Assembly: GCA_019241645.1 (NCBI GenBank) | Contig: JAFAWQ010000026.1 | Coordinates: forward strand, 1-64,000 | Length of the DNA: 64,000 nt | Direction: 5' to 3' | From: Alphaproteobacteria bacterium | Lineage (GTDB): Bacteria > Pseudomonadota > Alphaproteobacteria > Micropepsales > Micropepsaceae | Part shown: one piece after another, positions 1 through 64,000 of the stretch | Numbering within the stretch: the stretch's first letter is position 1 | Layout of the letters: the number at the start of each line of letters is the position of its first letter | The notes under the pieces: generated by a model | Told to the model about the DNA's origin: nothing | The model's input: only the letters and a program-made list of their open reading frames with translations | The model's database searches: none | Made by a program: the position numbers and the translations under genes

Positions 1-1
1 G

Positions 2-712
2 CAGCGTGGCATGAAGGAGTTCCGTATCTACCGCTACGATCCGGATACCGGGGAAAATCCGCGCATCGACAGCTACGGCGTCGATCTCAATAGCTGCGGG
101 CCCATGGTTCTGGACGCGCTGATCAAGATCAAGAACGAGATCGATCCGACGCTCACCTTCCGCCGCTCCTGCCGGGAGGGTGTATGCGGCTCGTGCGCGA
201 TGAACATTGGCGGCGGCAACACCCTCGCTTGCACCAAGGCCATTTCCGACGTGTCCGGCTCTGTCAGCATCTATCCGTTGCCGCATATGCCGGTGGTGAA
301 AGACCTGGTGCCGGACATGACGAATTTTTACGCGCAATACGCGTCGATCCGGCCCTACCTCCGCACCAAGACGGCGGAGCCGGAGAAGGAATGGCGGCAA
401 ACACCAGACGACCGTGAAAAGCTCAACGGTCTCTACGAGTGCATTTTGTGCGCGTGCTGCTCAACGTCCTGTCCCAGCTATTGGTGGAATTCGGAGCGCT
501 ATCTTGGCCCCGCCGCGCTGCTGCAATCCTACCGCTGGATTGCCGACAGCCGCGATGAATGCACGGGAGAGCGGCTTGATGACCTCGAAGATCCGTTTCG
601 CCTCTATCGCTGCCACACCATCATGAACTGTGCCGAGACCTGCCCCAAAGGGCTGAACCCGGCGCAGGCCATCGGTGAGGTGAAGCAGATGCTGGTGAAG
701 CGCAGTTTGTAG
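2..712 (+). CDS. sdhB: Succinate dehydrogenase iron-sulfur subunit (5' end outside window)
   Basis: This is the electron-transfer subunit of respiratory complex II, passing electrons from the FAD of SdhA to ubiquinone at the inner membrane. The reading frame is open to the left window edge. Alphaproteobacterial SdhB usually has about 25 more N-terminal residues, so the first in-frame ATG (position 11) is probably internal. Counting from that Met, the [2Fe-2S] ligands are C54, C59, C62 and C74. The C-terminal ferredoxin-like domain has C144, C147, C150 and C154, then C201, C207 and C211, enough for the [4Fe-4S] and [3Fe-4S] clusters. The upstream sdhCDA genes should lie before the window. Confidence 0.96.
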
Positions 713-726
713 ACAGGGAGGCGGCA

Positions 727-1026
727 ACGAAAGCGGCGCTCGCCTTTCCAGTCCTTTTCGGACTCGCGGCCGGCAGCCCTGCATTCGGTGATCCGCCGGG
801 CACTTCCTGTCCGGATTATACGCTGCAGATTCCTTGGAACATACCCGCCGCGTACAGCGCCCATGCGGGAGCGGCGTATCATGCGGCATCGAAGAAGACG
901 CGCGTATTGCTGGCGCTACGAAGTCAGATATTGGTTACGCAACGCAGGTCCGGTGGGCAATTGTCCGGCGCCGATCGGAAAGCATTTCAGGACGCGCTCA
1001 ACGCGATTCAAGCCGGACACTACTGA
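727..1026 (+). CDS. Small exported protein with ACG in place of a start codon
   Basis: An uninterrupted 99-codon frame sits between sdhB and the UrcA gene. It has no ATG, GTG or TTG before its core: upstream the frame is closed by TGA at 676-678. ACG at 727 lies where the start should be, about seven bases after a strong ribosome binding site (GGGAGG, 716-721). The next residues are K-A-A-L-A-F-P-V-L-F-G-L-A-A-G-S-P-A-F-G, a textbook signal peptide with an AxG-type cleavage site. The mature part (about 77 residues) has one Cys and an acidic/Gln-rich helical tail ending GHY. Either a T-to-C change destroyed the ATG (mutation or sequencing error), or ACG is used as a weak start. I do not recognise the family. 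Confidence 0.55.
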   Translation, partial: TKAALAFPVLFGLAAGSPAFGDPPGTSCPDYTLQIPWNIPAAYSAHAGAAYHAASKKTRVLLALRSQILVTQRRSGGQLSGADRKAFQDALNAIQAGHY

Positions 1027-1110
1027 ACGTTACGGAACCTGGTGGATTGCCCCCCGTTTCCTGTTTCTTAGGCAGGGCCGCGCGCGCGGCTCTGTAAGGG
1101 AGAAAAGGCG

Positions 1111-1575
1111 ATGACGGGCTTCATTTATTCCAAATCGTGTGTTTTGGGCGCCGTTGTCGGCGCGGGCTTGTTGTTGGCGATCCCGGCTGGCGCGCAGGAA
1201 TATGTCGCGTATGGCGCCTACGGCGGACCACCGGAAGAGGTCATTGTCACCGCACCCCGGGAGCGCTTTCGCGAGCAGGGCTCCGGCCTGCGATCGTTCG
1301 CGTTTCCGCCGGAAAAAGTTTCGCTCTCCCAAAACGTCCGCTACGACGATCTCGACCTGGCGACATGGGACGGCGCGGGAGAACTGCATCGGCGCGTGCG
1401 GCACGCGGCGCGAGCGGTTTGCGGCGAACTCCGAGAGGCCTATCCGTTCCAATCGCTGACCAGCGCGCCGAACTGCTATCGGCAAGCAGTTGAAAGCGGT
1501 TTGGTGCGTGCCGATGCGGCGATCGTCCGCGCGCATGCCGGTTCTTATTATTATGGTTACGAGTACGGCTACTAG
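1111..1575 (+). CDS. UrcA family protein
   Basis: A 154-residue exported protein of unknown biochemical role. An N-terminal signal peptide (residues 1-28, ending AGAQ) is followed by a Gly/Tyr-rich linker with the EEVIVTAP motif. The UrcA signature follows: V-x-Y-x-D-L-D-L (about residues 76-84), then a helical stretch with two spaced cysteines (C105 and C119) and an A-x-x-x-A-rich end. The C-terminus is a Tyr/Gly tail (SYYYGYEYGY). UrcA proteins are small periplasmic proteins common in Caulobacterales and Sphingomonadales. A good ribosome site (AAGGGAGAA) lies just before the ATG. It is 84 bp after the ACG-start ORF and could be cotranscribed with it. Confidence 0.8.
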   Translation: MTGFIYSKSCVLGAVVGAGLLLAIPAGAQEYVAYGAYGGPPEEVIVTAPRERFREQGSGLRSFAFPPEKVSLSQNVRYDDLDLATWDGAGELHRRVRHAARAVCGELREAYPFQSLTSAPNCYRQAVESGLVRADAAIVRAHAGSYYYGYEYGY

Positions 1576-1595
1576 CGCGCCATGCTGGATGACGA

Positions 1596-2468
1596 CTAGG
1601 CTGTTACTGTTTCACCCGCTGTCATTTTGAGGGCAAGGCCGGCCCGCAGGCGCAACACGCGCCACATCAGCGATGCTGCTGCTTCCGTCATCCGGCTTTG
1701 CGGCGCCGCACCGATTGCTTTTGCGACCATTTGGACAAGTTTCCGGATATGATGTCGCCTGTATATGCGCCCCGTACAGGCGAAAGACTGCTTGGCGTAG
1801 AAGGAGCGAATGTAAGGCTTTGCCGCCTCGTCGGACGGCGCAACGTTGGCGCAATAGAAAGCGTAGGCCAGTTCATCGTCGTCAGATTCATTGATGCGGC
1901 TCAGAGCCACCGATAGCTTGCGCCAAAAGGGTAGTTCGGCCTCGTTCTGCGCGTCCATCGTGGCCAGGAAAAGCTTGTAGTGGCGGAATTCGTCCGCGGC
2001 GATGCGCGCCGCAATCTCCTTCAGCACGGGCTCGTCGGTCACGTCTCGCATGGCGCTGTAGTATGAGGACGTGCCGGATTCCACGACGCAACGGGCGATC
2101 ATTTCGCCCCGTCGGCTGCCGCGGATGGACACGGCGTCATCGCCCGTAAAGTGCGCCGGCCGGTAACCCGCACGGAAGCGTGCAAATGCTAGTTCCAGTC
2201 TCCACGCCGGATCGGCCAGCTCGGCCCATCTTGCAAGCGCCGCGCCGTGTTGCGCTTCCTCCCGTCCCCAGCCCTCGAACTCCGCGATCAATTTTTCGTC
2301 GCCCTGGAAGACGCGTGAGAGATAGGCCACGTAGTCCGGCGCATTGTACTCGACCAGCGCTGCTGCTTTCACAGCCGCCAGCATACGAGGCTCGACCTTG
2401 GACGGATCGAACTGGTTCCACGGTATGTCGCCAAGGCTCCAGCCTGCCGTGTAAACTGTACCCGTCAT
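1596..2468 (-). CDS. Ferritin-like diiron protein
   Basis: A 290-residue soluble protein with the carboxylate-bridged diiron four-helix-bundle ligand set: E40, E71-x-x-H74, E130 and E160-x-x-H163. This pattern is shared by rubrerythrin, ferritin and diiron oxygenase families. The helix around E71 reads REEAQHG and the one around E160 reads ADEFRHYK. There is no rubredoxin-type Cys4 domain, so it is not a classical rubrerythrin. The C-terminal 80 residues are extra helical sequence. It is transcribed away from the first FlgO/TPR gene, sharing a 149-bp intergenic region that contains an inverted repeat. Likely an iron-dependent oxidase or oxidative-stress protein; the substrate is unknown. Confidence 0.75.
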   Translation of the reverse strand: MTGTVYTAGWSLGDIPWNQFDPSKVEPRMLAAVKAAALVEYNAPDYVAYLSRVFQGDEKLIAEFEGWGREEAQHGAALARWAELADPAWRLELAFARFRAGYRPAHFTGDDAVSIRGSRRGEMIARCVVESGTSSYYSAMRDVTDEPVLKEIAARIAADEFRHYKLFLATMDAQNEAELPFWRKLSVALSRINESDDDELAYAFYCANVAPSDEAAKPYIRSFYAKQSFACTGRIYRRHHIRKLVQMVAKAIGAAPQSRMTEAAASLMWRVLRLRAGLALKMTAGETVTA

Positions 2469-2519
2469 GTCCGTTCTTCTGCCGAGGGTTGCTGATATGA
2501 CTGTCTTATAACAGAGGCC

Positions 2520-2544
2520 ACTGCCCTACCAAAATAGGGGCAGT
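2520..2544. repeat. Inverted repeat in divergent intergenic region
   Basis: Arms ACTGCCCTA and TAGGGGCAGT face each other across a six-base loop (CCAAAA), with one extra G in the right arm. It lies between the divergent diiron gene and the first FlgO/TPR gene, 52 bp from the former and 73 bp from the latter. No T-run follows on either strand, so it is more likely an operator or RNA hairpin than a terminator. No promoter of convincing quality was found beside it. Confidence 0.4.
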
Positions 2545-2617
2545 CATGGCCGATTCGTTAAACTGGACATACACTTAGCCAATTCCCTCTGATATACACG
2601 ACCCCAGGCGAGGGCGG

Positions 2618-4402
2618 ATGGAACAGCTCCTGGAACTGGCGCGCGAGCGCAAGCTCGACCGGGTTGGCGCGACCTACGCGGTGGTGGCTTGGGTGGTGGT
2701 CCAGGCCGCCTCCATTGCCTTTCCTGTGTTCTCGGCGCCTCCATGGGCCCTGCGGTGGCTTATCGTGGGCGCCATGGCGGGCCTTCCATTGGTGCTCGCG
2801 GCAACCTGGGTGGCTGGCAGGCGCGTGGCGCCAGCGCCGCGACCCATTGCCGCAAAAGACTGGCTTTTGATCGGCCTGATTGGACTCGTAGCGGTTCTTC
2901 TGATCGTGCAGCTCGTGCTGGGCTTTGAGCGGACATCGGGGCCGGATCGTCCACAGGCGATGGCCGCGTCATCCATCGCGGTGCTCCCATTCGTCAATCT
3001 GAGCGGCGATCCAAACAAGCTCTATTTTAGCGACGGCATCGCCGACCAGTTGATCAGCGAACTGGCGCGGACGCCTTCACTGCGCGTGGCTGCGCGGTCT
3101 TCCTCCTTTGCCTTCCGCGGCAAGGCCGTTGACGTAAAAGCGATCGCCAAGGCACTGAACGTGCGCGCGGTTCTGGAAGGTAGCGTGCGCGAGGACGGCA
3201 ATCGCGTGCGGATCGCCGCCGAACTGGTGGACGCGAGCAACGGCTACCAGATTTGGTCTGAGACGTACGATCGCAATCTCACCAACATTCTGGCTCTGCA
3301 GGACGATATCTCCCATGCCATTATAGAAACATTGAGCAAGCGTTTCTGGGGTAGGCCGGTCGTTGCCACTCCCAGACCGGCGCCACGCGCTATCAATCCG
3401 GAGGCCTACAAGGCGTATCTGCAGGGAGAATATTATTTCGCCCAGCGCACCTCCGACGGCGTGGCGCGCGCCATCGCGCTCTTTGCACGAGCGACTGAAC
3501 TGGCGCCGGACTATGCCGAGGCATTCGCGGCACTCGGATATGCGCGCGCCACGAATGCGTTGAATTATCAGGCTTATGGCGACACGGACCACGCCCTCGC
3601 GGCAGTGAAGAAGGCCCAGGCGCTCGACCCCAACAACGCCACCGCCCTGATTGCCCATGCCACAGCCTGCATCCTCAAATGGCGATGGCGGGACATTGCC
3701 GCCGATTTTCGGCGGCTGGAGCGATTACATGTGAACAGCGCGGCGGTCTGGCACCTGCGCGCCATCTTCTTCGACTATATGGGCCTGACGCAGTTTACAG
3801 GCGCCGCGGAAGCAAAGGCTGTGCAACTCGATCCCCTGTCTTTCATCGATCGCTACAATCTTGCGCTGTATGCGCTCACCGCCCGGCACTACGATGAGGC
3901 GATGAAGATCGCCGCCGAGGCTCAGGCATTGCAGCCGGGAAACTTGGAAGTCGTCGCCCTTCAATGCTCTATCGAGGCGGCTCGCAACCGCACGGCAGAG
4001 GCGCGGCGTCTGCATCGTCAATTGCTCTCGCGCGCAAGCCCCGGTGAGCCGTCGGCAGATGCGTTGTCCTGCCAATACTACATTGCGGTGGCCGAGAAAA
4101 AGTTTGCGGTCGTGCGGCAGGTCGCGGATGCAGCGGCGGCTGCCTTTCCGGCGAAAGACATTCCTGCGACGGATATCGCCATCGCGTACGGACACGCCAA
4201 CGATGTGGATGCCGCAATCAAGTGGTTCCGGCGCGCTTTTGAGATTCGCGATCCACAATCGCTGCGCGTGCCCCATACGGAAAAGAACCTGCCCAATGTG
4301 TTCGCCGATCCGCGCTGGAAGGCGCTGCGCAACGAACCGGCCATTCGCGATTTTGAATTGGCCCGCCGCGAGATCGCCGCTGAGAATCAGGCTGGTGAGT
4401 GA
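2618..4402 (+). CDS. Membrane-anchored FlgO/TolB-like N-domain plus TPR protein, paralog 1
   Basis: A 594-residue protein. A short cytoplasmic helix with the shared L-D-R-V-x-x-x-Y motif is followed by about three transmembrane segments (18-40, 46-66, 83-102). Next comes a FlgO/TolB-N-like domain (about 118-245; S-I-A-V-L-P-F-x-N-L-S-G-D, then the YFSDGI and VLEGSVRE blocks), and then TPR-type helical repeats to the end (about 265-590). Database entries often call this family adenylate cyclase, but no cyclase catalytic domain is present. It is the first of three paralogs here, 28 bp before paralog 2, so the two are probably cotranscribed. Likely a periplasmic or inner-membrane scaffold; its partner is unknown. 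Confidence 0.8.
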   Translation: MEQLLELARERKLDRVGATYAVVAWVVVQAASIAFPVFSAPPWALRWLIVGAMAGLPLVLAATWVAGRRVAPAPRPIAAKDWLLIGLIGLVAVLLIVQLVLGFERTSGPDRPQAMAASSIAVLPFVNLSGDPNKLYFSDGIADQLISELARTPSLRVAARSSSFAFRGKAVDVKAIAKALNVRAVLEGSVREDGNRVRIAAELVDASNGYQIWSETYDRNLTNILALQDDISHAIIETLSKRFWGRPVVATPRPAPRAINPEAYKAYLQGEYYFAQRTSDGVARAIALFARATELAPDYAEAFAALGYARATNALNYQAYGDTDHALAAVKKAQALDPNNATALIAHATACILKWRWRDIAADFRRLERLHVNSAAVWHLRAIFFDYMGLTQFTGAAEAKAVQLDPLSFIDRYNLALYALTARHYDEAMKIAAEAQALQPGNLEVVALQCSIEAARNRTAEARRLHRQLLSRASPGEPSADALSCQYYIAVAEKKFAVVRQVADAAAAAFPAKDIPATDIAIAYGHANDVDAAIKWFRRAFEIRDPQSLRVPHTEKNLPNVFADPRWKALRNEPAIRDFELARREIAAENQAGE

Positions 4403-4430
4403 GAACAGATCCACCGGATAATTTCGCGCG

Positions 4431-6200
4431 ATGAAGCACCTTATCGAGACTGCTCGCCTGCGGGGCTTGGACCGTGTGACAGTGGGATACACGGTCGCCG
4501 CGTGGGCGATCGTGCAGGGCGCGGCGCTGGCCGCAGGCGCATTCGCGTGGCCGAACTGGATCTTGCAAGGCGTGATCGTCGGCGCGGTGTTCGGTCTTCC
4601 CGCCGCGCTTGCGTTGGCGTGGGTGCTGGCCGTTCGAAGAGAGACGGGCAGCACGTTCAAACCAACACGGAACGATCTGCAGGTTCTGGCCGGTGTGGCT
4701 GCGGTTTTCGTACTGGCCAGTGCCATCCTTGTCCTTGTTTTCTGGCCCAGGACGCACCCCGAAACGACGGCGATGGACAACGCGCCGCCGGGTTCTGTTG
4801 CCGTGCTGCCCTTCGCCAACGTCAGCGGCGATCCGTCAAAACGCTATTTCAGCGATGGTCTGTCCGACGAGCTGATAAACGGACTGGCGCGTATCCCGAG
4901 CCTCCGGGTTGCGGCGCGCAGCTCGTCGTTTGCATTCGCGGGAAAGGACCAGGATGCCCGATCCATCGCACGCGCCCTCAATGTTGGTGCGTTGCTGGAG
5001 GGAAGCGTGCGCGAATCGGGTAACCGGGTGCGCATCACCGCCCAGCTTGTCAGCGGCAAGGACGGCTATCAGCTGTGGTCGCAATCCTATGACCGGGAGC
5101 TTACCGACATTCTCGCACTGCAAGACGAGATCGCGCGTGCCGTCACCGTGGCTCTCTCCGCGCGGCTGCTGCCGAAGAGCCATGCCGCGCCGATCGATGC
5201 GCAGGCGTACCGCTTCTATCTGCAAGGCAAATACCTGTCCGCCAAAGCCAATCCCGACGATCTCGAAAAAGCCATCGCGCTCTTTGGCAAGGCCAACGCA
5301 GCCGCGCCGCGCTACGCGCCGGCCTATGCGGAGACGGCGTCTGCCGCGCTCGAGCTCGCGGAGGTGTATGGCAAGAGCAATTGGCTCACGCCGGCGGAGG
5401 TCGCGGCCACCCGGGCACAGGAACTCGATCCCGAGAACCTGCAAGCACTGACGGTCTTGGCGGAGGTCGAGATCGACAAATGGAACTGGTCAAAGGCGAC
5501 AGACCTGTACCGCCGCGCCCGGTCTCTGAATCCCGAGAATGTCTTCGTCCTGCACCTTCGCTCGGTACTGGCTTACGTGTTCCAATTTCAGGGGGAGGTC
5601 TTGGCGGCCGAGGTCAAGGCGGCGGCATTCAATCCGCTATCCTTCGGGCTTAAATTCAATATCGCCAATTGGTACCTGACGGCAGGGAAGTACGACAAGG
5701 CGGCAGCGTTCACGAACCAGGCCTTGAAGCTTCAGCCCGCCAATCTCGACGCGCGCAGCCAGTCATGCCTGATCGCCATTCGCCGGGGCGATGTGCAGGA
5801 GGCCAAACGCATCGCGAAGATTTTCGCGCAGGCCTCCGCCAAAGATCCGCAGAATTTCGGCGATTGCCCCTTCGAGATCGCGCTAGCGCAGCACAATCCG
5901 GCGGAAGCTCGAAAGATCGTCGACCGGGCGGCAGCCGATTTCCTGACCAATGGAGGTTATGCCACTTCGATCGGGGATCACTACCGCAAGCTGGGCGATT
6001 TCAACGTCGCGATGTCCTGGTACGAACGCGCTTACGTCAATCACGAGGTACTGCTCTTCGGCGTGCCCTATCAGCGAGAGCGCGATGTCCGGTTCTTGAA
6101 TACGCCGGCGTGGAAATCGCTGTGGTCGCGCGAGCCCATCCGCGTTTGGCTGAAAGCCAGGGCGGAGTTCGGCAAGACGATCCAGAAAACGGAAAGCTAA
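4431..6200 (+). CDS. Membrane-anchored FlgO/TolB-like N-domain plus TPR protein, paralog 2
   Basis: A 589-residue paralog of the preceding gene with the same order: L-D-R-V helix, three transmembrane segments (about 20-40, 46-66, 85-105), FlgO/TolB-like block (about 121-250, again with F-A-N-V-S-G-D-P, RYFSDG and LLEGSVRES), and TPR helices with W- and Y-rich motifs. It starts 28 bp after paralog 1, consistent with an operon formed by tandem duplication. Its TAA (6198-6200) overlaps the TAG of the reverse-strand atpC (6197-6199), so the two genes end tail to tail within a shared CTAA. Function is unknown. Confidence 0.8.
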   Translation: MKHLIETARLRGLDRVTVGYTVAAWAIVQGAALAAGAFAWPNWILQGVIVGAVFGLPAALALAWVLAVRRETGSTFKPTRNDLQVLAGVAAVFVLASAILVLVFWPRTHPETTAMDNAPPGSVAVLPFANVSGDPSKRYFSDGLSDELINGLARIPSLRVAARSSSFAFAGKDQDARSIARALNVGALLEGSVRESGNRVRITAQLVSGKDGYQLWSQSYDRELTDILALQDEIARAVTVALSARLLPKSHAAPIDAQAYRFYLQGKYLSAKANPDDLEKAIALFGKANAAAPRYAPAYAETASAALELAEVYGKSNWLTPAEVAATRAQELDPENLQALTVLAEVEIDKWNWSKATDLYRRARSLNPENVFVLHLRSVLAYVFQFQGEVLAAEVKAAAFNPLSFGLKFNIANWYLTAGKYDKAAAFTNQALKLQPANLDARSQSCLIAIRRGDVQEAKRIAKIFAQASAKDPQNFGDCPFEIALAQHNPAEARKIVDRAAADFLTNGGYATSIGDHYRKLGDFNVAMSWYERAYVNHEVLLFGVPYQRERDVRFLNTPAWKSLWSREPIRVWLKARAEFGKTIQKTES

Positions 6201-6595
6201 AGCGAAGCGCGCAATGTTCTGAGCGCGTCGGCGGTATCCACGGCGCGGGCACGGTCAGCTTCGGTCTTTGCGAGCAGTACGTCTTCCTCCGCGTCCTTGA
6301 TGCGCTCGTCCAGAGCCATAGTGTCAACATCCGTCATGGGCATGGCTTCTTCGGCCAGCACGGTCACCTTGTGCGGAGAAACTTCGGCAAAACCTCCCAA
6401 TACGAAGAATCGCTGGTCGCCCAAGGTTCCGCCTGTCACGTCGATCACGCCGGGCTTGAGGGTCGTAATGAGGGGCATATGGCCGTCCAGCACACCGAAA
6501 TAGCCGTCGGCGCCCGGAAGCGTGACCATGTCCGCTTCTTCGGAAAGCATGAGGCGCTCCGGGGATACCAGGTCAAAAGGAATTTTCTCGGTCAT
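6197..6595 (-). CDS. atpC: F1Fo ATP synthase epsilon subunit
   Basis: A 132-residue epsilon subunit of the F1 central stalk, which couples rotation to catalysis and inhibits ATP hydrolysis. The start is the Met before T-E-K-I-P-F-D-L-V; upstream in-frame codons lack family similarity. The N-terminal beta-sandwich contains V-S-P-E-R, the G-x-F-G-V-L-D-G-H block and the S-P-H-K-V-T-V-L-A-E-E-A segment, followed by a helical hairpin rich in A, E and D. It is not adjacent to atpD: the third FlgO/TPR gene, on the other strand, lies between. It therefore needs either its own promoter in 6596-6720 or 1.9 kb of read-through antisense to that gene. Confidence 0.93.
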   Translation of the reverse strand: MTEKIPFDLVSPERLMLSEEADMVTLPGADGYFGVLDGHMPLITTLKPGVIDVTGGTLGDQRFFVLGGFAEVSPHKVTVLAEEAMPMTDVDTMALDERIKDAEEDVLLAKTEADRARAVDTADALRTLRASL

Positions 6596-6671
6596 TGGCT
6601 TCCTATAGCAGGGCCTCCCGGCGGTTGAAAAGCTCCCATTCCTTCGGGACGGTCCGGTCAAGCAGATCGGC

Positions 6672-6700
6672 GTGGCAGGCGCAATTGTGCATGCTAGATT
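6672..6700 (+). promoter_or_regulatory. Candidate sigma70-type promoter for paralog 3
   Basis: GTGGCA (6672-6677), a 17-bp spacer and TAGATT (6695-6700) give four of six matches at each hexamer. The transcription start would be near 6707, only about 14 bases before the ATG at 6721. An imperfect inverted repeat (GCAAT ... ATTGC, 6681-6702) overlaps the spacer and the -10 element and could be an operator. Prediction by eye only. Confidence 0.3.
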
Positions 6701-6720
6701 GCACGCGGGGCGCGTTAATC

Positions 6721-8517
6721 ATGCGGTATCTGCTCGACAACATACGGGACCGAAAGTTTGATCGCGTTGCGGTCGGCTACACGGTTGCCGCCTGGGCCGT
6801 AATTCAGGCGACCTCGGTTGGGGCGTCCGCTTTCGCATGGCCGATGTGGGTGTTGCAGGCGGTGATCGTCGCTGGCGTCGGGGGGCTGCCCATTGTTCTG
6901 CTTGGTGCCTGGACGCTGGGCGTGCGACGCAACACGGAAGGCCATGGCTTCCGGCCCTCGCGCGCCGATTGGCACATGCTAGGATTGATGGGGCCTTTCC
7001 TTTTGGTGGCTAGTGCCGCTTTCATTTTTGTGTTCTGGCCGCGCCCCACCGCTAATACCCTCGCGGCGCAAACCGTCGCTGGCGAGCCGCCGCCAAATTC
7101 CATCGCCGTTCTGCCATTTGCCAATCTTGGCGGAGACGCGAACAAGCTCTACTTCAGCCAAGGCATCGCAGAACAGCTGATAAACGCGTTGTCGCAAATT
7201 CCGGCACTGCGCGTAGCGGCGCGCACATCATCTTTTTCGTTCCAGGGGAAAAGTCAAAGCCTCACGGCGATAGCGCGAGCGTTGAATGTGCGGTCGGTGC
7301 TGGAAGGTTCGGTCCTCGCTGTCGGCGATCGCATACGCATTGCCGTGCAACTGGAGGACTCGCGAACCGGATTTCAGATTTGGTCCAAGAGCTACGACCG
7401 CGATTTGAGCGATATCCTGGCCGTCCAAGACAGCATCAGCGCGGAAATCGCAAATGCCATCAGCGAGCGACTTTTGGGCAAGAAGACAATCGTGTCCGCT
7501 GCCGCGGCCCGGACCATCGATCCGGAAAGTTATCGCATGTTTCTTCAGGGCCGCTTCTACGCCGCACGCGATGACGAAGCCGATTATCGCCGCGCCGCAA
7601 GCCTGTTCCAGCGGGTGACATTGCGTGCGCCAAATTACGCGGATGGCTTTGCGGAATATGGCAATGCCCTGAACGCCCTGGCCGCGGACTATGGCGACAG
7701 TTCCGCATTCGCCGCGAGCGAGCGGGCAACGCGCCGCGCCCTGGCGCTCGATGGACGCAATCTGCGGGTGCTCCACACCATGATGGTCGTGTCGATCTCG
7801 AAATGGGACTGGCTTGGGGCGGCGGATTGGTTTCGCCGCTCGCGCGCAATCAACCCCAACAGTTCCGTTACACTTCACAGTCAATCGGTGCTGGCCTCGG
7901 CGATGAACTTTCCCCAGCAGGATTTCGAGGCGGAGAAAAAGGCGGCGGATCTCGACCCGCTATCCTTCATCAAACACTTCAACCTAGCTGTCTGGTACTT
8001 CGAGCAGGCCCGCTTCGACGATGCGGCAAAGGCCGCGCGAGATGCTTTGTTGCTGCAACCCTCGAACGCGGCAGGGAGCGATTTGCTTTGCACTATCCAG
8101 GTCGCGCGGCACAAACTCAGCGAAGCGCACCGGATCGCGGCGAGTTTGGCTACAGGTTACTCCTCCAATCCTGATTGGCGCGCGGGCTGTCCGATGGATA
8201 TCGCGCTGGCGGAAGGCAGGAAGGCCGATGCCCGCAAAATCGTTGACGAGGTGGCCAGAGCTTACAGCCCCGGCGGCGGGGCGACTGCAATTGGCAGCGC
8301 CTATCGCCGTCTCGGTGACCTCGACCGGGCGATGCTGTGGTACGAGCGCGCATATTCGGCGCGAGAACGCGAACTTCTACAGGTGCCGCAAGACCGGCGG
8401 CAATCGCCTGCTCTTCTGGCCAATCCCCGATGGAAGGCGCTATGGAAGCGCCAGCCGATCCGGGATTGGGAAGAAGCTCGTCACGAGGTGCGCGCCATCT
8501 TGAACGTCGGAACGTAG
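6721..8517 (+). CDS. Membrane-anchored FlgO/TolB-like N-domain plus TPR protein, paralog 3
   Basis: A 598-residue third paralog with the same architecture: F-D-R-V-A-V-G-Y-T-V-A-A-W helix, transmembrane segments near 20-40, 46-66 and 85-103, FlgO/TolB-like domain (S-I-A-V-L-P-F-A-N-L-G-G-D, YFSQGI, VLEGSVLA), then TPR repeats. I chose the ATG at 6721 because it aligns exactly with the starts of paralogs 1 and 2; the longer open frame to 6595 only covers the atpC leader. The gene lies antisense in the atp operon, 125 bp from atpC at its head and 17 bp from the end of atpD at its tail. The G-G-D variant and ASERATRRALALDG-type repeats show divergence from the other two. Confidence 0.8.
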   Translation: MRYLLDNIRDRKFDRVAVGYTVAAWAVIQATSVGASAFAWPMWVLQAVIVAGVGGLPIVLLGAWTLGVRRNTEGHGFRPSRADWHMLGLMGPFLLVASAAFIFVFWPRPTANTLAAQTVAGEPPPNSIAVLPFANLGGDANKLYFSQGIAEQLINALSQIPALRVAARTSSFSFQGKSQSLTAIARALNVRSVLEGSVLAVGDRIRIAVQLEDSRTGFQIWSKSYDRDLSDILAVQDSISAEIANAISERLLGKKTIVSAAAARTIDPESYRMFLQGRFYAARDDEADYRRAASLFQRVTLRAPNYADGFAEYGNALNALAADYGDSSAFAASERATRRALALDGRNLRVLHTMMVVSISKWDWLGAADWFRRSRAINPNSSVTLHSQSVLASAMNFPQQDFEAEKKAADLDPLSFIKHFNLAVWYFEQARFDDAAKAARDALLLQPSNAAGSDLLCTIQVARHKLSEAHRIAASLATGYSSNPDWRAGCPMDIALAEGRKADARKIVDEVARAYSPGGGATAIGSAYRRLGDLDRAMLWYERAYSARERELLQVPQDRRQSPALLANPRWKALWKRQPIRDWEEARHEVRAILNVGT

Positions 8518-8534
8518 AGAAGCGGCAGCAACAC

Positions 8535-9989
<1,455 letters not shown>

Positions 9990-10865
9990 CTACAGCGCTT
10001 CCGCGCCGGAAATGATTTCGATCAGTTCTTTTGTGATCATGGCCTGACGCGTGCGGTTATACTGCAAGGTCAGCTTCCCGATGACATCGCCGGCATTGCG
10101 AGTCGCAGAATCCATGGCGCTCATCTTGGCGCCGAATTCGCCGGCCACATTTTCAAGCAAGGCGCGAAAGATCTGAATGCTGACATTGCGCGGCAGAAGC
10201 GCCGTCAGGATTTCGCCTTCGTCGGGCTCATACTCATATTGCTGCTGCACGCCACCGGCAGCGATAGCTTCAATCGGCGCCGGGATCAGCTGTTGCGCAG
10301 TCGGCACCTGGCTGATAACGGACTTGAAGCGGGAGTAGACGATCGTGGCAACATCGAACTCGCCGCGGTCGAACATCTCCAGCACCTTGCGGGCGATGTT
10401 CGCGGCATCGGTAAAGCCGATGGTCTTCTTGCCCATGAAGTCGGCCGTATCGACGATCATCGAGCCGTACTGGCGGCGCAGCTGGTCGCGCCCCTTGCGG
10501 CCGACGCAGAAAATCTTGACCGTCTTGCCTTCCTGCAGCAGCGCCTGAATGCGCTGTCGGGCGAGGCGGACGATATTGGTATTAAATGCGCCGCACAGCC
10601 CGCGATCCGCAGTGGCGACAATCAGCAGGTGGACAGCATCGCTGCCGGTGCCGGACAGCAGGCGAGGCGCGCCCGCCTGTCCGCGCACGCCTTCCGCGAC
10701 GTTGGCGATAACCGCGCTCATCTTCTCCGCATAGGGACGAGCGGCTTCCGCCGCTTCCTGCGCGCGGCGGAGCTTGGACGCAGCGACCATCTGCTGCGCC
10801 TTGGTGATCTTGCGGATCGACGTGACCGTCGCGATCCGCCGCCGGAAGGAAATCAGGCTCGGCAT
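9990..10865 (-). CDS. atpG: F1Fo ATP synthase gamma subunit
   Basis: A 291-residue central rotor shaft of F1. The N-terminal helix ([14 protein letters not shown], then the [17 protein letters not shown] block) and the C-terminal M-D-x-A-T-R-N-A-G-D ... Y-N-R[13 protein letters not shown] signature are both intact. The start follows the atpA stop without any gap, so translation is probably coupled. The central Rossmann-like part carries [12 protein letters not shown], as expected. Confidence 0.96.
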
Positions 10866-12398
10866 TTAGGCAAAACCCTTCGCGAAATCGTCGAGCAGCG
10901 CCTTCAGCTTGTCTTCCGTATCCTTCGACAGCGCCTTCTCGGTGCGGACGGCGCTGAGGATGTCCGGACTTTTGGCGCGAACGGCACGCAACAGTTCCGT
11001 TTGGAAACGCTGCACGTCGCCCACCGGGACCCGGTCGAGATAGCCGCGCACCCCGGAATAGATCGCTACGACCTGTTCTTCCACCGGCATCGGCGAGTAT
11101 TGGGGTTGCTTGAGCATTTCGGTCAGCCGTGCGCCGCGGTTGAGAAGGCGTTGCGTAGCGGCGTCCAGATCGGAGCCAAACTGCGCGAATGCCGCCATTT
11201 CGCGGTACTGCGCCAGCTCCAGCTTCATCGAGCCGGCGACCTGCTTCATGGCTTTGATCTGTGCGGCAGAACCCACGCGCGATACCGAAATGCCGACGTT
11301 CACGGCCGGGCGAATGCCCTGGAAGAACAAATCCGTCTCCAGAAAGATTTGGCCGTCGGTGATCGAGATCACGTTGGTGGGAATGTAGGCAGACACGTCG
11401 TTCGCCTGCGTCTCAATGACGGGCAGGGCGGTGAGAGAGCCACCGCCATTGTCGGCGTTCAATTTCGCCGCGCGCTCGAGCAGGCGTGAATGCAGATAGA
11501 ACACGTCGCCGGGATAGGCTTCGCGGCCCGGCGGGCGGCGTAGCAGCAGAGACATCTGGCGGTACGCGACGGCCTGCTTGGAAAGATCATCGTAGATGAT
11601 CAGCGCATGCATGCCATTGTCACGAAACCATTCGCCCATCGCGCAACCGGAGAACGGCGCCAAGTATTGCAAAGGCGCCGGCTCGGAAGCAGTCGCGGCA
11701 ACCACCGTTGTATATTCCATGGCACCGGCGTCTTCGAGCGTCTTGACGATTTGCGCCACGGTCGAGCGCTTCTGACCGACAGCGACGTAGATGCAGTAGA
11801 GTTTCGCCTTCTCCTCGCCGCCGGCATTGGTGAATTTCTGATTGATGATGGCGTCGATCGCGATGGCGGTTTTGCCGGTCTGCCGGTCGCCGATGATGAG
11901 CTCGCGCTGGCCACGTCCGACCGGGATCAGCGAGTCAATCGCCTTGAGCCCCGTCTGCATCGGCTCGCTCACGCTCTTGCGCGGAATGATGCCCGGCGCC
12001 TTTACGTCCACGCGGCGCCGTTCGGCGACATCAGTGAGCGCGCCTTTGCCGTCGATCGGGTTGCCGAGCGCGTCCACCACACGGCCCAATAGACCGCGGC
12101 CCACCGGGACTTCCACGATAGCGCCGGTGCGCTTGACGGTATCGCCTTCTTTTATGTGCTCGTCGGTGCCGAAAATCACCACACCGACATTGTCGTTCTC
12201 GAGATTCAGCGCCATGCCCTTGATGGCGCCGGGGAACTCGACCATCTCGCCGGCCTGCACGTTGTCGAGACCGTAGACGCGCGCAATGCCGTCGCCGACG
12301 CTCAACACCTGGCCAACTTCGGAGACTTCCGCTTCAGCGCCGAAGTTCTGAATCTCGCGCTTCAGGATGGCTGAAATTTCGGCGGGCTGGATATTCAT
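10866..12398 (-). CDS. atpA: F1Fo ATP synthase alpha subunit
   Basis: A 510-residue non-catalytic nucleotide-binding subunit of F1. The Walker A motif GDRQTGKT is at 170-177, and the arginine-finger region ([10 protein letters not shown]) is present. The length is normal. The gene abuts atpG. The spacer from atpH is 139 bp, unusually long for an alphaproteobacterial atpHAGDC operon, and contains short degenerate repeats. Confidence 0.97.
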
Positions 12399-12423
12399 GT
12401 TCTCGTCCCTTCGGTCCTCGAAC

Positions 12424-12462
12424 AGAAGTCGGAAATCAGAAATCTGAAGTCAGAAAGCTGAT
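12424..12462. repeat. Degenerate 14-bp tandem repeat in the atpH-atpA spacer
   Basis: On the forward strand three related units follow each other: AGAAGTCGGAAATC, AGAAATCTGAAGTC, and a partial unit starting AGAAAGCTGATC. The composition is AT-richer than the flanks. The repeat lies in the untranslated spacer between atpH and atpA, about 26 bases before the atpA start codon on the transcribed (reverse) strand. It may be only a relic of slippage. Confidence 0.4.
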
Positions 12463-12537
12463 CGTCCCACTTCGTCTTGGTTCCCTTGTTCGGTTTCTGT
12501 AGTTTCAAATTCCGGTTCCGATTTCTAGCTCAACGGA

Positions 12538-13095
12538 CTACTGACCACGCATAGCGGTTCGTAGACCGTTGAGCTTTGTGCGCAAACTGGAATCGATCAT
12601 GCGAGAGCCGACCTTTACGATCAGGCCGCCCAGGAGGGAAGGATCGACCCGCGTTTCGAGAGCCACATCCTTGGATGTTTTCGACTTCAGGACAGACTTC
12701 AGCTCCGCCGTTTCGTCATCCGACAGTGGGCGTGCGCTCGTCACTTGCGCGGACATTTCGCCCTTCTGCTTTGCAACGAGGCTGGCATAGGCGCGGATGA
12801 TGTCCGCCAGAGCAAACAACCGGCGCTTCGAGGCAAGCAGCAGAATGAATCGGCGGGTAAGCGGCGCGGCTTCCATCCGGTTCAACACGCCATTCATGCC
12901 CGCAGCCTGCTCCTCGCGGGAAAACACCGGCGCCCGGATGAGGCGCGTGAGCACTTGGCTTTCGGCCATCAATTGCTTCAGCGTGGTAAAATCGGCCGCA
13001 ACGGCTTCGACGGAACGCTCCTCCTGCGCAAGTTGGAAAATCGCCAGCGCATAACGGCCCGCAAGACCTGTTTCGCGTGCGTGTTCTGCTGCCAC
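12538..13095 (-). CDS. atpH: F1Fo ATP synthase delta subunit
   Basis: A 185-residue delta subunit (OSCP homologue) that ties F1 to the Fo peripheral stalk. The core reads T-G-L-A-G-R-Y-A-L-A-I-F near the N-terminus and ends with the family block D-P-S-L-L-G-G-L-I-V-K-V-G-S-R-M-I-D-S-S-L-R. I use the GTG at 13095, preceded by GAGAGG five bases upstream, which gives the usual length. A longer frame to 13146 adds only a basic, Pro-rich tail not typical of the family. First gene of the reverse-strand F1 group; its promoter should lie in 13096-13284. Confidence 0.9.
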   Translation of the reverse strand: MAAEHARETGLAGRYALAIFQLAQEERSVEAVAADFTTLKQLMAESQVLTRLIRAPVFSREEQAAGMNGVLNRMEAAPLTRRFILLLASKRRLFALADIIRAYASLVAKQKGEMSAQVTSARPLSDDETAELKSVLKSKTSKDVALETRVDPSLLGGLIVKVGSRMIDSSLRTKLNGLRTAMRGQ

Positions 13096-13284
13096 CCGTG
13101 CCTCTCGTTCGCCGGGCGCCCGAGGCGGCCCCTTGGAGGGGCGCAAGCGCTGGGCCTGGCAACAATTAAGCTGTTGATTGAGCGAAGAAATTCACTCTCG
13201 CAGGTGACTCATAACGCCCGCGCGCGCGTCGTCTAGCACGGGCCACTTTGCAGCGCAACATTGTGTCCGGCCAACAGGCTCTGT

Positions 13285-14703
13285 TTAGGCGGCGGTTCCC
13301 CCCACCGTCAGGCCGTCGATTCGCAGGGTCGGCTGGCCGACGCCAACGGGAACAGACTGCCCGTTCTTGCCGCAGGTGCCGACACCGGTGTCGAGTTTCA
13401 TGTCGTTGCCGATGGCCTTCACGTGTTGGAGCGCGACCGGGCCGTCACCGATCAGGGTGGCGCCCTTGATGGCCGGTCCCAGCTTACCGTTTTCAATCAG
13501 ATAAGCCTCGGTGCACGAGAACACGAATTTGCCGTTGGTGATGTCCACCTGGCCACCGCCAAAATTGGTCGCATAAACGCCACGATCGACGCTGGCGATG
13601 ATCTCTGCCGGATCCGTGTTGCCACCCAGCATGTAGGTGTTCGTCATGCGCGGCATGATCGAGGAGGAGAAAGACTCCCGGCGCCCGTTGCCCGTGGGTT
13701 GCATCCCCATCAGGCGGGCGTTCTGGCGATCCTGCATGTAACCTTTCAGGATTCCATCTTCGATCAGCACGGTGCGCGAAGTCGGCGTGCCTTCATCATC
13801 GATGCTGAGCGAGCCGCGACGATTGGCAATTGTGCCGTCATCGACAACTGTAACACCGGGCGCGGCAACCCGCTCGCCGAGAAGACCCGCAAAGGCGCTG
13901 GTTTTCTTGCGGTTGAAATCGCCTTCGAGGCCGTGGCCGATGGCTTCGTGGAGCAGAATCCCCGGCCAGCCGGGACCCAGAACGACAGGCATTTCACCCG
14001 GAGGTGCCGGCACTGAGGTCAGATTCACCAATGCCTGCCGAAGCGCTTCGTCTACTGTCGCTTGCCAGTACCTTGCATCGAGATAGGTCTCGTAGCCTTC
14101 GCGGCCGCCGCCGCCAAAATTGCCGGCCTCCTGACGGCCATTCTCCTCGACCACGACCGAGACATTGAGCCGGACCAGCGGACGGATATCGCGATACACT
14201 TCGCCGCCGGCCCGCAGAATTTCCACGTTCTGCCATTCACCCGAAAGCGAGCACGAGACCTGCCTCACGCGGGAATCTTTCCGGCGGGCGTATTCGTTCA
14301 TTTCCCCCAGCAGCTTCACCTTGGTTTCGAAATTTGCCGAGTGCAGGGGATCGATATCGGCATAGAGCTTCCGGTTGGTGCGGGCAGGGGACATGGCCAC
14401 CGATCCGCTGTGGCCTTTGGTGACGGCGCGCACGGTATTGGCCGCGCGCCGGATCGCCTCCTCGGAAATCTCGGAGGCATGGGCATAGCCCGTGGCCTCG
14501 CCTGCCACGGCACGCAGGCCGAAGCCTTGCGTGGTGTCGAAGGTGGCCGCCTTCAGGCGGCCATCGTCGAAGACGAAGCTTTCGCTCTGGCGATATTCCA
14601 GAAACAGCTCGCCATCGTCGGCATCCCTCAGCGACTCATCCACCAGCTGCTGCACGCGGCTCCGATCCATCTCGGCCGCGTCGAAAAAAAGATCACTCGC
14701 CAT
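13285..14703 (-). CDS. tldD: Metalloprotease TldD
   Basis: A 472-residue member of the TldD/PmbA (U62) peptidase family. TldD with its partner PmbA/TldE degrades unfolded peptides and matures some ribosomal peptides. The zinc motif H-E-x-x-x-H is at about 252-257 (H-E-A-I-G-H-G-L-E-G-D-F), followed by the conserved N-R-K-K-T-S-A-F-A-G segment and the C-terminal V-G-T-C-G-K-N-G-Q block. The start is Met at 14703; the six codons upstream add nothing conserved. The partner gene pmbA is not in the window. It is divergent from coxB, with 183 bp between. Confidence 0.94.
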   Translation of the reverse strand: MASDLFFDAAEMDRSRVQQLVDESLRDADDGELFLEYRQSESFVFDDGRLKAATFDTTQGFGLRAVAGEATGYAHASEISEEAIRRAANTVRAVTKGHSGSVAMSPARTNRKLYADIDPLHSANFETKVKLLGEMNEYARRKDSRVRQVSCSLSGEWQNVEILRAGGEVYRDIRPLVRLNVSVVVEENGRQEAGNFGGGGREGYETYLDARYWQATVDEALRQALVNLTSVPAPPGEMPVVLGPGWPGILLHEAIGHGLEGDFNRKKTSAFAGLLGERVAAPGVTVVDDGTIANRRGSLSIDDEGTPTSRTVLIEDGILKGYMQDRQNARLMGMQPTGNGRRESFSSSIMPRMTNTYMLGGNTDPAEIIASVDRGVYATNFGGGQVDITNGKFVFSCTEAYLIENGKLGPAIKGATLIGDGPVALQHVKAIGNDMKLDTGVGTCGKNGQSVPVGVGQPTLRIDGLTVGGTAA

Positions 14704-14886
14704 CCACGGAACTCCTGACACTGGGGCTGAACATCATGCCTCCTCCTGTTGATATGGTCACGCTTCCAACAATTCCGTATTCCGCGCGGCATAGGGTCGC
14801 AATGACTTCACTTGGCCAAGAGCCGTAAATCGCTCGATTCTCTGGGCTTGCGCCTGATCGCGCTTGCCAACCATTCGCGAGGACCG

Positions 14887-17353
<2,467 letters not shown>

Positions 17354-17370
17354 TGGTCATTGTTTGCAGC

Positions 17371-17462
17371 AATCCTCCCCCGCTTGCGGGGGAGGGGGAC
17401 CGCGAAGCGGTGGTAGGGGGGCAATCCCCCTTCCGCCTCGCTATGCTCGGCACCTCCCCCGG
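17371..17462. repeat. Palindromic intergenic repeat between coxA and ctaB
   Basis: About 92 bases built from consecutive stem-loops. The first has arms CCTCCCCCGC and GCGGGGGAGG around TT (17374-17395). The second has ACCGC/GCGGT around GAA (17399-17411). The third has GGGGG/CCCCC around CAAT. The element ends with another CCTCCCCC. Such C/G-rich mosaic palindromes recur between genes in many alphaproteobacterial genomes. This copy sits inside the cox operon and may act as an mRNA stabiliser or attenuator. Confidence 0.7.
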
Positions 17463-17486
17463 AAACGGCGGAGGATAAAGGCGCAC

Positions 17487-18419
17487 ATGGTTTCGGTATA
17501 CACAATTGCCGTTCCAGAGCGTGCCGCGAGCGTCGGCGATTACTTCGCGTTGCTGAAGCCGCGGGTGATGTCGCTTGTTGTCTTTACTGGGCTTGCAGGG
17601 ATTGTCGTCGCGCCGGGTCATGCGCATCCGATGGTGGCGTTTGCCGCCCTGCTATGTATCGCGCTGGGTGCGGGCGCCTCAGGCGCGCTGAACATGGCTT
17701 ATGATTCCGATATCGATGGATTGATGACGCGGACGGCGACGCGGCCGATTCCGCTCGGCCGCATCTCTCGCGAAGAGGCGCTGACCTTCGGCTGGTGGAT
17801 CGCCGCGGCATCCGTTGCCATGATGACGCTGTTCGTGAATGAGCTCGCGGCGGCGCTGCTCGCCTTCACCATCCTCTTCTATGTTGGGGTGTACACCTTG
17901 TGGCTAAAGCGAAGGACGCCGCAGAACATCGTCATCGGCGGCCTCGCCGGTGCGTTGCCACCGGCCATCGGGTGGGCGGCGGTGACAGGAAGTTTTTCGC
18001 TTATTCCCTTCGTGCTTGTCGCGATCACCTTCGTCTGGACGCCCCCGCACTTCTGGGCTCTCGCGCTCTACCGCTCCGAGGACTACGCGCGCGCCGGCGT
18101 GCCGATGATGCCGGTGGTGAACGGCAAAGCGAGTACGCGAAAGCAAATCCTTGGGTACACGCTTTTCCTGGTCCCGCTGGGGCTGATGCCTGCGCTGATC
18201 GGATTGGGCGGAGCACTCTACGCGGCTTCGGCGGTTGGCTTTGGGAGTTGGATGCTTGTTCAGTCGATTGCCGTGTTGCGCGAGCGTGACACGACACGCG
18301 AGCCGGCGGCGCGCAAGCTGTTTGGTGTGTCTATCCTCTATTTGTTTGCCTTGTTCGCCGCGCTCATCCTTGAGCGTCTCATCGGGATCGCGCCGTTGCA
18401 TCTGGGGAGCTGGATGTGA
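17487..18419 (+). CDS. ctaB: Heme O synthase (protoheme IX farnesyltransferase)
   Basis: A 310-residue UbiA-family prenyltransferase that adds a farnesyl group to heme b, the first step towards heme a for the oxidase encoded around it. The aspartate-rich motif N-M-A-Y-D-S-D-I-D is followed by M-x-R-T-x-x-R-P-I-P, and there are eight to nine transmembrane helices. The second conserved loop is seen at [17 protein letters not shown]-x-x-G-A-x-P-P. The ATG at 17487 is preceded by GGAGGA. The longer frame to 17259 runs through the coxA end and the palindromic repeat. The heme A synthase gene ctaA is not in the window. Confidence 0.95.
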
Positions 18420-18422
18420 GGC

Positions 18423-18554
18423 ATGGATGGCGAAGGGGAGCGAAACGCGAAAATCCGGCGGCTGCGTAACATCGCGCTGGCGCTGGTGCTTGGTGGAATC
18501 GTGGTGTTGTTTTTCGTGATGACGGTTGTCCGGCTGGGAATCCAGTTCGGTTGA
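18423..18554 (+). CDS. 43-residue single-TM protein in the cox cluster (CoxF-like)
   Basis: A short frame of 43 residues, starting at ATG three bases after the ctaB stop and ending 18 bases before coxC. It has a charged N-terminus (M-D-G-E-G-E-R-N-A-K-I-R-R-L-R-N) followed by one transmembrane helix (about 17-36) and a short periplasmic tail. Small proteins of this plan, sometimes named CoxF, occupy the same slot in alphaproteobacterial cox operons. There the assembly gene ctaG (cox11) normally follows, but here there is no room for it. Assignment rests on position and topology. Confidence 0.65.
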   Translation: MDGEGERNAKIRRLRNIALALVLGGIVVLFFVMTVVRLGIQFG

Positions 18555-18572
18555 TGGGCAGAAGAGGCTGAC

Positions 18573-19481
18573 ATGGCGCACGCAGAGGTGAAGCATCCCT
18601 ACCACCTGGTGACACCCAGCTCGTGGCCGATCGTCGGCTCCATCGGCGCCTTCCTCATGCTGATCGGCGCCGTGTTCTGGATGAACAAGGACTACAGCGG
18701 CTTCCATGGGCTCAACGGGCAGCCATGGATCTTTGCAGTTGGCTTCGTGCTGGTGCTCTACACCATGGCGGGCTGGTGGCGCGATGTGGTGCACGAGTCG
18801 GTCGTGGAGCATGACCACACGCCGGTGGTGAAGCTCGGTCTGCGCTTCGGCATGGTTCTGTTCATCGCCTCGGAAGTGATGTTCTTTCTGGCGTGGTTCT
18901 GGGCCTACTTCAATTTCAAGCTGTTCCCGCACGATGTTTCGATCGGACAATGGCCGCCCAGCGGAATCATCACGCTCGATCCGTGGCACTTCCCGCTGCT
19001 GAACACGCTGATCCTGCTGACGTCGGGAACAACGGTGACTTGGGCGCACCACGCGATCCTCACGGGCGACCGCAAAGGCGCGATCCAGGGCCTCGCGCTC
19101 ACCATCGCCCTGGGACTCTCGTTCACCTGCGTACAGGCTTACGAATACATCCACGCACCCTTCACCTTTGGCTTCAATCATCTGGCGCTGGTGCCGTTCA
19201 CCGATCCCGCGCACATGAACCTCGCGTCCGGCGCCGGCAATTTCGACGCCATCTACGGATCGACGTTCTTCATGGCGACGGGCTTCCACGGCATGCATGT
19301 CATGATCGGCACGATCTTCCTGACGGTGTGCCTGTTCCGCGCCATCGCGGGACAGTTCACGCCGGAGCGTCACTTCGGTTTTGAAGCCGCGGCCTGGTAC
19401 TGGCACTTTGTCGACGTGGTGTGGTTGTTCCTGTTCGTCTGCATTTATGTCTGGGGCGCGGGCGCGATCACCGAAGGCTGA
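18573..19481 (+). CDS. coxC: Cytochrome c oxidase subunit III
   Basis: A 302-residue membrane subunit with seven predicted transmembrane helices that stabilises the oxidase core and its proton uptake. Typical blocks: K-x-x-Y-H-L-V-x-P-S-x-W-P at the N-terminus, [13 protein letters not shown]-x-A-W-F-W-A-Y-F with the conserved Glu, [11 protein letters not shown], and H-G-x-H-V-x-I-G-T-I-F-L with [11 protein letters not shown] at the end. The ribosome site AGAAGAGG precedes the ATG. Confidence 0.96.
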
Positions 19482-19490
19482 TGGACGCGG

Positions 19491-20207
19491 TTGATCGGCT
19501 TCCGTCCTCTATGGAAGTTCACCGCGTTCATGATGCCGCTATTTCTGGGCTGCATCGCCCTCGGATTGTGGCAGATTGAGCGGCTGCAGTGGAAAGTCGC
19601 TCTGATTGAACAGGTTGACCGTAACCTAAAGAAGCCGCCGATTTCGCTTGCCATGGCGCTCGCGATGGAACCGCGGGCCGCGCAATACCGGCGCGTCACG
19701 CTCACGGGATGCTTTGACCATTCGAAAGAGGCATACGCATTTGGCACGGCCGCCGATGGAGCGGTTGTCTATCACGTGATTACGCCGCTGACACTGAACG
19801 ATGGTCGCGCTCTGCTGGTAGATCGCGGTATCGTGCCGGAGCGTCTGCGTGACCCGCATGCGCGCCCCGACGGAAACCTGGCCGGCGCGCAACGCATCAC
19901 CGGCGTTTGGCGTGTTCCCGACAAATCAGGATGGTTTACGCCGTCACGCAAACGGATCAACCGCATCTGGTATGCCCGCGATGTGGAGCGAATTGCGAAA
20001 GCCGACGGCGTCAGGCTGGCGGCACCCGTCCTTGTCGAAGCGGATTCAACGCCCAATCCGGGCGGCTGGCCGAAAGGCGGGCAGACCGTGGTCGCCTTTC
20101 GCAACGACCACCTGCAGTACGCGATTACGTGGTTCGCCTTAGCGGCTGTCATTCTTGGCGGTTGGATTGCGTTTCACATTTCACGCGGACGGGTGGAGCG
20201 GTCCTAG
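19491..20207 (+). CDS. SURF1 family cytochrome oxidase assembly protein
   Basis: A 238-residue SURF1/Shy1-type protein needed for heme a insertion into subunit I. One transmembrane segment lies at each end (about 10-28 and 212-230), flanking a periplasmic domain. Family marks: L-G-x-W-Q-x-x-R/E-L-x-W-K after TM1, V-x-x-x-G-x-F (here V-T-L-T-G-C-F), the L-L-V-D-R-G-x-V-P block, and N-D-H-L-Q-Y-A-x-T-W-F-x-L-A just before TM2. A TTG nine bases after coxC is the most plausible start. Last recognised member of the cox cluster. Confidence 0.85.
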   Translation: MIGFRPLWKFTAFMMPLFLGCIALGLWQIERLQWKVALIEQVDRNLKKPPISLAMALAMEPRAAQYRRVTLTGCFDHSKEAYAFGTAADGAVVYHVITPLTLNDGRALLVDRGIVPERLRDPHARPDGNLAGAQRITGVWRVPDKSGWFTPSRKRINRIWYARDVERIAKADGVRLAAPVLVEADSTPNPGGWPKGGQTVVAFRNDHLQYAITWFALAAVILGGWIAFHISRGRVERS

Positions 20208-20343
20208 CGCACACCCGCGTTTTCGCAGCGCCGCTACAATTGCGCATCGCTTGGTTACTCCGCGCTAACCATTTCCCGACGTAGCGGGGCACTTGCCGTC
20301 AGCGAACGCATTGCTCACGTCGGGAAATATCTGGGAAGCCACC

Positions 20344-20589
20344 ATGGGCCAGACACTTGCATCGTTGCCGCCAGGCAAAAGAGCCAGGCTCTATCGCCAG
20401 TTTGCTTCCGATGCGCTCAGCATTGCGGAATCGGCGGCGGACAACGGTCAGCGCGCTAACTTTCTTGGCATGGCCAGCGGCTGGCATGCGCTCGCGCTCG
20501 AAGCGGAACGCGCGCTCGATCTCGAGGAAACCGGTTCGGATGCGTCGGGTACCGAAACTGCCGGGGAAATCGCAAACAACCATTTCTGA
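20344..20589 (+). CDS. Small soluble protein of unknown function
   Basis: An 81-residue predicted helical, cytoplasmic protein with no signal peptide or membrane segment. The visible core is L-P-P-G-K-R-A-R-L-Y-R-Q-F-A-x-D-A-L, then A-x-F-L-x-M-A-x-G-W-H-A-L-A, a pattern I associate with small uncharacterised proteins common in alphaproteobacteria. The ATG at 20344 is preferred to an upstream TTG at 20293 because similarity to that pattern starts near it. It is separated from surf1 by 136 bp and precedes the promoter of the M16 peptidase gene. Confidence 0.6.
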   Translation: MGQTLASLPPGKRARLYRQFASDALSIAESAADNGQRANFLGMASGWHALALEAERALDLEETGSDASGTETAGEIANNHF

Positions 20590-20648
20590 CAATCGTATCC
20601 TGGTGTCCGATAGGACGCGCTCCGGCGCACTAATAGGAAAATAGCGGC

Positions 20649-20677
20649 TTGACAGCGTCACGTTGCTCACCTACATT
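20649..20677 (+). promoter_or_regulatory. Sigma70-type promoter upstream of the M16 peptidase gene
   Basis: TTGACA (20649-20654), an exact 17-bp spacer and TACATT (20672-20677). The -35 matches consensus fully and the -10 has four of six bases. Transcription would start near 20684, leaving about 130 bases of leader before the ATG at 20816. It would also serve the overlapping GNAT and EAL genes downstream. Confidence 0.6.
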
Positions 20678-20815
20678 CCTTTCATCTCTCGAAAAGCGAC
20701 CGGCAATCAGCTGTTGAAGCGAATGCTTCTATCCGGCCGATCAATTCACTTGCCGCTTGTCGCACCCCGCCCCTAGAACGGGCGCAGGCGGGCTCAAAAA
20801 GGATTATCTGCGCGA

Positions 20816-22102
20816 ATGAATGTACAAATCAGCAAGCTCGCCAACGGGCTCACGGTTGTGACCGATCCCATGCCGCAGCTCGAAAGCGCGGCACTGGGTG
20901 TCTGGGTGAATACCGGCGGCCGCAACGAGACAAGGCCCGTGATGGGCGTCTCGCACATGCTGGAGCATATGGCGTTCAAGGGCACCCTGCGCCGCACGGC
21001 GCGCGAGATCGCCGAGGAGATCGAAACGGTCGGCGGCTACATGAACGCCTACACCAGCCGCGAGCAGACGGCTTTTCATGTGCGCACGCTCAAGGCGGAT
21101 GTGCCGCTGGCCGTCGATATCCTGGCCGACATCCTCACGCAGCCGACCTTCGATCGGACCGAGCTGGAGCGGGAGCGGCAGGTAGTGCTGCAGGAGCTCG
21201 GCCAGGCGCGCGACACGCCGGACGACATTGTTTTCGATCACCTGCAGGCAATCGCGTATCCCGATCAACCGATGGGCTGGCCGATTCTCGGCGATGAAGC
21301 AACTGTCTCGAATTTCAATCGGGAAGACCTCAAGACCTATATGGACGCAAATTATCGTGCCGGAAGCATGGTGATTGTGGCATCGGGTGCAGTGGAACAC
21401 GTGCGCATTCTGGAACTGGCGACCGAGCTGTTCGCGAAGCTACCTGCCGGAACCGCTGCCGCACCCCTGTCTACCCGGTACGGCGGCGGCGATATGCGCG
21501 TCGCCGAAGATCTCGAGCAGGTTCATGTAACGTACGCCTTTCCAGGCGTCGCCAGCATCGACCCCGATTTCTACGTGTCGCAGGTCTACGCAGGCGCGCT
21601 CGGCGGCGGAATGTCTTCGCGCCTGTTCCAGGAAGCGCGCGAGAAGCGCGGGCTGTGTTATTCGATCTATGCCTACGGCCAATCGTTCAGCGACGGCGGC
21701 ATGATCGGCATCTATGTGGGAACCGGCGAAGGGGAAGCGGAAGAAATTTCTGCGGTTGTCGCCGGCGAGATGGCGGGCCTCGCCGCAACGGCCAGCGAGG
21801 AAGAAATCGTGCGCGCCAAAGCGCAGATGAAATCCGGACTTCTGATGGGATTGGAGCGGCCGGCCACGCGCGCCGAGCAGATCGCGGGTCAATTGCTGAC
21901 CTTCGGACGGGTGATTCCCGTCGAGGAATTGACGGCGAGACTCGATGCCGTCGACGCGGCCGCAGTGCGCCGCTTCGGCGAGCGTATCATGAACACCGAA
22001 CAGCCCTCGCTTGCGGTTGTGGGTCCGCACAACAAGCTGGAAAGCTATCCGGTCTTTGCAGGCCGGTTTGGAGCAGAGGCGGCTCGCCGCGCAGCCGAAT
22101 GA
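20816..22102 (+). CDS. M16 family zinc peptidase (processing-peptidase type)
   Basis: A 428-residue metallopeptidase related to the beta subunit of the mitochondrial processing peptidase. The inverted zinc motif H-M-L-E-H is at residues 47-51 (H47, H51, catalytic E50), with the third ligand expected in the E-L-E-R-E-R-Q-V-V-L-Q-E-L helix. A second, inactive-type M16 half completes the fold (F-Q-E-A-R-E-K-R-G-L-C-Y-S-I-Y-A region). The length and the lack of a signal peptide fit the cytoplasmic alphaproteobacterial form, which often sits after thrC. It overlaps the GNAT gene by four bases (ATGA). Confidence 0.92.
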   Translation: MNVQISKLANGLTVVTDPMPQLESAALGVWVNTGGRNETRPVMGVSHMLEHMAFKGTLRRTAREIAEEIETVGGYMNAYTSREQTAFHVRTLKADVPLAVDILADILTQPTFDRTELERERQVVLQELGQARDTPDDIVFDHLQAIAYPDQPMGWPILGDEATVSNFNREDLKTYMDANYRAGSMVIVASGAVEHVRILELATELFAKLPAGTAAAPLSTRYGGGDMRVAEDLEQVHVTYAFPGVASIDPDFYVSQVYAGALGGGMSSRLFQEAREKRGLCYSIYAYGQSFSDGGMIGIYVGTGEGEAEEISAVVAGEMAGLAATASEEEIVRAKAQMKSGLLMGLERPATRAEQIAGQLLTFGRVIPVEELTARLDAVDAAAVRRFGERIMNTEQPSLAVVGPHNKLESYPVFAGRFGAEAARRAAE

Positions 22103-22704
22103 AGACAGGCGCAATGGCCTTCATGCGGGGGCTTACATTCCCCGGAGGCCAGCAGCCTGTGATCCGCGGCGAACGCGTCTATCTGCGTTATCCCCGGATG
22201 TCCGACTTTCTCCAGTGGTCGAAGCTCCGCGGTGAGAGCAAGGATTTCCTCTCGCCGTGGGAACCGCAATGGGCACGCGATGAGCTGACCAAAGGGGCGT
22301 TCCGAAGACGTCTCAAACGGTACGCCAGCGAAGCACGCCAAGACACCGCCTACGCCTTCTTCGTGTTTCTCAAGAGCGACGATACGCTGATCGGCGGCTG
22401 TACGCTGTCCAATGTGCGGCGTGGTGTGACGCAGTGCTGTGCGCTGGGTTACTGGATCGGAGCGCGCTTCTCGCGCCAGGGATACATGCAGGATGCCATC
22501 CGCGCGCTTTTGCCCTTCATATTCCAGACACTTGGCCTCCATCGCGTTGAAGCCGCCTGCGTTCCGGCCAACGAAGCGTCGAAAAACCTGTTGATGAGAA
22601 CCGGCTTCCGGCAGGAAGGGCTCGCGCTCCGCTATCTCCAGATCAATGGCGAGTGGCAGGACCATGCCTTGTTTGGGTTGTTGGCGGATGAAGGGCCCGG
22701 TTGA
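22099..22704 (+). CDS. GNAT acetyltransferase, RimJ-like
   Basis: A 201-residue acetyl-CoA-dependent N-acetyltransferase, by similarity nearest to ribosomal-protein alanine N-acetyltransferases. It has the RimJ/RimL order: V-I-R-G-E-R-V-Y-L-R-Y-P, G-G-C-T-L-S-N-V-R-R-G, the acetyl-CoA loop around G-Y-W-I-G-x-x-x-S-R-Q-G-Y-M-Q-D-A, then H-R-V-E-A-A-C-V-P-x-N-E-A-S-K-N-L-L-M-R-T-G-F-R-Q-E-G. The ATG overlaps the M16 stop (ATGA), and the same coupling occurs in related genomes. The substrate is inferred, not shown. Confidence 0.87.
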   Translation: MKTGAMAFMRGLTFPGGQQPVIRGERVYLRYPRMSDFLQWSKLRGESKDFLSPWEPQWARDELTKGAFRRRLKRYASEARQDTAYAFFVFLKSDDTLIGGCTLSNVRRGVTQCCALGYWIGARFSRQGYMQDAIRALLPFIFQTLGLHRVEAACVPANEASKNLLMRTGFRQEGLALRYLQINGEWQDHALFGLLADEGPG

Positions 22705-25667
22705 CCGTGGCGGTTGTTTCCGCCTTCATCGGTAATATCGTGCCGAATCTGCCCAAATCCGCATTTGGCGTAATCTTGTTTGTATTCGCAGTCTTCACGG
22801 CGGCTGCGGCACCTCTTCCCGTGGGCGATTCCAGCTCCGTAAAGAACCAGATCAGTATCGATTTCGCCGGCCCGGTCGACGTCATCGATCTCAAGGACAT
22901 TCTCTCGCCCTACACGGCGCCCGCGGGCGCGGAGAAGGATGGTTCGCACTGGTACATGTTGTCGGTCACCAACGGCTCCGTGCGTCCGGTTTCGCGCGTG
23001 TTGATAGCCGCCGATCCGGCGAACGCGGCGTTGCACATCTTCCCAAGGCGAGGCCGGCCAGAATTGCTTCAGGTGGCAAGCTCCGATTCCGGTGTTTCTG
23101 TGGAGCGCCTCAGGGCGGTCGGACGTCATTCGTATTTCGTCACGGTCCCGCCGGCGACAAGCGCATCCTTGGCGGTGCGCGTGGCCTATGCCGACAAAAA
23201 GCCATCCGTTCTGGCGTGGAATGAGCCAGCACTGGTCGCGCACAAGCGGCAAATGGCGGTGTTCCTGGCCGCGGTCGCGGGGCTCATTGCGGCTGCGGCC
23301 GCAATCATGGCCGGCGTCGCCGTAATCACCGCGCATCCCGCTCCAGGCTGGACCGCCATCATTCTGATATTCGTCTTTCTCGCGCGCCTGCAGGGCGCAG
23401 AACTGCTCGACGCAGGCTGGATGACCGCCGTAGGCGGCCCTTACGGCTTGAGCGCGATGCTGGCGGGATTGGGTCTTTCCGCTGCTTTTCGGTTGACCGA
23501 TCTGGTGGCGCCTTTCGACCAATGGCGGGCCGGCGCGGCGCGCTGGCGCCGATGGCCGCCGTTTATTCTGATCGGCATTTCGCTGGCCGCCTTTCTCGGT
23601 GTCCCGTTCGCCACGGTGCTGACCAACGGACTGGTGGTCAGTGGAGCGGCATTGCTGAGTGCTTATCTGGTTCATCGCGGCCTGCAAGGCTCGCGCGCTG
23701 CGCGGGTTATTGCGCCAAGCGCGGCCGTGTTTGCGCTCGTTCTGGCGGCTCAAGCGGCCGCCGCGCTGGGTGCATTTCCGCAAAACCCGATGGCATCGGG
23801 CATAATCGGGGGCTTTACCGCTGCTGGCGCGGTGTTGTTGGCCCTCGCCGTGGCTGCAGGAGAAGGAATTGCCATCTTGCCTATTGTGCGCGGACAGACC
23901 GCGCCCGCCGCAGACGTGACGGCGCAACCGCTCGCGCGCAGAGAGGCTGCGGCGCAGGCCATCGGCGCGGCACGCCAGGGGATTTTCGACCTCGATCTGC
24001 GCAACGACCGGCTCACCCTGTCGCGCGAAGGCGCGCTCGTTGCAGGCGTATCGGGAGCCCGGTCTTTTCCTCACGGGGGATGGATCGCTCAGGTCCATCC
24101 GGACGACAGGCAGGTCTATGTCGATGCACTGGCGGAATACCGGACGCATCCGGGTTTGGCGTTTCGCATGGAATTCAGGGTCCAGGACAAATCTGGCGGC
24201 GAACGGTGGCTGGAATTGCGCGCCAGCATGCTTGGTTCGGGGAAAGCCGGGACGCGCTGCCTTGGCCTGCTCGCAGACATCAGCACGCGGAAACTAAACG
24301 AAGGGAGCTCACCGCGGCGAATACTTCAAGATCCGCTTACCGGTCTGGGCAATCGTGTTTCGCTGATGGAGGAACTCGAGAAACTTGGACCGGATTGGGC
24401 ACACTTGGCGTTCGCGATCCTGGACATCGATCGTTTCAAGGGCATTCACGCGAGTTTGGGCGATAATGGCGGCGACCATTTGCTGGTGAGCTTCGCGGCT
24501 CGCCTGACTGAGAAGTTTACAGCTGGCACGCAAACGTTCCGGATCGGGGGGGACAGCTTTGCGGTGCTCATACCGGGTGCGGCCGATTATGCGGAACGGC
24601 TTGGCAGTGAGCTGATGACTGTCAGTCGCGCGCCATTTTCCATTGGCGGCCGGAATGTCTTTGCCTCGGCGACGGCGGGCGTGGTGACAGGCCGGGACGC
24701 CGAGGAACCTTTGGAACTCATTCGGAGCGCGGAGCTCGCGCTTGCCCTGGCAAAGCGACAGGGCGGCGGCTGCGCGAAGGTGTTCGCGCGAAACATGGAA
24801 GCGCTGGCGCGGGGGGATGCCGTGGCCCTTGAGACCGACCTGCGCCGCGGACTGAGTGAGAACGAGTTCGTTGTTCACTATCAACCCATTGTGCGCCTGA
24901 GCGACGGTTCCATCGCCGGGTTCGAGGCGCTGCTACGCTGGAATCATCCGGAAAAGGGGCTCCTCGCACCCGCTGAATTCATCGCGCATTCGGAAGAAAC
25001 CGGTCTCATCGTGTATCTGGGACGGTTCGCGCTGGAACGTGCGGCAAGCGATCTGGCGGACTGGCAGCGTTACTTTCCGGTCATTCCGGGGCTTTTCGTC
25101 AGCGTCAACGTTTCCCGGCGTCAGCTGCAGGATCCGCACTTCATCGCCACCATCGAGAAACTGCTGGCGGTCGGCGATTTCCACGGCAACACCTTCAAGC
25201 TCGAAGTCACCGAAAGCGCCATCGAACTCGATGCCGCCGCCCGGGACGTGTTGAAGCGCCTCCGCGAATTGGGGGCAGGGCTAGCCATCGATGATTTCGG
25301 CACGGGCCTTTCCACTCTAAGTCATCTGAAGGATCTGCCCTTCGACATGATAAAAATGGATCGCAGTTTTCTGGCCCGCCGCGACGCGGGAAAAGATACC
25401 GATGCTGCTGCCGTTCTCAATTCGATGGTGGGGCTTGCGCGGGAGCTCGGCCGGGATCTTGTTATCGAGGGCGTGGAAACCGAGCGCGAAGCCATGTGGC
25501 TAAAACAGATCGGCTGCGATCTGGCGCAAGGCTTCTATTTCAGCCTGCCGCTCCCGGCCAACGAAGCGCTGAAGTTTATTGCGAGCCACCTTCGAACCGA
25601 TAGGGCGCCGCAGCAGCGTTCGGCCTCGCATGCATCCGCATCAGGCCCGTCCGGCGTGAGCGCTTAG
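22701..25667 (+). CDS. Membrane EAL phosphodiesterase with degenerate GGDEF domain
   Basis: A 988-residue c-di-GMP protein. It has a periplasmic N-terminal domain (about 40-180, beta-rich), seven or so transmembrane segments (about 190-400), a PAS-like fold (about 420-530), GGDEF (about 550-700) and EAL (about 710-970). The GGDEF signature reads GGDSF (near residue 615), lacking the second acidic residue, so cyclase activity is unlikely. The EAL half keeps E-A-L-L-R-W (near 739), E-V-T-E-S, D-D-F-G-T-G and K-M-D-R-S-F-L, so it should hydrolyse c-di-GMP. The start (TTG at 22701 or GTG at 22707) overlaps the GNAT stop. Its 3' end overlaps yqgE by 27 bases tail to tail. Confidence 0.88.
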
Positions 25668-26231
25668 GCCGGACAAATCGATTCCCAGTTTTCGCAGCGC
25701 GACAGCCCACTTCGCGCTCATGTCGCCACCAAACACGAGAGCGATATCGGCGTCGCAATGGATCCAGCCATTGGCCTGCATTTCATGTTCGATCTGCCCT
25801 GGACCCCATCCGGCGTAACCGAGGGCAAAAAGCGCCTGGTGCGGTCCTTGGCCATCGGCAATGGCGCGCAAGATGTCGATCGTGGCAGTAAGCGAAATGT
25901 CTTGCGTGATCGCCAGAGACTCTGTGCCGCCATATTCGCCGCTGTGAAGTACAAATCCGCGGCCGGTCTCGACGGGGCCGCCGAACAATATGGCAGAATC
26001 CGGGGTCTTCTCGCTGACGGGCAAATCCAGCCGGCGCAATAGTTCCTGAAAGCCCAGACCCTCGATCGGCTTGTTGACGATGATGCCCATCGCGCCAGTG
26101 GCCGAATGCGCGCACATATAGATCACGCTACGCTCGAAACGCGGATCGGACATGCCGGGAAGAGCAATCAGCAGCTTTCCCTCGAGGAAACTGTCTCCGC
26201 CGATCGAAGAAGGTTGCTCCGCGCTTGCCAT
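25641..26231 (-). CDS. YqgE/AlgH family protein (UPF0301)
   Basis: A 196-residue protein of the widely conserved YqgE/AlgH family, with no proven biochemical activity. The family start [12 protein letters not shown][13 protein letters not shown] is intact, as are G-I-I-V-N-K-P, F-G-G-P-V-E, the S-L-A-I-T-Q-D-I segment and the [10 protein letters not shown]-x-E-M motif. It is transcribed convergently with the EAL gene and overlaps its last 27 bases. Confidence 0.93.
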
Positions 26232-26351
26232 TGTATTGACGTTACCACGCCGGGCGGCCGCTGCCAGCCCGTTGCCTTCGCGGCAAGATTACATGTTTGC
26301 GAGGGCGGCGCGTTGCGCTAGAAGCCCGGCGACGCCGTCGAGGAGATAATT

Positions 26352-26834
26352 ATGACGATCAAGGTGGGTGACAGAGTTCCATCGGCAACGCTAATGGAGA
26401 TGAAGGGCGGCACGCCGCAGCCGATCAAGACAGACGATCTGTTCGGCGGCAAGACCGTTGTTCTTTTCGCGCTCCCCGGCGCCTTCACTCCGACCTGTTC
26501 GGCGAAGCACTTGCCTGGCTTCATTCAGCATGCGGACGAACTGAAGCAGAAGGGCGTGGACACCATCGCTTGCCTCTCCGTCAACGATGCGTTCGTGATG
26601 GGCGCCTGGGGCGAGCAGCAGAATTGCGGCGACAAGGTCATGATGCTGGCAGACGGCAATGGCGACTTTACCCGGCAGCTGGGTCTTGAAATGGATGCCA
26701 CGCGCTTTGGCATGGGCCACCGCAGCCAGCGGTACTCCATGGTGGTGAAAGATGGCGTGGTGAAGGAGCTGAACGTCGAGGAGCCAGGCAGTTTTTCGGT
26801 TTCCAGCGCCGAGCACGTGCTCAACCAGCTTTGA
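26352..26834 (+). CDS. Peroxiredoxin, Prx5 type
   Basis: A 160-residue thiol peroxidase of the Prx5 subfamily, reducing hydroperoxides with glutathione or thioredoxin. The peroxidatic Cys is C49 in [10 protein letters not shown]74 and C91 are also present, the first in [13 protein letters not shown] and the second in Q-N-C-G-D-K. The M-x-x-T-R-F-G-M-G-x-R-S-Q-R-Y-S block is diagnostic of Prx5. GAGGAGA lies before the ATG. Its end overlaps rnhA by 14 bases, tail to tail. Confidence 0.92.
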
Positions 26835-27345
26835 TCGCTGGGATCGCGGCGCGCGCGAGAGCATCGGCGCGCTCGTTTTCCGCATGACCGGAATGGCCGG
26901 CCACCCATCTCCAGGAAATCGCGTGGCCGGCGGAAGCGGCGTCCAACTCTCGCCAGAGATCGTCGTTCTTGACAGGTTTCCGATCGGCGGTTTTCCAGCC
27001 ATTCGCTTTCCAGCGGGAGAGCCATAAGCTTGCGCCATCCATCAGATAGCGGGAATCGGTGTGAAGCACGACCGCGGACGGCCGCTTCAGAACCTGAAGC
27101 GCGCGAATTGCGGCTGTGATTTCCATGCGATTGTTGGTGGTCGCGAGTTCGCCGCCGGAAAGTTCCTTTTCGCGCGTGCCCGACCTTAAGATCGCCCCCC
27201 AGCCGCCCGGTCCGGGATTGCCCGAACAGGCGCCGTCCGTGAAAATGTGAATAGCTTGTTTCCGCAACGTTGCCCCGAAACTGAGCTTGACAGCGATACG
27301 ATTCCCTTTGCGAGACTTTTCCACTAGCCTCGGAATCGTGCGCAT
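26821..27345 (-). CDS. rnhA: Ribonuclease HI
   Basis: Cleaves RNA in RNA-DNA hybrids. The four acidic catalytic residues appear in order: [28 protein letters not shown] and N-E-R-A-D-A-L-A-R. The [10 protein letters not shown] handle is intact. The start is uncertain: ATG at 27345 gives 174 residues, with about 25 more than usual at the N-terminus. A TTG at 27267 preceded by GGGG would give 148 residues, the normal length. Confidence 0.9.
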
Positions 27346-27389
27346 CAACTCCGCTGCTGCCGCAACTTTGTCAATCCGGTGAATCGATC

Positions 27390-27905
27390 ATGCAGTTTCG
27401 TCTTCTGATTGCCGCGTTGGGGGGCTGCCTTTGGCTTTCCGCCTGTTCCGAAAACCGGCTGGAGAAATGCCCGTCCGTGTCGGTGCTTGTGGACACAGCG
27501 ACGCTGCCAGTCACGGCGGCCAATGGTACGGATTTGCAGTACACCGCATTCATTACAAAGGCGACGCGCGACTGCGATATTCACAGGTATGAAAAGGAGC
27601 TCGACGCAAGCGTGAATATCGAATTCCGCGCGACACGCCCCAATGGAAGTGCGGCGGCGACGTACACCGTCCCGTATTTCGTCGCCATCACCAACGAGGG
27701 CCGCGTGCTTGCGAAGCGCCAGTTCGCGGTGCGGTTCACATTTGAGCAGGGCCAGACGGCGGCAGCGTTTTCGGACTCCGTGAGTTCGCTTGGCTTGACC
27801 GCCGGCCGGGACAAACAGCCGTTCGAATATGGCATTGTTGTCGGCTTCCAGCTTACCAAGGCGCAGCTCGATTATGTCCGTCGGGCAGGCCGCTATGCCA
27901 AATGA
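27390..27905 (+). CDS. Putative lipoprotein of unknown function
   Basis: A 171-residue exported protein with a lipobox (W-L-S-A-C, C19). The remainder is predicted beta-rich, with one further Cys pair (C27 and C57) that could form a disulfide. The motif Y-T-V-P-Y-F-V-A-I-T-N, then V-L-A-K-R-Q-F, and finally F-E-Y-G-I-V-V-G-F-Q-L-T fits a small beta-sandwich lipoprotein family seen upstream of argS in alphaproteobacteria. Its stop overlaps the argS start (ATGA), so the two are coupled. Confidence 0.75.
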   Translation: MQFRLLIAALGGCLWLSACSENRLEKCPSVSVLVDTATLPVTAANGTDLQYTAFITKATRDCDIHRYEKELDASVNIEFRATRPNGSAAATYTVPYFVAITNEGRVLAKRQFAVRFTFEQGQTAAAFSDSVSSLGLTAGRDKQPFEYGIVVGFQLTKAQLDYVRRAGRYAK

Positions 27906-29665
27906 GCCTGCTTGAAGAACTTTCGGGGATCGTGGGTGCGGCGTTCGCGGCCGAGGGCTTTCCGTCGGAGTTGGGGACGGTTCAGCCGTCAGATCGTCCG
28001 GACTTGGCGCAATTCCAATGCAATGGAGCGCTGACGGCCGCAAAGCAGGCGAAGGCAAATCCACGCGCTGTCGCTGAAAAGATCGCTGCGCGCCTGAAGG
28101 CGAACCCGGTCTTTTCGAAAGTGGAGATCGCCGGCCCCGGGTTCATCAATCTGGATTTGAGCGACGAAAGTTTGGTCGAACGTATGCGTACGCTTGCGGC
28201 CGACGAACGGCTTGGCGCGCCTCGAAAGGGTGAGGGCAAGACCGCGGTGCTCGATTTCGGCGGAGCCAATGTCGCCAAACCGATGCATGTGGGCCATCTG
28301 CGCTCCGCCATCATCGGCGACACGTTGCAGCGGCTGTTCCGGGCGAACGGCTGGAACGTCGTCAGCGACGTCCATCTCGGCGACTGGGGCCTGCAGATGG
28401 GGCAGCTGATCTCGGAGATCGGGCGGCGCGGTATCGCGCCGATCTATTTCGACCCGCACTACCAAGGCGAATATCCGGCACAGTCGCCGGTGACCATGGA
28501 CGACCTCGAGGAGCTTTATCCAGCCGCCTCAGCAGCCTGCAAAGCGGATCCCAAACGCCTGGAAGAAGCGCGAGCCGCGACGGCGGAATTGCAAGCTGGA
28601 AGAGCAGGTTATCGCGTGCTTTGGCAGCATTTTGTGAACGTCTCGGAAGCCGGCCTGACGCGGGAATATGGCAGCCTGGGCGTCCGGTTCGACCTTTGGA
28701 ATGGCGAAGCAAGCGTCGAATGCCTGATCGGGCCGATGATCCAGGATCTGAAAGCGCGCGGGCTGGCGACGGAAAGCGAGGGCGCGCTGGTGATCCCTGT
28801 CGCGGAGCCGGCAGACAAAAAGGAGATGCCGCCGTTGATCCTGGTGAAGTCAGACGGCGCGGTGCTGTATGGCACCACCGACCTCGCCACCATCATCGAC
28901 CGGGTCCGCACATCCGGCCCCGACCTCATTCTTTATGTAGTAGATCAGCGGCAGCACACGCATTTCGAGCAGGTGTTCCGCGCGGCTCGAAAGGCAGGCT
29001 ACAGCGGCAAAGCCCAGCTGGAGCACGCCGGTTTCGGCACCATGAACGGTCCGGACGGCAAGCCGTTCAAGACGCGCGCCGGCGGCGTGATGAAGCTCTA
29101 CGACCTGATCGCGATGGCGACTGAGGAAGCGGACAAGCGCTTGGTCGAAGCCGGCCTCGCCACAGAATATCCGGAAGACGAGCGCAACGACATCGCCCGC
29201 AAGGTCGGCATCGCGGCGCTACGGTTTGCCGATCTTTCGAGCCATCGCGTATCCGATTACGTGTTCGACCTCGCGCGGTTCACTCGCTTCGAGGGGAGGA
29301 CCGGGCCGTATCTGCAGTATGCCGCCGTGCGTATGCGTTCGATCCTTAACAAGGCGGAAGAGGCCGGGCTTGAATCCGCGCTGAAGGTCGCTCCCAGCAC
29401 ACCGGAGGAGAGAACGCTTATTCTGCAGCTCCTCGCGCTGCCCAATGCCATGGCGGGTGCGGAGCACAACCGGGCGCCGAACATCCTCTGCGACTACGTG
29501 TTCTCGCTGGCGCAGATTTTCAGCCGTTTTTACACCGCCCACCACATCATGTCGGAACAGAACCGCGCGCTTCAGCTCACTCGGTTGGCCTTGGTTGCCG
29601 CAACGCTAGGGGTTCTTTCCAAGGTGCTGGCGATTCTCGGGATCGAAGTTCCCGCGAGAATGTGA
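27902..29665 (+). CDS. argS: Arginyl-tRNA synthetase
   Basis: A 587-residue class I synthetase charging tRNA-Arg. The N-terminal Add1 domain (1-110) is followed by the Rossmann catalytic core with the HIGH-type motif P-M-H-V-G-H-L-R-S (about 126-133). F-K-T-R-A-G-G-V-M-K-L replaces a canonical KMSKS, as is usual for many ArgRS. The DALR anticodon-binding domain ends the protein (R-F-Y-x-x-H-H-I-M near the C-terminus). The matching tRNA-Arg(UCG) is elsewhere in the window, at 42865. Confidence 0.96.
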   Translation: MSLLEELSGIVGAAFAAEGFPSELGTVQPSDRPDLAQFQCNGALTAAKQAKANPRAVAEKIAARLKANPVFSKVEIAGPGFINLDLSDESLVERMRTLAADERLGAPRKGEGKTAVLDFGGANVAKPMHVGHLRSAIIGDTLQRLFRANGWNVVSDVHLGDWGLQMGQLISEIGRRGIAPIYFDPHYQGEYPAQSPVTMDDLEELYPAASAACKADPKRLEEARAATAELQAGRAGYRVLWQHFVNVSEAGLTREYGSLGVRFDLWNGEASVECLIGPMIQDLKARGLATESEGALVIPVAEPADKKEMPPLILVKSDGAVLYGTTDLATIIDRVRTSGPDLILYVVDQRQHTHFEQVFRAARKAGYSGKAQLEHAGFGTMNGPDGKPFKTRAGGVMKLYDLIAMATEEADKRLVEAGLATEYPEDERNDIARKVGIAALRFADLSSHRVSDYVFDLARFTRFEGRTGPYLQYAAVRMRSILNKAEEAGLESALKVAPSTPEERTLILQLLALPNAMAGAEHNRAPNILCDYVFSLAQIFSRFYTAHHIMSEQNRALQLTRLALVAATLGVLSKVLAILGIEVPARM

Positions 29666-29849
29666 TTTATTAGCGTCGCGATAAGCAAACAAAAACGCAA
29701 CTTGAAGCGAAAGAAATCCGCAGCCGCAAGCGACCGCGGTTGACGCTTGACACTCTCATAGCGCAATGGAATGCGAAGATCGCATCCGATACGATAAGAG
29801 CTGGGCGACGAGCAAGCCGATCGGCCGGAGCTGATCTGATCCACTCAGA

Positions 29850-30308
29850 TCACGACAGGCTTTTCAGTCCCGAACGTAACCATCTTCGGAATCGGAGCAT
29901 CGCGATGAGGTAATTTATACCGAATATGCACACCCATCCGCCAATCAGCGGCGGCAGCACTGTGAAATTGTTCGTGCTGTTCCAAACAAGGGCCGCCACC
30001 AACGCGAGCATGGCTAGAACCACCAGAAACATCTGTGTTGTATTGAGGCGATATCGGACAACCAAACAGTCGAAGTCTTGCTGAATGTCGAGGACGCCCG
30101 CACCGAATGGCGCGAGAATATTCCAGTTTCCGACGGCTTGGAACATACTGTTAGTAAACTGAACCGTTGACCCCTCCGCGGACGCCTTTGTCGCAAAGGC
30201 GGCATCGAGCATATCCTCGACTCTACGAGTGGCTTCTGGAATCAGGCTGCGATCCGAACCCGCCACCCGGATGCGCACAGAACCATTGAGGCCGAAGGGG
30301 AAGTACAC
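29850..30308 (-). CDS. Two-TM protein of unknown function
   Basis: A 152-residue protein starting at GTG. About 85 residues of predicted alpha/beta soluble sequence (with R-R-V-E-D-M-L-D-A-A-F) come first. Two adjacent transmembrane segments follow (about 92-110 and 116-134), then a basic tail (R-F-R-R-W-L-R-S-G). The composition is visibly AT-richer than its neighbours, which suggests a different history. It is divergent from the gcv promoter, with the promoter 39 bp from its start. I recognise no family. Confidence 0.55.
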   Translation of the reverse strand: MYFPFGLNGSVRIRVAGSDRSLIPEATRRVEDMLDAAFATKASAEGSTVQFTNSMFQAVGNWNILAPFGAGVLDIQQDFDCLVVRYRLNTTQMFLVVLAMLALVAALVWNSTNNFTVLPPLIGGWVCIFGINYLIAMLRFRRWLRSGLKSLS

Positions 30309-30346
30309 AGGGGTTCCAAACGAGGTGCGGCTGAAAGCCTAGTCGA

Positions 30347-30374
30347 TTGACTCGCCTTGGTCGTCCCCTATGAT
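30347..30374 (+). promoter_or_regulatory. Promoter of the glycine cleavage operon
   Basis: TTGACT (30347-30352), a 16-bp spacer and TATGAT (30369-30374) give five of six matches at each hexamer. Transcription would begin near 30381, about 50 bases before the first glycine aptamer, so the whole riboswitch is in the leader RNA. Confidence 0.6.
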
Positions 30375-30429
30375 GCCGGCAACGCTCACATCCGCCGGGA
30401 GGCGCGTATGGGCGGCGAACACATGATCC

Positions 30430-30614
30430 CTCGCGGGAGAGAACGGCTGATGCCGGCGCCGAAGGAGCAACCGCCCCGGAAACTCTCAGGCAGAAGGACC
30501 GCGAAGGAGATGAAATTCTGGAAAGCAGGATGGTCCAGGCCATCCTTACCGAAGGGGTAACCCACCCGGCTCTGCCGCTGTTGGGGAAATCTCTCAGGTC
30601 CGATGACAGAGGGG
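30430..30614 (+). promoter_or_regulatory. Tandem glycine riboswitch
   Basis: Two aptamers in series upstream of gcvT. Aptamer 1 runs from C-G-G-G-A-G-A-G (30433) through C-C-G-A-A-G-G-A-G-C-A-A and A-A-A-C-T-C-T-C-A-G-G-C to the G-G-A-C-C-G segment near 30502. A short linker leads to aptamer 2 (about 30512-30614), with C-C-G-A-A-G-G-G-G-T-A-A and A-A-A-T-C-T-C-T-C-A-G-G-T. This is the classic gcvT-type glycine sensor. In this class glycine binding normally turns expression on. The short distance to the GTG start leaves room for control of translation initiation or a terminator, but I see no T-run. Confidence 0.9.
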
Positions 30615-30659
30615 CACGCGTTCGCTGCAAGGCGAAGCGCGCCAACCGCGGACCGAATT

Positions 30660-31808
30660 GTGACAGATACAAATCAGACGTTGCTCAGAACGCCGCTTAA
30701 CGCGCTGCATGCGGAACTCGGCGCCAAATTGGTGCCGTTCGCCGGCTACGAGATGCCGGTGCAGTACCCGGCGGGTGTTCTCAAGGAGCATTTGCACACA
30801 CGGGCCAGCGCCGGACTGTTCGATGTCTCACATATGGGCCAGGCGTTCCTTGCGGGAGACGATCTGGGCCGAGCACTGGAAAGCGTCACGCCGGCCGATG
30901 TCGTCGGATTGAAGGAAGGCATGCAGCGCTACGGCCTGCTGTTGAACGATCAGGGCACTATCAAGGACGATTTCATGTTCTCGCGCCTGGTTGGCGAGCG
31001 CGACCTTTACCTCGTCGTCAACGCCGGAACGAAAGACGGCGACTTTGCTTACATCGCCGAGAAATTGCGCGGAAAAGCGACGCTGACGCCGAAACCGGAC
31101 CGTGCCTTGCTGGCGCTGCAGGGGCCGAAGGCGGGTGAAGTGCTGGAGCGCCATTCTCCCGGGATCGATCAGATCACGTTCATGAAGGTCGTTCGCGCCA
31201 CTATTGCCGGAGCGCCGGCCATCGTCAGCCGTTCCGGCTATACAGGCGAGGACGGCTTCGAGATTTCCCTCGAAGGCAGAGATGCAGAACGCGTGGCGCG
31301 CGTACTGCTGAACGAGCCGGAAGTTCTGCCGATTGGTCTCGGCGCGCGGGATTCCCTTCGTCTGGAGGCCGGACTTTGCCTCTATGGACACGACATCGAT
31401 GAAACGACGGATCCCGTTGAGGCCGATCTGGTTTGGTCCATCGGCAGGCGGCGCAAGGAGCAGAAAGATTTTCCAGCCGCCGAGAAAATCATGGCCGAAA
31501 TCGGCAACGGCACGCGGCGCAAACGCGTCGGCATCCGCCCTGACGGCCGCGCGCCGGCGCGTGAAGGAACTGAGGTCGCCGACAAGACCGGCCGCATCAT
31601 CGGACGCATCACCAGCGGCGGGTTCGGACCCAGCGCAAACGCACCGGTGGCCATGGGTTACGTCGAAACAGCATTCGCCGCCGACGGGACCGAAATCAAT
31701 CTGATGGTCCGCGGCAAGGCCCTCCCGGCGCGCGTGGCGCCCATGCCTTTCGCCCCGCACCGTTACAAGCGTGCCGCAAAACCAACCCAATCCGGAGCAA
31801 CAGCATGA
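30660..31808 (+). CDS. gcvT: Glycine cleavage system aminomethyltransferase (T protein)
   Basis: A 382-residue T protein, transferring the methylene group of the aminomethyl-lipoyl arm to tetrahydrofolate and releasing ammonia. The folate-binding fold is visible: V-P-F-A-G-Y-E-M-P-V-Q-Y, S-A-G-L-F-D-V-S-H-M-G-Q, L-L-A-L-Q-G-P-K-A, S-R-S-G-Y-T-G-E-D-G-F-E-I and G-L-G-A-R-D-S-L-R-L-E-A-G-L-C-L-Y-G-H-D. I start at GTG 30660; an upstream ATG at 30603 lies in the riboswitch. First gene of the operon, overlapping gcvH by ATGA. Confidence 0.95.
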   Translation: MTDTNQTLLRTPLNALHAELGAKLVPFAGYEMPVQYPAGVLKEHLHTRASAGLFDVSHMGQAFLAGDDLGRALESVTPADVVGLKEGMQRYGLLLNDQGTIKDDFMFSRLVGERDLYLVVNAGTKDGDFAYIAEKLRGKATLTPKPDRALLALQGPKAGEVLERHSPGIDQITFMKVVRATIAGAPAIVSRSGYTGEDGFEISLEGRDAERVARVLLNEPEVLPIGLGARDSLRLEAGLCLYGHDIDETTDPVEADLVWSIGRRRKEQKDFPAAEKIMAEIGNGTRRKRVGIRPDGRAPAREGTEVADKTGRIIGRITSGGFGPSANAPVAMGYVETAFAADGTEINLMVRGKALPARVAPMPFAPHRYKRAAKPTQSGATA

Positions 31809-32179
31809 GCGAGACACGATACACCGATCAGCACGAGTGGGTGCGCGTGGACGGTGACGAGGCGACGGTCGGCATCACCAAATATGCGGCAGAGCAGCTG
31901 GGCGATGTGGTGTTCGTGGAGGTGCCGGAGACTGGCCGCAACCTCGGCAAGGGCGGAGAAGCGGCTGTGGTCGAAAGCGTCAAGGCGGCGAGCGAAGTGT
32001 ACGCGCCGGTGGATGGCGACGTGACGGCGGGTAATCCGGCGCTCGCGGACGATCCCGCAAAGGTGAACGCCGATCCGGAAGGCGAGGGTTGGTTCTTCAA
32101 ATTGAAGATTGCCGACAAGTCCCAGCTCGAAAAGTTGATGACCGCGGCGCAGTACGCAGAGTTCGTGAAAGGACTGTAG
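31805..32179 (+). CDS. gcvH: Glycine cleavage system H protein
   Basis: A 124-residue lipoyl carrier that shuttles the aminomethyl group between P, T and L proteins. The lipoylation site is K60 in [10 protein letters not shown]. The G-I-T[16 protein letters not shown] core is intact. It starts inside the gcvT stop and ends eight bases before gcvPA. Confidence 0.97.
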
Positions 32180-32186
32180 CTCTCCC

Positions 32187-33530
32187 ATGCGTTATTTGCC
32201 TCTCACCGGTGATGATCGTGCGGCCATGCTCGCGAAGATCGGCGCGCCCAATATCGATGCGCTGTTCCGTGACGTGCCGTCTGCGGCCGTCGTCAGCCGA
32301 AGCGCTTTCGATCTGCCGGATACTCAGGGTGAGCTTGAAGTAGAACGCGGGCTGTCGCGTATTGCGGCACGAAATGTAGCCGCTGGCTCGGTGCCGTTTT
32401 TCTGCGGCGCCGGCGCTTATCGGCACCACGTTCCCGCTGCTGTCGATCATCTGATCCAGCGCTCCGAATTTCTTACCTCGTACACGCCGTACCAGCCAGA
32501 GATCGCGCAGGGCACGTTGCAATATTTGTTCGAATTCCAGACGCAGGTGGCGCTGCTGACCGGCATGGAGGTGGCGAACGCCTCGCTATACGACGGCTCC
32601 ACTGCGACCGCCGAAGCTGTGTTGATGGCGCAGCGGCTTACGAAGCGGCCGAAGGCTGTTCTCTCCGGCGGTCTGCATCCGCACTACGCGGAGACGGTAG
32701 AGACGCTTGCGAGCCTTTCTGGAGAAGTGGTTCGCGCGCCGATCACACCTGGAAAGGCCGAGGATTTCGCGGCACAGATCGACAATCAGACGGCCTGTGT
32801 CGTCGTACAGAGCCCGGATGCGTTTGGCCTGATCCGGGATTTGCGCCCCATCGCGGAGGCGGCGCATGCCAAAGGCGCGCTGCTGATTGCTGTTGTAACG
32901 GAAGTCGTATCGCTCGGGTTGCTGGAGCCGCCGGGACACCAGGGGGCCGACATTGTCGCGGCGGAAGGGCAATCGATCGGCAACGGGTTGAATTTCGGTG
33001 GGCCCTATGTGGGTCTCTTCGCCACTCGAGAGAAATTCATCCGTCAGATGCCGGGCAGGCTCTCCGGTGAAACGGTGGACGCGAACGGCAAGCGCGGCTT
33101 CGTGCTCACGCTTTCGACCCGCGAGCAGCACATCCGTCGCGAAAAGGCAACCAGCAACATCTGCACCAATTCCGGACTCTGCTGTCTCGCTTTCACGATT
33201 CATCTGTCGCTGCTCGGGGAAGAAGGGTTCGTTCGGCTGGCGCGCGCCAACCATGCGCGAGCCTCTGCACTTGCTGACAGGCTGTCCAATATCAAAGGCG
33301 TGGAGCTCGTTACGCCGAACTTCTTCAACGAATTCACGATCCGATTGCCAAAGCCCGCCACAAGTATCGTTGATGCGTTGGCCGACAAGCGAATTATCGC
33401 CGGTGTTCCCGCACCGCGTCTTTGGCCGCAGGAACGCGACCTCCGTGATCTCCTCATTGTCGCAGCCACCGAAACGGCGAGCGATGAAGATTGCGACGCG
33501 CTGGTCAAAGCGCTCTCGGAGGTGTTGTGA
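32187..33530 (+). CDS. gcvPA: Glycine dehydrogenase (decarboxylating) subunit 1
   Basis: A 447-residue N-terminal half of the split P protein, which decarboxylates glycine with PLP in complex with GcvPB. Typical start M-R-Y-L-P-L-T-x-x-D, then [42 protein letters not shown] and [11 protein letters not shown]. The split form is common in alphaproteobacteria. Its stop overlaps gcvPB by one base (TGATG). Confidence 0.96.
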
Positions 33531-35098
33531 TGCCGATGAACGCACAAGGGCGTCCCAGCGCGCCGGGTTCGGCGAAGCAACCCGAGATCCCAACGATTTC
33601 CGGAGACCGCGGGCTCGATCACGAAGAAGCGCTGATCTTCGAACTGGGACGCGAAGGCGTCACAGGCGTCGATATTCCGGACGTGCAGGTTTCGGACAAG
33701 CGTCTTGGTAACTCGCGTCGCCGAGGACGAATTGGATTGCCCGGCCTCTCGGAGCCCGAGGTCGTCCGCCACTACGTGCGGCTGTCGCGCATGAACTACG
33801 CGATCGACTCTGGACTATATCCGCTCGGCTCCTGCACGATGAAGCACAATCCGCGGCTCAACGAGAAGATGGCCCGGCTGCCGGGTTTTGGCGACGTGCA
33901 TCCGCTGCAGCCGCAACAAACCGTGCAAGGTGCGCTGCAGTTGATCTCGGAACTGATGCGTTGGCTCACGACGTTGACCGGTATGCCAGCTGTCGCCATG
34001 TCGCCAAAGGCTGGTGCGCATGGCGAACTGTGCGGCCTGCTTACGATTCGTGCAGCGCTGGAAGCGCGCGGCGAAAAGCGAACCCGCATTCTGGTGCCGT
34101 CGTCCGCACACGGAACGAACCCTGCCACGGCCGCGCTTTGTGGCTTCCGCGTCGATGAAGTGCCGGCTACCGAAGACGGCCATGTCGATGCGGATGCCTT
34201 GGAGGCGAAGCTCGGGCCTGATGTCGCTGCCATCATGCTCACCAATCCCAACACCTGCGGGCTGTTCGAACCGCGGGTCAAGGAAATGGCCGATGCCGTG
34301 CATGCGGTCGGCGGCTATTTCTATTGCGATGGCGCCAATTTCAACGCGATCGCCGGCCGGGTGAAACCTGGTGATCTCGGCGTAGATGCCATGCACATCA
34401 ACCTGCACAAGACCTTCTCGACACCGCATGGCGGCGGGGGGCCGGGAGCCGGGCCGGTGGTGCTTTCCGCCGCGCTCGCACCTTACGCGCCGTTGCCGCT
34501 GCTGCTGCAGGATGGCGACAGGCTGCGGCTGATCGAGGAACGCGGCGCATTGCCAGCCGAGGCCAAGCCGTTTGGCCGGATGTGCGCCTTCCACGGCCAG
34601 ATGGGCATGTTCGTGCGGGCCCTGGCATACATGCTCTCCCACGGCGCCGATGGCATCCGCCAGGCGAGCGAAGATGCCGTGCTCTCGGCCAATTTCATTC
34701 TGGCGTCGCTCAAGGACGCGATGAGCGCGCCGTTCGGCGATGGCCCCTGCATGCACGAGGCGCTGTTCGACGATTCATTCCTGGAAGGCACCGGCGTCAC
34801 CACGCTCGATTTCGCCAAGGCGATGATCGACGAGGGTTACCATCCGATGACGATGTACTTCCCGCTGGTCGTGCACGGCGCGATGCTGATTGAGCCGACG
34901 GAATCGGAATCGAAGGAATCGCTGGATCGCTTCATCCATGTGCTACGCGCGCTGGCGAAAGAGGCGAACGCCGGAAAGCGCGAGCGGTTCGAAGGCGCGC
35001 CGCACTACGCGCCTCGCCATCGCCTCGATGAAACCGCTGCCGCCCGCAAGCCGATCTTGCGCTGGCGCCGGCCAGACCTACCGCAAGCAGCGGAATGA
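33530..35098 (+). CDS. gcvPB: Glycine dehydrogenase (decarboxylating) subunit 2
   Basis: A 522-residue PLP-bearing half of the P protein. The Schiff-base lysine lies in N-L-H-K-T-F-S-T-P-H-G-G-G-G-P-G. Other marks are L-Y-P-L-G-S-C-T-M-K-H-N-P-R, H-G-T-N-P-A-T-A-A and L-T-N-P-N-T-C-G-L-F-E. The start is the ATG overlapping the gcvPA stop; 13 further codons upstream are inside gcvPA. Its own stop overlaps the next gene (ATGA). The L protein (lpd) is not in this operon. Confidence 0.96.
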   Translation: MPMNAQGRPSAPGSAKQPEIPTISGDRGLDHEEALIFELGREGVTGVDIPDVQVSDKRLGNSRRRGRIGLPGLSEPEVVRHYVRLSRMNYAIDSGLYPLGSCTMKHNPRLNEKMARLPGFGDVHPLQPQQTVQGALQLISELMRWLTTLTGMPAVAMSPKAGAHGELCGLLTIRAALEARGEKRTRILVPSSAHGTNPATAALCGFRVDEVPATEDGHVDADALEAKLGPDVAAIMLTNPNTCGLFEPRVKEMADAVHAVGGYFYCDGANFNAIAGRVKPGDLGVDAMHINLHKTFSTPHGGGGPGAGPVVLSAALAPYAPLPLLLQDGDRLRLIEERGALPAEAKPFGRMCAFHGQMGMFVRALAYMLSHGADGIRQASEDAVLSANFILASLKDAMSAPFGDGPCMHEALFDDSFLEGTGVTTLDFAKAMIDEGYHPMTMYFPLVVHGAMLIEPTESESKESLDRFIHVLRALAKEANAGKRERFEGAPHYAPRHRLDETAAARKPILRWRRPDLPQAAE

Positions 35099-35571
35099 AG
35101 GTAGACGGCCGACCTGATATTTTTCTTGATCTCCGAGCGCGGGCTCTCGGCGTCAAGCCTTCAGACTTGAACCTGAATTTTTTGCCTCCAGACGCTGCCT
35201 ACGGCGCATTGATGGACCTGAACATCAACGGCGCTCACGCTTCCGTGGTCGGGTTTAGCAATGGCGAAGCAAGTATTTATCTCAGCAGTGGTGGCGGCTT
35301 CATTGGCGGTGGCCAGCGTGCGGCCGTATCTTCCGCAGCCAAAGCATTTGTGACCGCCGCCTCAAATATACGTTCCCAACTGAAACCGGTGTCCCGATTC
35401 CATCTGCCAAATGACGGAATAACGAGTTTCTACGTTATCACACCAGAGGCTGTGCTGTTCGGCGAGGAATGGGACGATCAATTAACGAGCGGGAATTCTC
35501 CGTTTCGTCCGCTGTTCTCGGCTGGGCAAGACGTTATTAGCGCATATCGAACTTTGCCGATCACACCATAG
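35095..35571 (+). CDS. Unknown protein translationally coupled to gcvPB
   Basis: A 158-residue protein of predicted alpha/beta fold without signal peptide or transmembrane segment. A Gly-rich turn (S-S-G-G-G-F-I-G-G-G-Q) is followed by an Ala-rich helix and a T-S-F-Y-V-I-T-P-E-A-V-L-F strand. The start ATG overlaps the gcvPB stop, so it is expressed as the last gene of the glycine-controlled operon. I do not recognise the family; the coupling may reflect operon hitch-hiking. Confidence 0.6.
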   Translation: MKVDGRPDIFLDLRARALGVKPSDLNLNFLPPDAAYGALMDLNINGAHASVVGFSNGEASIYLSSGGGFIGGGQRAAVSSAAKAFVTAASNIRSQLKPVSRFHLPNDGITSFYVITPEAVLFGEEWDDQLTSGNSPFRPLFSAGQDVISAYRTLPITP

Positions 35572-35574
35572 GCG

Positions 35575-35602
35575 AAAAAAAACCCCGCTGTTTCCAACGG
35601 GG
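35575..35602 (-). terminator. Rho-independent terminator of the pentapeptide-repeat gene
   Basis: Read on the reverse strand, arms CCCCGTTG and CAGCGGGG form an eight-pair stem (one G-T pair) closed by a GAAA tetraloop, followed directly by eight T. It lies 32 bases beyond the stop of the reverse-strand gene at 35634. It also faces the end of the gcv operon, but there is no T-run in that direction. Confidence 0.9.
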
Positions 35603-35633
35603 GCAAGTCAGGGTGTCACTCAGGTAAAGAAAA

Positions 35634-36095
35634 TTACGAGCAGGTCTTCGCCTTCAATCCGGCGGGGACCCTGGTTTCGGAATCAGCGCAGGCGCGATCG
35701 AGCTGCTTCTGGGTCAGGCCGCGCGCGCGGGACATATCTGTGCCTTTGATCGACGCAATCGAAAGATCGGCGCCGGTGAAATCGGCATCATCTACCTTGG
35801 CATGCGCCAGATTGGCACCGGCGAGATCCGTGTTGCGAAAAGAAGCGCCGCGGAAATCCGCGTAGGACATGCACATCAGCACAAGCTTGGCGCCGTCGAA
35901 CGTCGCGCCCTGAAGATTTCCGGTCTTCACGCACTGATTTGTCAGGTCGGCGCCGGACAGATCGCAGTTCGGGCAATCGCGTTTGCCCGCCTTGATCGAA
36001 TCCACAGCCACGCGATCAGGCGACACCGCGACCACCGGAGTTAGGTGCGGTGCCTGGGCCGTGACGCTGGCGAGGATGAGAAGGGCCGAGAGCAT
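35634..36095 (-). CDS. Exported pentapeptide-repeat protein
   Basis: A 153-residue protein with a signal peptide (1-14, ending TAQA). The mature part begins with a short Cys-containing segment (R-D-C-P-N-C) and continues as about eight A(D/N)LxG-type pentapeptides (D-L-S-G-A-D-L-T-N ... A-D-F-T-G-A-D-L-S), which should form a right-handed quadrilateral beta-helix. A short capping tail with two Cys ends the protein. Small periplasmic relatives are common in alphaproteobacteria; the function is unknown. Confidence 0.8.
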   Translation of the reverse strand: MLSALLILASVTAQAPHLTPVVAVSPDRVAVDSIKAGKRDCPNCDLSGADLTNQCVKTGNLQGATFDGAKLVLMCMSYADFRGASFRNTDLAGANLAHAKVDDADFTGADLSIASIKGTDMSRARGLTQKQLDRACADSETRVPAGLKAKTCS

Positions 36096-36225
36096 GGAAC
36101 GTTTCGTATCGGGACGCGCGGCAGACGCCTCGCAATCCCCATGCCGCCTCGCCTTAAAAACTACAGAAACGGTGATAACGACTGCTCCAGCGGCGAGTCG
36201 AGCACAACATTTTGCGGTTGCTAGC

Positions 36226-36253
36226 GAGGGGAGGGAATCCCCTCCTCATTTTT
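36226..36253 (+). terminator. Orphan terminator-like hairpin
   Basis: Arms GAGGGGA (36226-36232) and TCCCCTC (36238-36244) around GGGAA, followed by CTCA and five T. No forward-strand gene ends upstream of it within 650 bases, so it could close an unannotated small RNA from about 36100. It could instead be an imperfect end for the reverse-strand gene at 36290. The loop-side CCCCTCCTC resembles anti-Shine-Dalgarno stretches of some alphaproteobacterial sRNAs. Confidence 0.35.
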
Positions 36254-36289
36254 CGCCATTCAAATCATTCAATTCGGCGGGCGGCGTCT

Positions 36290-36619
36290 TTAGAAGGTCC
36301 GGCGTAGCTTGTGGCGCGCGGGCGCCATGCCGGCCTGTTTCATTCGATGCTTCACCAGGCTCACGACTGTATTCTTTGGGCGCTTGGGCCGCGCGGTGCC
36401 TTGCGCCTCTTCGGCAACAAGTTCCAGGATGGGGACGGTGCCGCATCGCGCAGTTAAGTGCGCAATATCCTCAGCCACAATCCGCCCGGAAGATTCCGCT
36501 AGGATCAGCGCCACCTCCTCGAATTCGGCATCGACGCAGCCTTCGTCCTCCAGCGCGATGGAGTAGCTGAACAGCTTCGCGCCGGAAGGGTCGAACACAT
36601 CTACAAGCTTGTTGGGCAT
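36290..36619 (-). CDS. Small cytoplasmic protein of unknown function
   Basis: A 109-residue protein lying 28 bp downstream of nrdJ on the same strand. It is acidic in the first half (A-L-E-D-E-G-C-V-D-A-E-F-E-E-V-A) and strongly basic at the end (V-K-H-R-M-K-Q-A-G-M-A-P-A-R-H-K-L-R-R-T-F), with no membrane segment. It could be cotranscribed with nrdJ. I do not recognise it. Confidence 0.55.
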   Translation of the reverse strand: MPNKLVDVFDPSGAKLFSYSIALEDEGCVDAEFEEVALILAESSGRIVAEDIAHLTARCGTVPILELVAEEAQGTARPKRPKNTVVSLVKHRMKQAGMAPARHKLRRTF

Positions 36620-36647
36620 GGCTGCCTCCGAATCGGTACCTATTCTA

Positions 36648-39600
36648 TCAGCTGCAGCCGCTGGTCGAACCGCAGGTGTTGCATTTCATGCAGGTGCCGT
36701 TGCGCACCAGGGTGAAGTTTCCGCAGGAGCCGCAGGCGTCGCCCTCGTAGCCTTTCATGCGGGCCTCAGCCACGCGCCTCTGCTGAATATCACGGTTGTT
36801 CGTGGTGGCGAGGCTCGCCGTGATCGACGTTACGATCTCGCCGACAGGGTTGGCCGCCTTGAGAACTTCGCCGCGGATGGCCCGCATCTGTGCCTCGAAC
36901 GCATCTATTTCATTTTCCAGTTCTTCCTCGATGACCACCGGTTCCGCTGCCAGAGCGGACATCGCAGTGTGGATTTCCGCGACGGGCTCGGTGTTCTCGA
37001 TCACCAACATCTTTGGAGCAGCGCTTCCGCGTCCCACGAAAGGCCGTCCGCGGACGAAGCCGGTGGATGCCATGCGGGCCAGCGTCTGCGCGATTTCACT
37101 CGCGGCATCTGGCGTGCCTGCCCCCGCGTCGCCGTGGCCGAGATCTTCGTCATGGGCCGGAGGCACATGGGCGAGGTCATTTCGCCCCAGATACGAAACC
37201 GCCAGCTCGCGGAAAATGTAGTCGAGTACCGATGTCGCGTTCTTGATGGAATCGTTGCCGATCACGAGACCCGCCGGCTCGAAGCGGGTGAAGGTGAAGG
37301 CGTCGACGAATTCCTCCAGCGGCACGCCGTATTGCAGGCCGATGGAGATCGCGATGGCGAAATTGTTCATCAGCGAGCGGAAGGCCGCGCCTTCCTTATG
37401 CATGTCGATGAAGATTTCGCCGGCGCGGCCATCCTCGTACTCGCCCGTCCGCAGATAGACCTTATGGCCGCCCACCACCGCCTTCTGCGTGTATCCCTTG
37501 CGGCGGGCGGGCAGGCGCTCGCGCTCGCGATGGCGCACCACACGTTCCACGACCTTTTCGACGAGACGCTCGCTGACGATGGCGGCGCGCTGCATCGGCG
37601 GTTGTTCCAGCAGGTCGTCGTCCACATCGTCGTCGAACGAGAGCACCTGCGAGGCAAGGGGCTGGCTGAGCTTGGAACCATCGCGATAGAGAGCGTTGGC
37701 TTTGAGCCCAAGCTTCCACGACAGCATGTAGCTCTCGCCGCACTCCTTGACCGTCGCCGAGTTCGGCATGTTGATGGTCTTGGAAATGGCGCCGGAAATG
37801 AACGGCTGCACCGCCGCCATCATGCGGATGTGGCTTTCCACCGACAGCGAACGCTTGCCAATCCGGCCGCAGGGATTGGCGCAATCGAACACCGGCAGGT
37901 GCTCATCCTTGAGGTGCGGGGCGCCTTCCAAGGTCATGGCGCCGCAAACATGGAGATTGGCGGCTTCGACGTCCGCTTTTGAGAAGCCCAAGACCTTCAG
38001 CATGTCGAAATCAAGCGAATCGAGATCGGCGATCGCGATGCCCAGAACGTCGGTGCAAAATGCTTCGCCAAGCGTCCATTTGTTGAACACGAAGCGGATA
38101 TCGAAGGCGGATTCGAGCGCCGCCTCGATCTTTGCGATTTCTTCCTCCCCGAAGCCCAGCGTACGCAGGCGCGCATGCGTGATGCTGCCCGGATTTCCGT
38201 CGAAAGTACCGTGACCCACGGCATAGGCGACGATCTCGTCGATTTCCGCCCGGCTGTAGCCGAGCGTACGCAGCGCTTCGGGGACGCAACGGTTGATGAT
38301 CTTGAAGTAACCTCCGCCGGCCAGCTTTTTGAATTTCACAAGCGCGAAGTCGGGCTCGACTCCGGTGGTATCGCAATCCATCACCAGGCCGATGGTACCG
38401 GTGGGCGCAATGACGGTGGCCTGCGCGTTGCGAAAACCAAATTCTTCACCCAGTTCTAGAGCTTCGTCCCAGGCTTTGCGCGCAGCAATAGACAATTCCG
38501 CCTGTGCAATTGCTGCATGATCCAAAGGAACGGGAAGGGTGGCGAGCGATTCGTAGCCGCTGTTTTCGCCGTGTGCCGCGCGACGGTGATTGCGGACGAC
38601 ACGCAACATCTGCTTCCGGTTGGCCGTGAATTCCGGGAAGGCACCCAGCTCGCCTGCCATTTCCGCGCTGGTGGCGTAGGAAACACCGGTCATCACGGCC
38701 GACATCGCTGCCGCAATGGCGCGGCCCTCGCGCGAATCGTAGGGAATGCCGGCCGCCATCAGCAGGCCGCCAATGTTGGCATAACCAAGTCCCAAAGTGC
38801 GATAGTCGTATGACAGCTGCGCAATTTCGCGCGACGGGAATTGCGCCATCATCACGGAAATTTCAAGAACGAGGGTCCACAGGCGTACCGCGTGTTCGAA
38901 CGCTGGCACGTCGAACACCATTCGTCCGTCAACTTCGGTGCGGAACGCCATCAGGTTCAGCGAGGCGAGGTTGCACGCCGTATCGTCCAGGAACATGTAT
39001 TCCGAGCATGGATTGGACGCGCGAATCGGTCCGCCCGCGGGGCAGGTATGCCAATCGTTGATCGTGGAGTGGAACTGGATGCCCGGATCGGCGCACGACC
39101 ATGCCGCACGCGATACGGAATCCCAAAGATCGCGGGCCTTGAGCGTCTTCGCAATGCTGCCGTCGCGGCGATGCGTGAGATTCCACTCCTCGTCGTTTTC
39201 CACGGCGCGCAGGAATTCGTCTGTTACGCGCACCGAGTTGTTCGAATTTTGCCCCGCGACCGACAGATACGCTTCCGAGTCCCAGTCGGTGTCGTAGGTA
39301 CGGAATTCGATCTGCTCGTAACCCTGTCTGGCAAAGGCGATGGCGCGTTCGATGTAGTTGTCCGGAATCATCGCCTTTCGCGCGGCTTTCACTTCACGCC
39401 GCAACGCCGGGTTCTTTTTCGGATCAAAGCAATCGTCGCCTGAACCTTCGCAGTTAATGCACGCGCGCACCACCGCGTTCAGATGCTGCGCAGCCAGCTT
39501 TGAGCCCGCCACCAGCGCTGCGACCTTCTGCTCTTCGATCACCTTCCACTCGATGAACTGCTCGATATCGGGGTGGTCGATGTCGACAATAACCATCTTG

Positions 39601-40406
39601 GCGGCGCGCCGCGTGGTGCCGCCAGACTTGATGGCGCCGGCAGCCCGATCGCCAATCTTCAGGAAGCTCATCAGGCCGGATGATTTTCCACCCCCCGACA
39701 GCTTTTCATCTTCGCCGCGCAAGTTGGAAAAATTGGTGCCGGTGCCCGAGCCATATTTGAAAAGACGCGCCTCGCGGGTCCACAAATCCATGATCCCGCC
39801 GTCGTTGACGAGATCGTCCTTGATGCTCTGGATGAAACAGGCGTGCGGCTGCGGATGCTCATAGGCCGTATTCGATTTGGTCAGCCGTCCGGTGACGTGA
39901 TCGACATAGTAGTGGCCTTGGCTCGGGCCATCGATTCCGTAGGCCCAATACAGACCGGTGTTGAACCACTGCGGCGAATTCGGGGCAGCTTTTTGAGTCG
40001 CGAGCATGAAGCACAGCTCGTCGTGGAAAGCGCGAGCATCCGATTCAGTGTCGAAGTAGCCGCCGATCCAGCCCCAATAGGTCCAGGTACCGGTCAGACG
40101 ATCGAACACCTGCTTGGCTGAGTTTTCGCCGCCGGTTTCCGGCCCAGCCGCTTTCCTGCGCCACAGCCAAGACGGAACGCCTTCCTGCGGGACCGGATCG
40201 AGCTTTAAGGGCACGCCCGCCTTGCGGAAATACTTCTGGGCCAGCACGTCGCAGGCGACCTGGCTCCAGTCGGCCGGCACTTCAATTTCGGTCTGCTGGA
40301 AGACGGTGGAACCGTCGGGATTGCGGATTTCGCTAGCTGCCGCCCGAAACTCGATCTGTTCGTATGGCGATTGGCCTTCCGTCGTGAACTGGCGCCGAAT
40401 ACGCAT
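36648..40406 (-). CDS. nrdJ: Adenosylcobalamin-dependent ribonucleotide reductase (class II)
   Basis: A 1252-residue class II reductase making deoxyribonucleotides with a B12-generated thiyl radical. The glycyl/thiyl barrel motifs include [45 protein letters not shown] and [16 protein letters not shown]. The C-terminal zinc ribbon (C-G-S-C-G-N-F ... C-M-K-C-N-T-C-G) and redox tail C-S end the protein. The start is set at M-R-I-R-R-Q-F; 43 further in-frame codons upstream are unlike the family. No recognisable cobalamin riboswitch precedes it. Confidence 0.96.
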
Positions 40407-40786
40407 ATTGCCCCCGTTGCTCCTGTTCCTGCAGGCGACACGAATTCCCACGCCGGCGGACATGACGGCCGCGGTCCGGCTGAAACGGAACTTCAAGTCT
40501 CCAGATGTTGTGTCGCGTTCAGCGACAGCCACCAAGTATGGATACGGCTTAGGGCAACATGCAAGAGGAAATTGGTAAACGGAATTTTGTTACCGCCGTG
40601 GCCCCCCACCGAATCCGAGCAAAATGGCTGTGGTCAAGGAGACCGGCTGGTCTGCCCGCAAAAATTTTTTTCCACACGGGTGACATTCTTGTGGGTGGAG
40701 TGTGGAGGGAAAGGGCGGGGCGTTCGGTGTCTTGGAAAAGCAGTGCGGACTTCTATATTCGCGCACGGTCTGAAGACGGCTCCGCA
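40407..40786. other. 380-bp intergenic region between divergent nrdJ and NDUFA12 genes
   Basis: No gene supported. It holds an A/T block (A5T7 at 40660-40671) and an inverted repeat TCCACAC (40671-40677) / GTGTGGA (40700-40706), with a second GTGGGTGGA between them. This could be an operator for nrdJ, which is often under NrdR control, but the arms do not match a NrdR box that I can recall with confidence. No GCCACTG-type B12 box was found on either strand. Confidence 0.3.
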
Positions 40787-41170
40787 ATGAAACAATGGCT
40801 CCTGATGCTTTTCGTGTGGTGGCGCGGCGCCACATGGGGGACCCTTCTCGCCACTAGGCTGTATGGGCGATTCGTAGGTGCCGACGAATTCGGCAATCGC
40901 TACTACCAGAACGCGTCCGGAAGCCGGCGTTGGGTCTTGTACAATGGTACCGTCGAGGCCAGCCGGGTCCCGCCCGACTGGCACGGTTGGCTGCATTTCA
41001 CATTCAAAGAGCCGCCCACCATCGCCCCGTTAAAGCCCAAATCGTTTGAAAAGCCGTACATTCCGAATATGTCCGGCACGCTGGGTGCATATCGGCCCGA
41101 GGGTAGCCTCGCCGCTCAAGGCGTCAGAGCACCCACCACGGCCGATTACGAACCCTGGTCGCCGGAGTGA
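40787..41170 (+). CDS. NDUFA12-type NADH:ubiquinone oxidoreductase accessory subunit
   Basis: A 127-residue complex I accessory subunit (B17.2 family), shared by mitochondria and alphaproteobacteria. Family marks are W-W-R-G-A-T-W-G-T near the N-terminus, G-x-D-E-F-G-N-R-Y-Y-Q, R-R-W-V-L-Y-N-G-x-V-E-A-S-x-V-P-P-x-W-H-G-W-L-H and the Y-x-P-W-x-P end. The ATG at 40787 is the only start matching the family. It begins the usual NDUFA12-MlaD-DUF2155 group; main nuo genes are outside the window. Confidence 0.93.
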   Translation: MKQWLLMLFVWWRGATWGTLLATRLYGRFVGADEFGNRYYQNASGSRRWVLYNGTVEASRVPPDWHGWLHFTFKEPPTIAPLKPKSFEKPYIPNMSGTLGAYRPEGSLAAQGVRAPTTADYEPWSPE

Positions 41171-41180
41171 GCTGAAACGC

Positions 41181-41699
41181 ATGCGCAACAATAATCTCGT
41201 CGAAACGCTCATTGGCGCGGTTGTGATTGCCGTCGCCGTCGGGTTCCTCGTCTTCTCCTATTCGACGACGAGCATGGGCGGGTCATCCGGCTATTCGGTC
41301 GAGGCGCGATTCTCCAGCGCCGATGGCGTAACCGCAGGAACGGATGTCCGCCTGCACGGCATCAAGGTCGGAACTGTTTCGGGCGTGGATTTGGATCCGA
41401 AAACATATCTTGCGATCGTGCGGCTCAGCATCCGCGGCGACATTCCGATTCCCGATGATTCATCAATCAAGGTGACATCCGCGGGGCTTTTGGGAAATTC
41501 CTATCTCTCGATCCAGCCCGGCGGCAGCCCAAAGAATTTGCCCCCCGGCGGGCAGCTCGCGAACACGCAGGGTTCCGTGGACATCATGGGGCTGATCGGG
41601 CGAGCCATCTACGGCAATACGAATAGCGCAGGCAGCAACGGTAGCGGTGGTTCTGCCGGCGCCGCTGCTGCCGCGAAGAGCGCGCCGGAGCATCCGTGA
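41181..41699 (+). CDS. mlaD: MlaD-like phospholipid-binding MCE protein
   Basis: A 172-residue inner-membrane protein of the Mla phospholipid transport pathway, which maintains outer-membrane asymmetry. One N-terminal transmembrane helix (10-28) is followed by an MCE domain (about 37-115): Y-S-V-E-A-R-F-S-S-A-D-G-V, G-T-D-V-R-L-H-G-I-K-V-G-T-V, and the S-A-G-L-L-G-N-S-Y-L-S-I segment. A Ser/Gly/Ala-rich tail ends it. The other mla genes are not here, a common situation in alphaproteobacteria. Its stop overlaps the DUF2155 gene by four bases. Confidence 0.9.
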   Translation: MRNNNLVETLIGAVVIAVAVGFLVFSYSTTSMGGSSGYSVEARFSSADGVTAGTDVRLHGIKVGTVSGVDLDPKTYLAIVRLSIRGDIPIPDDSSIKVTSAGLLGNSYLSIQPGGSPKNLPPGGQLANTQGSVDIMGLIGRAIYGNTNSAGSNGSGGSAGAAAAAKSAPEHP

Positions 41700-42232
41700 A
41701 GATTCACAGCGTCGCGGCCCACGCAGGGATACTGGTTGCCGCTGCATTGTGCCTGGGGGTTCCTCAGGTTCGCGCCCAAAGGCAATTGACTGTCGAAGAT
41801 GCCGTAGCCGGAAAGGACGGCATCAAGCGCATCGTGATTCTGCGCGGCCTGGACAAAATTACGGCGCGCGCCAGCACGATTTACGCACCCATTGGGGTGC
41901 CTGTAAAATATGCGACCCTGACGATCACCGCTCGCTATTGCTATTCGACGCCGATTACCGAAACGCCGGAAACCACGGCGTTTCTCCAAATCGTCGATCA
42001 CCGCCCGGATCAACCGGAACGCAAGCTGTTTTCCGGATGGATGTTGGCTTCCAGCCCGTCGCTCAATGGCATGGAGCATCCGCTCTATGATGTCTGGGTG
42101 ATCAGCTGCAAAACGAACCAGCCCGGCCAGCAGGCCCCGACGGTTGCATCGACGACGCCGGTGAAGCCCAAATCACCCGACGCCGGGGCCAACGAAAAGC
42201 TGCCTGACTTGCCGGAGGGTGCCGGACAGTAA
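41696..42232 (+). CDS. Exported DUF2155 protein
   Basis: A 178-residue periplasmic protein with a signal peptide (1-27, ending VRAQ) and the DUF2155 core. That core includes [12 protein letters not shown]-x-T-P-x-x-E-x-P-E-T-T-A-F-L and K-L-F-S-G-W-M-x-A-S-S-P-x-L-N-x-M-E-H-P-x-Y-D-V-W-V-x-x-C. The last 45 residues are a Pro/Ala-rich tail. Its final 148 bases overlap the end of aat on the opposite strand. Two Cys could form a disulfide. Function unknown. Confidence 0.88.
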
Positions 42233-42843
42233 AAATTGGCGGTCTGGGCCAGCGCCAGATCCAGCCGGCTCAGGTACTCGTCTCGCGGTATGCTGGTTGC
42301 GCCGAATTGCGCGAGATGGGCAGTGAAGAACTGTGCATCGAGCAGCTGAAATCCGCCACGTTTCAAGCGGGCGACGAGATGAACAAGGGCTACTTTGCTC
42401 GCTTCGCGTTCGCGCGAAAACATGCTCTCGCCGAAAAAAGCGGCACCAATCTGCACGCCATAAAGGCCGCCCACGAGTTGACCGTTTCGCCGGCACTCTA
42501 CGGAATGCGCGATCCCCCGCGTGTGCAGCTCGGCATAGAGGGAGACGATTTCGGAATTGATCCAGGATTCAGGATGGCCCGGCCTCGGTTCAGCGCATGC
42601 GGCAATGACCTCACGAAAGGCGGTATCGACCCGGACTTCAAATTGATCGGCGTTCACGACGCGCACGAGACGCTTCGGCACGTGAAAGCCGTCAAGCGGA
42701 ATGACCCCGCGTTCCTCCGGCGATACCCAGAACAGGGACGGGGAATCACGGCGCTCGGCCATCGGGAAGAATCCGGCGGCGTAAGCCCTCAGCAACAGGT
42801 CCGCGGTGATTTCCGGCTCGATGTTCTTGGCTCCGCGGCTCAT
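42085..42843 (-). CDS. aat: Leucyl/phenylalanyl-tRNA-protein transferase
   Basis: Adds Leu or Phe from aminoacyl-tRNA to proteins with N-terminal Arg or Lys, marking them for ClpAP degradation. Family blocks: [23 protein letters not shown]-x-R-G-V-I-P-L, T-W-I-type segment (here S-W-I-N), E-C-R[12 protein letters not shown], G-E-S-M-F-S-R and F-F-T-A-H-L-x-x-F-G-A. The start is the Met before S-R-G-A-K (252 residues). The C-terminal 50 residues are not conserved and lie antisense to the DUF2155 gene. Confidence 0.92.
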
Positions 42844-42855
42844 CGCGGCTAATTC
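42827..42855 (+). promoter_or_regulatory. Promoter of tRNA-Arg
   Basis: TTGGCT (42827-42832), a 17-bp spacer and TAATTC (42850-42855), ten bases before the tRNA. It lies in the 5' end of the opposing aat gene. Confidence 0.4.
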
Positions 42856-42864
42856 TGCCTGTCT

Positions 42865-42940
42865 GGTTCCGTAGCTCAATGGATAGAGCATCTGCCTTCG
42901 AAGCAGAGGGTTGCAGGTTCGAGTCCTGCCGGGACCGCCA
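42865..42940 (+). tRNA. tRNA-Arg (anticodon TCG)
   Basis: A complete cloverleaf: acceptor arms GGTTCCG and CGGGACC, D-loop with AGCTCAATGGATAGAGC, anticodon stem CTGCC/GCAG holding TTCGAA (anticodon TCG), T-arm with GGTTCGAGTCC, and encoded CCA. It is followed by a terminator nine bases on. Confidence 0.97.
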
Positions 42941-42948
42941 AATTTAAG

Positions 42949-42975
42949 ACCGGCGCCCGCAGGACGCCGGTTTTT
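42949..42975 (+). terminator. Rho-independent terminator after tRNA-Arg
   Basis: Arms ACCGGCG (42949-42955) and CGCCGGT (42965-42971) with a nine-base loop, followed by TTTTT including the last stem T. Located just beyond the CCA of tRNA-Arg. Confidence 0.85.
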
Positions 42976-42987
42976 GATCCAAATTGC

Positions 42988-43509
42988 TTATTGGCCAGGC
43001 GGACCCTGATCGTCGGGCGGAGGGCCGCCATCACCCGGAGGCGGGGGCGGGGCGTAGCCGTGGCGGGCGTACCAGCGCGGACGGTGCGGCGGCCCGCCCG
43101 GCACGTGATTGCCGCGAGATGTCATACACGATGCATAGGCCATGTCGTACCGGCGCTGAATTGCTGCCTGGTCATAGCCAGTACCCGCTTGGGAGCCGAT
43201 CAGCGCGCCTATTGCACCGCCAACAAGAGCCCCGCGGCCGGCGTTATGGGCCGCAGCTGCACCGATTCCGGCGCCGATGGCAGTTCCGACAGCGGTGCGC
43301 GCAACTTCACGGTTCTGGGCATTCTTCACTTTGCCCTCCACCACATCGCCTGCGTATTGCTCGCACGCGATTTCGTCGCGATTGAACGCTTCGGGCGATT
43401 TGTGCGCGCCCGGTGCGACCGGCACCATCGGGCCCGGAGGCGTGGTTGCGCAGGCGGCAAGTAGAAGCAGCGACGCACCAGCCATCGTCAAATTGCGAAC
43501 TCGGCTCAT
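42988..43509 (-). CDS. Glycine-zipper lipoprotein
   Basis: A 173-residue outer-membrane-type lipoprotein. The lipobox is L-L-A-A-C (C20); the start is the Met 19 residues before it, giving a normal signal. A glycine-zipper segment (V-G-T-A-I-G-A-G-I-G-A-A-A ... A-L-V-G-G-A-I-G-A-L-I-G, about 95-125) could insert in a membrane. Next comes a Y-D-x-A-Y-x-x-C-M-x-x-R-G segment typical of this family and a Pro/Gly/His-rich tail. The role is structural or unknown. Confidence 0.8.
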   Translation of the reverse strand: MSRVRNLTMAGASLLLLAACATTPPGPMVPVAPGAHKSPEAFNRDEIACEQYAGDVVEGKVKNAQNREVARTAVGTAIGAGIGAAAAHNAGRGALVGGAIGALIGSQAGTGYDQAAIQRRYDMAYASCMTSRGNHVPGGPPHRPRWYARHGYAPPPPPGDGGPPPDDQGPPGQ

Positions 43510-43692
43510 GTCGAACAAATCCTCTTTGCAGGTTCCAACGCGCGTGACTCGGACTCGTGCCACCACGTCCTTTTCTCAGGAGAGACTGCCAACCGAGACC
43601 TGAACCATAGATGAACCGGCAAGTCTGGCGTCTTCCAGCGTTACCGATTCCTTTCCCGCCTCGTTCAAGCACAAGGGAATCTTTCGGCGAGG

Positions 43693-44862
43693 TCAGCTAT
43701 GTGGCTTCATGGCCGCAAAACCCGCTTCCAGATCGGACTTCAGATCATCCAGGTCTTCCAAGCCGGCATGAATCCGAATCAGCGGGCCTACAGCGTTAAA
43801 GCGGCTCGCTGTGCGATGCAGCGTTGAAGGGACAATGAGGCTTTCATATCCGCCCCACGAGTAACCCATGCCGAAGAGTTTGAGCGAATCGAAGAAGGCG
43901 GCGAGGGCCTGATGGGGGATGGCCTTCAACACCACACCAAATAGGCCGGTGGCGCTCACGAAATCGCGTTTCCAGAGGGCATGGCCCGGATCATCTTCCA
44001 GCGCCGGATACAACACGTGCGATACTTCCGGGCGCGATTGCAACCACTTGGCCAGTGCCAGCGCCGTTTCGCCGTGGCGTTTCAACCGAACCGGAAGCGT
44101 ACGGATGCCGCGAAGCGCGAGGAAACAATCATCGCCGCTCGCGTAGATGCCGAGGTGATCGTGTGTTTGCGCAAGCCGCTTTGCGTGGCTCTCGTTCGCG
44201 CACACATAGCCAAGCATTACATCGGCATGGCCACCGATGTATTTCGTTGCCGCCTGAACTGAGAGATCGGCGCCGTGCGCGAAGGCATCGAAGTAGAGCG
44301 GGGTCGCCCACGTATTGTCGAGAAGCACGGAAGCGCCGCAATCGTGCGCCACTGCGGCGACCGCGGGTACATCCTGAACTTCAAACGTGAGTGAGCCGGG
44401 GCTTTCGCAAAACACGGCTTTCGTATTGGCGCGAACGAGCGACTGAATTCCCGCGCCGATTGTCGGATCGTAATAGGTAGTTTCCACACCCAGCCGTTTG
44501 AGAGTTTTGTCGCAAAGCGTCCGGGTCGGGGCGTAGCAACTATCGACCATCAGCAGATGGTCGCCCGCGCTGCAAACCGACAGAATTGCGACCGCAATCG
44601 CATTCAGGCCGGATGAGCAGATGACCGTTCGTGCGCCGCCCTCCAGCGCCCTCACGACCTCTTCAAGGCTCCGGGACGACGGGGTACCCAGGCGGCCATA
44701 GATATACGGAATCTTTATCGCTTCGAGGGCTGCCAGGTCCGGGTAGAGAATTGTCGAGGCGCGGTACACAGGCGTGTTCACCGCGCCGAAATGCTCGCGA
44801 CTCATTCGCCCCGCGTGCGCGGCGTGTGTTTCCTGTCTCAGGTCGTCCTTTTTACGCGCCAC
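43693..44862 (-). CDS. metC: Cystathionine beta-lyase
   Basis: A 389-residue PLP enzyme of the Cys/Met transsulfuration family, converting cystathionine to homocysteine, pyruvate and ammonia. The PLP lysine is in Q-A-A-T-K-Y-I-G-G-H-A-D-V-M-L-G. Y-G-R-x-G-T-P-x-x-x-x-L-E, S-S-G-L-N-A-I-A and the D-N-T-W-A-T-P segment match the family. Alphaproteobacterial MetC keeps W-G-G-Y-E-S-L near the end, as here. The start appears to be GTG. Upstream, on the same strand, is the POT transporter with 15 bp between. Confidence 0.93.
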   Translation of the reverse strand: MARKKDDLRQETHAAHAGRMSREHFGAVNTPVYRASTILYPDLAALEAIKIPYIYGRLGTPSSRSLEEVVRALEGGARTVICSSGLNAIAVAILSVCSAGDHLLMVDSCYAPTRTLCDKTLKRLGVETTYYDPTIGAGIQSLVRANTKAVFCESPGSLTFEVQDVPAVAAVAHDCGASVLLDNTWATPLYFDAFAHGADLSVQAATKYIGGHADVMLGYVCANESHAKRLAQTHDHLGIYASGDDCFLALRGIRTLPVRLKRHGETALALAKWLQSRPEVSHVLYPALEDDPGHALWKRDFVSATGLFGVVLKAIPHQALAAFFDSLKLFGMGYSWGGYESLIVPSTLHRTASRFNAVGPLIRIHAGLEDLDDLKSDLEAGFAAMKPHS

Positions 44863-44877
44863 CCTGCCGGCAAGCTC

Positions 44878-46335
44878 CTACTCGGCCGGACTCGGATTAA
44901 GATGAGGCTCGGCCTGCGGCTCCGCCAGTTCCGGAATGCGCACCATGCGGGCTTCAAGAATCGGCTTGAGCGGGAAATTGAAGACCCACGTGACCACGCC
45001 AGCGGCGGCTGCGATCACTGCGCAAAGCTCGAAAAAGTGCTCCTTCGTCATCATGCTGAAGAATGTTCCGATATAGCCCTGCAACAAATTGCCGGTGAAA
45101 CTGGTGATGAACCACAGCCCCATCATCGCCGACAGGATTTGCGGCGGAGCCACGCGGGCCACGAGCGCTAGGCCAATGGGTGAGAGATAGAGTTCGCCCA
45201 TGGTGATCACGGCGAAAAAGACGAGCAGCCATAGCCAACTCGTCTGCTCATGCGGGCCGGTGATGTGCGCCGCGAACGCCATGATGAGGTAGGAAATCGC
45301 GACCATGAACAGGCCAAGCGCCATCTTCGTGACCGTAGATGGTTCGCGATTTCGTTTTGCCTGCCAGGCCCAGAACGCCACCACGCCTGGCGTGAACGCA
45401 AAGATCATGAAGGGGTTGAAGGCTTGAAACCAGGTGACGGGAATTTCCCAGTTGATCAGTCCATGGATCAAGTGGCGATCGGTGAAGTCCTGCGCCCACA
45501 AATTTATTGTATTGCCCTGCTGCTCGTAGGTCGCCCAGAAAAAAGTCACCGGAATGCACAGCAGGATAAGGGCGATCACCGCCTTCCAGTCTTGCCCTGT
45601 CAGCGGCAGCTTCTTGACCTCCGCGGACGATCGGACGCGGGCGATCCGATCGTGGGGCAGGGTGCGAAGCGCAAGCACATAGACGATCTGGCCGATCACC
45701 ATGCCTATGCCGGCCGCGAAAAATCCCCATTGATAACCATTGCTCTCACCAAGCGTGCCGCAGACTAGGGGCGAGAAGAACGCCCCAACGTTGATGCCGA
45801 CGTAAAAAATCGAGTAGGCGCGATCGATACGGGCATCGCCGGGCTGGTAAAGGTTGCCGACCTGCGTGGAGATGTTCGGCTTGAAAAACCCGTTGCCCAC
45901 GATCAGGCAGAGGAGCCCGATAAACAGAGCCTGCGGGAACATCAGCACGAACTCGCCGATCGCCATGATGACACCGCCAATGATCACGCTGTGCCGCTGC
46001 CCGATCCAGCGATCGGCCATCATTCCGCCAAAGAAGGGTGTGAGATACACTAGCGCAGTGTAAGCGCCGTAAATCGCGGACGAGAGCGGCTGAACGGCGA
46101 GGGGATTACCGGCATTGAAAATCAGTTCCAGCAGCCGTTTTATCGCGGCATAACCGATAACGTCATCGACAGCGGGATGCAGAAGCAGGTAATTCGTCAG
46201 ATACAGCACCAGGATGGCGCGCATGCCGTAATAGGAGAAACGCTCCCACATCTCTGTTGTGAAGAGGAATGTCAGCCCCCGAGGATGGCCAAACAGCTGT
46301 GGGGTCGAATCCTTGGTCAGGTCCGCGGTGGCCAT
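44878..46335 (-). CDS. Proton-dependent oligopeptide transporter (POT/PTR2 family)
   Basis: A 485-residue major-facilitator transporter taking up di- and tripeptides with protons. The E-x-x-E-R-F-x-Y-Y-G signature is intact (E-M-W-E-R-F-S-Y-Y-G, about 29-38). The second POT motif appears as F-F-K-P-N-I-S-T-Q-V-G-N-L-Y. Fourteen transmembrane helices are expected and the hydrophobic pattern agrees. It is followed closely by metC, so imported peptides and sulfur amino acids may share control. Confidence 0.92.
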   Translation of the reverse strand: MATADLTKDSTPQLFGHPRGLTFLFTTEMWERFSYYGMRAILVLYLTNYLLLHPAVDDVIGYAAIKRLLELIFNAGNPLAVQPLSSAIYGAYTALVYLTPFFGGMMADRWIGQRHSVIIGGVIMAIGEFVLMFPQALFIGLLCLIVGNGFFKPNISTQVGNLYQPGDARIDRAYSIFYVGINVGAFFSPLVCGTLGESNGYQWGFFAAGIGMVIGQIVYVLALRTLPHDRIARVRSSAEVKKLPLTGQDWKAVIALILLCIPVTFFWATYEQQGNTINLWAQDFTDRHLIHGLINWEIPVTWFQAFNPFMIFAFTPGVVAFWAWQAKRNREPSTVTKMALGLFMVAISYLIMAFAAHITGPHEQTSWLWLLVFFAVITMGELYLSPIGLALVARVAPPQILSAMMGLWFITSFTGNLLQGYIGTFFSMMTKEHFFELCAVIAAAAGVVTWVFNFPLKPILEARMVRIPELAEPQAEPHLNPSPAE

Positions 46336-46417
46336 GCGCAGGCTCTCCTAGAGCAGTACGAAGGCACTCTGCCTTGTCCGGCACCGGAAGGAAACCGGCC
46401 TTCCCGGACTTGTGAGG

Positions 46418-46957
46418 CTACCGCAGCTCGATGTACCGCTCTTCCCGCGAATAGGGCTGGAACCCGACCCGCTGGTAGAGGGGCAGGGCCCGCCTGTGAT
46501 CCAGCGTGCAGGTGTTGACGGTAAAGCGATCGATCGCGCGCCCCCACGCCAGCTCCACCGTCTGGGCCAGGAAAAAGAAGCCCAGGCCACGTCCGATATA
46601 TTCCGGCATCAGCCCGAAGTAGGCGAGGTTGCAGCTGCCTTCGTTCCGGAAATCGAGCTCAGCCATGCCAGCCGGGCACCCATCCGCATAAAGAACATAC
46701 AACTCCACTCCGGGAGCCCCCAAAATTCCGGCAATTTGCTCATCCGATAGTTTCTTACGATCGACCCATTGGTAGTCCCGCCCAATCTCATCGTACAGAT
46801 ACCGGTAGAAATGCACGGGCGGATTTTCCGCACGGAGGAGCGCGATCTTTCCCTTGGGCAGCGGCGCAAGGAGCGACGGCCGCGCTTTCATCTCCAGGAA
46901 GGTGACCACCGTCGGGATGCGCTTGCCGCCGCCGCCGTCTGTCCGTTTGACGCTCAT
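46418..46957 (-). CDS. GNAT family N-acetyltransferase
   Basis: A 179-residue acetyltransferase. The acetyl-CoA binding pattern is seen in Y-F-G-L-M-P-E-Y-I-G-R-G-L-G-F-F-F-L (R/Q-x-x-G-x-G/A form). The later N-T-C-T-L-D-H-R-R-A-L-P-L-Y-Q-R-V-G-F-Q-P-Y segment is typical of this subgroup. The start Met (46957) overlaps the sseA stop by ATGA, so the two genes are coupled. Substrate not known. Confidence 0.85.
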   Translation of the reverse strand: MSVKRTDGGGGKRIPTVVTFLEMKARPSLLAPLPKGKIALLRAENPPVHFYRYLYDEIGRDYQWVDRKKLSDEQIAGILGAPGVELYVLYADGCPAGMAELDFRNEGSCNLAYFGLMPEYIGRGLGFFFLAQTVELAWGRAIDRFTVNTCTLDHRRALPLYQRVGFQPYSREERYIELR

Positions 46958-47808
46958 GTCCGTTCTTTGGGTGCATCTTTGCGGGCGCCCCATTCTGCCC
47001 ACGACCCGTCGTAAAGTGCGACATCTTTCGCCCCCGCGACGGTCAACGCCAATAGATCGATTGCCGCGGTGATCCCAGAACCGCAGGTGGTGACAACAGG
47101 CCGCCTGAGATCGACGCCATGTGACGCAAAAATTCGTTCAAGCGCAGCTTGGGGTTTCAGCGTACCGTCGCGCGAGATCAACTCTGCATAGTGCACATTG
47201 CAGCTTCCGGGCATTTGCCCGGGTTCCACGCCCGGCCTTGGCTCTGCTTCTTCGCCTCGAAATCGCGGTGGCGAGCGCGCATCGACGACCTGGGCTATCT
47301 TGGACGTGAGGTTCTGCTGCATCTCTAGAAAGCTTCGCACCAGCGCGGCATTCGGCCGGGGCGTAAAATGACGCTGAGCCGGAATAGGGACAAGATCTTC
47401 GACCGGACGGCCCTCGCGCCGCCATTTCGGCAGTCCTCCGTCGAGCACCGCGACATGTTCATGTCCCATGGCACGAAGCATCCACCAGGCGCGAGGACTC
47501 GAATAGATGCCGGCTCCGTCATAAACGACGATCAGATTGCCATCGCCCAAGCCCAGCTTGCGCATGCGGCTGCCGAACTTCACGGGCGATGGCAGCATAT
47601 GCGGCAGGTCGCTCTCTTCATCGGAGAGGTCTTCGATATCGAAGAACACTGCGCCTGGGATATGTGCCGAACGATATTCCGCTTTTGCGTCGCGTCCGGC
47701 CTGTGGCAAGTACCAGGACGCGTCTGCGATGCGGATGTCCGGCGCCTCTAGGTGCTCGGCGAGCCAATCCGTGGAGACTAGTACGCTCTCCGACATGCTT
47801 GAAACCAT
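46954..47808 (-). CDS. sseA: 3-mercaptopyruvate sulfurtransferase
   Basis: A 284-residue two-domain rhodanese-like enzyme moving sulfur from 3-mercaptopyruvate to cyanide or thiols. The active-site Cys is C242 in T-T-C-G-S-G-I-T-A, the form that separates MST from thiosulfate sulfurtransferase. The inactive first domain ends near D-G-G-L-P-K-W. The start may be 47808 or the Met at 47796. Coupled to the GNAT gene downstream. Confidence 0.94.
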   Translation of the reverse strand: MVSSMSESVLVSTDWLAEHLEAPDIRIADASWYLPQAGRDAKAEYRSAHIPGAVFFDIEDLSDEESDLPHMLPSPVKFGSRMRKLGLGDGNLIVVYDGAGIYSSPRAWWMLRAMGHEHVAVLDGGLPKWRREGRPVEDLVPIPAQRHFTPRPNAALVRSFLEMQQNLTSKIAQVVDARSPPRFRGEEAEPRPGVEPGQMPGSCNVHYAELISRDGTLKPQAALERIFASHGVDLRRPVVTTCGSGITAAIDLLALTVAGAKDVALYDGSWAEWGARKDAPKERT

Positions 47809-47928
47809 GCAGACAGGGACGCAGTTCTAAATCGCGGGACCGGACCAAGCACCAACCCAGCGCGGTGTGACCTTATCTCCTTTTCTCCGCGAGGCAACAC
47901 GACCTTAAGCTGATCGATATGGCGGAGA

Positions 47929-48657
47929 TCAGTCTGCTACGATGAGCCGGTATCCGGCGTCATATTCATCAGCAGCGAGCAATTCCGCGTACCGGCGTTC
48001 CCACGCTCCGGTTTCAAGATCCTGTCTGAGGCTTTGCAATCCCGCTTCGGCGTTGGAGATGGCCCAAAAGGATGAGCTGCCGGATCGGATGTAAGGATCG
48101 AGATATGCTGCAGGCCGGCGCCAGTAGGCATAAAGGAATCCGTCCCTGCAATCGTGCGGCACCAGAACCGGCGCGATTCGCACAGGGCCCAGCCACCGTT
48201 CATAGTCGGATATCGCCGGCATATGCCCTTCGTCCAGCGTGGCCAACTCGGGAAGGTAATCGGTCAGCCATGGCCGGTGCGCCGGATCGAAAATGAGCAA
48301 AACGATCGGTCCGCGGGTGACGCGGCGCATCTCGCGCAACCCTGCCGCCTGGTCCGGCCAGTGATGAACGGTCAGGATCGCCATGGAGGCATCAAAACTC
48401 ACGTCGTCAAAAGGCAGCTCGCCGGCGTCGGCCTGAACCACAGCAGCCGCCTGCGGACCGCGCCTGCGGATCATTTCGCGCGAAGGCTCGATAGCGATCA
48501 CGGATCGGTCAGCCGGTTCGTAGGAGCCGGTGCCTGCGCCCACGTTCAGGACGGTTTCGGCTGGCCCGAGCGCGCGCTCGATAATTTCGCCTATCCGCCG
48601 ATCCGGCCGGCGCAGCTCCGCATAATTGAGCCCGATGCTGTCGTATTTCGAACGCAT
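47929..48657 (-). CDS. Class I SAM-dependent methyltransferase
   Basis: A 242-residue methyltransferase. The SAM motif I reads V-L-N-V-G-A-G-T-G-S-Y (about 36-46), motif II acidic end V-I-A-I-E-P-S-R-E-M, then A-D-A-G-E-L-P-F-D-D-V-S-F-D and the post-motif A-I-L-T-V-H-H-W-P-D. It looks like the ubiquinone/UbiE-like small-molecule group. It is a separate transcription unit between sseA and an exported protein. Substrate unknown. Confidence 0.85.
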   Translation of the reverse strand: MRSKYDSIGLNYAELRRPDRRIGEIIERALGPAETVLNVGAGTGSYEPADRSVIAIEPSREMIRRRGPQAAAVVQADAGELPFDDVSFDASMAILTVHHWPDQAAGLREMRRVTRGPIVLLIFDPAHRPWLTDYLPELATLDEGHMPAISDYERWLGPVRIAPVLVPHDCRDGFLYAYWRRPAAYLDPYIRSGSSSFWAISNAEAGLQSLRQDLETGAWERRYAELLAADEYDAGYRLIVAD

Positions 48658-48679
48658 CGCCCGCTTCTCGGGTAGCGGC

Positions 48680-49351
48680 CTACCTCAGCCGATCTCTGCC
48701 CTTCAGGGTGAACATCAGATCGTCGGGCAAGCCAAAGCAATCTTCTAGCGTTCCCCAATTCGAGCATAGGCCCCAGCGTCCGCTGGGATTCTCCCACACA
48801 GCGCCTTTTCCAACGATCGGCATGCGAGCTTCCCACAACCACTGGCCAGTCGTCTGGTTTGCCACCACGGCCAACCAGTAGGTGCCGCTGTGAAGCATGA
48901 TCTTGCATGGCTTCTTGATCGTGATCGCAAAGGAACCGCCTTTGTCTGTGCCCCGCAGTCCATCGCAGTCCGAGACGACCTTTCCCGGCACTCCCTTGTG
49001 GTCGGCGTAAATTGTGATGCGCTGCGAATCCGCCGCGCCCTCGGTATATCCGCCGATGACATCCACTTCCCTGATCATCCAGGCATGATGGGCGGGCACA
49101 TTGAAATCGTCTGCCGCCTGATCATCATAGGGATCGAGATCGCTGCCGAAGTTCTGCGAAGAGATTGCCGCGCCCGAATCTCCAGTGCTCTGATCGTAGA
49201 GCACCACGCTGCCCGGCGAGGCGGAAACCACGCGATGCGCGAGGCGACCTGACACGGACGCAACGGGGTATTTGGCGGCCTGTCCGGCCTGAGCGATCGA
49301 TGTAGCAAGCGCTGTGGCACAAATCAGAGTGACAGTGCAGAACGTTTTCAT
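48680..49351 (-). CDS. Exported protein of unknown function
   Basis: A 223-residue secreted protein with a signal peptide (1-21, ending AQAG). The mature sequence is predicted beta-rich, with V-L-Y-D-Q, D-D-Q-A-A-D-D-F-N-V-P and G-T-Y-W-L-A-V-V-A-N-Q-T-T-G-Q-W-L-W-E segments that resemble a jelly-roll or PEP-CTERM-like surface domain. There is no C-terminal sorting motif. The start is Met at 49351; a longer frame would read through the reverse-strand tRNA-Asn. Confidence 0.7.
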   Translation of the reverse strand: MKTFCTVTLICATALATSIAQAGQAAKYPVASVSGRLAHRVVSASPGSVVLYDQSTGDSGAAISSQNFGSDLDPYDDQAADDFNVPAHHAWMIREVDVIGGYTEGAADSQRITIYADHKGVPGKVVSDCDGLRGTDKGGSFAITIKKPCKIMLHSGTYWLAVVANQTTGQWLWEARMPIVGKGAVWENPSGRWGLCSNWGTLEDCFGLPDDLMFTLKGRDRLR

Positions 49352-49422
49352 GGGCTCTATCCTCGATTGCCACCAGCCCGACTGGGCCGCTTCTGGACGC
49401 AATACCAAGACATTGAAAACGT

Positions 49423-49498
49423 TGGCTCCCCGGGCCGGACTCGAACCAGCGACCCAGCGGTTAACAGCCGCTTGCTCTACCGACTGAGCTACCGGGGA
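49423..49498 (-). tRNA. tRNA-Asn (anticodon GTT)
   Basis: On the reverse strand: acceptor TCCCCGG pairing with CCGGGGA, D-arm TAGCTCAGTCGGTAGAGC, anticodon loop CTGTTAA (anticodon GTT), T-arm GGTTCGAGTCC, encoded CCA. Standard length 76. Confidence 0.97.
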
Positions 49499-49599
49499 AC
49501 AGGTGCGCTTTTTAGCCGGTTGAAAAAACGAATGCCACCCCAAAATGCTTAGGGCGCCGCCTGCAAAGAACGGATCAGTCAATTGCCGACAGACAGAAC

Positions 49600-49848
49600 A
49601 TGAAGGCCGAAAATCCTGCCGCCATTAAGTTCGGCAGCCGTCGCATCCCCCTGCCAAGTTCGCGTCCGGTGCGCATTGCCCTCGGAATCGGGCTTCTCGC
49701 CGGAGGCTGTATGTTTTTCCTGCCAATCCTGGGTCTGTGGATGTTTCCGCTTGGCCTGTTGGTTTTGTCGGCGGACCTGCCGCTTGCGCGCAGACTACGG
49801 CGTCGGCTGGAAGTTTGGTGGGGCCGCCGCAAAGCTGGCGGAAAATGA
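49600..49848 (+). CDS. Small two-TM protein of unknown function
   Basis: An 82-residue protein. A basic, Pro-containing start is followed by two short transmembrane segments (about 24-40 and 42-58) and a basic C-terminus (R-R-L-R-R-R-L-E-V-W-W-G-R-R). Similar short membrane proteins occur beside tRNA genes in alphaproteobacteria. Its stop codon overlaps the T-run of the reverse-strand terminator. Function unknown. Confidence 0.6.
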   Translation: MKAENPAAIKFGSRRIPLPSSRPVRIALGIGLLAGGCMFFLPILGLWMFPLGLLVLSADLPLARRLRRRLEVWWGRRKAGGK

Positions 49849-49877
49849 AAAAGGGGCCGGATGGTGGGTCCGGCCCC
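49848..49877 (-). terminator. Rho-independent terminator downstream of tRNA-Cys
   Basis: On the reverse strand arms GGGGCCGGA and TCCGGCCCC (nine perfect pairs, seven-base loop) are followed by TTTTTCATTTT. The upstream reverse-strand gene is tRNA-Cys, 124 bases away. Confidence 0.85.
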
Positions 49878-50000
49878 AAGGCGTTGGGTAATGGTGGGGT
49901 GTCTTCAAGGGAAGACGCCTCCAAGCTGTCACCATAGAGTTAACAACACCTTAATAGCCCTGGAAAAATTTCGGGTTGGCTGGAAGTTTTCGTTCAAGAA

Positions 50001-50074
50001 TGGAGGCCACGCCCGGAATTGAACCGGGGTAAACGGTTTTGCAGACCGCTGCGTCACCACTCCGCCACGTGGCC
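50001..50074 (-). tRNA. tRNA-Cys (anticodon GCA)
   Basis: On the reverse strand: acceptor GGCCACG pairing with CGTGGCC, anticodon loop CTGCAAA (anticodon GCA), T-arm with GGTTCAATTCC, and encoded CCA; 74 bases. It has a good promoter ten bases upstream and a strong terminator downstream. Confidence 0.97.
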
Positions 50075-50083
50075 AATGCCGGC

Positions 50084-50112
50084 GCTATAGCAGACGGTTC
50101 CTATGCCGCCAA
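50084..50112 (-). promoter_or_regulatory. Promoter of tRNA-Cys
   Basis: Read on the reverse strand: TTGGCG, a 17-bp spacer, TATAGC, ending ten bases before the tRNA 5' end. The spacing fits the short leaders of tRNA genes. Confidence 0.5.
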
Positions 50113-50183
50113 CCACAGCGTTGCTGTGTTTGTAAGTCCGGCAAAGCATCGGTTATAAGCCGCCGCCCGGGGTCAGCCGAATT

Positions 50184-50834
50184 ATGCCGGACTACACGCA
50201 ACAACGAATCAATATGGTGGAATCGCAGGTCCGGACGAATGACGTCACGGACGTGCGTATCCAGAACGCGATGCGCGCAATTCCTCGCGAGCTGTTCGTG
50301 CCCGAAGAAAAGCGCCCGCTGACCTATGCGGATACAGTTCTCCAACTCGAAAATGGACGCTTTCTGCTCGATCCACGGACGTTTTCGAAGCTGGCCGAAT
50401 TGGCCCAGATCGCGCCTGGCGATCGCGTGCTGGATGTGGGATGCGCCACCGGATACTCGACCGCCGTACTGGGTCAGCTTGCGCCAAACGTCATTGGTCT
50501 TGAAATAAGTGGCGAGCTCGCTCGGGAAGCTTCGCGCGCACTTTCCCTGCTCAATATCCCCATCCATGTCGTTTCAGGATCGCTGAACGAAGGGCATGCC
50601 GCGGGCGCCCCTTATGACGTGATCTTCATCAATGGCGCGGTTGAAGTAGAACCGACGCTATTGCTGGAGCAGCTGGCGGACGATGGCCGACTGGTGGCAA
50701 TCGTCCGCAATGGCGCGAGAAGCCGTGCACACGTCTACGTGCGGGAACATGGCACATTAAGTGCCCGGCCAGACTTCGACTCCTATGTCCCTGTTCTACC
50801 TGGCTTTACCCGGGCGAAGACGTTCGCATTCTGA
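50184..50834 (+). CDS. pcm: Protein-L-isoaspartate O-methyltransferase family protein
   Basis: A 216-residue SAM-dependent methyltransferase of the PIMT family, which repairs isoaspartyl residues in ageing proteins. The N-terminus (M-V-E-S-Q-V-R-T-N-D-V-T-D) and R-E-L-F-V-P match the alphaproteobacterial branch. Motif I is V-L-D-V-G-C-A-T-G-Y-S-T. In related genomes this gene precedes tolC; here tolC is missing and popZ follows 98 bp later. Confidence 0.85.
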   Translation: MPDYTQQRINMVESQVRTNDVTDVRIQNAMRAIPRELFVPEEKRPLTYADTVLQLENGRFLLDPRTFSKLAELAQIAPGDRVLDVGCATGYSTAVLGQLAPNVIGLEISGELAREASRALSLLNIPIHVVSGSLNEGHAAGAPYDVIFINGAVEVEPTLLLEQLADDGRLVAIVRNGARSRAHVYVREHGTLSARPDFDSYVPVLPGFTRAKTFAF

Positions 50835-50932
50835 GAGCCGCCGGCCGGCCGAAATCTTCGCCGCCGTTAACGCGACATTTCCTTTCCTTGGTTAACTATC
50901 GTAGGGTCTAGCGAGGATGGCGGAGTGCCGGA

Positions 50933-51607
50933 ATGACACCTTCAAGCCCTCAACATGAACCAACGATGGAAGAGATTCTCGCTTCCATTCGGAAAATCAT
51001 CGCCGAGGATTCGAGTGAGCCGCAGGCGCCCAAGGCCGATGCTGTAGCGGCGAATGGAAACGAAGGTCCGCGGGCCGAGACAAGTCCGGAGCCCACGCCA
51101 TCCGAACCGGTTGCCGAGGAAGAGACTGCTGTACCTGTGCAAGTGAGTGAGGCTGTGGCCCCATCGGAGGCCGCTGAAGCCAGAGTCGAACCGCCGACCC
51201 AAGCCAACATCCAAACCGAAACCCTTATTTCTCACGTTGAGGAGATATCGATGAGCAATTCCGGGCAGGCCTCCCATGACGGCATTTTCTCCGACAAGGC
51301 GCGCCAGGCGATCGATGACGCATTTGCGGACTTGGATCGCGTAAGCGAGACCGACAAGGGATCCGCGCCGCGTGCGGTGTCGCTCCCGCCGGTCGACGGC
51401 AATTCCGTCGAAGCGGTGTTCGAACGGGCGGTGCGCGGCAGTGTCGATCCGGTTTTGCAACGCTGGATGGACGGACACCAGCAAGATCTCTTGAACGCGG
51501 CCAAACCGCTGATCCGTGAATGGATGGACGATCACTTCCCAGCACTGCTGGAAGGCGCCGTCCGCGAAGAGGTCGCCCGCGTCATCAGGGCACGCGGCGG
51601 CCGGTAG
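50933..51607 (+). CDS. popZ: PopZ-family polar organising protein (DUF2497)
   Basis: A 224-residue protein. The N-terminal helix E-P-T-M-E-E-I-L-A-S-I-R-K-I-I-A-E-D (11-28) and the C-terminal helices (about 150-222, with F-E-R-A-V-R-G-S, L-x-x-W-M-D, L-x-x-x-x-K-P-L-I-R-E-W-M-D and L-P-A-L-L-E-type segments) are the two conserved parts. They flank a Pro/Glu/Ala-rich disordered linker, the layout by which PopZ forms polar condensates and tethers ParB-parS. Gene order before valS is as in Caulobacter relatives. Confidence 0.85.
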   Translation: MTPSSPQHEPTMEEILASIRKIIAEDSSEPQAPKADAVAANGNEGPRAETSPEPTPSEPVAEEETAVPVQVSEAVAPSEAAEARVEPPTQANIQTETLISHVEEISMSNSGQASHDGIFSDKARQAIDDAFADLDRVSETDKGSAPRAVSLPPVDGNSVEAVFERAVRGSVDPVLQRWMDGHQQDLLNAAKPLIREWMDDHFPALLEGAVREEVARVIRARGGR

Positions 51608-51699
51608 TCCATTTCACCTGGCCGGCGCGTGGATGCCGGCCTTCCGCCTCTGCGAAGACGCCGGTTGACGAACGACCGGCCCTCCCGCATGAGGCAGAC

Positions 51700-54468
51700 A
51701 TGCTCGACAAATCGTTCAATTTCAAAGACGTCGAACCGCGCATTTATGCGCAGTGGGAAGCAAGCGGCGCCTTTCGCGCCGGCCGCCGCCCGGACGCGGA
51801 TCCGTTCTCCATTGTCATCCCGCCACCCAATGTGACCGGAAGGCTGCATGTCGGCCACGCGCTGAACAACACCCTGCAGGACGTGCTGGCGCGCTTTGAG
51901 CGCATGCGCGGCAAGGATGTTCTGTGGCAGCCGGGCATGGACCACGCTGGCATCGCGACCCAGCTGGTCGTCGAGCGGCAGCTGGCCGAGCGGCAGCAGA
52001 GCCGCGTGGCTATGGGGCGTGAGAAATTTCTCGAAGAGGTGTGGCGCTGGAAGGAGGAATCCGGCGGCGCGATCGGCCGGCAACTGCGCCGGCTGGGCGC
52101 ATCGGCCGACTGGTCGCGCGAGCGATTCACCATGGATGAAGGCCTGTCGTGCGCGGTCCTTAAAGTGTTTGTCGAACTCTATCGCGAGGGGCTGATCTAC
52201 AAGGACAAGCGGCTGGTCAATTGGGATCCGCGGCTGCAGACGGCGGTCTCCGACCTCGAAGTCGAAAACATCGAGATGAAGGGGCATCTCTGGTACATCC
52301 GCTATCCGATCGAAGGGAAAACCTTAGATCCGAACAATCCGTCTACCTTCATTACGGTCGCCACCACCCGTCCCGAAACGATGCTGGGCGACACGGCAGT
52401 GTCGGTTCATCCCTCGGATGAGCGCTACAAGGAGTTAGTCGGCAAGCGGGCGATCCTGCCGCTGGCGAAGAGGCCCATCCCGATCCTCGCCGACGAATAC
52501 ACCGACCCTGAAAAGGGCACCGGCGTAGTGAAGATCACGCCGGGTCATGACTTCAACGACTTTGAAGTCGGCAAGCGCCATAACCTGCCGCTGATCAACA
52601 TCCTCAACAAGGATGGTACGCTGAATGACTCAGTGCCGTCGGACTATCGCGGCCTCGACCGCTTCGCAGCGCGCAAGCAGATCGTGGCGCAGCTGGAATC
52701 GCAGGAGCTGCTCGAAAAGATCGAATCTATCACCCATGCGGTACCGCACGACGAAAAGACCAAAACCGTAGTGCTCGAACCGTACATGACTGAGCAGTGG
52801 TATCTGAACGTAGCGCCATTGGCTGAGAAGGCAATGAAAGCGGTCAAGGATGGCCGCACGCGCATTGCTCCAGAGCAATGGGAGAATGTTTATTTCAGCT
52901 GGCTACGAAACATTCAGCCGTGGTGCATCTCCCGCCAGCTTTGGTGGGGTCACCAGATTCCAGTTTGGTACGATGAGCATGGAAAGGCATTTGTCGCTGA
53001 AAACTCGGAGGATGCAATTCGGCTCGCCACTGAGCAGAGCCCACCTGGGCCACCGTTCGTGGCTGATGACCCAGCCAAGGAGCTAATCAAGAAATTCGGC
53101 AACGACACGCAACGAGAAAAGTTTCGCCTTCTGACACGCGATCCAGATGTGCTCGATACGTGGTTTTCGTCCGCGCTGTGGCCGTTCTCCACGCTGGGCT
53201 GGCCCGACAAGACGCCAGAGTTAGAACGCTACTACCCAACTTCTGTTCTCGTCACGGGCTTCGACATCATCTTCTTCTGGGTCGCTCGTATGATGATGAT
53301 GGGCCTCCACTTTATGCAGAAGGCGCGACCTGCGGAATCGCCTGATAGGTGGGTCCCGTTTCGCCAAGTCTTCATCCACACCCGCGTCCTCGATGAAAAG
53401 GGCGCGAAGATGTCGAAGACCAAGGGCAACGTGGTCGATCCGCTGGAGCTGATCGATGCCTATGGCGCGGATGCGCTGCGCTTCACCCTGGCGCTGGCGG
53501 CAGGGCAGGGGCGGGACATGCGCATCGGGGCGTCGCGCGTTGAGGTGAACCGCAACTTCGCCACCAAGCTTTGGAACGCGGCGCGCTTCTGCGAAATGAA
53601 TGGCTGCGAAACGCGCGCCAGCTTCGACCCCGCGCAGGCGACTCATACGGTCAACAAATGGATCGTGGCGGAAACCGCACGTGCGTCATCGGAGGTCACG
53701 CGCCATCTCGAAGCCTTCCGCTTCAACGAAGCGGCCGGTGCCATCTACCATTTTGTGTGGGATGTGTTCTGCGACTGGTACCTGGAGTTCATAAAGCCGT
53801 TGCTGAATGGCACCGACGAAGGCGCCAAGGCAGAGGCTCGCATGACAGCCGCCTGGGCGCGCGACCAGATCTTCGCGCTGCTGCATCCGTTCATGCCGTT
53901 CATCACCGAAGAGTTGTGGGAGCGCACGTCCTCGCAACGCGATACGTTGTTAATCGAAGCGAAATGGCCACAACTGTCGCATCTGCCTCGCGACGAGGCT
54001 GCCGCAAACGAAATGTGCTGGGTGATCGATCTTGTTTCCGGCATTCGTTCGGTGCGGGCAGAAATGAATGTGCCTGCATCCGCAAAAATCGCGCTGGTCC
54101 TCAAGGATGCGAGCGCCCAGTCCGCGGCGCGACTGGACCGGCACCGCGATGTCGTGATGACGCTCGCCCGGCTCGCTTCCGCGCACACGGCCGATTCAAT
54201 CCCACAAGGCTCGGCGCAGTTCGTGCTGCACGAGGCGACCGCCGCGATTCCTCTCGGAGCTGTTATCGACTTCGCCAAGGAGCGTGCACGACTGGAAAAG
54301 GAGTTGGCGAAAGCCCAATCCGAAATCGCCAAGATCGATGGCAAGCTGAACAATGCCGACTTCGTCGCGCGCGCGCCGGAAGAGATCATCGACGAGCAGA
54401 AGGAGCGCAGGGCCGAAGCCGCTGCTTTGGCGGAGCGCCTGAATCAGGCCCTAGGCATGCTTGGCTAG
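51700..54468 (+). CDS. valS: Valyl-tRNA synthetase
   Basis: A 922-residue class I synthetase with editing domain. The HIGH motif is G-R-L-H-V-G-H-A (near 50), and K-M-S-K-T-K-G-N is near 569. The post-transfer editing (CP1) domain contains T-T-R-P-E-T-M-L-G-D-T-A. A C-terminal coiled-coil domain with K-E-R-A-R-L-E-K-E-L ends the protein. The ATG at 51700 gives the family N-terminus M-L-D-K-S-F. It follows popZ by 92 bp. Confidence 0.96.
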   Translation: MLDKSFNFKDVEPRIYAQWEASGAFRAGRRPDADPFSIVIPPPNVTGRLHVGHALNNTLQDVLARFERMRGKDVLWQPGMDHAGIATQLVVERQLAERQQSRVAMGREKFLEEVWRWKEESGGAIGRQLRRLGASADWSRERFTMDEGLSCAVLKVFVELYREGLIYKDKRLVNWDPRLQTAVSDLEVENIEMKGHLWYIRYPIEGKTLDPNNPSTFITVATTRPETMLGDTAVSVHPSDERYKELVGKRAILPLAKRPIPILADEYTDPEKGTGVVKITPGHDFNDFEVGKRHNLPLINILNKDGTLNDSVPSDYRGLDRFAARKQIVAQLESQELLEKIESITHAVPHDEKTKTVVLEPYMTEQWYLNVAPLAEKAMKAVKDGRTRIAPEQWENVYFSWLRNIQPWCISRQLWWGHQIPVWYDEHGKAFVAENSEDAIRLATEQSPPGPPFVADDPAKELIKKFGNDTQREKFRLLTRDPDVLDTWFSSALWPFSTLGWPDKTPELERYYPTSVLVTGFDIIFFWVARMMMMGLHFMQKARPAESPDRWVPFRQVFIHTRVLDEKGAKMSKTKGNVVDPLELIDAYGADALRFTLALAAGQGRDMRIGASRVEVNRNFATKLWNAARFCEMNGCETRASFDPAQATHTVNKWIVAETARASSEVTRHLEAFRFNEAAGAIYHFVWDVFCDWYLEFIKPLLNGTDEGAKAEARMTAAWARDQIFALLHPFMPFITEELWERTSSQRDTLLIEAKWPQLSHLPRDEAAANEMCWVIDLVSGIRSVRAEMNVPASAKIALVLKDASAQSAARLDRHRDVVMTLARLASAHTADSIPQGSAQFVLHEATAAIPLGAVIDFAKERARLEKELAKAQSEIAKIDGKLNNADFVARAPEEIIDEQKERRAEAAALAERLNQALGMLG

Positions 54469-54528
54469 GGGAACGGCACTGTCCTTTCATGCATTTCCTC
54501 CGCGAAGGCCAAGCAAGGGAGGATATTT

Positions 54529-54840
54529 ATGAGAAATCTAGCAAAGGCCATTGTGCTCATAGCGGCCGTGGCCTGCGTTACTGCGCCTGCGGCGGATGCG
54601 AGCTGCCAAGGCCGGAAGACAACCGGCACCGTTCTCGGCGCGGCGGGAGGCGGCGTTTTGGGCAACGTCATCACCCACGGCAGTGCAATCGGCACGGTGG
54701 CTGGCGTGGTCGGTGGCGGGCTGGTCGGACATGAAGTCGCCAAAGGCGGATGCTCCCGCCGTGTGGCGTACTATCACCATCGGCGCTACTGGATCGACCG
54801 CCACGGCCACCGGCATTACTACCGCGTCGCCAGGCGCTGA
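54529..54840 (+). CDS. Exported glycine-zipper 2TM protein
   Basis: A 103-residue exported protein. The signal peptide covers 1-24. Two glycine-rich stretches (G-T-V-L-G-A-A-G-G-G-V-L-G and I-G-T-V-A-G-V-V-G-G-G-L-V-G-H) form the Rick_17kDa/glycine-zipper 2TM motif. A His/Tyr/Arg-rich tail (Y-Y-H-H-R-R-Y-W-I-D-R-H-G-H-R-H) may bind metal. GGGAGG lies just before the start. Role unknown. Confidence 0.8.
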   Translation: MRNLAKAIVLIAAVACVTAPAADASCQGRKTTGTVLGAAGGGVLGNVITHGSAIGTVAGVVGGGLVGHEVAKGGCSRRVAYYHHRRYWIDRHGHRHYYRVARR

Positions 54841-54914
54841 CATTTTACGAGCGCCCTTTGCCGTCTTCATAGTCTGGGAGTAAAGTCCGGCCGAAACGTC
54901 GCAGTGGGGGAAAC

Positions 54915-55982
54915 ATGCGCGCGTTAGGCCATCCAGTTTCAAAAAAGGTCTCAATCATCGCGGCGACGGTCATGCTCAATATGGGGCAATTACCTTGGCG
55001 CGCGCACGCTGCGACCATTATTACTTTCGATGCGCCGGGCGGAAATTACACTGCACCAGTCGCTATCAATCGCTCCGGCGCGATCGCCGGCATTGTTGGC
55101 GACACCAACCCACCCCCCTGCTACCCTCAGAAGGGTTTCGTGCGCGATCCTGCTGGAACCATCACCGATTTCGTCCCCGGGAGCGGGGCCCAAGACGATG
55201 TCGTTACCGCATCTGTCAACGGTATGAACGATGCAGGGGAAATTGCGGGATCGTTTCTCGAAGTCCATCGGGAAGCCGACAATTCCTGCACGTTCGTTGC
55301 GACGCACGGGTTTGTCCGAAGCCCGGCTGGCATATTCACCGATTTCGACCCGCCCTCCGTGCCGCCGGGAACAATCCCCAACGTTGGAGGAATCAACAAC
55401 ACGGGGGCCGTGGTTGGATACTATATCGATGGCCAAGTTCACGGTTTCATGCGGGATGCGAGTGGACAGTGGACCGTTATCGACCCGCCGGCATCCACCC
55501 GGACCATCGCCTGCTGCATCAACGACAAGGGTACGATTGCCGGGTACTTCGACGACAATCAGACTGGCGCGACTCATGGCTTTATTCGGGATACACAAGG
55601 AAACTTTACGCAATTCGATATTCCCGGCGCGGTGAACCTAAATGTGACCGGGCTAAGCAAGAAGGGCGGGGTCACCGGCGCCTTCTATGACGGTACAACT
55701 ACTCACGGTTACACCCGCCCGTCCGGCGGCCCTGTTACGATTTTTGACGCACCTGGGGCGCAAAGCACGAGCCCGTACGCAATTTTTGGTCAAACCATTG
55801 CGGGGTACTATTTCGATGGGGTTACCACCCGTGCATTCATTCGCAAGCGCAACGGAGGCTTCATGACCTTTAATGTGCCGGGCGCCGACGGAACCGCTGC
55901 ATTGGGAATTACCAAAAAAGGGACTGTGACCGGCCAGTACTACGCCTCGGGCACCAGCCACGGCTTTGTGCGGACTCGTTAA
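54915..55982 (+). CDS. Exported repeat protein, HAF-type
   Basis: A 355-residue secreted protein. After a signal peptide (about 1-33) come about seven repeats of roughly 45 residues, built on I-T-F-D-A-P-G, then I-N-x-x-G-x-I-A-G, and H-G-F-V-R-D-x-x-G-x-F-T-x-F-D. Similar repeats (HAF family) form beta-propeller-like extracellular domains in acidobacteria and alphaproteobacteria. The final repeat ends with H-G-F-V-R. It is convergent with the RND adaptor gene. Likely a secreted binding protein; ligand unknown. Confidence 0.7.
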   Translation: MRALGHPVSKKVSIIAATVMLNMGQLPWRAHAATIITFDAPGGNYTAPVAINRSGAIAGIVGDTNPPPCYPQKGFVRDPAGTITDFVPGSGAQDDVVTASVNGMNDAGEIAGSFLEVHREADNSCTFVATHGFVRSPAGIFTDFDPPSVPPGTIPNVGGINNTGAVVGYYIDGQVHGFMRDASGQWTVIDPPASTRTIACCINDKGTIAGYFDDNQTGATHGFIRDTQGNFTQFDIPGAVNLNVTGLSKKGGVTGAFYDGTTTHGYTRPSGGPVTIFDAPGAQSTSPYAIFGQTIAGYYFDGVTTRAFIRKRNGGFMTFNVPGADGTAALGITKKGTVTGQYYASGTSHGFVRTR

Positions 55983-56005
55983 TCGGGATAGCTCAGCTCC
56001 TAAGT

Positions 56006-57073
56006 TTAGGACGCAAGTATCGGCTGGACCTTCTGGCCGGCTTCGAGGCGTTCCGCGCCGCGCACGATGACACGTTCGCCCGGCTTCAGTTGACCCCGGA
56101 CTTCGACGAACGCGCCGTCCTGGCTGCCGGTCTGCACCGCCACGCGTGCCGCCACATTCTTGGCATCCACCTTGAACACATACGTGTTGTCCTCGCGCAG
56201 CACGAGAGCATCGCGAGGTACAGCCAGCACGTTACGGGGCGCCGCCGAAGGAACCATCACCTTGGCCGCATCGCCCACGAAAGCCTGGCCGGGTTTCAAC
56301 GCGACACGGATTTCAATCGTACGGCTAAGCTCGTCGCCCACCGGCACAATAGCTCGCACCGCGGCAAGAATAGGCCGATGCGCGACTTCAACAGTGACCT
56401 GCATGCCTTCGCGCAGAAAGTGAGCGGAATCGATCGGCGACTGCGCCTTCACCTCGATCGAACCGATGTCGACCAACCGCAGGATTTCTTTGCCTGCGAT
56501 GGCGTATTCGCCAGTGTTGATTAGCCGGGCTACAACGCGGCCGGGAAACGGCGCCCGGATTTCGCTGTGACTGAATTGGTATTGGCTCTTGCGCAGGGAA
56601 GCTTGAGCCTGGGCGAGAGCGCCTTCGTCCATTTGGCGCGTTGACGAGGCCTGATCCCGCGTCGCTTTCGCGATTGCCGCCTGCGAGAACAGCCGATCCA
56701 TGCGTTCCGCCTGACTACGGTCGAAATTCAGTTGCGCGGAAAGGCGCGCCACATTGGCCTTGTCCGAGGCCAGCTGCATTCCGGCAACGCTCTTGTCGAT
56801 ACGCGCGATGATGTCCCCGGCCTTTACTACGGTGCCGACTTCCGCCACCCAGGCGACGCGGCCTTCGACTTCGGACGCGAGTTTGGAGTCGTTGCGAGCG
56901 ACCACCGTTCCGGGCAGCACAACTTTCGGTGCCATCTTCACGGCCCGGGCTTGGACCACGCCAACCTTCGGCGGTGGCGCTGGCGCAGGCGCCTGTTGCG
57001 CGCTTGCAAGCGATGCCCAGGCCATGGCGCCAACAGAAGCAACAATGATCGCCCGCTTGAATACAACCATCAT
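56006..57073 (-). CDS. RND efflux periplasmic adaptor
   Basis: A 355-residue membrane fusion protein. The signal peptide (1-25) leads to a beta-barrel/lipoyl core: V-V-A-R-N-D-S-K-L-A-S-E-V-E-G-R-V, then G-D-I-I-A-R-I-D, a coiled-coil hairpin (about 95-160) and the returning S-E-I-R-A-P-F-P-G-R-V. The last part is the membrane-proximal domain with V-L-R-E-D-N-T-Y-V-F. It starts inside the stop of the permease gene (ATGA), so it is the second gene of the pair. Confidence 0.9.
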   Translation of the reverse strand: MMVVFKRAIIVASVGAMAWASLASAQQAPAPAPPPKVGVVQARAVKMAPKVVLPGTVVARNDSKLASEVEGRVAWVAEVGTVVKAGDIIARIDKSVAGMQLASDKANVARLSAQLNFDRSQAERMDRLFSQAAIAKATRDQASSTRQMDEGALAQAQASLRKSQYQFSHSEIRAPFPGRVVARLINTGEYAIAGKEILRLVDIGSIEVKAQSPIDSAHFLREGMQVTVEVAHRPILAAVRAIVPVGDELSRTIEIRVALKPGQAFVGDAAKVMVPSAAPRNVLAVPRDALVLREDNTYVFKVDAKNVAARVAVQTGSQDGAFVEVRGQLKPGERVIVRGAERLEAGQKVQPILAS

Positions 57074-60000
57074 GCAGCTGCCCTTGCTGGGAATAGTGGT
57101 GTCTCAGGTGTCACAGGTGCTTCCCGCAGTGCCGAAGGTTTCTCGCCGAGCCGTAGCATCGCCGGGATCAGTATAAGCGTGAAGACGTGGCTGACCAGAA
57201 TCCCGCCCACAATAACGGCACCCAGTCCACGGTAAATTTCCGCGCCGGGGCCGGGAATGATGACCAGCGGCAGCATGCCGAAAATCGCCGTAAGTGTGCT
57301 GGAAAAGATCGGGCGCAGTCGCGTCTCGAGGCTGGAGCGCACGGCGTCAACGCGTGTCATGCCTTCCGCCTCGGCCTGACGGGTGCGGGCGACCAAGAGG
57401 ATTGTGTTGTTGACCACGAGCCCCAGTACGATGATGAAACCGATCATCGTCAACAGGTCGAGCGGCTGGAAGACGAAGAGGCCGAGGAAGCGCAGTGCCG
57501 CCATGCCGCCAACGGTGCCGAGCGGCAAGGCGATGGTGGCAATCGCCGAATCCTTCACCGACTTAAACAACGCCGCCATGATGAGAAAGAGCAACAGCAC
57601 GGCGAGCCCGAAATTCTTGCCCATGCTCCACAAGGCGTTGTCGAGATGGTTGGCGGCCGCACCATACGTGACGGTCCCATCGGACGGCAGCAATTTCCGG
57701 ATCTGCGGTTCGATCTCGTTGCGCACGATCTTCATGGTGTCTTCCAGCGCGACGCCGCGCGGCGGCTGGAGATTAAGCGCCACGGTGCGCCGGCGATCCA
57801 GGCGATAGATGCCGCTCGGCGCCAGGGTCTCCTGCATCGAGATGAGATGGCCGAATGGCACGATGCCGCCTTTGGGTGTAGCCACCGGCGCGCCGCTGAC
57901 AGCGTCCGGCGAAGCGAGTTGGCGGGCTTTCAGGATAAGGAATAGCCGGCGTTCGCCATCGTAGCGCTGGCCGACATACAGACCTTCGCCGAACGCCTGC
58001 ACGAGATTGCCGACATCTGGCCGGCCCCACCCGACTTCCACGATTGAACGGTCATCCGGCAACAGCTTGAGTTGGGGTTGATCGTACTCCAGCGACGGGT
58101 TGGAATTCACGACGCCTTCTGCAAACCGCTTCGCGAGCAGATCGAAGCCCTTCTTTGCCGCCATGCGCATGGCTTCGGGGTCGTTCGACTGTATGTTGAT
58201 CGAAATTCCACCGCCTTCGCCAAAACCGCCGAACAGACTGCCCATCTGCGCGAAAGCCTGTGCATCCGGCAGATCTTTTATCACCTCGGAACGGACGATC
58301 TTTTCCAGTTCCGGGAAGTCGCGATCGTTCGGAACGCGCACCGCCATGTCCATGAAGCCGGCGCCGTTCATTTGAACATAGTAGTTGAGGAGCTTCGGCT
58401 GCTTGTCTCCGCGCAAATACGGCTGCAGCCTGTCGATGATTGGCCGTGCAATGTTCTTGTCTGCAAACTCAACCGTGGCGCCGGCGGGAAACTGAATGAA
58501 ACCGTCAATCGCGGCGCGTTTCACCTGCGGAAGGTACTGAAGGCTGGGCAAGAGAAGCCAGGTGCCTGCAAGTGAGCCGACAATCAGACCACCGATCCAA
58601 AGCTGCCGCTTCCGCGGCGTATTCGTGACGTTCATGCAGATGTCGGTAATTCGGCGCCATACGTTGGTCAGTTCGGAAATCTTTGGCCGCGTTTTCAGAA
58701 ACAAGATCGACGCGACAGGCACTACCGTGATGGCAACGATCAGCGATATGAATACAGCAAAGGCGATTGTCAGCGAGAGGTCAGCAAACAGCTGACCCTC
58801 GACATCCTTGAGGAAAATCACCGGCACGAAAATGGCGACATTCGTCGCCGTCGAGGCAAGGAGCGCGCCCCAAACCTGATCGGTTCCCTTTTGCGAAGCT
58901 TCCCCCGCAGGCATGCCGCGCTCGCGCAAGCGCAGGATGTTTTCGAAGCAGACTATTGCAGCGTCGAGGACCATGCCCGTCGCAAAGGCGAGGCCGGCGA
59001 GTGAGACGACGTTGAGCGTGCGGCCCGCAAGGTTGAGCAGGATCACGACAGCGAACAGGCAGATCGGAATGGCGCACGAGATGATCAGCGTGCCGCGCCA
59101 CTCGCGCATGAAAAACCACAACACACCGACGGCCAGCAGAATGCCGAGGAACAGATCGGTCGTGACCATGCCGAGGGCCTGGTTGATGAAATGCGATGGG
59201 TCGAAGGAGTATTGCAGTTTGACATGCTGCTCCTTCGCCGCTCCGTCATTCAGCTTCTCCAGCTCGGCCTTGACCGCGTTGACTGTGGCGAGCACGTTCG
59301 CTCCCGAGGCGCGGAATATCCGCATGCCGAGGGCCGGATTGCCGTTCTGGTAGGCGAAGCCCTGCGCCTTGCTGCGGCCCACATGCACATCGGCAATATC
59401 GCCCAGATGCACCGGCTTGCCGTCGCGCCATTCGAGGATAAGGTCCTTGAGATCGGCCACCGAATAGCGACCGCGGAAAGAGAGTCCGTATTGCCGCCGG
59501 CCGACATCGATCGTACCGCCGGATACGTCTTCGGAGCCGCTGATCTGCTGCGCCATTTTGGGTATCTGAATTCCCAGCTGCGCCGCGCGAACGGGATCGA
59601 ATACGATGTCTAGTTCCTCGGTCCCGCCTTGTTCGTTGATCTCAACGCCTCCAACGCCTGGCACAGCCTCAAGGCGCGGAATTACGATGTCTCTCAGGAA
59701 TTGTTTGTAACCGGCGACGTTGCGGTTGTTCCCGGGCAGCTTCTGCATGAAGACCCAGAGCAAGGTGGCATTCGCGTCTTGAGTGCTGGCCAGCTGCACG
59801 AAGGGCTTTTCAGCATCGAGCGGCAGCGGCGGCAGCCGATTGAGTCGGCCAATGACGTCGACCAGCGTGCTTTTCATGTCCGTGCCGAGGGCAAAGGTCA
59901 GCTGGACGTAGGCGCCACCGGCATTGGAAAACCCGTCCATCTCCTGCAGGCCGGGCAGGCCCTGGAGCACCTCCTCCTCGGGCTGGAGAATTTGTGCCTC

Positions 60001-60180
60001 GATCTCACGGGGGGTCTCAGCGCGCCATTGCGTGCCGATGCCGATTTGGGGCCGGTCGATGTCCGGAAACAGCTGAATGGGCAGGGCGTTCAGTGCGAAG
60101 ACACCGAACAAGATGGTAATGGCCACTCCGACTGCTACCGCAGCCGGACTTCGGATGCTGGCTTGGGTTAGTGCCCGCAT
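57070..60180 (-). CDS. RND efflux permease
   Basis: A 1036-residue inner-membrane pump of the AcrB/HAE-type superfamily, with the usual twelve transmembrane helices and two large periplasmic loops. Start Met at 60180 is preceded by GAGGGAG. The N-terminus is I-R-S-P-A-A-V-A-V-G-V-A and the second half repeats the pattern (L-D-L-L-T-M-I-G-F-I-I-V-L-G-L-V-V-N-N-T-I-L-L-V). Helix 4 has G-M-V-L-D-A-A-I-V-x-F-E-N, with a single Asp where AcrB has two. No outer-membrane partner lies nearby, so it likely uses a TolC encoded elsewhere. Substrate unknown. Confidence 0.92.
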   Translation of the reverse strand: MRALTQASIRSPAAVAVGVAITILFGVFALNALPIQLFPDIDRPQIGIGTQWRAETPREIEAQILQPEEEVLQGLPGLQEMDGFSNAGGAYVQLTFALGTDMKSTLVDVIGRLNRLPPLPLDAEKPFVQLASTQDANATLLWVFMQKLPGNNRNVAGYKQFLRDIVIPRLEAVPGVGGVEINEQGGTEELDIVFDPVRAAQLGIQIPKMAQQISGSEDVSGGTIDVGRRQYGLSFRGRYSVADLKDLILEWRDGKPVHLGDIADVHVGRSKAQGFAYQNGNPALGMRIFRASGANVLATVNAVKAELEKLNDGAAKEQHVKLQYSFDPSHFINQALGMVTTDLFLGILLAVGVLWFFMREWRGTLIISCAIPICLFAVVILLNLAGRTLNVVSLAGLAFATGMVLDAAIVCFENILRLRERGMPAGEASQKGTDQVWGALLASTATNVAIFVPVIFLKDVEGQLFADLSLTIAFAVFISLIVAITVVPVASILFLKTRPKISELTNVWRRITDICMNVTNTPRKRQLWIGGLIVGSLAGTWLLLPSLQYLPQVKRAAIDGFIQFPAGATVEFADKNIARPIIDRLQPYLRGDKQPKLLNYYVQMNGAGFMDMAVRVPNDRDFPELEKIVRSEVIKDLPDAQAFAQMGSLFGGFGEGGGISINIQSNDPEAMRMAAKKGFDLLAKRFAEGVVNSNPSLEYDQPQLKLLPDDRSIVEVGWGRPDVGNLVQAFGEGLYVGQRYDGERRLFLILKARQLASPDAVSGAPVATPKGGIVPFGHLISMQETLAPSGIYRLDRRRTVALNLQPPRGVALEDTMKIVRNEIEPQIRKLLPSDGTVTYGAAANHLDNALWSMGKNFGLAVLLLFLIMAALFKSVKDSAIATIALPLGTVGGMAALRFLGLFVFQPLDLLTMIGFIIVLGLVVNNTILLVARTRQAEAEGMTRVDAVRSSLETRLRPIFSSTLTAIFGMLPLVIIPGPGAEIYRGLGAVIVGGILVSHVFTLILIPAMLRLGEKPSALREAPVTPETPLFPARAAA

Positions 60181-60352
60181 CGGCTCCCTCGATGGCATGC
60201 GCTGCGAGTGGCATTATTGCCCGCAATGTGGAGAGGATGTGGCGTCAAGCTTGCGTGAAACCAACGGCTGGAGCCATGCACGGAGCGAGGGGCCAACCGG
60301 CGTCGCTTCCTGATCCACAAACTAGCGCATTACAAACTTGCAATGTTGGTCG

Positions 60353-61843
60353 CTATTTGCCGATTGCGTAGAGGTGGGCGTCGTTGATCGAATAGACTTG
60401 CCCGTCCGGTCCGATGAGGGTCGGGGTGTAGGCCTCGTAGGTCGGAGCATTCAGATTGACGGCAGGCTTCAATTTGTTCGTCTTCAGATCCCAACGGTAG
60501 GTATAGCCGTCCTCGCTGTTGGCGATGACGGACTTGTTTGCCGCATCCACCACGGCCGAATTGATGCACCACTCATAAACCGCGCCTTCCGGCAGACCCG
60601 GTTGCTGAGTTGGGCCAAGTACGGTCAGAACCTCCTTCATGACCTGCACAGAGGGGAGGACGGGATCGGCTTGCGCAGTGGTCGGGTCCAGGATGGCGAT
60701 CTTGTTGTGTCCGTCGCCACTGCCGATGCCGTAGTAGTTGTTGTATTTCGACATGAGCAGATAAGCGGAGCTGCCGTGGTAGGACGGTACCGCGGCGCTC
60801 GGCACGATCGACGCGGTATCATCCCATCCGAACGATCCAGGGATTTTGGTCTCCTTCAGCTTTGCATCGAAGTGCAGCATCCAGCCGCGATCGTTGTGCG
60901 TGGCACCGTCCGACTCGACAACGCCGAAGTAGACGTCCCCATCCGGTCCAACGGTCGGCGAGGCCGACGAATCGCTGAAGACAAATGCGGGCTGATGGAA
61001 ATACGGGTCGGTGAGTGGCGTGCTGTACGTCGTTTTCAATGTCTTGCTGTTCAGTCCAAGGAGGATGCCCCGGCCGGTATCCGCGTCGTGCACCGCGACA
61101 TAGACTGTCTTGCCGTCGCGAGAAATTGCCGGCGCACTGTTGGTTGGAATCTTGTCTATGGCCGCATCGCCTGCTGCATCTCGGGCACCGACCCAGCTTC
61201 CCTTGCCGTCCGCACCGATCCGCGCGATGCCGCTTACAAGACCGATTGGATTTGACCCCGTGACGGTGAATCCGAAAAAGACATTGCCCTCGGCGTCCGC
61301 CGTGATAGGCGTGCTGACCATCACGTTGGCATCATAGATGCTCTGGTCCTTGCGATAGTTTTTCTTGCCGTAGAAAACGAGCAGGCCTTCATTGCCGGAA
61401 TCGGAATCCGGCGTGTCGCGGAAGCGCAGCGTCCCGCCGGGGCCCGCGAAAAACAGGCGGTTCTGCTCGCTCAGATGCGCGGGAATGCTCGGGATCCAGT
61501 CGTATGGCGGAAAACGATAGCTGACCGTCTCTTTCCAGATCAGCGACCCGTCTGTCGCGGAATGTGCTTCCACCTGATACGTCCCGACCGAGTTCACTTT
61601 CACCGGGAGCAAAACCGTGTTGGCCGCCGTGATCATCGGCTCGGCATAGTGGACACCGAGAAAGTCGGGAGGTGCGAGATCAACAGGAATGGACCAGTGA
61701 ACCTTCCCCAATTTCTGGCCAGCTGCCGGTGCTTGCGCACTGTGCTGCGCGTCTCCGCCGTAGCCGTGCCAGGGCACGTCTTGCGCGAAAGCAGCACCTG
61801 AAAACGCAGCCAAGGCGACAGCGGACAGCGGGACGTGCTTCAT
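60353..61843 (-). CDS. Exported PQQ-like beta-propeller protein
   Basis: A 496-residue secreted protein. The signal peptide (1-20, ending AFAQ) follows an ATG that has GGGAAG seven bases upstream. The mature part shows repeated W-type blades: W-H-G-Y-G-G-D-A-Q-H-S, G-S-L-I-W-K-E, T-P-I-T-A-D-A-E-G-N-V-F-F-G-F, P-A-I-S-R-D-G-K-T-V-Y-V-A-V and T-P-T-L-I-G-P-D-G-Q-V-Y. These are typical of outer-surface PQQ/propeller proteins without the catalytic residues of quinoprotein dehydrogenases. Probably a binding or scaffold protein. Confidence 0.75.
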   Translation of the reverse strand: MKHVPLSAVALAAFSGAAFAQDVPWHGYGGDAQHSAQAPAAGQKLGKVHWSIPVDLAPPDFLGVHYAEPMITAANTVLLPVKVNSVGTYQVEAHSATDGSLIWKETVSYRFPPYDWIPSIPAHLSEQNRLFFAGPGGTLRFRDTPDSDSGNEGLLVFYGKKNYRKDQSIYDANVMVSTPITADAEGNVFFGFTVTGSNPIGLVSGIARIGADGKGSWVGARDAAGDAAIDKIPTNSAPAISRDGKTVYVAVHDADTGRGILLGLNSKTLKTTYSTPLTDPYFHQPAFVFSDSSASPTVGPDGDVYFGVVESDGATHNDRGWMLHFDAKLKETKIPGSFGWDDTASIVPSAAVPSYHGSSAYLLMSKYNNYYGIGSGDGHNKIAILDPTTAQADPVLPSVQVMKEVLTVLGPTQQPGLPEGAVYEWCINSAVVDAANKSVIANSEDGYTYRWDLKTNKLKPAVNLNAPTYEAYTPTLIGPDGQVYSINDAHLYAIGK

Positions 61844-61918
61844 GACCATCTTCCCTTCATGCTCACCCGGCGGCGCACCCTTAAAGGAAGGCGTGGATTC
61901 TGTCACGGCGCGATGGCA

Positions 61919-62008
61919 TGGCGGATGGGGTGGGATTCGAACCCACGAGACCCTTGCGGGCCTGCCGGTTTTCAAGACCGGTGCCTTCAACCGCTCGGCC
62001 ACCCATCC
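61919..62008 (-). tRNA. tRNA-Ser (anticodon TGA)
   Basis: On the reverse strand: acceptor GGATGGG pairing with CCCATCC, anticodon loop CTTGAAA (anticodon TGA), a long variable arm as in class II tRNAs, T-arm with GGTTCGAATCC and encoded CCA; 90 bases. Confidence 0.97.
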
Positions 62009-62017
62009 AGGAATTCT

Positions 62018-62046
62018 CAGATAGCGACGCTGGGTAGGCCCGGCAA
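62018..62046 (-). promoter_or_regulatory. Promoter of tRNA-Ser
   Basis: Reverse strand TTGCCG, a 17-bp spacer and TATCTG, ending nine bases before the tRNA. It follows the same pattern as the other two tRNA promoters in this window (TTG-type -35, 17-bp spacer). Confidence 0.45.
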
Positions 62047-62134
62047 GCATACCTGTGCGGTAAGGGCAGAGGCGGCTTCAGGCACACCAAAGGCCCGCTC
62101 GTGCGTTGACAGCTGGATCGTGCGAGGATCGGGC

Positions 62135-62251
62135 ATGCGCCGTCTTGTTTCCTTCCTGCTTGCTTTGGGTATCGGCCTCTCTCTTTCGGGCTGCGTGGTC
62201 TATCGCGACGATCCGTGGTGCGCACGTCACCCGCAGAAATGCGGCCGCTGA
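62135..62251 (+). CDS. 38-residue lipoprotein
   Basis: A tiny lipoprotein starting at the ATG at 62135. A 19-residue signal ends in the lipobox L-S-G-C (C20). The mature peptide is only about 19 residues (C-V-V-Y-R-D-D-P-W-C-A-R-H-P-Q-K-C-G-R), with two more Cys. It precedes rlpA by 104 bp and may be cotranscribed with it. Confidence 0.6.
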   Translation: MRRLVSFLLALGIGLSLSGCVVYRDDPWCARHPQKCGR

Positions 62252-62355
62252 AGAGCGAATTAACGTTTTGGTAACCACGTCCGCCGCTAACAATCCCATT
62301 GGCGGGGCTGGCCAGCGGCGCTGCCACGGCATTCAGGCAGAGCGGAACGCTGGGG

Positions 62356-63030
62356 ATGTCTCGAACGAAAGCGCGCGCATTTGCGATCTTGGGCCTCGCC
62401 GGCTCCATTGCGGGCTGCGCAACCTCGCCGCCACCAGGAGGGACGGGCCACCCGGCCCGTTACAAGGTCGGCATTCCCTATCAAATCGGCGATACCTGGT
62501 ATTATCCACAGGAGCAGCCCGATTACGATGAAACCGGGGTTGCGTCTTGGTATGGTCCGACCTTTTACGGCAAGCCGACGGCCAGCGGTGAGATCTATGA
62601 TGGCGAAGCGCTTACGGCGGCGCATCGCACGTTGCCAATGCCGGTCAGGGTCCGGGTCATCAATCTGGAGAACGGGAAGTCTCTTGTCCTGCGAGTGAAT
62701 GACCGAGGACCCTTTGCGCAAGGCCGTATCATCGATGTTTCCAAGCATGCCGCGGAGATACTGGGCTTTTATGCCAAGGGCACGGCGCGGGTTCGGGTGA
62801 CTTACCTCGGCCGGGCCGACATTCCGGCCCTTGAAGGGCCGCGCCCGGCTATTCCTCAAGATTCTTCGACTGAGATTGCACGCGCAATTCCCGCCGCGCC
62901 TGTTCGCGGGGTGCAAACCGCTTCGCTTGCATCGCCTCGAGCCGACGTGCAGGTCGCTTCTCTCCAGCCCCCGCCGATGCGGTGCAGCGCAATGATTCAA
63001 ATCCGGGGCGAACGCCTCCCATCGGGGTAA
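62356..63030 (+). CDS. rlpA: RlpA-like lytic transglycosylase (frameshifted, SPOR domain lost)
   Basis: A septal lipoprotein that trims denuded peptidoglycan glycans. The lipobox gives C21 (I-A-G-C). The double-psi beta-barrel domain is complete: G-V-A-S-W-Y-G-P-T-F-Y-G-K-P-T-A-S-G-E, L-T-A-A-H-R-T-L-P and V-R-V-N-D-R-G-P-F (catalytic D), ending near I-D-V-S-K. After a linker the frame shifts and stops at 63028-63030. The missing SPOR domain continues in another frame (next feature). One extra C in the CCCCC tract around 62968-62972 would restore a single long frame. Confidence 0.85.
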   Translation: MSRTKARAFAILGLAGSIAGCATSPPPGGTGHPARYKVGIPYQIGDTWYYPQEQPDYDETGVASWYGPTFYGKPTASGEIYDGEALTAAHRTLPMPVRVRVINLENGKSLVLRVNDRGPFAQGRIIDVSKHAAEILGFYAKGTARVRVTYLGRADIPALEGPRPAIPQDSSTEIARAIPAAPVRGVQTASLASPRADVQVASLQPPPMRCSAMIQIRGERLPSG

Positions 63031-63302
63031 AAAGAGATTCAAAAGATGAGGCAGATAACGCCCCTTTCAGGTCATCTCATCTCTACATTCAGGTGAGTGC
63101 TTTTAGTTCCCGGGACAACGCGGAACGCCTGAAGGCCCGGCTGACGGACGAGGGCTTGCCGGCTCTCTCGACGCAGGATGATGCAGGGAGGTTGCACCGG
63201 GTGCGGCTGGGCCCCTATGACGATCTCGAATCCGCAAATGCCGTGTTGGCCAAGTTGGGCGAGCTTGGTAATAACGGCGCGCAAATCATCGTCGATCGCT
63301 AG
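62982..63302 (+). pseudogene. rlpA: Out-of-frame SPOR-domain part of rlpA
   Basis: The open frame encodes about 106 residues whose last 70 form a SPOR fold: L-Y-I-Q-V-S-A-F-S-S-R-D-N-A-E-R-L, then L-H-R-V-R-L-G-P-Y-D-D-L-E-S-A. SPOR domains bind denuded septal glycans. Joined to the preceding frame by a one-base insertion, it gives a normal RlpA length (about 315 residues). As it stands, it has no credible start of its own (the nearest is an ATG or CTG inside the linker), so I list it as a broken part, not a gene. Confidence 0.7.
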
Positions 63303-63330
63303 GATCGACGAACGTTGGAGTATTGCGTTC

Positions 63331-64000
63331 ATGCGGCATTTCTGCCTTGCGGCTGTATTCTTGTTGCTCCCTTTCCTGAATGCGGCGCCGGCTGGCGCTG
63401 AAGCTGTCCAGACAACCGCGGAGCACGCGGTGATCATGGATGCGGACAACGGCCAGGTACTGTGGGCGAAGGATGCTTACGCGTCTGTCCCGCCTGCCTC
63501 GATGAGCAAGTTGATGACGCTTGAACTGCTGTTCCAGCGGTTGAAGGACCATCGCGTCAAACTGACGGATGCTTTTCCCGTCTCCGAGCGCGCCTGGCGT
63601 GAGCGGGCGGGCTCCGAGTGTTTCGTGAATGTCGGGGATAAGATCGCGGTCGAGAACCTCATCCGCTGCGTGATCATAATGTCCGGCAACGACTCCTGCA
63701 TCGTGATTGCCGAGGCGCTTGGCGGCACGGTCGAAAACTTCGTCGCGATGATGAATGAACGGGCGAAGCATATCGGCCTCAGGCAGTCGCATTTCGTAAA
63801 TCCCAATGGCCTCGATCAGCCGCCAGGCCAGCTGATGTCGGCCATGGATCTCGCGACCCTGGCCCGGCATCTCATCAAGGACTATCCGGAGCTCTACCAT
63901 TATTTCGGCGAGCGCGATTTCGTGTGGAGCAATATCCATCAGCACAACCGCAACCTGGTGCTGGAGAAGTTCCCCGGCGCTGATGGATTGAAAACCGGAC
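63331..64000 (+). CDS. D-alanyl-D-alanine carboxypeptidase (partial, 3' end outside window)
   Basis: The 5' part of a penicillin-binding protein of the S11 (DacA/DacC) family that trims peptidoglycan pentapeptides. A signal peptide (1-24, ending AGAE) is followed by the serine motif P-A-S-M-S-K (S-x-x-K), then M-S-G-N-D-S (SxN), and the frame runs to K-T-G (L-K-T-G) at the window edge. The rlpA-dac pair is the normal order in alphaproteobacteria. The start is the ATG at 63331. Confidence 0.93.
   Translation, partial: MRHFCLAAVFLLLPFLNAAPAGAEAVQTTAEHAVIMDADNGQVLWAKDAYASVPPASMSKLMTLELLFQRLKDHRVKLTDAFPVSERAWRERAGSECFVNVGDKIAVENLIRCVIIMSGNDSCIVIAEALGGTVENFVAMMNERAKHIGLRQSHFVNPNGLDQPPGQLMSAMDLATLARHLIKDYPELYHYFGERDFVWSNIHQHNRNLVLEKFPGADGLKTG

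Follow-up and report, generated by a model that had tools for sequence, protein, structure and literature searches.

An ACG codon at the start position of a diverged small secreted protein gene beside sdhB in an alphaproteobacterial genome

Introduction

In the study by Hecht et al. of 2017 on initiation from 64 codons, initiation in E. coli was reportedly far weaker at ACG than at ATG. Natural genes with non-standard start codons do exist, and passages of one source describe two, sigR with GTC and infC with ATT or ATC (PMC5472188). Starts at GTG and TTG tend to carry a stronger, compensating Shine-Dalgarno sequence according to sections of a second source (PMC5622118), and an excerpt of a third reports that in E. 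coli a frameshifted lambda cI worked from an ACA codon (PMC6397469). Among the literature matches listed there was no natural bacterial ACG start, an observation that we do not extend to the literature as a whole.

Here we describe a 99-codon open reading frame (hereafter the ORF) near one end of a contig from an alphaproteobacterium; the window analysed is a stretch of 64,000 nucleotides. Like sigR and infC, the ORF has a codon other than ATG, GTG or TTG in the start position, together with a good ribosome site. The difference is that the sigR and infC starts are experimentally proven, that of infC being regulated by IF3, in the passages of the source cited (PMC5472188), whereas the ORF is known from sequence alone. 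The features discussed are collected in Table 1.

Table 1. Features of the ORF and its surroundings, in window coordinates
Feature	Position	Strand	Basis and remarks
sdhB, succinate dehydrogenase iron-sulfur subunit (upstream neighbour)	11..712; stop TAG 710-712	+	NCBIfam NF004616, E 1.6e-114; Pfam Fer2_3
Shine-Dalgarno AGGGAGG	715..721	+	Sequence; 5 nt before ACG; duplex energy -11.5 kcal/mol
99-codon ORF, diverged relative of an uncatalogued small secreted protein family	727..1026	+	Family-profile match
ACG where a start codon is expected	727..729	+	Sequence; family comparison
Signal-peptide-like N-terminus	727..789	+	Hydropathy and eye; putative cleavage after AFG
Helix 1 of predicted C-terminal hairpin (residues 47-74)	865..948	+	AlphaFold2; block pLDDT 54-96 over residues 41-80
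SGGQLS loop	949..966	+	The 16 other members have DGGxL[TS] there
Helix 2 of predicted hairpin (residues 81-95)	967..1011	+	AlphaFold2 model
UrcA-family secreted protein gene (downstream neighbour)	1111..1575	+	TIGR04433, E 1.7e-13
Weakly ferritin/rubrerythrin-like gene	1596..2468	-	Pfam Rubrerythrin, 19.3 bits, below the cut-off of 22.8

Results

The reading frame and its start

The ORF runs from the ACG to a TGA stop at 1024-1026, with no stop or frameshift across its 99 codons, and its first codon is one substitution away from ATG. The gap between the sdhB stop and the ACG is 14 nt. The frame is open from 679, and no in-frame ATG, GTG, TTG or CTG occurs between 679 and 727; downstream, the first in-frame ATG, GTG or TTG is a TTG at 907, which is codon 61, lies beyond the signal peptide and has weak Shine-Dalgarno pairing ahead of it (-1.5). 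Alternative in-frame starts were accordingly rejected, since there is none upstream and the TTG codons at 907, 931 and 961 all fall within the mature part. An earlier note on this DNA had claimed that ACG stands exactly where ATG is expected and that there is no other usable start; the first claim agrees with the sequence and the second holds within the frame. A frameshift fusion to SdhB was also considered, as the two frames overlap at 679-709, but it is unlikely because the signal peptide would then sit internally, and no shift-prone site was noticed by eye. Gene callers skip frames that lack ATG, GTG or TTG, and the ORF is therefore probably absent from the annotation.

The Shine-Dalgarno pairing of the ORF is the strongest of the 21 starts compared, with the runner-up at -8.5; several of the 20 other starts are simply mechanical starts of open reading frames, and sdhB was omitted as its upstream sequence is lacking. 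The N-terminus, TKAALAFPVLFGLAAGSPAFG, is marked by a Lys near its beginning and by a hydrophobic core, in which the best mean hydropathy over 9 residues is 2.36; the putative cleavage site was read by eye. The ideal ribosome site and perfect signal peptide of the earlier note are both upheld, the latter in the form of a signal-peptide-like N-terminus. When both strands of the 64 kb were scanned for a Shine-Dalgarno 5-mer lying 4-10 nt ahead of any of seven near-cognate non-start codons, position 727 was the sole near-cognate site that also had a signal-peptide-like N-terminus, by criteria that were set post hoc with the ORF already seen. True start codons passed the identical filter at 2 sites.

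A family of small secreted proteins

Searches with the ORF as a single sequence gave no significant relative, as would be expected of a chance open frame: plasmids gave no match, none of 85 pattern matches in genome contigs was reliable, and no clear match was found in 61 relatives. Weak matches sharing a common C-terminal pattern were found in two genomes of the comparison, G003 and G035 (two copies in the latter), and on another contig of the ORF's own genome, C22. Use of the C22 protein as the query gave a coherent family with a signal peptide, a variable-length linker and a conserved core of the type LLALRxEGLKLQxADGGTLTxxHRAYLQAKLDAI. We found 16 family genes in 13 of the 69 genomes of the genus, a count that omits three weak matches (E 0.0036-0.0048) and the ORF itself. 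The remaining 27 genomes in the taxonomic family gave no member at E 1e-3 among the candidates listed. None was found either in 384 of the 385 genomes of a sample of the class, with at most 13 candidates scored for each; 3 of these 384 belong to the genus but lack the family. The class-search matches L143 and L144 were rejected as relatives of the ORF, no frame of theirs appearing among the best 60 family-profile scores. Neither Pfam nor NCBIfam gave a match for the members tried (two members, and three more for Pfam), no Protein Data Bank sequence matched at the threshold used, and no consistent PHROG emerged among 16 rows. The ORF itself matched no NCBIfam family up to E 1, and hence not TIGR04433, the UrcA family to which the adjoining small secreted protein gene belongs.

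Scored with a profile built from the 16 members without it, the ORF reaches 30.7 bits, and none of 5,000 shuffles exceeds 10.7. Against the 573 frames of the window, the ORF has an E-value of 1.4e-8 with the runner-up at 6.5 bits, and against 4,093 frames of all compared loci it scores 30.2 bits (E 1e-7), the next unrelated frame scoring 16.4 bits; such E-values are somewhat optimistic, because the family was chosen via the ORF's own weak matches. The profile match spans the last 58 residues of the ORF and extends to the final one, with a G-x-Y end as in several members. In uncorrected BLAST comparisons the ORF scores 34.7 bits against family members, no better than against unrelated alanine- and proline-rich low-complexity frames (34.3 and 35.8 bits), which again is what a chance frame would give, and the homology therefore rests on the profile. 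The profile scores argue firmly that the ORF is a real gene, related to the family.

The ORF and the other members of the genus family (for example G000 contig C22:2932-3198, L075) are alike in their signal-peptide-like N-termini, residue 2 in the family being Lys or Arg (one Asn), in a variable linker and in a C-terminal core, R..LLALR.(16)GG.L(8)Q..L.AI..G.Y, that is predicted from the model of the ORF to form two helices. In the AlphaFold2 model of the ORF, block pLDDT is about 95 for residues 61-90 and residues 1-40 are unstructured, with a mean pLDDT of 68.6 and a pTM of 0.46 overall. The core is thus confidently predicted to be a two-helix hairpin around GG.L.

Divergence and codon usage

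The other family members differ from the ORF in their starts, in two conserved residues and in far higher profile scores. Their start codons, chosen by eye at the signal peptide, are ATG in 15 cases and GTG in one. The Asp of DGG and a His in the second helix are kept in 16 of 16, and the ORF has Ser and Asp at these positions, for which reason we term it a diverged relative and not a typical member. Leave-one-out profiles give 28.3-34.7 bits for the ORF, as against 65.9-100.8 bits for the 16 members; on these scores, the ORF is the most diverged family member found.

The codon usage of the ORF is also unusual. Its third-position G+C is 0.626 and its synonymous codon score is -0.035, compared with 0.30 on average over 254 in-frame pieces of window genes, of which 0.8% score as low; the corresponding scores are 0.40 for the C22 paralog, 0.28 for the UrcA gene and 0.23 for another small secreted protein gene. 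The whole-codon score lies at the 1.6th percentile. The codon score is near that of non-coding frames, a point in favour of a chance frame. The ORF does not share the codon habits of its genome; relaxed selection, low expression and foreign origin are the candidate causes. The codon training set leaves out the ATG frame at 15796-17247, whose G+C by codon position is unlike that of a gene and which probably only shadows the GTG frame at 15674-17353.

The lost residues and the weak codon bias are signs of relaxed constraint, part of which low expression or a foreign origin could explain. That the frame is unbroken tells only weakly against decay, because 86 of 422 family genes brought down to 25-37 bits by simulated substitutions were free of stops; the simulation excludes indels, which would make an unbroken frame rarer.

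The locus in related genomes

The window begins within the end of an sdh operon. The two nearest relatives, which have the closest SdhB proteins (92% and 90%), share with the window the gene order sdhB, UrcA gene, ferritin-like gene. The spacing between sdhB and the UrcA gene is 398 nt in the window as against 89 and about 105 nt in these relatives, and the ORF accounts for the extra length. Both relatives lack an ortholog of the ORF between the two genes, and in no other case did a family gene turn up next to sdhB, which was matched at threshold in all but two of the 13 carrier genomes. A motif parsed 10 of 29 sdhB loci, and these were left out of any count. The simplest reading of these sequences is that the ORF was gained in this lineage, the alternative being that it was lost in both nearest relatives. 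The earlier note had named relatives lacking a homologous protein as a finding that would tell against it: at this locus the two nearest relatives do lack an ortholog, but homologs are present at another place in the same genome and in other genomes of the genus.

Insertion by a mobile element was rejected, as no direct repeat flanks the ORF within 680-1120 and the DNA is present in a single copy in the genome. No promoter-like site was found on the plus strand between 500 and 2600. A terminator of the ORF's own was likewise rejected, the sole plus-strand terminator-like site lying inside the ORF at 910-927, with 1 such site found against 2.1 expected by chance.

Discussion

On balance, we think it probable that the ORF is a diverged relative of the family whose start has been lost and which is now silent or almost silent. 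The ancestor would have been an ordinary gene for a small exported protein, with a signal peptide, a loose linker and a C-terminal helical hairpin, and presumably started with ATG or GTG. Its start codon would have changed to ACG without a replacement start, so that ribosomes at the strong Shine-Dalgarno sequence would initiate rarely or never and the product would be absent or present in traces. We infer that initiation at the ACG is very weak and that the ORF is in the course of being lost. An inactive or almost inactive ORF is favoured because the start, the shared residues and the codon bias are all missing. The pull in the opposite direction comes from the unbroken frame, the strongest Shine-Dalgarno of the 21 and the confidently modelled hairpin core. 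An abandoned gene need not keep a strong Shine-Dalgarno, and the low codon bias can equally reflect low expression or foreign origin. All of these signs would fit a recent loss of the start in an ORF that diverged at a time when it was expressed, and they would also fit a weak ACG that is still used. The ORF resembles start-loss pseudogenes in its lost start, lost shared residues, weak codon bias and lack of an ortholog, but differs from them in its otherwise unbroken frame and strong Shine-Dalgarno. Of the three readings in the earlier note, which were a nearly silent gene, a rare ACG start and a read error, the comparison with relatives leans to the first, given the divergence, the two lost residues and the weak codon bias. 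If the ORF has merely lost its start, it is an instance of ordinary genome erosion.

A less probable reading, to which we give perhaps a minor share of belief, is that the ORF is a working gene with a deliberately weak ACG start, in which the Shine-Dalgarno would compensate for the codon and the output of hairpin protein would be low and possibly dependent on IF3. The pairing strength, the good spacing, the unbroken frame, the intact signal-peptide-like N-terminus and the confident hairpin are all as expected of such a gene, and useful non-standard starts have precedents in sigR and infC, as far as the passages of the source describe them (PMC5472188). The stronger Shine-Dalgarno sequences of GTG and TTG starts would by analogy offer a model for that of the ORF, as compensation is presented in the sections cited (PMC5622118). 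Set against this, no ortholog was found that keeps the ACG, the 16 relatives start with ATG or GTG, the two shared residues and the codon bias are gone, and the literature matches listed hold no natural bacterial ACG-start gene. The full version of this reading, in which the ACG is truly translated and tuned by IF3, the strong Shine-Dalgarno offsets the codon and a trace of periplasmic hairpin is made from a messenger linked to sdhB, seems to us unlikely.

It is more doubtful still that the record is wrong or atypical at 728, through a consensus error or a minority strain variant, and that the start is an ordinary one in the living species. A single substitution would turn the codon into ATG, in surroundings that fit a normal start, and the genome is in 53 contigs; as the family relatives found by name are metagenome-assembled at 9 of 9 loci, the genome of the window is possibly so too. 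Single-base consensus errors are, however, rare in such assemblies, an altered base at 728 leaves the lost shared residues and the weak codon bias unexplained, and only one genome was found for the species. That the ORF is an open frame arisen by chance between sdhB and the UrcA gene, its Shine-Dalgarno and hydrophobic N-terminus both being accidents, is very improbable in view of the profile scores and a match that reaches the last residue, for all that its single-sequence searches, pairwise BLAST scores and codon score are those of such a frame.

The significance of the ORF is modest, as it concerns one lineage and one genome. It is nevertheless a clean single case for asking if a strong Shine-Dalgarno rescues an ACG start, and it led to a small secreted protein family that, at the thresholds used, matched no entry of Pfam, NCBIfam or the Protein Data Bank.

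Some further observations were made on the family and the window. Three of the 13 carrier genomes (G027, G035 and G010; loci L133, L136 and L139) each have two neighbouring family genes, a sign of local duplication. An UrcA-like gene lies upstream of family genes in 2 of 13 contexts, at 0.6 kb and about 3.8 kb (L137:3357-5174 and L136:2057-7087), a proximity that may be due to chance because UrcA genes are common here. Elsewhere in the window, three successive long plus-strand frames at 2618-8517 are mutually related and probably form a tandem family, all three matching one gene of L054 and one of L134, and at 54529-54840 lies a gene for a small secreted protein in which the glycine-zipper domain of Pfam PF05433 is matched at 27.5 bits.
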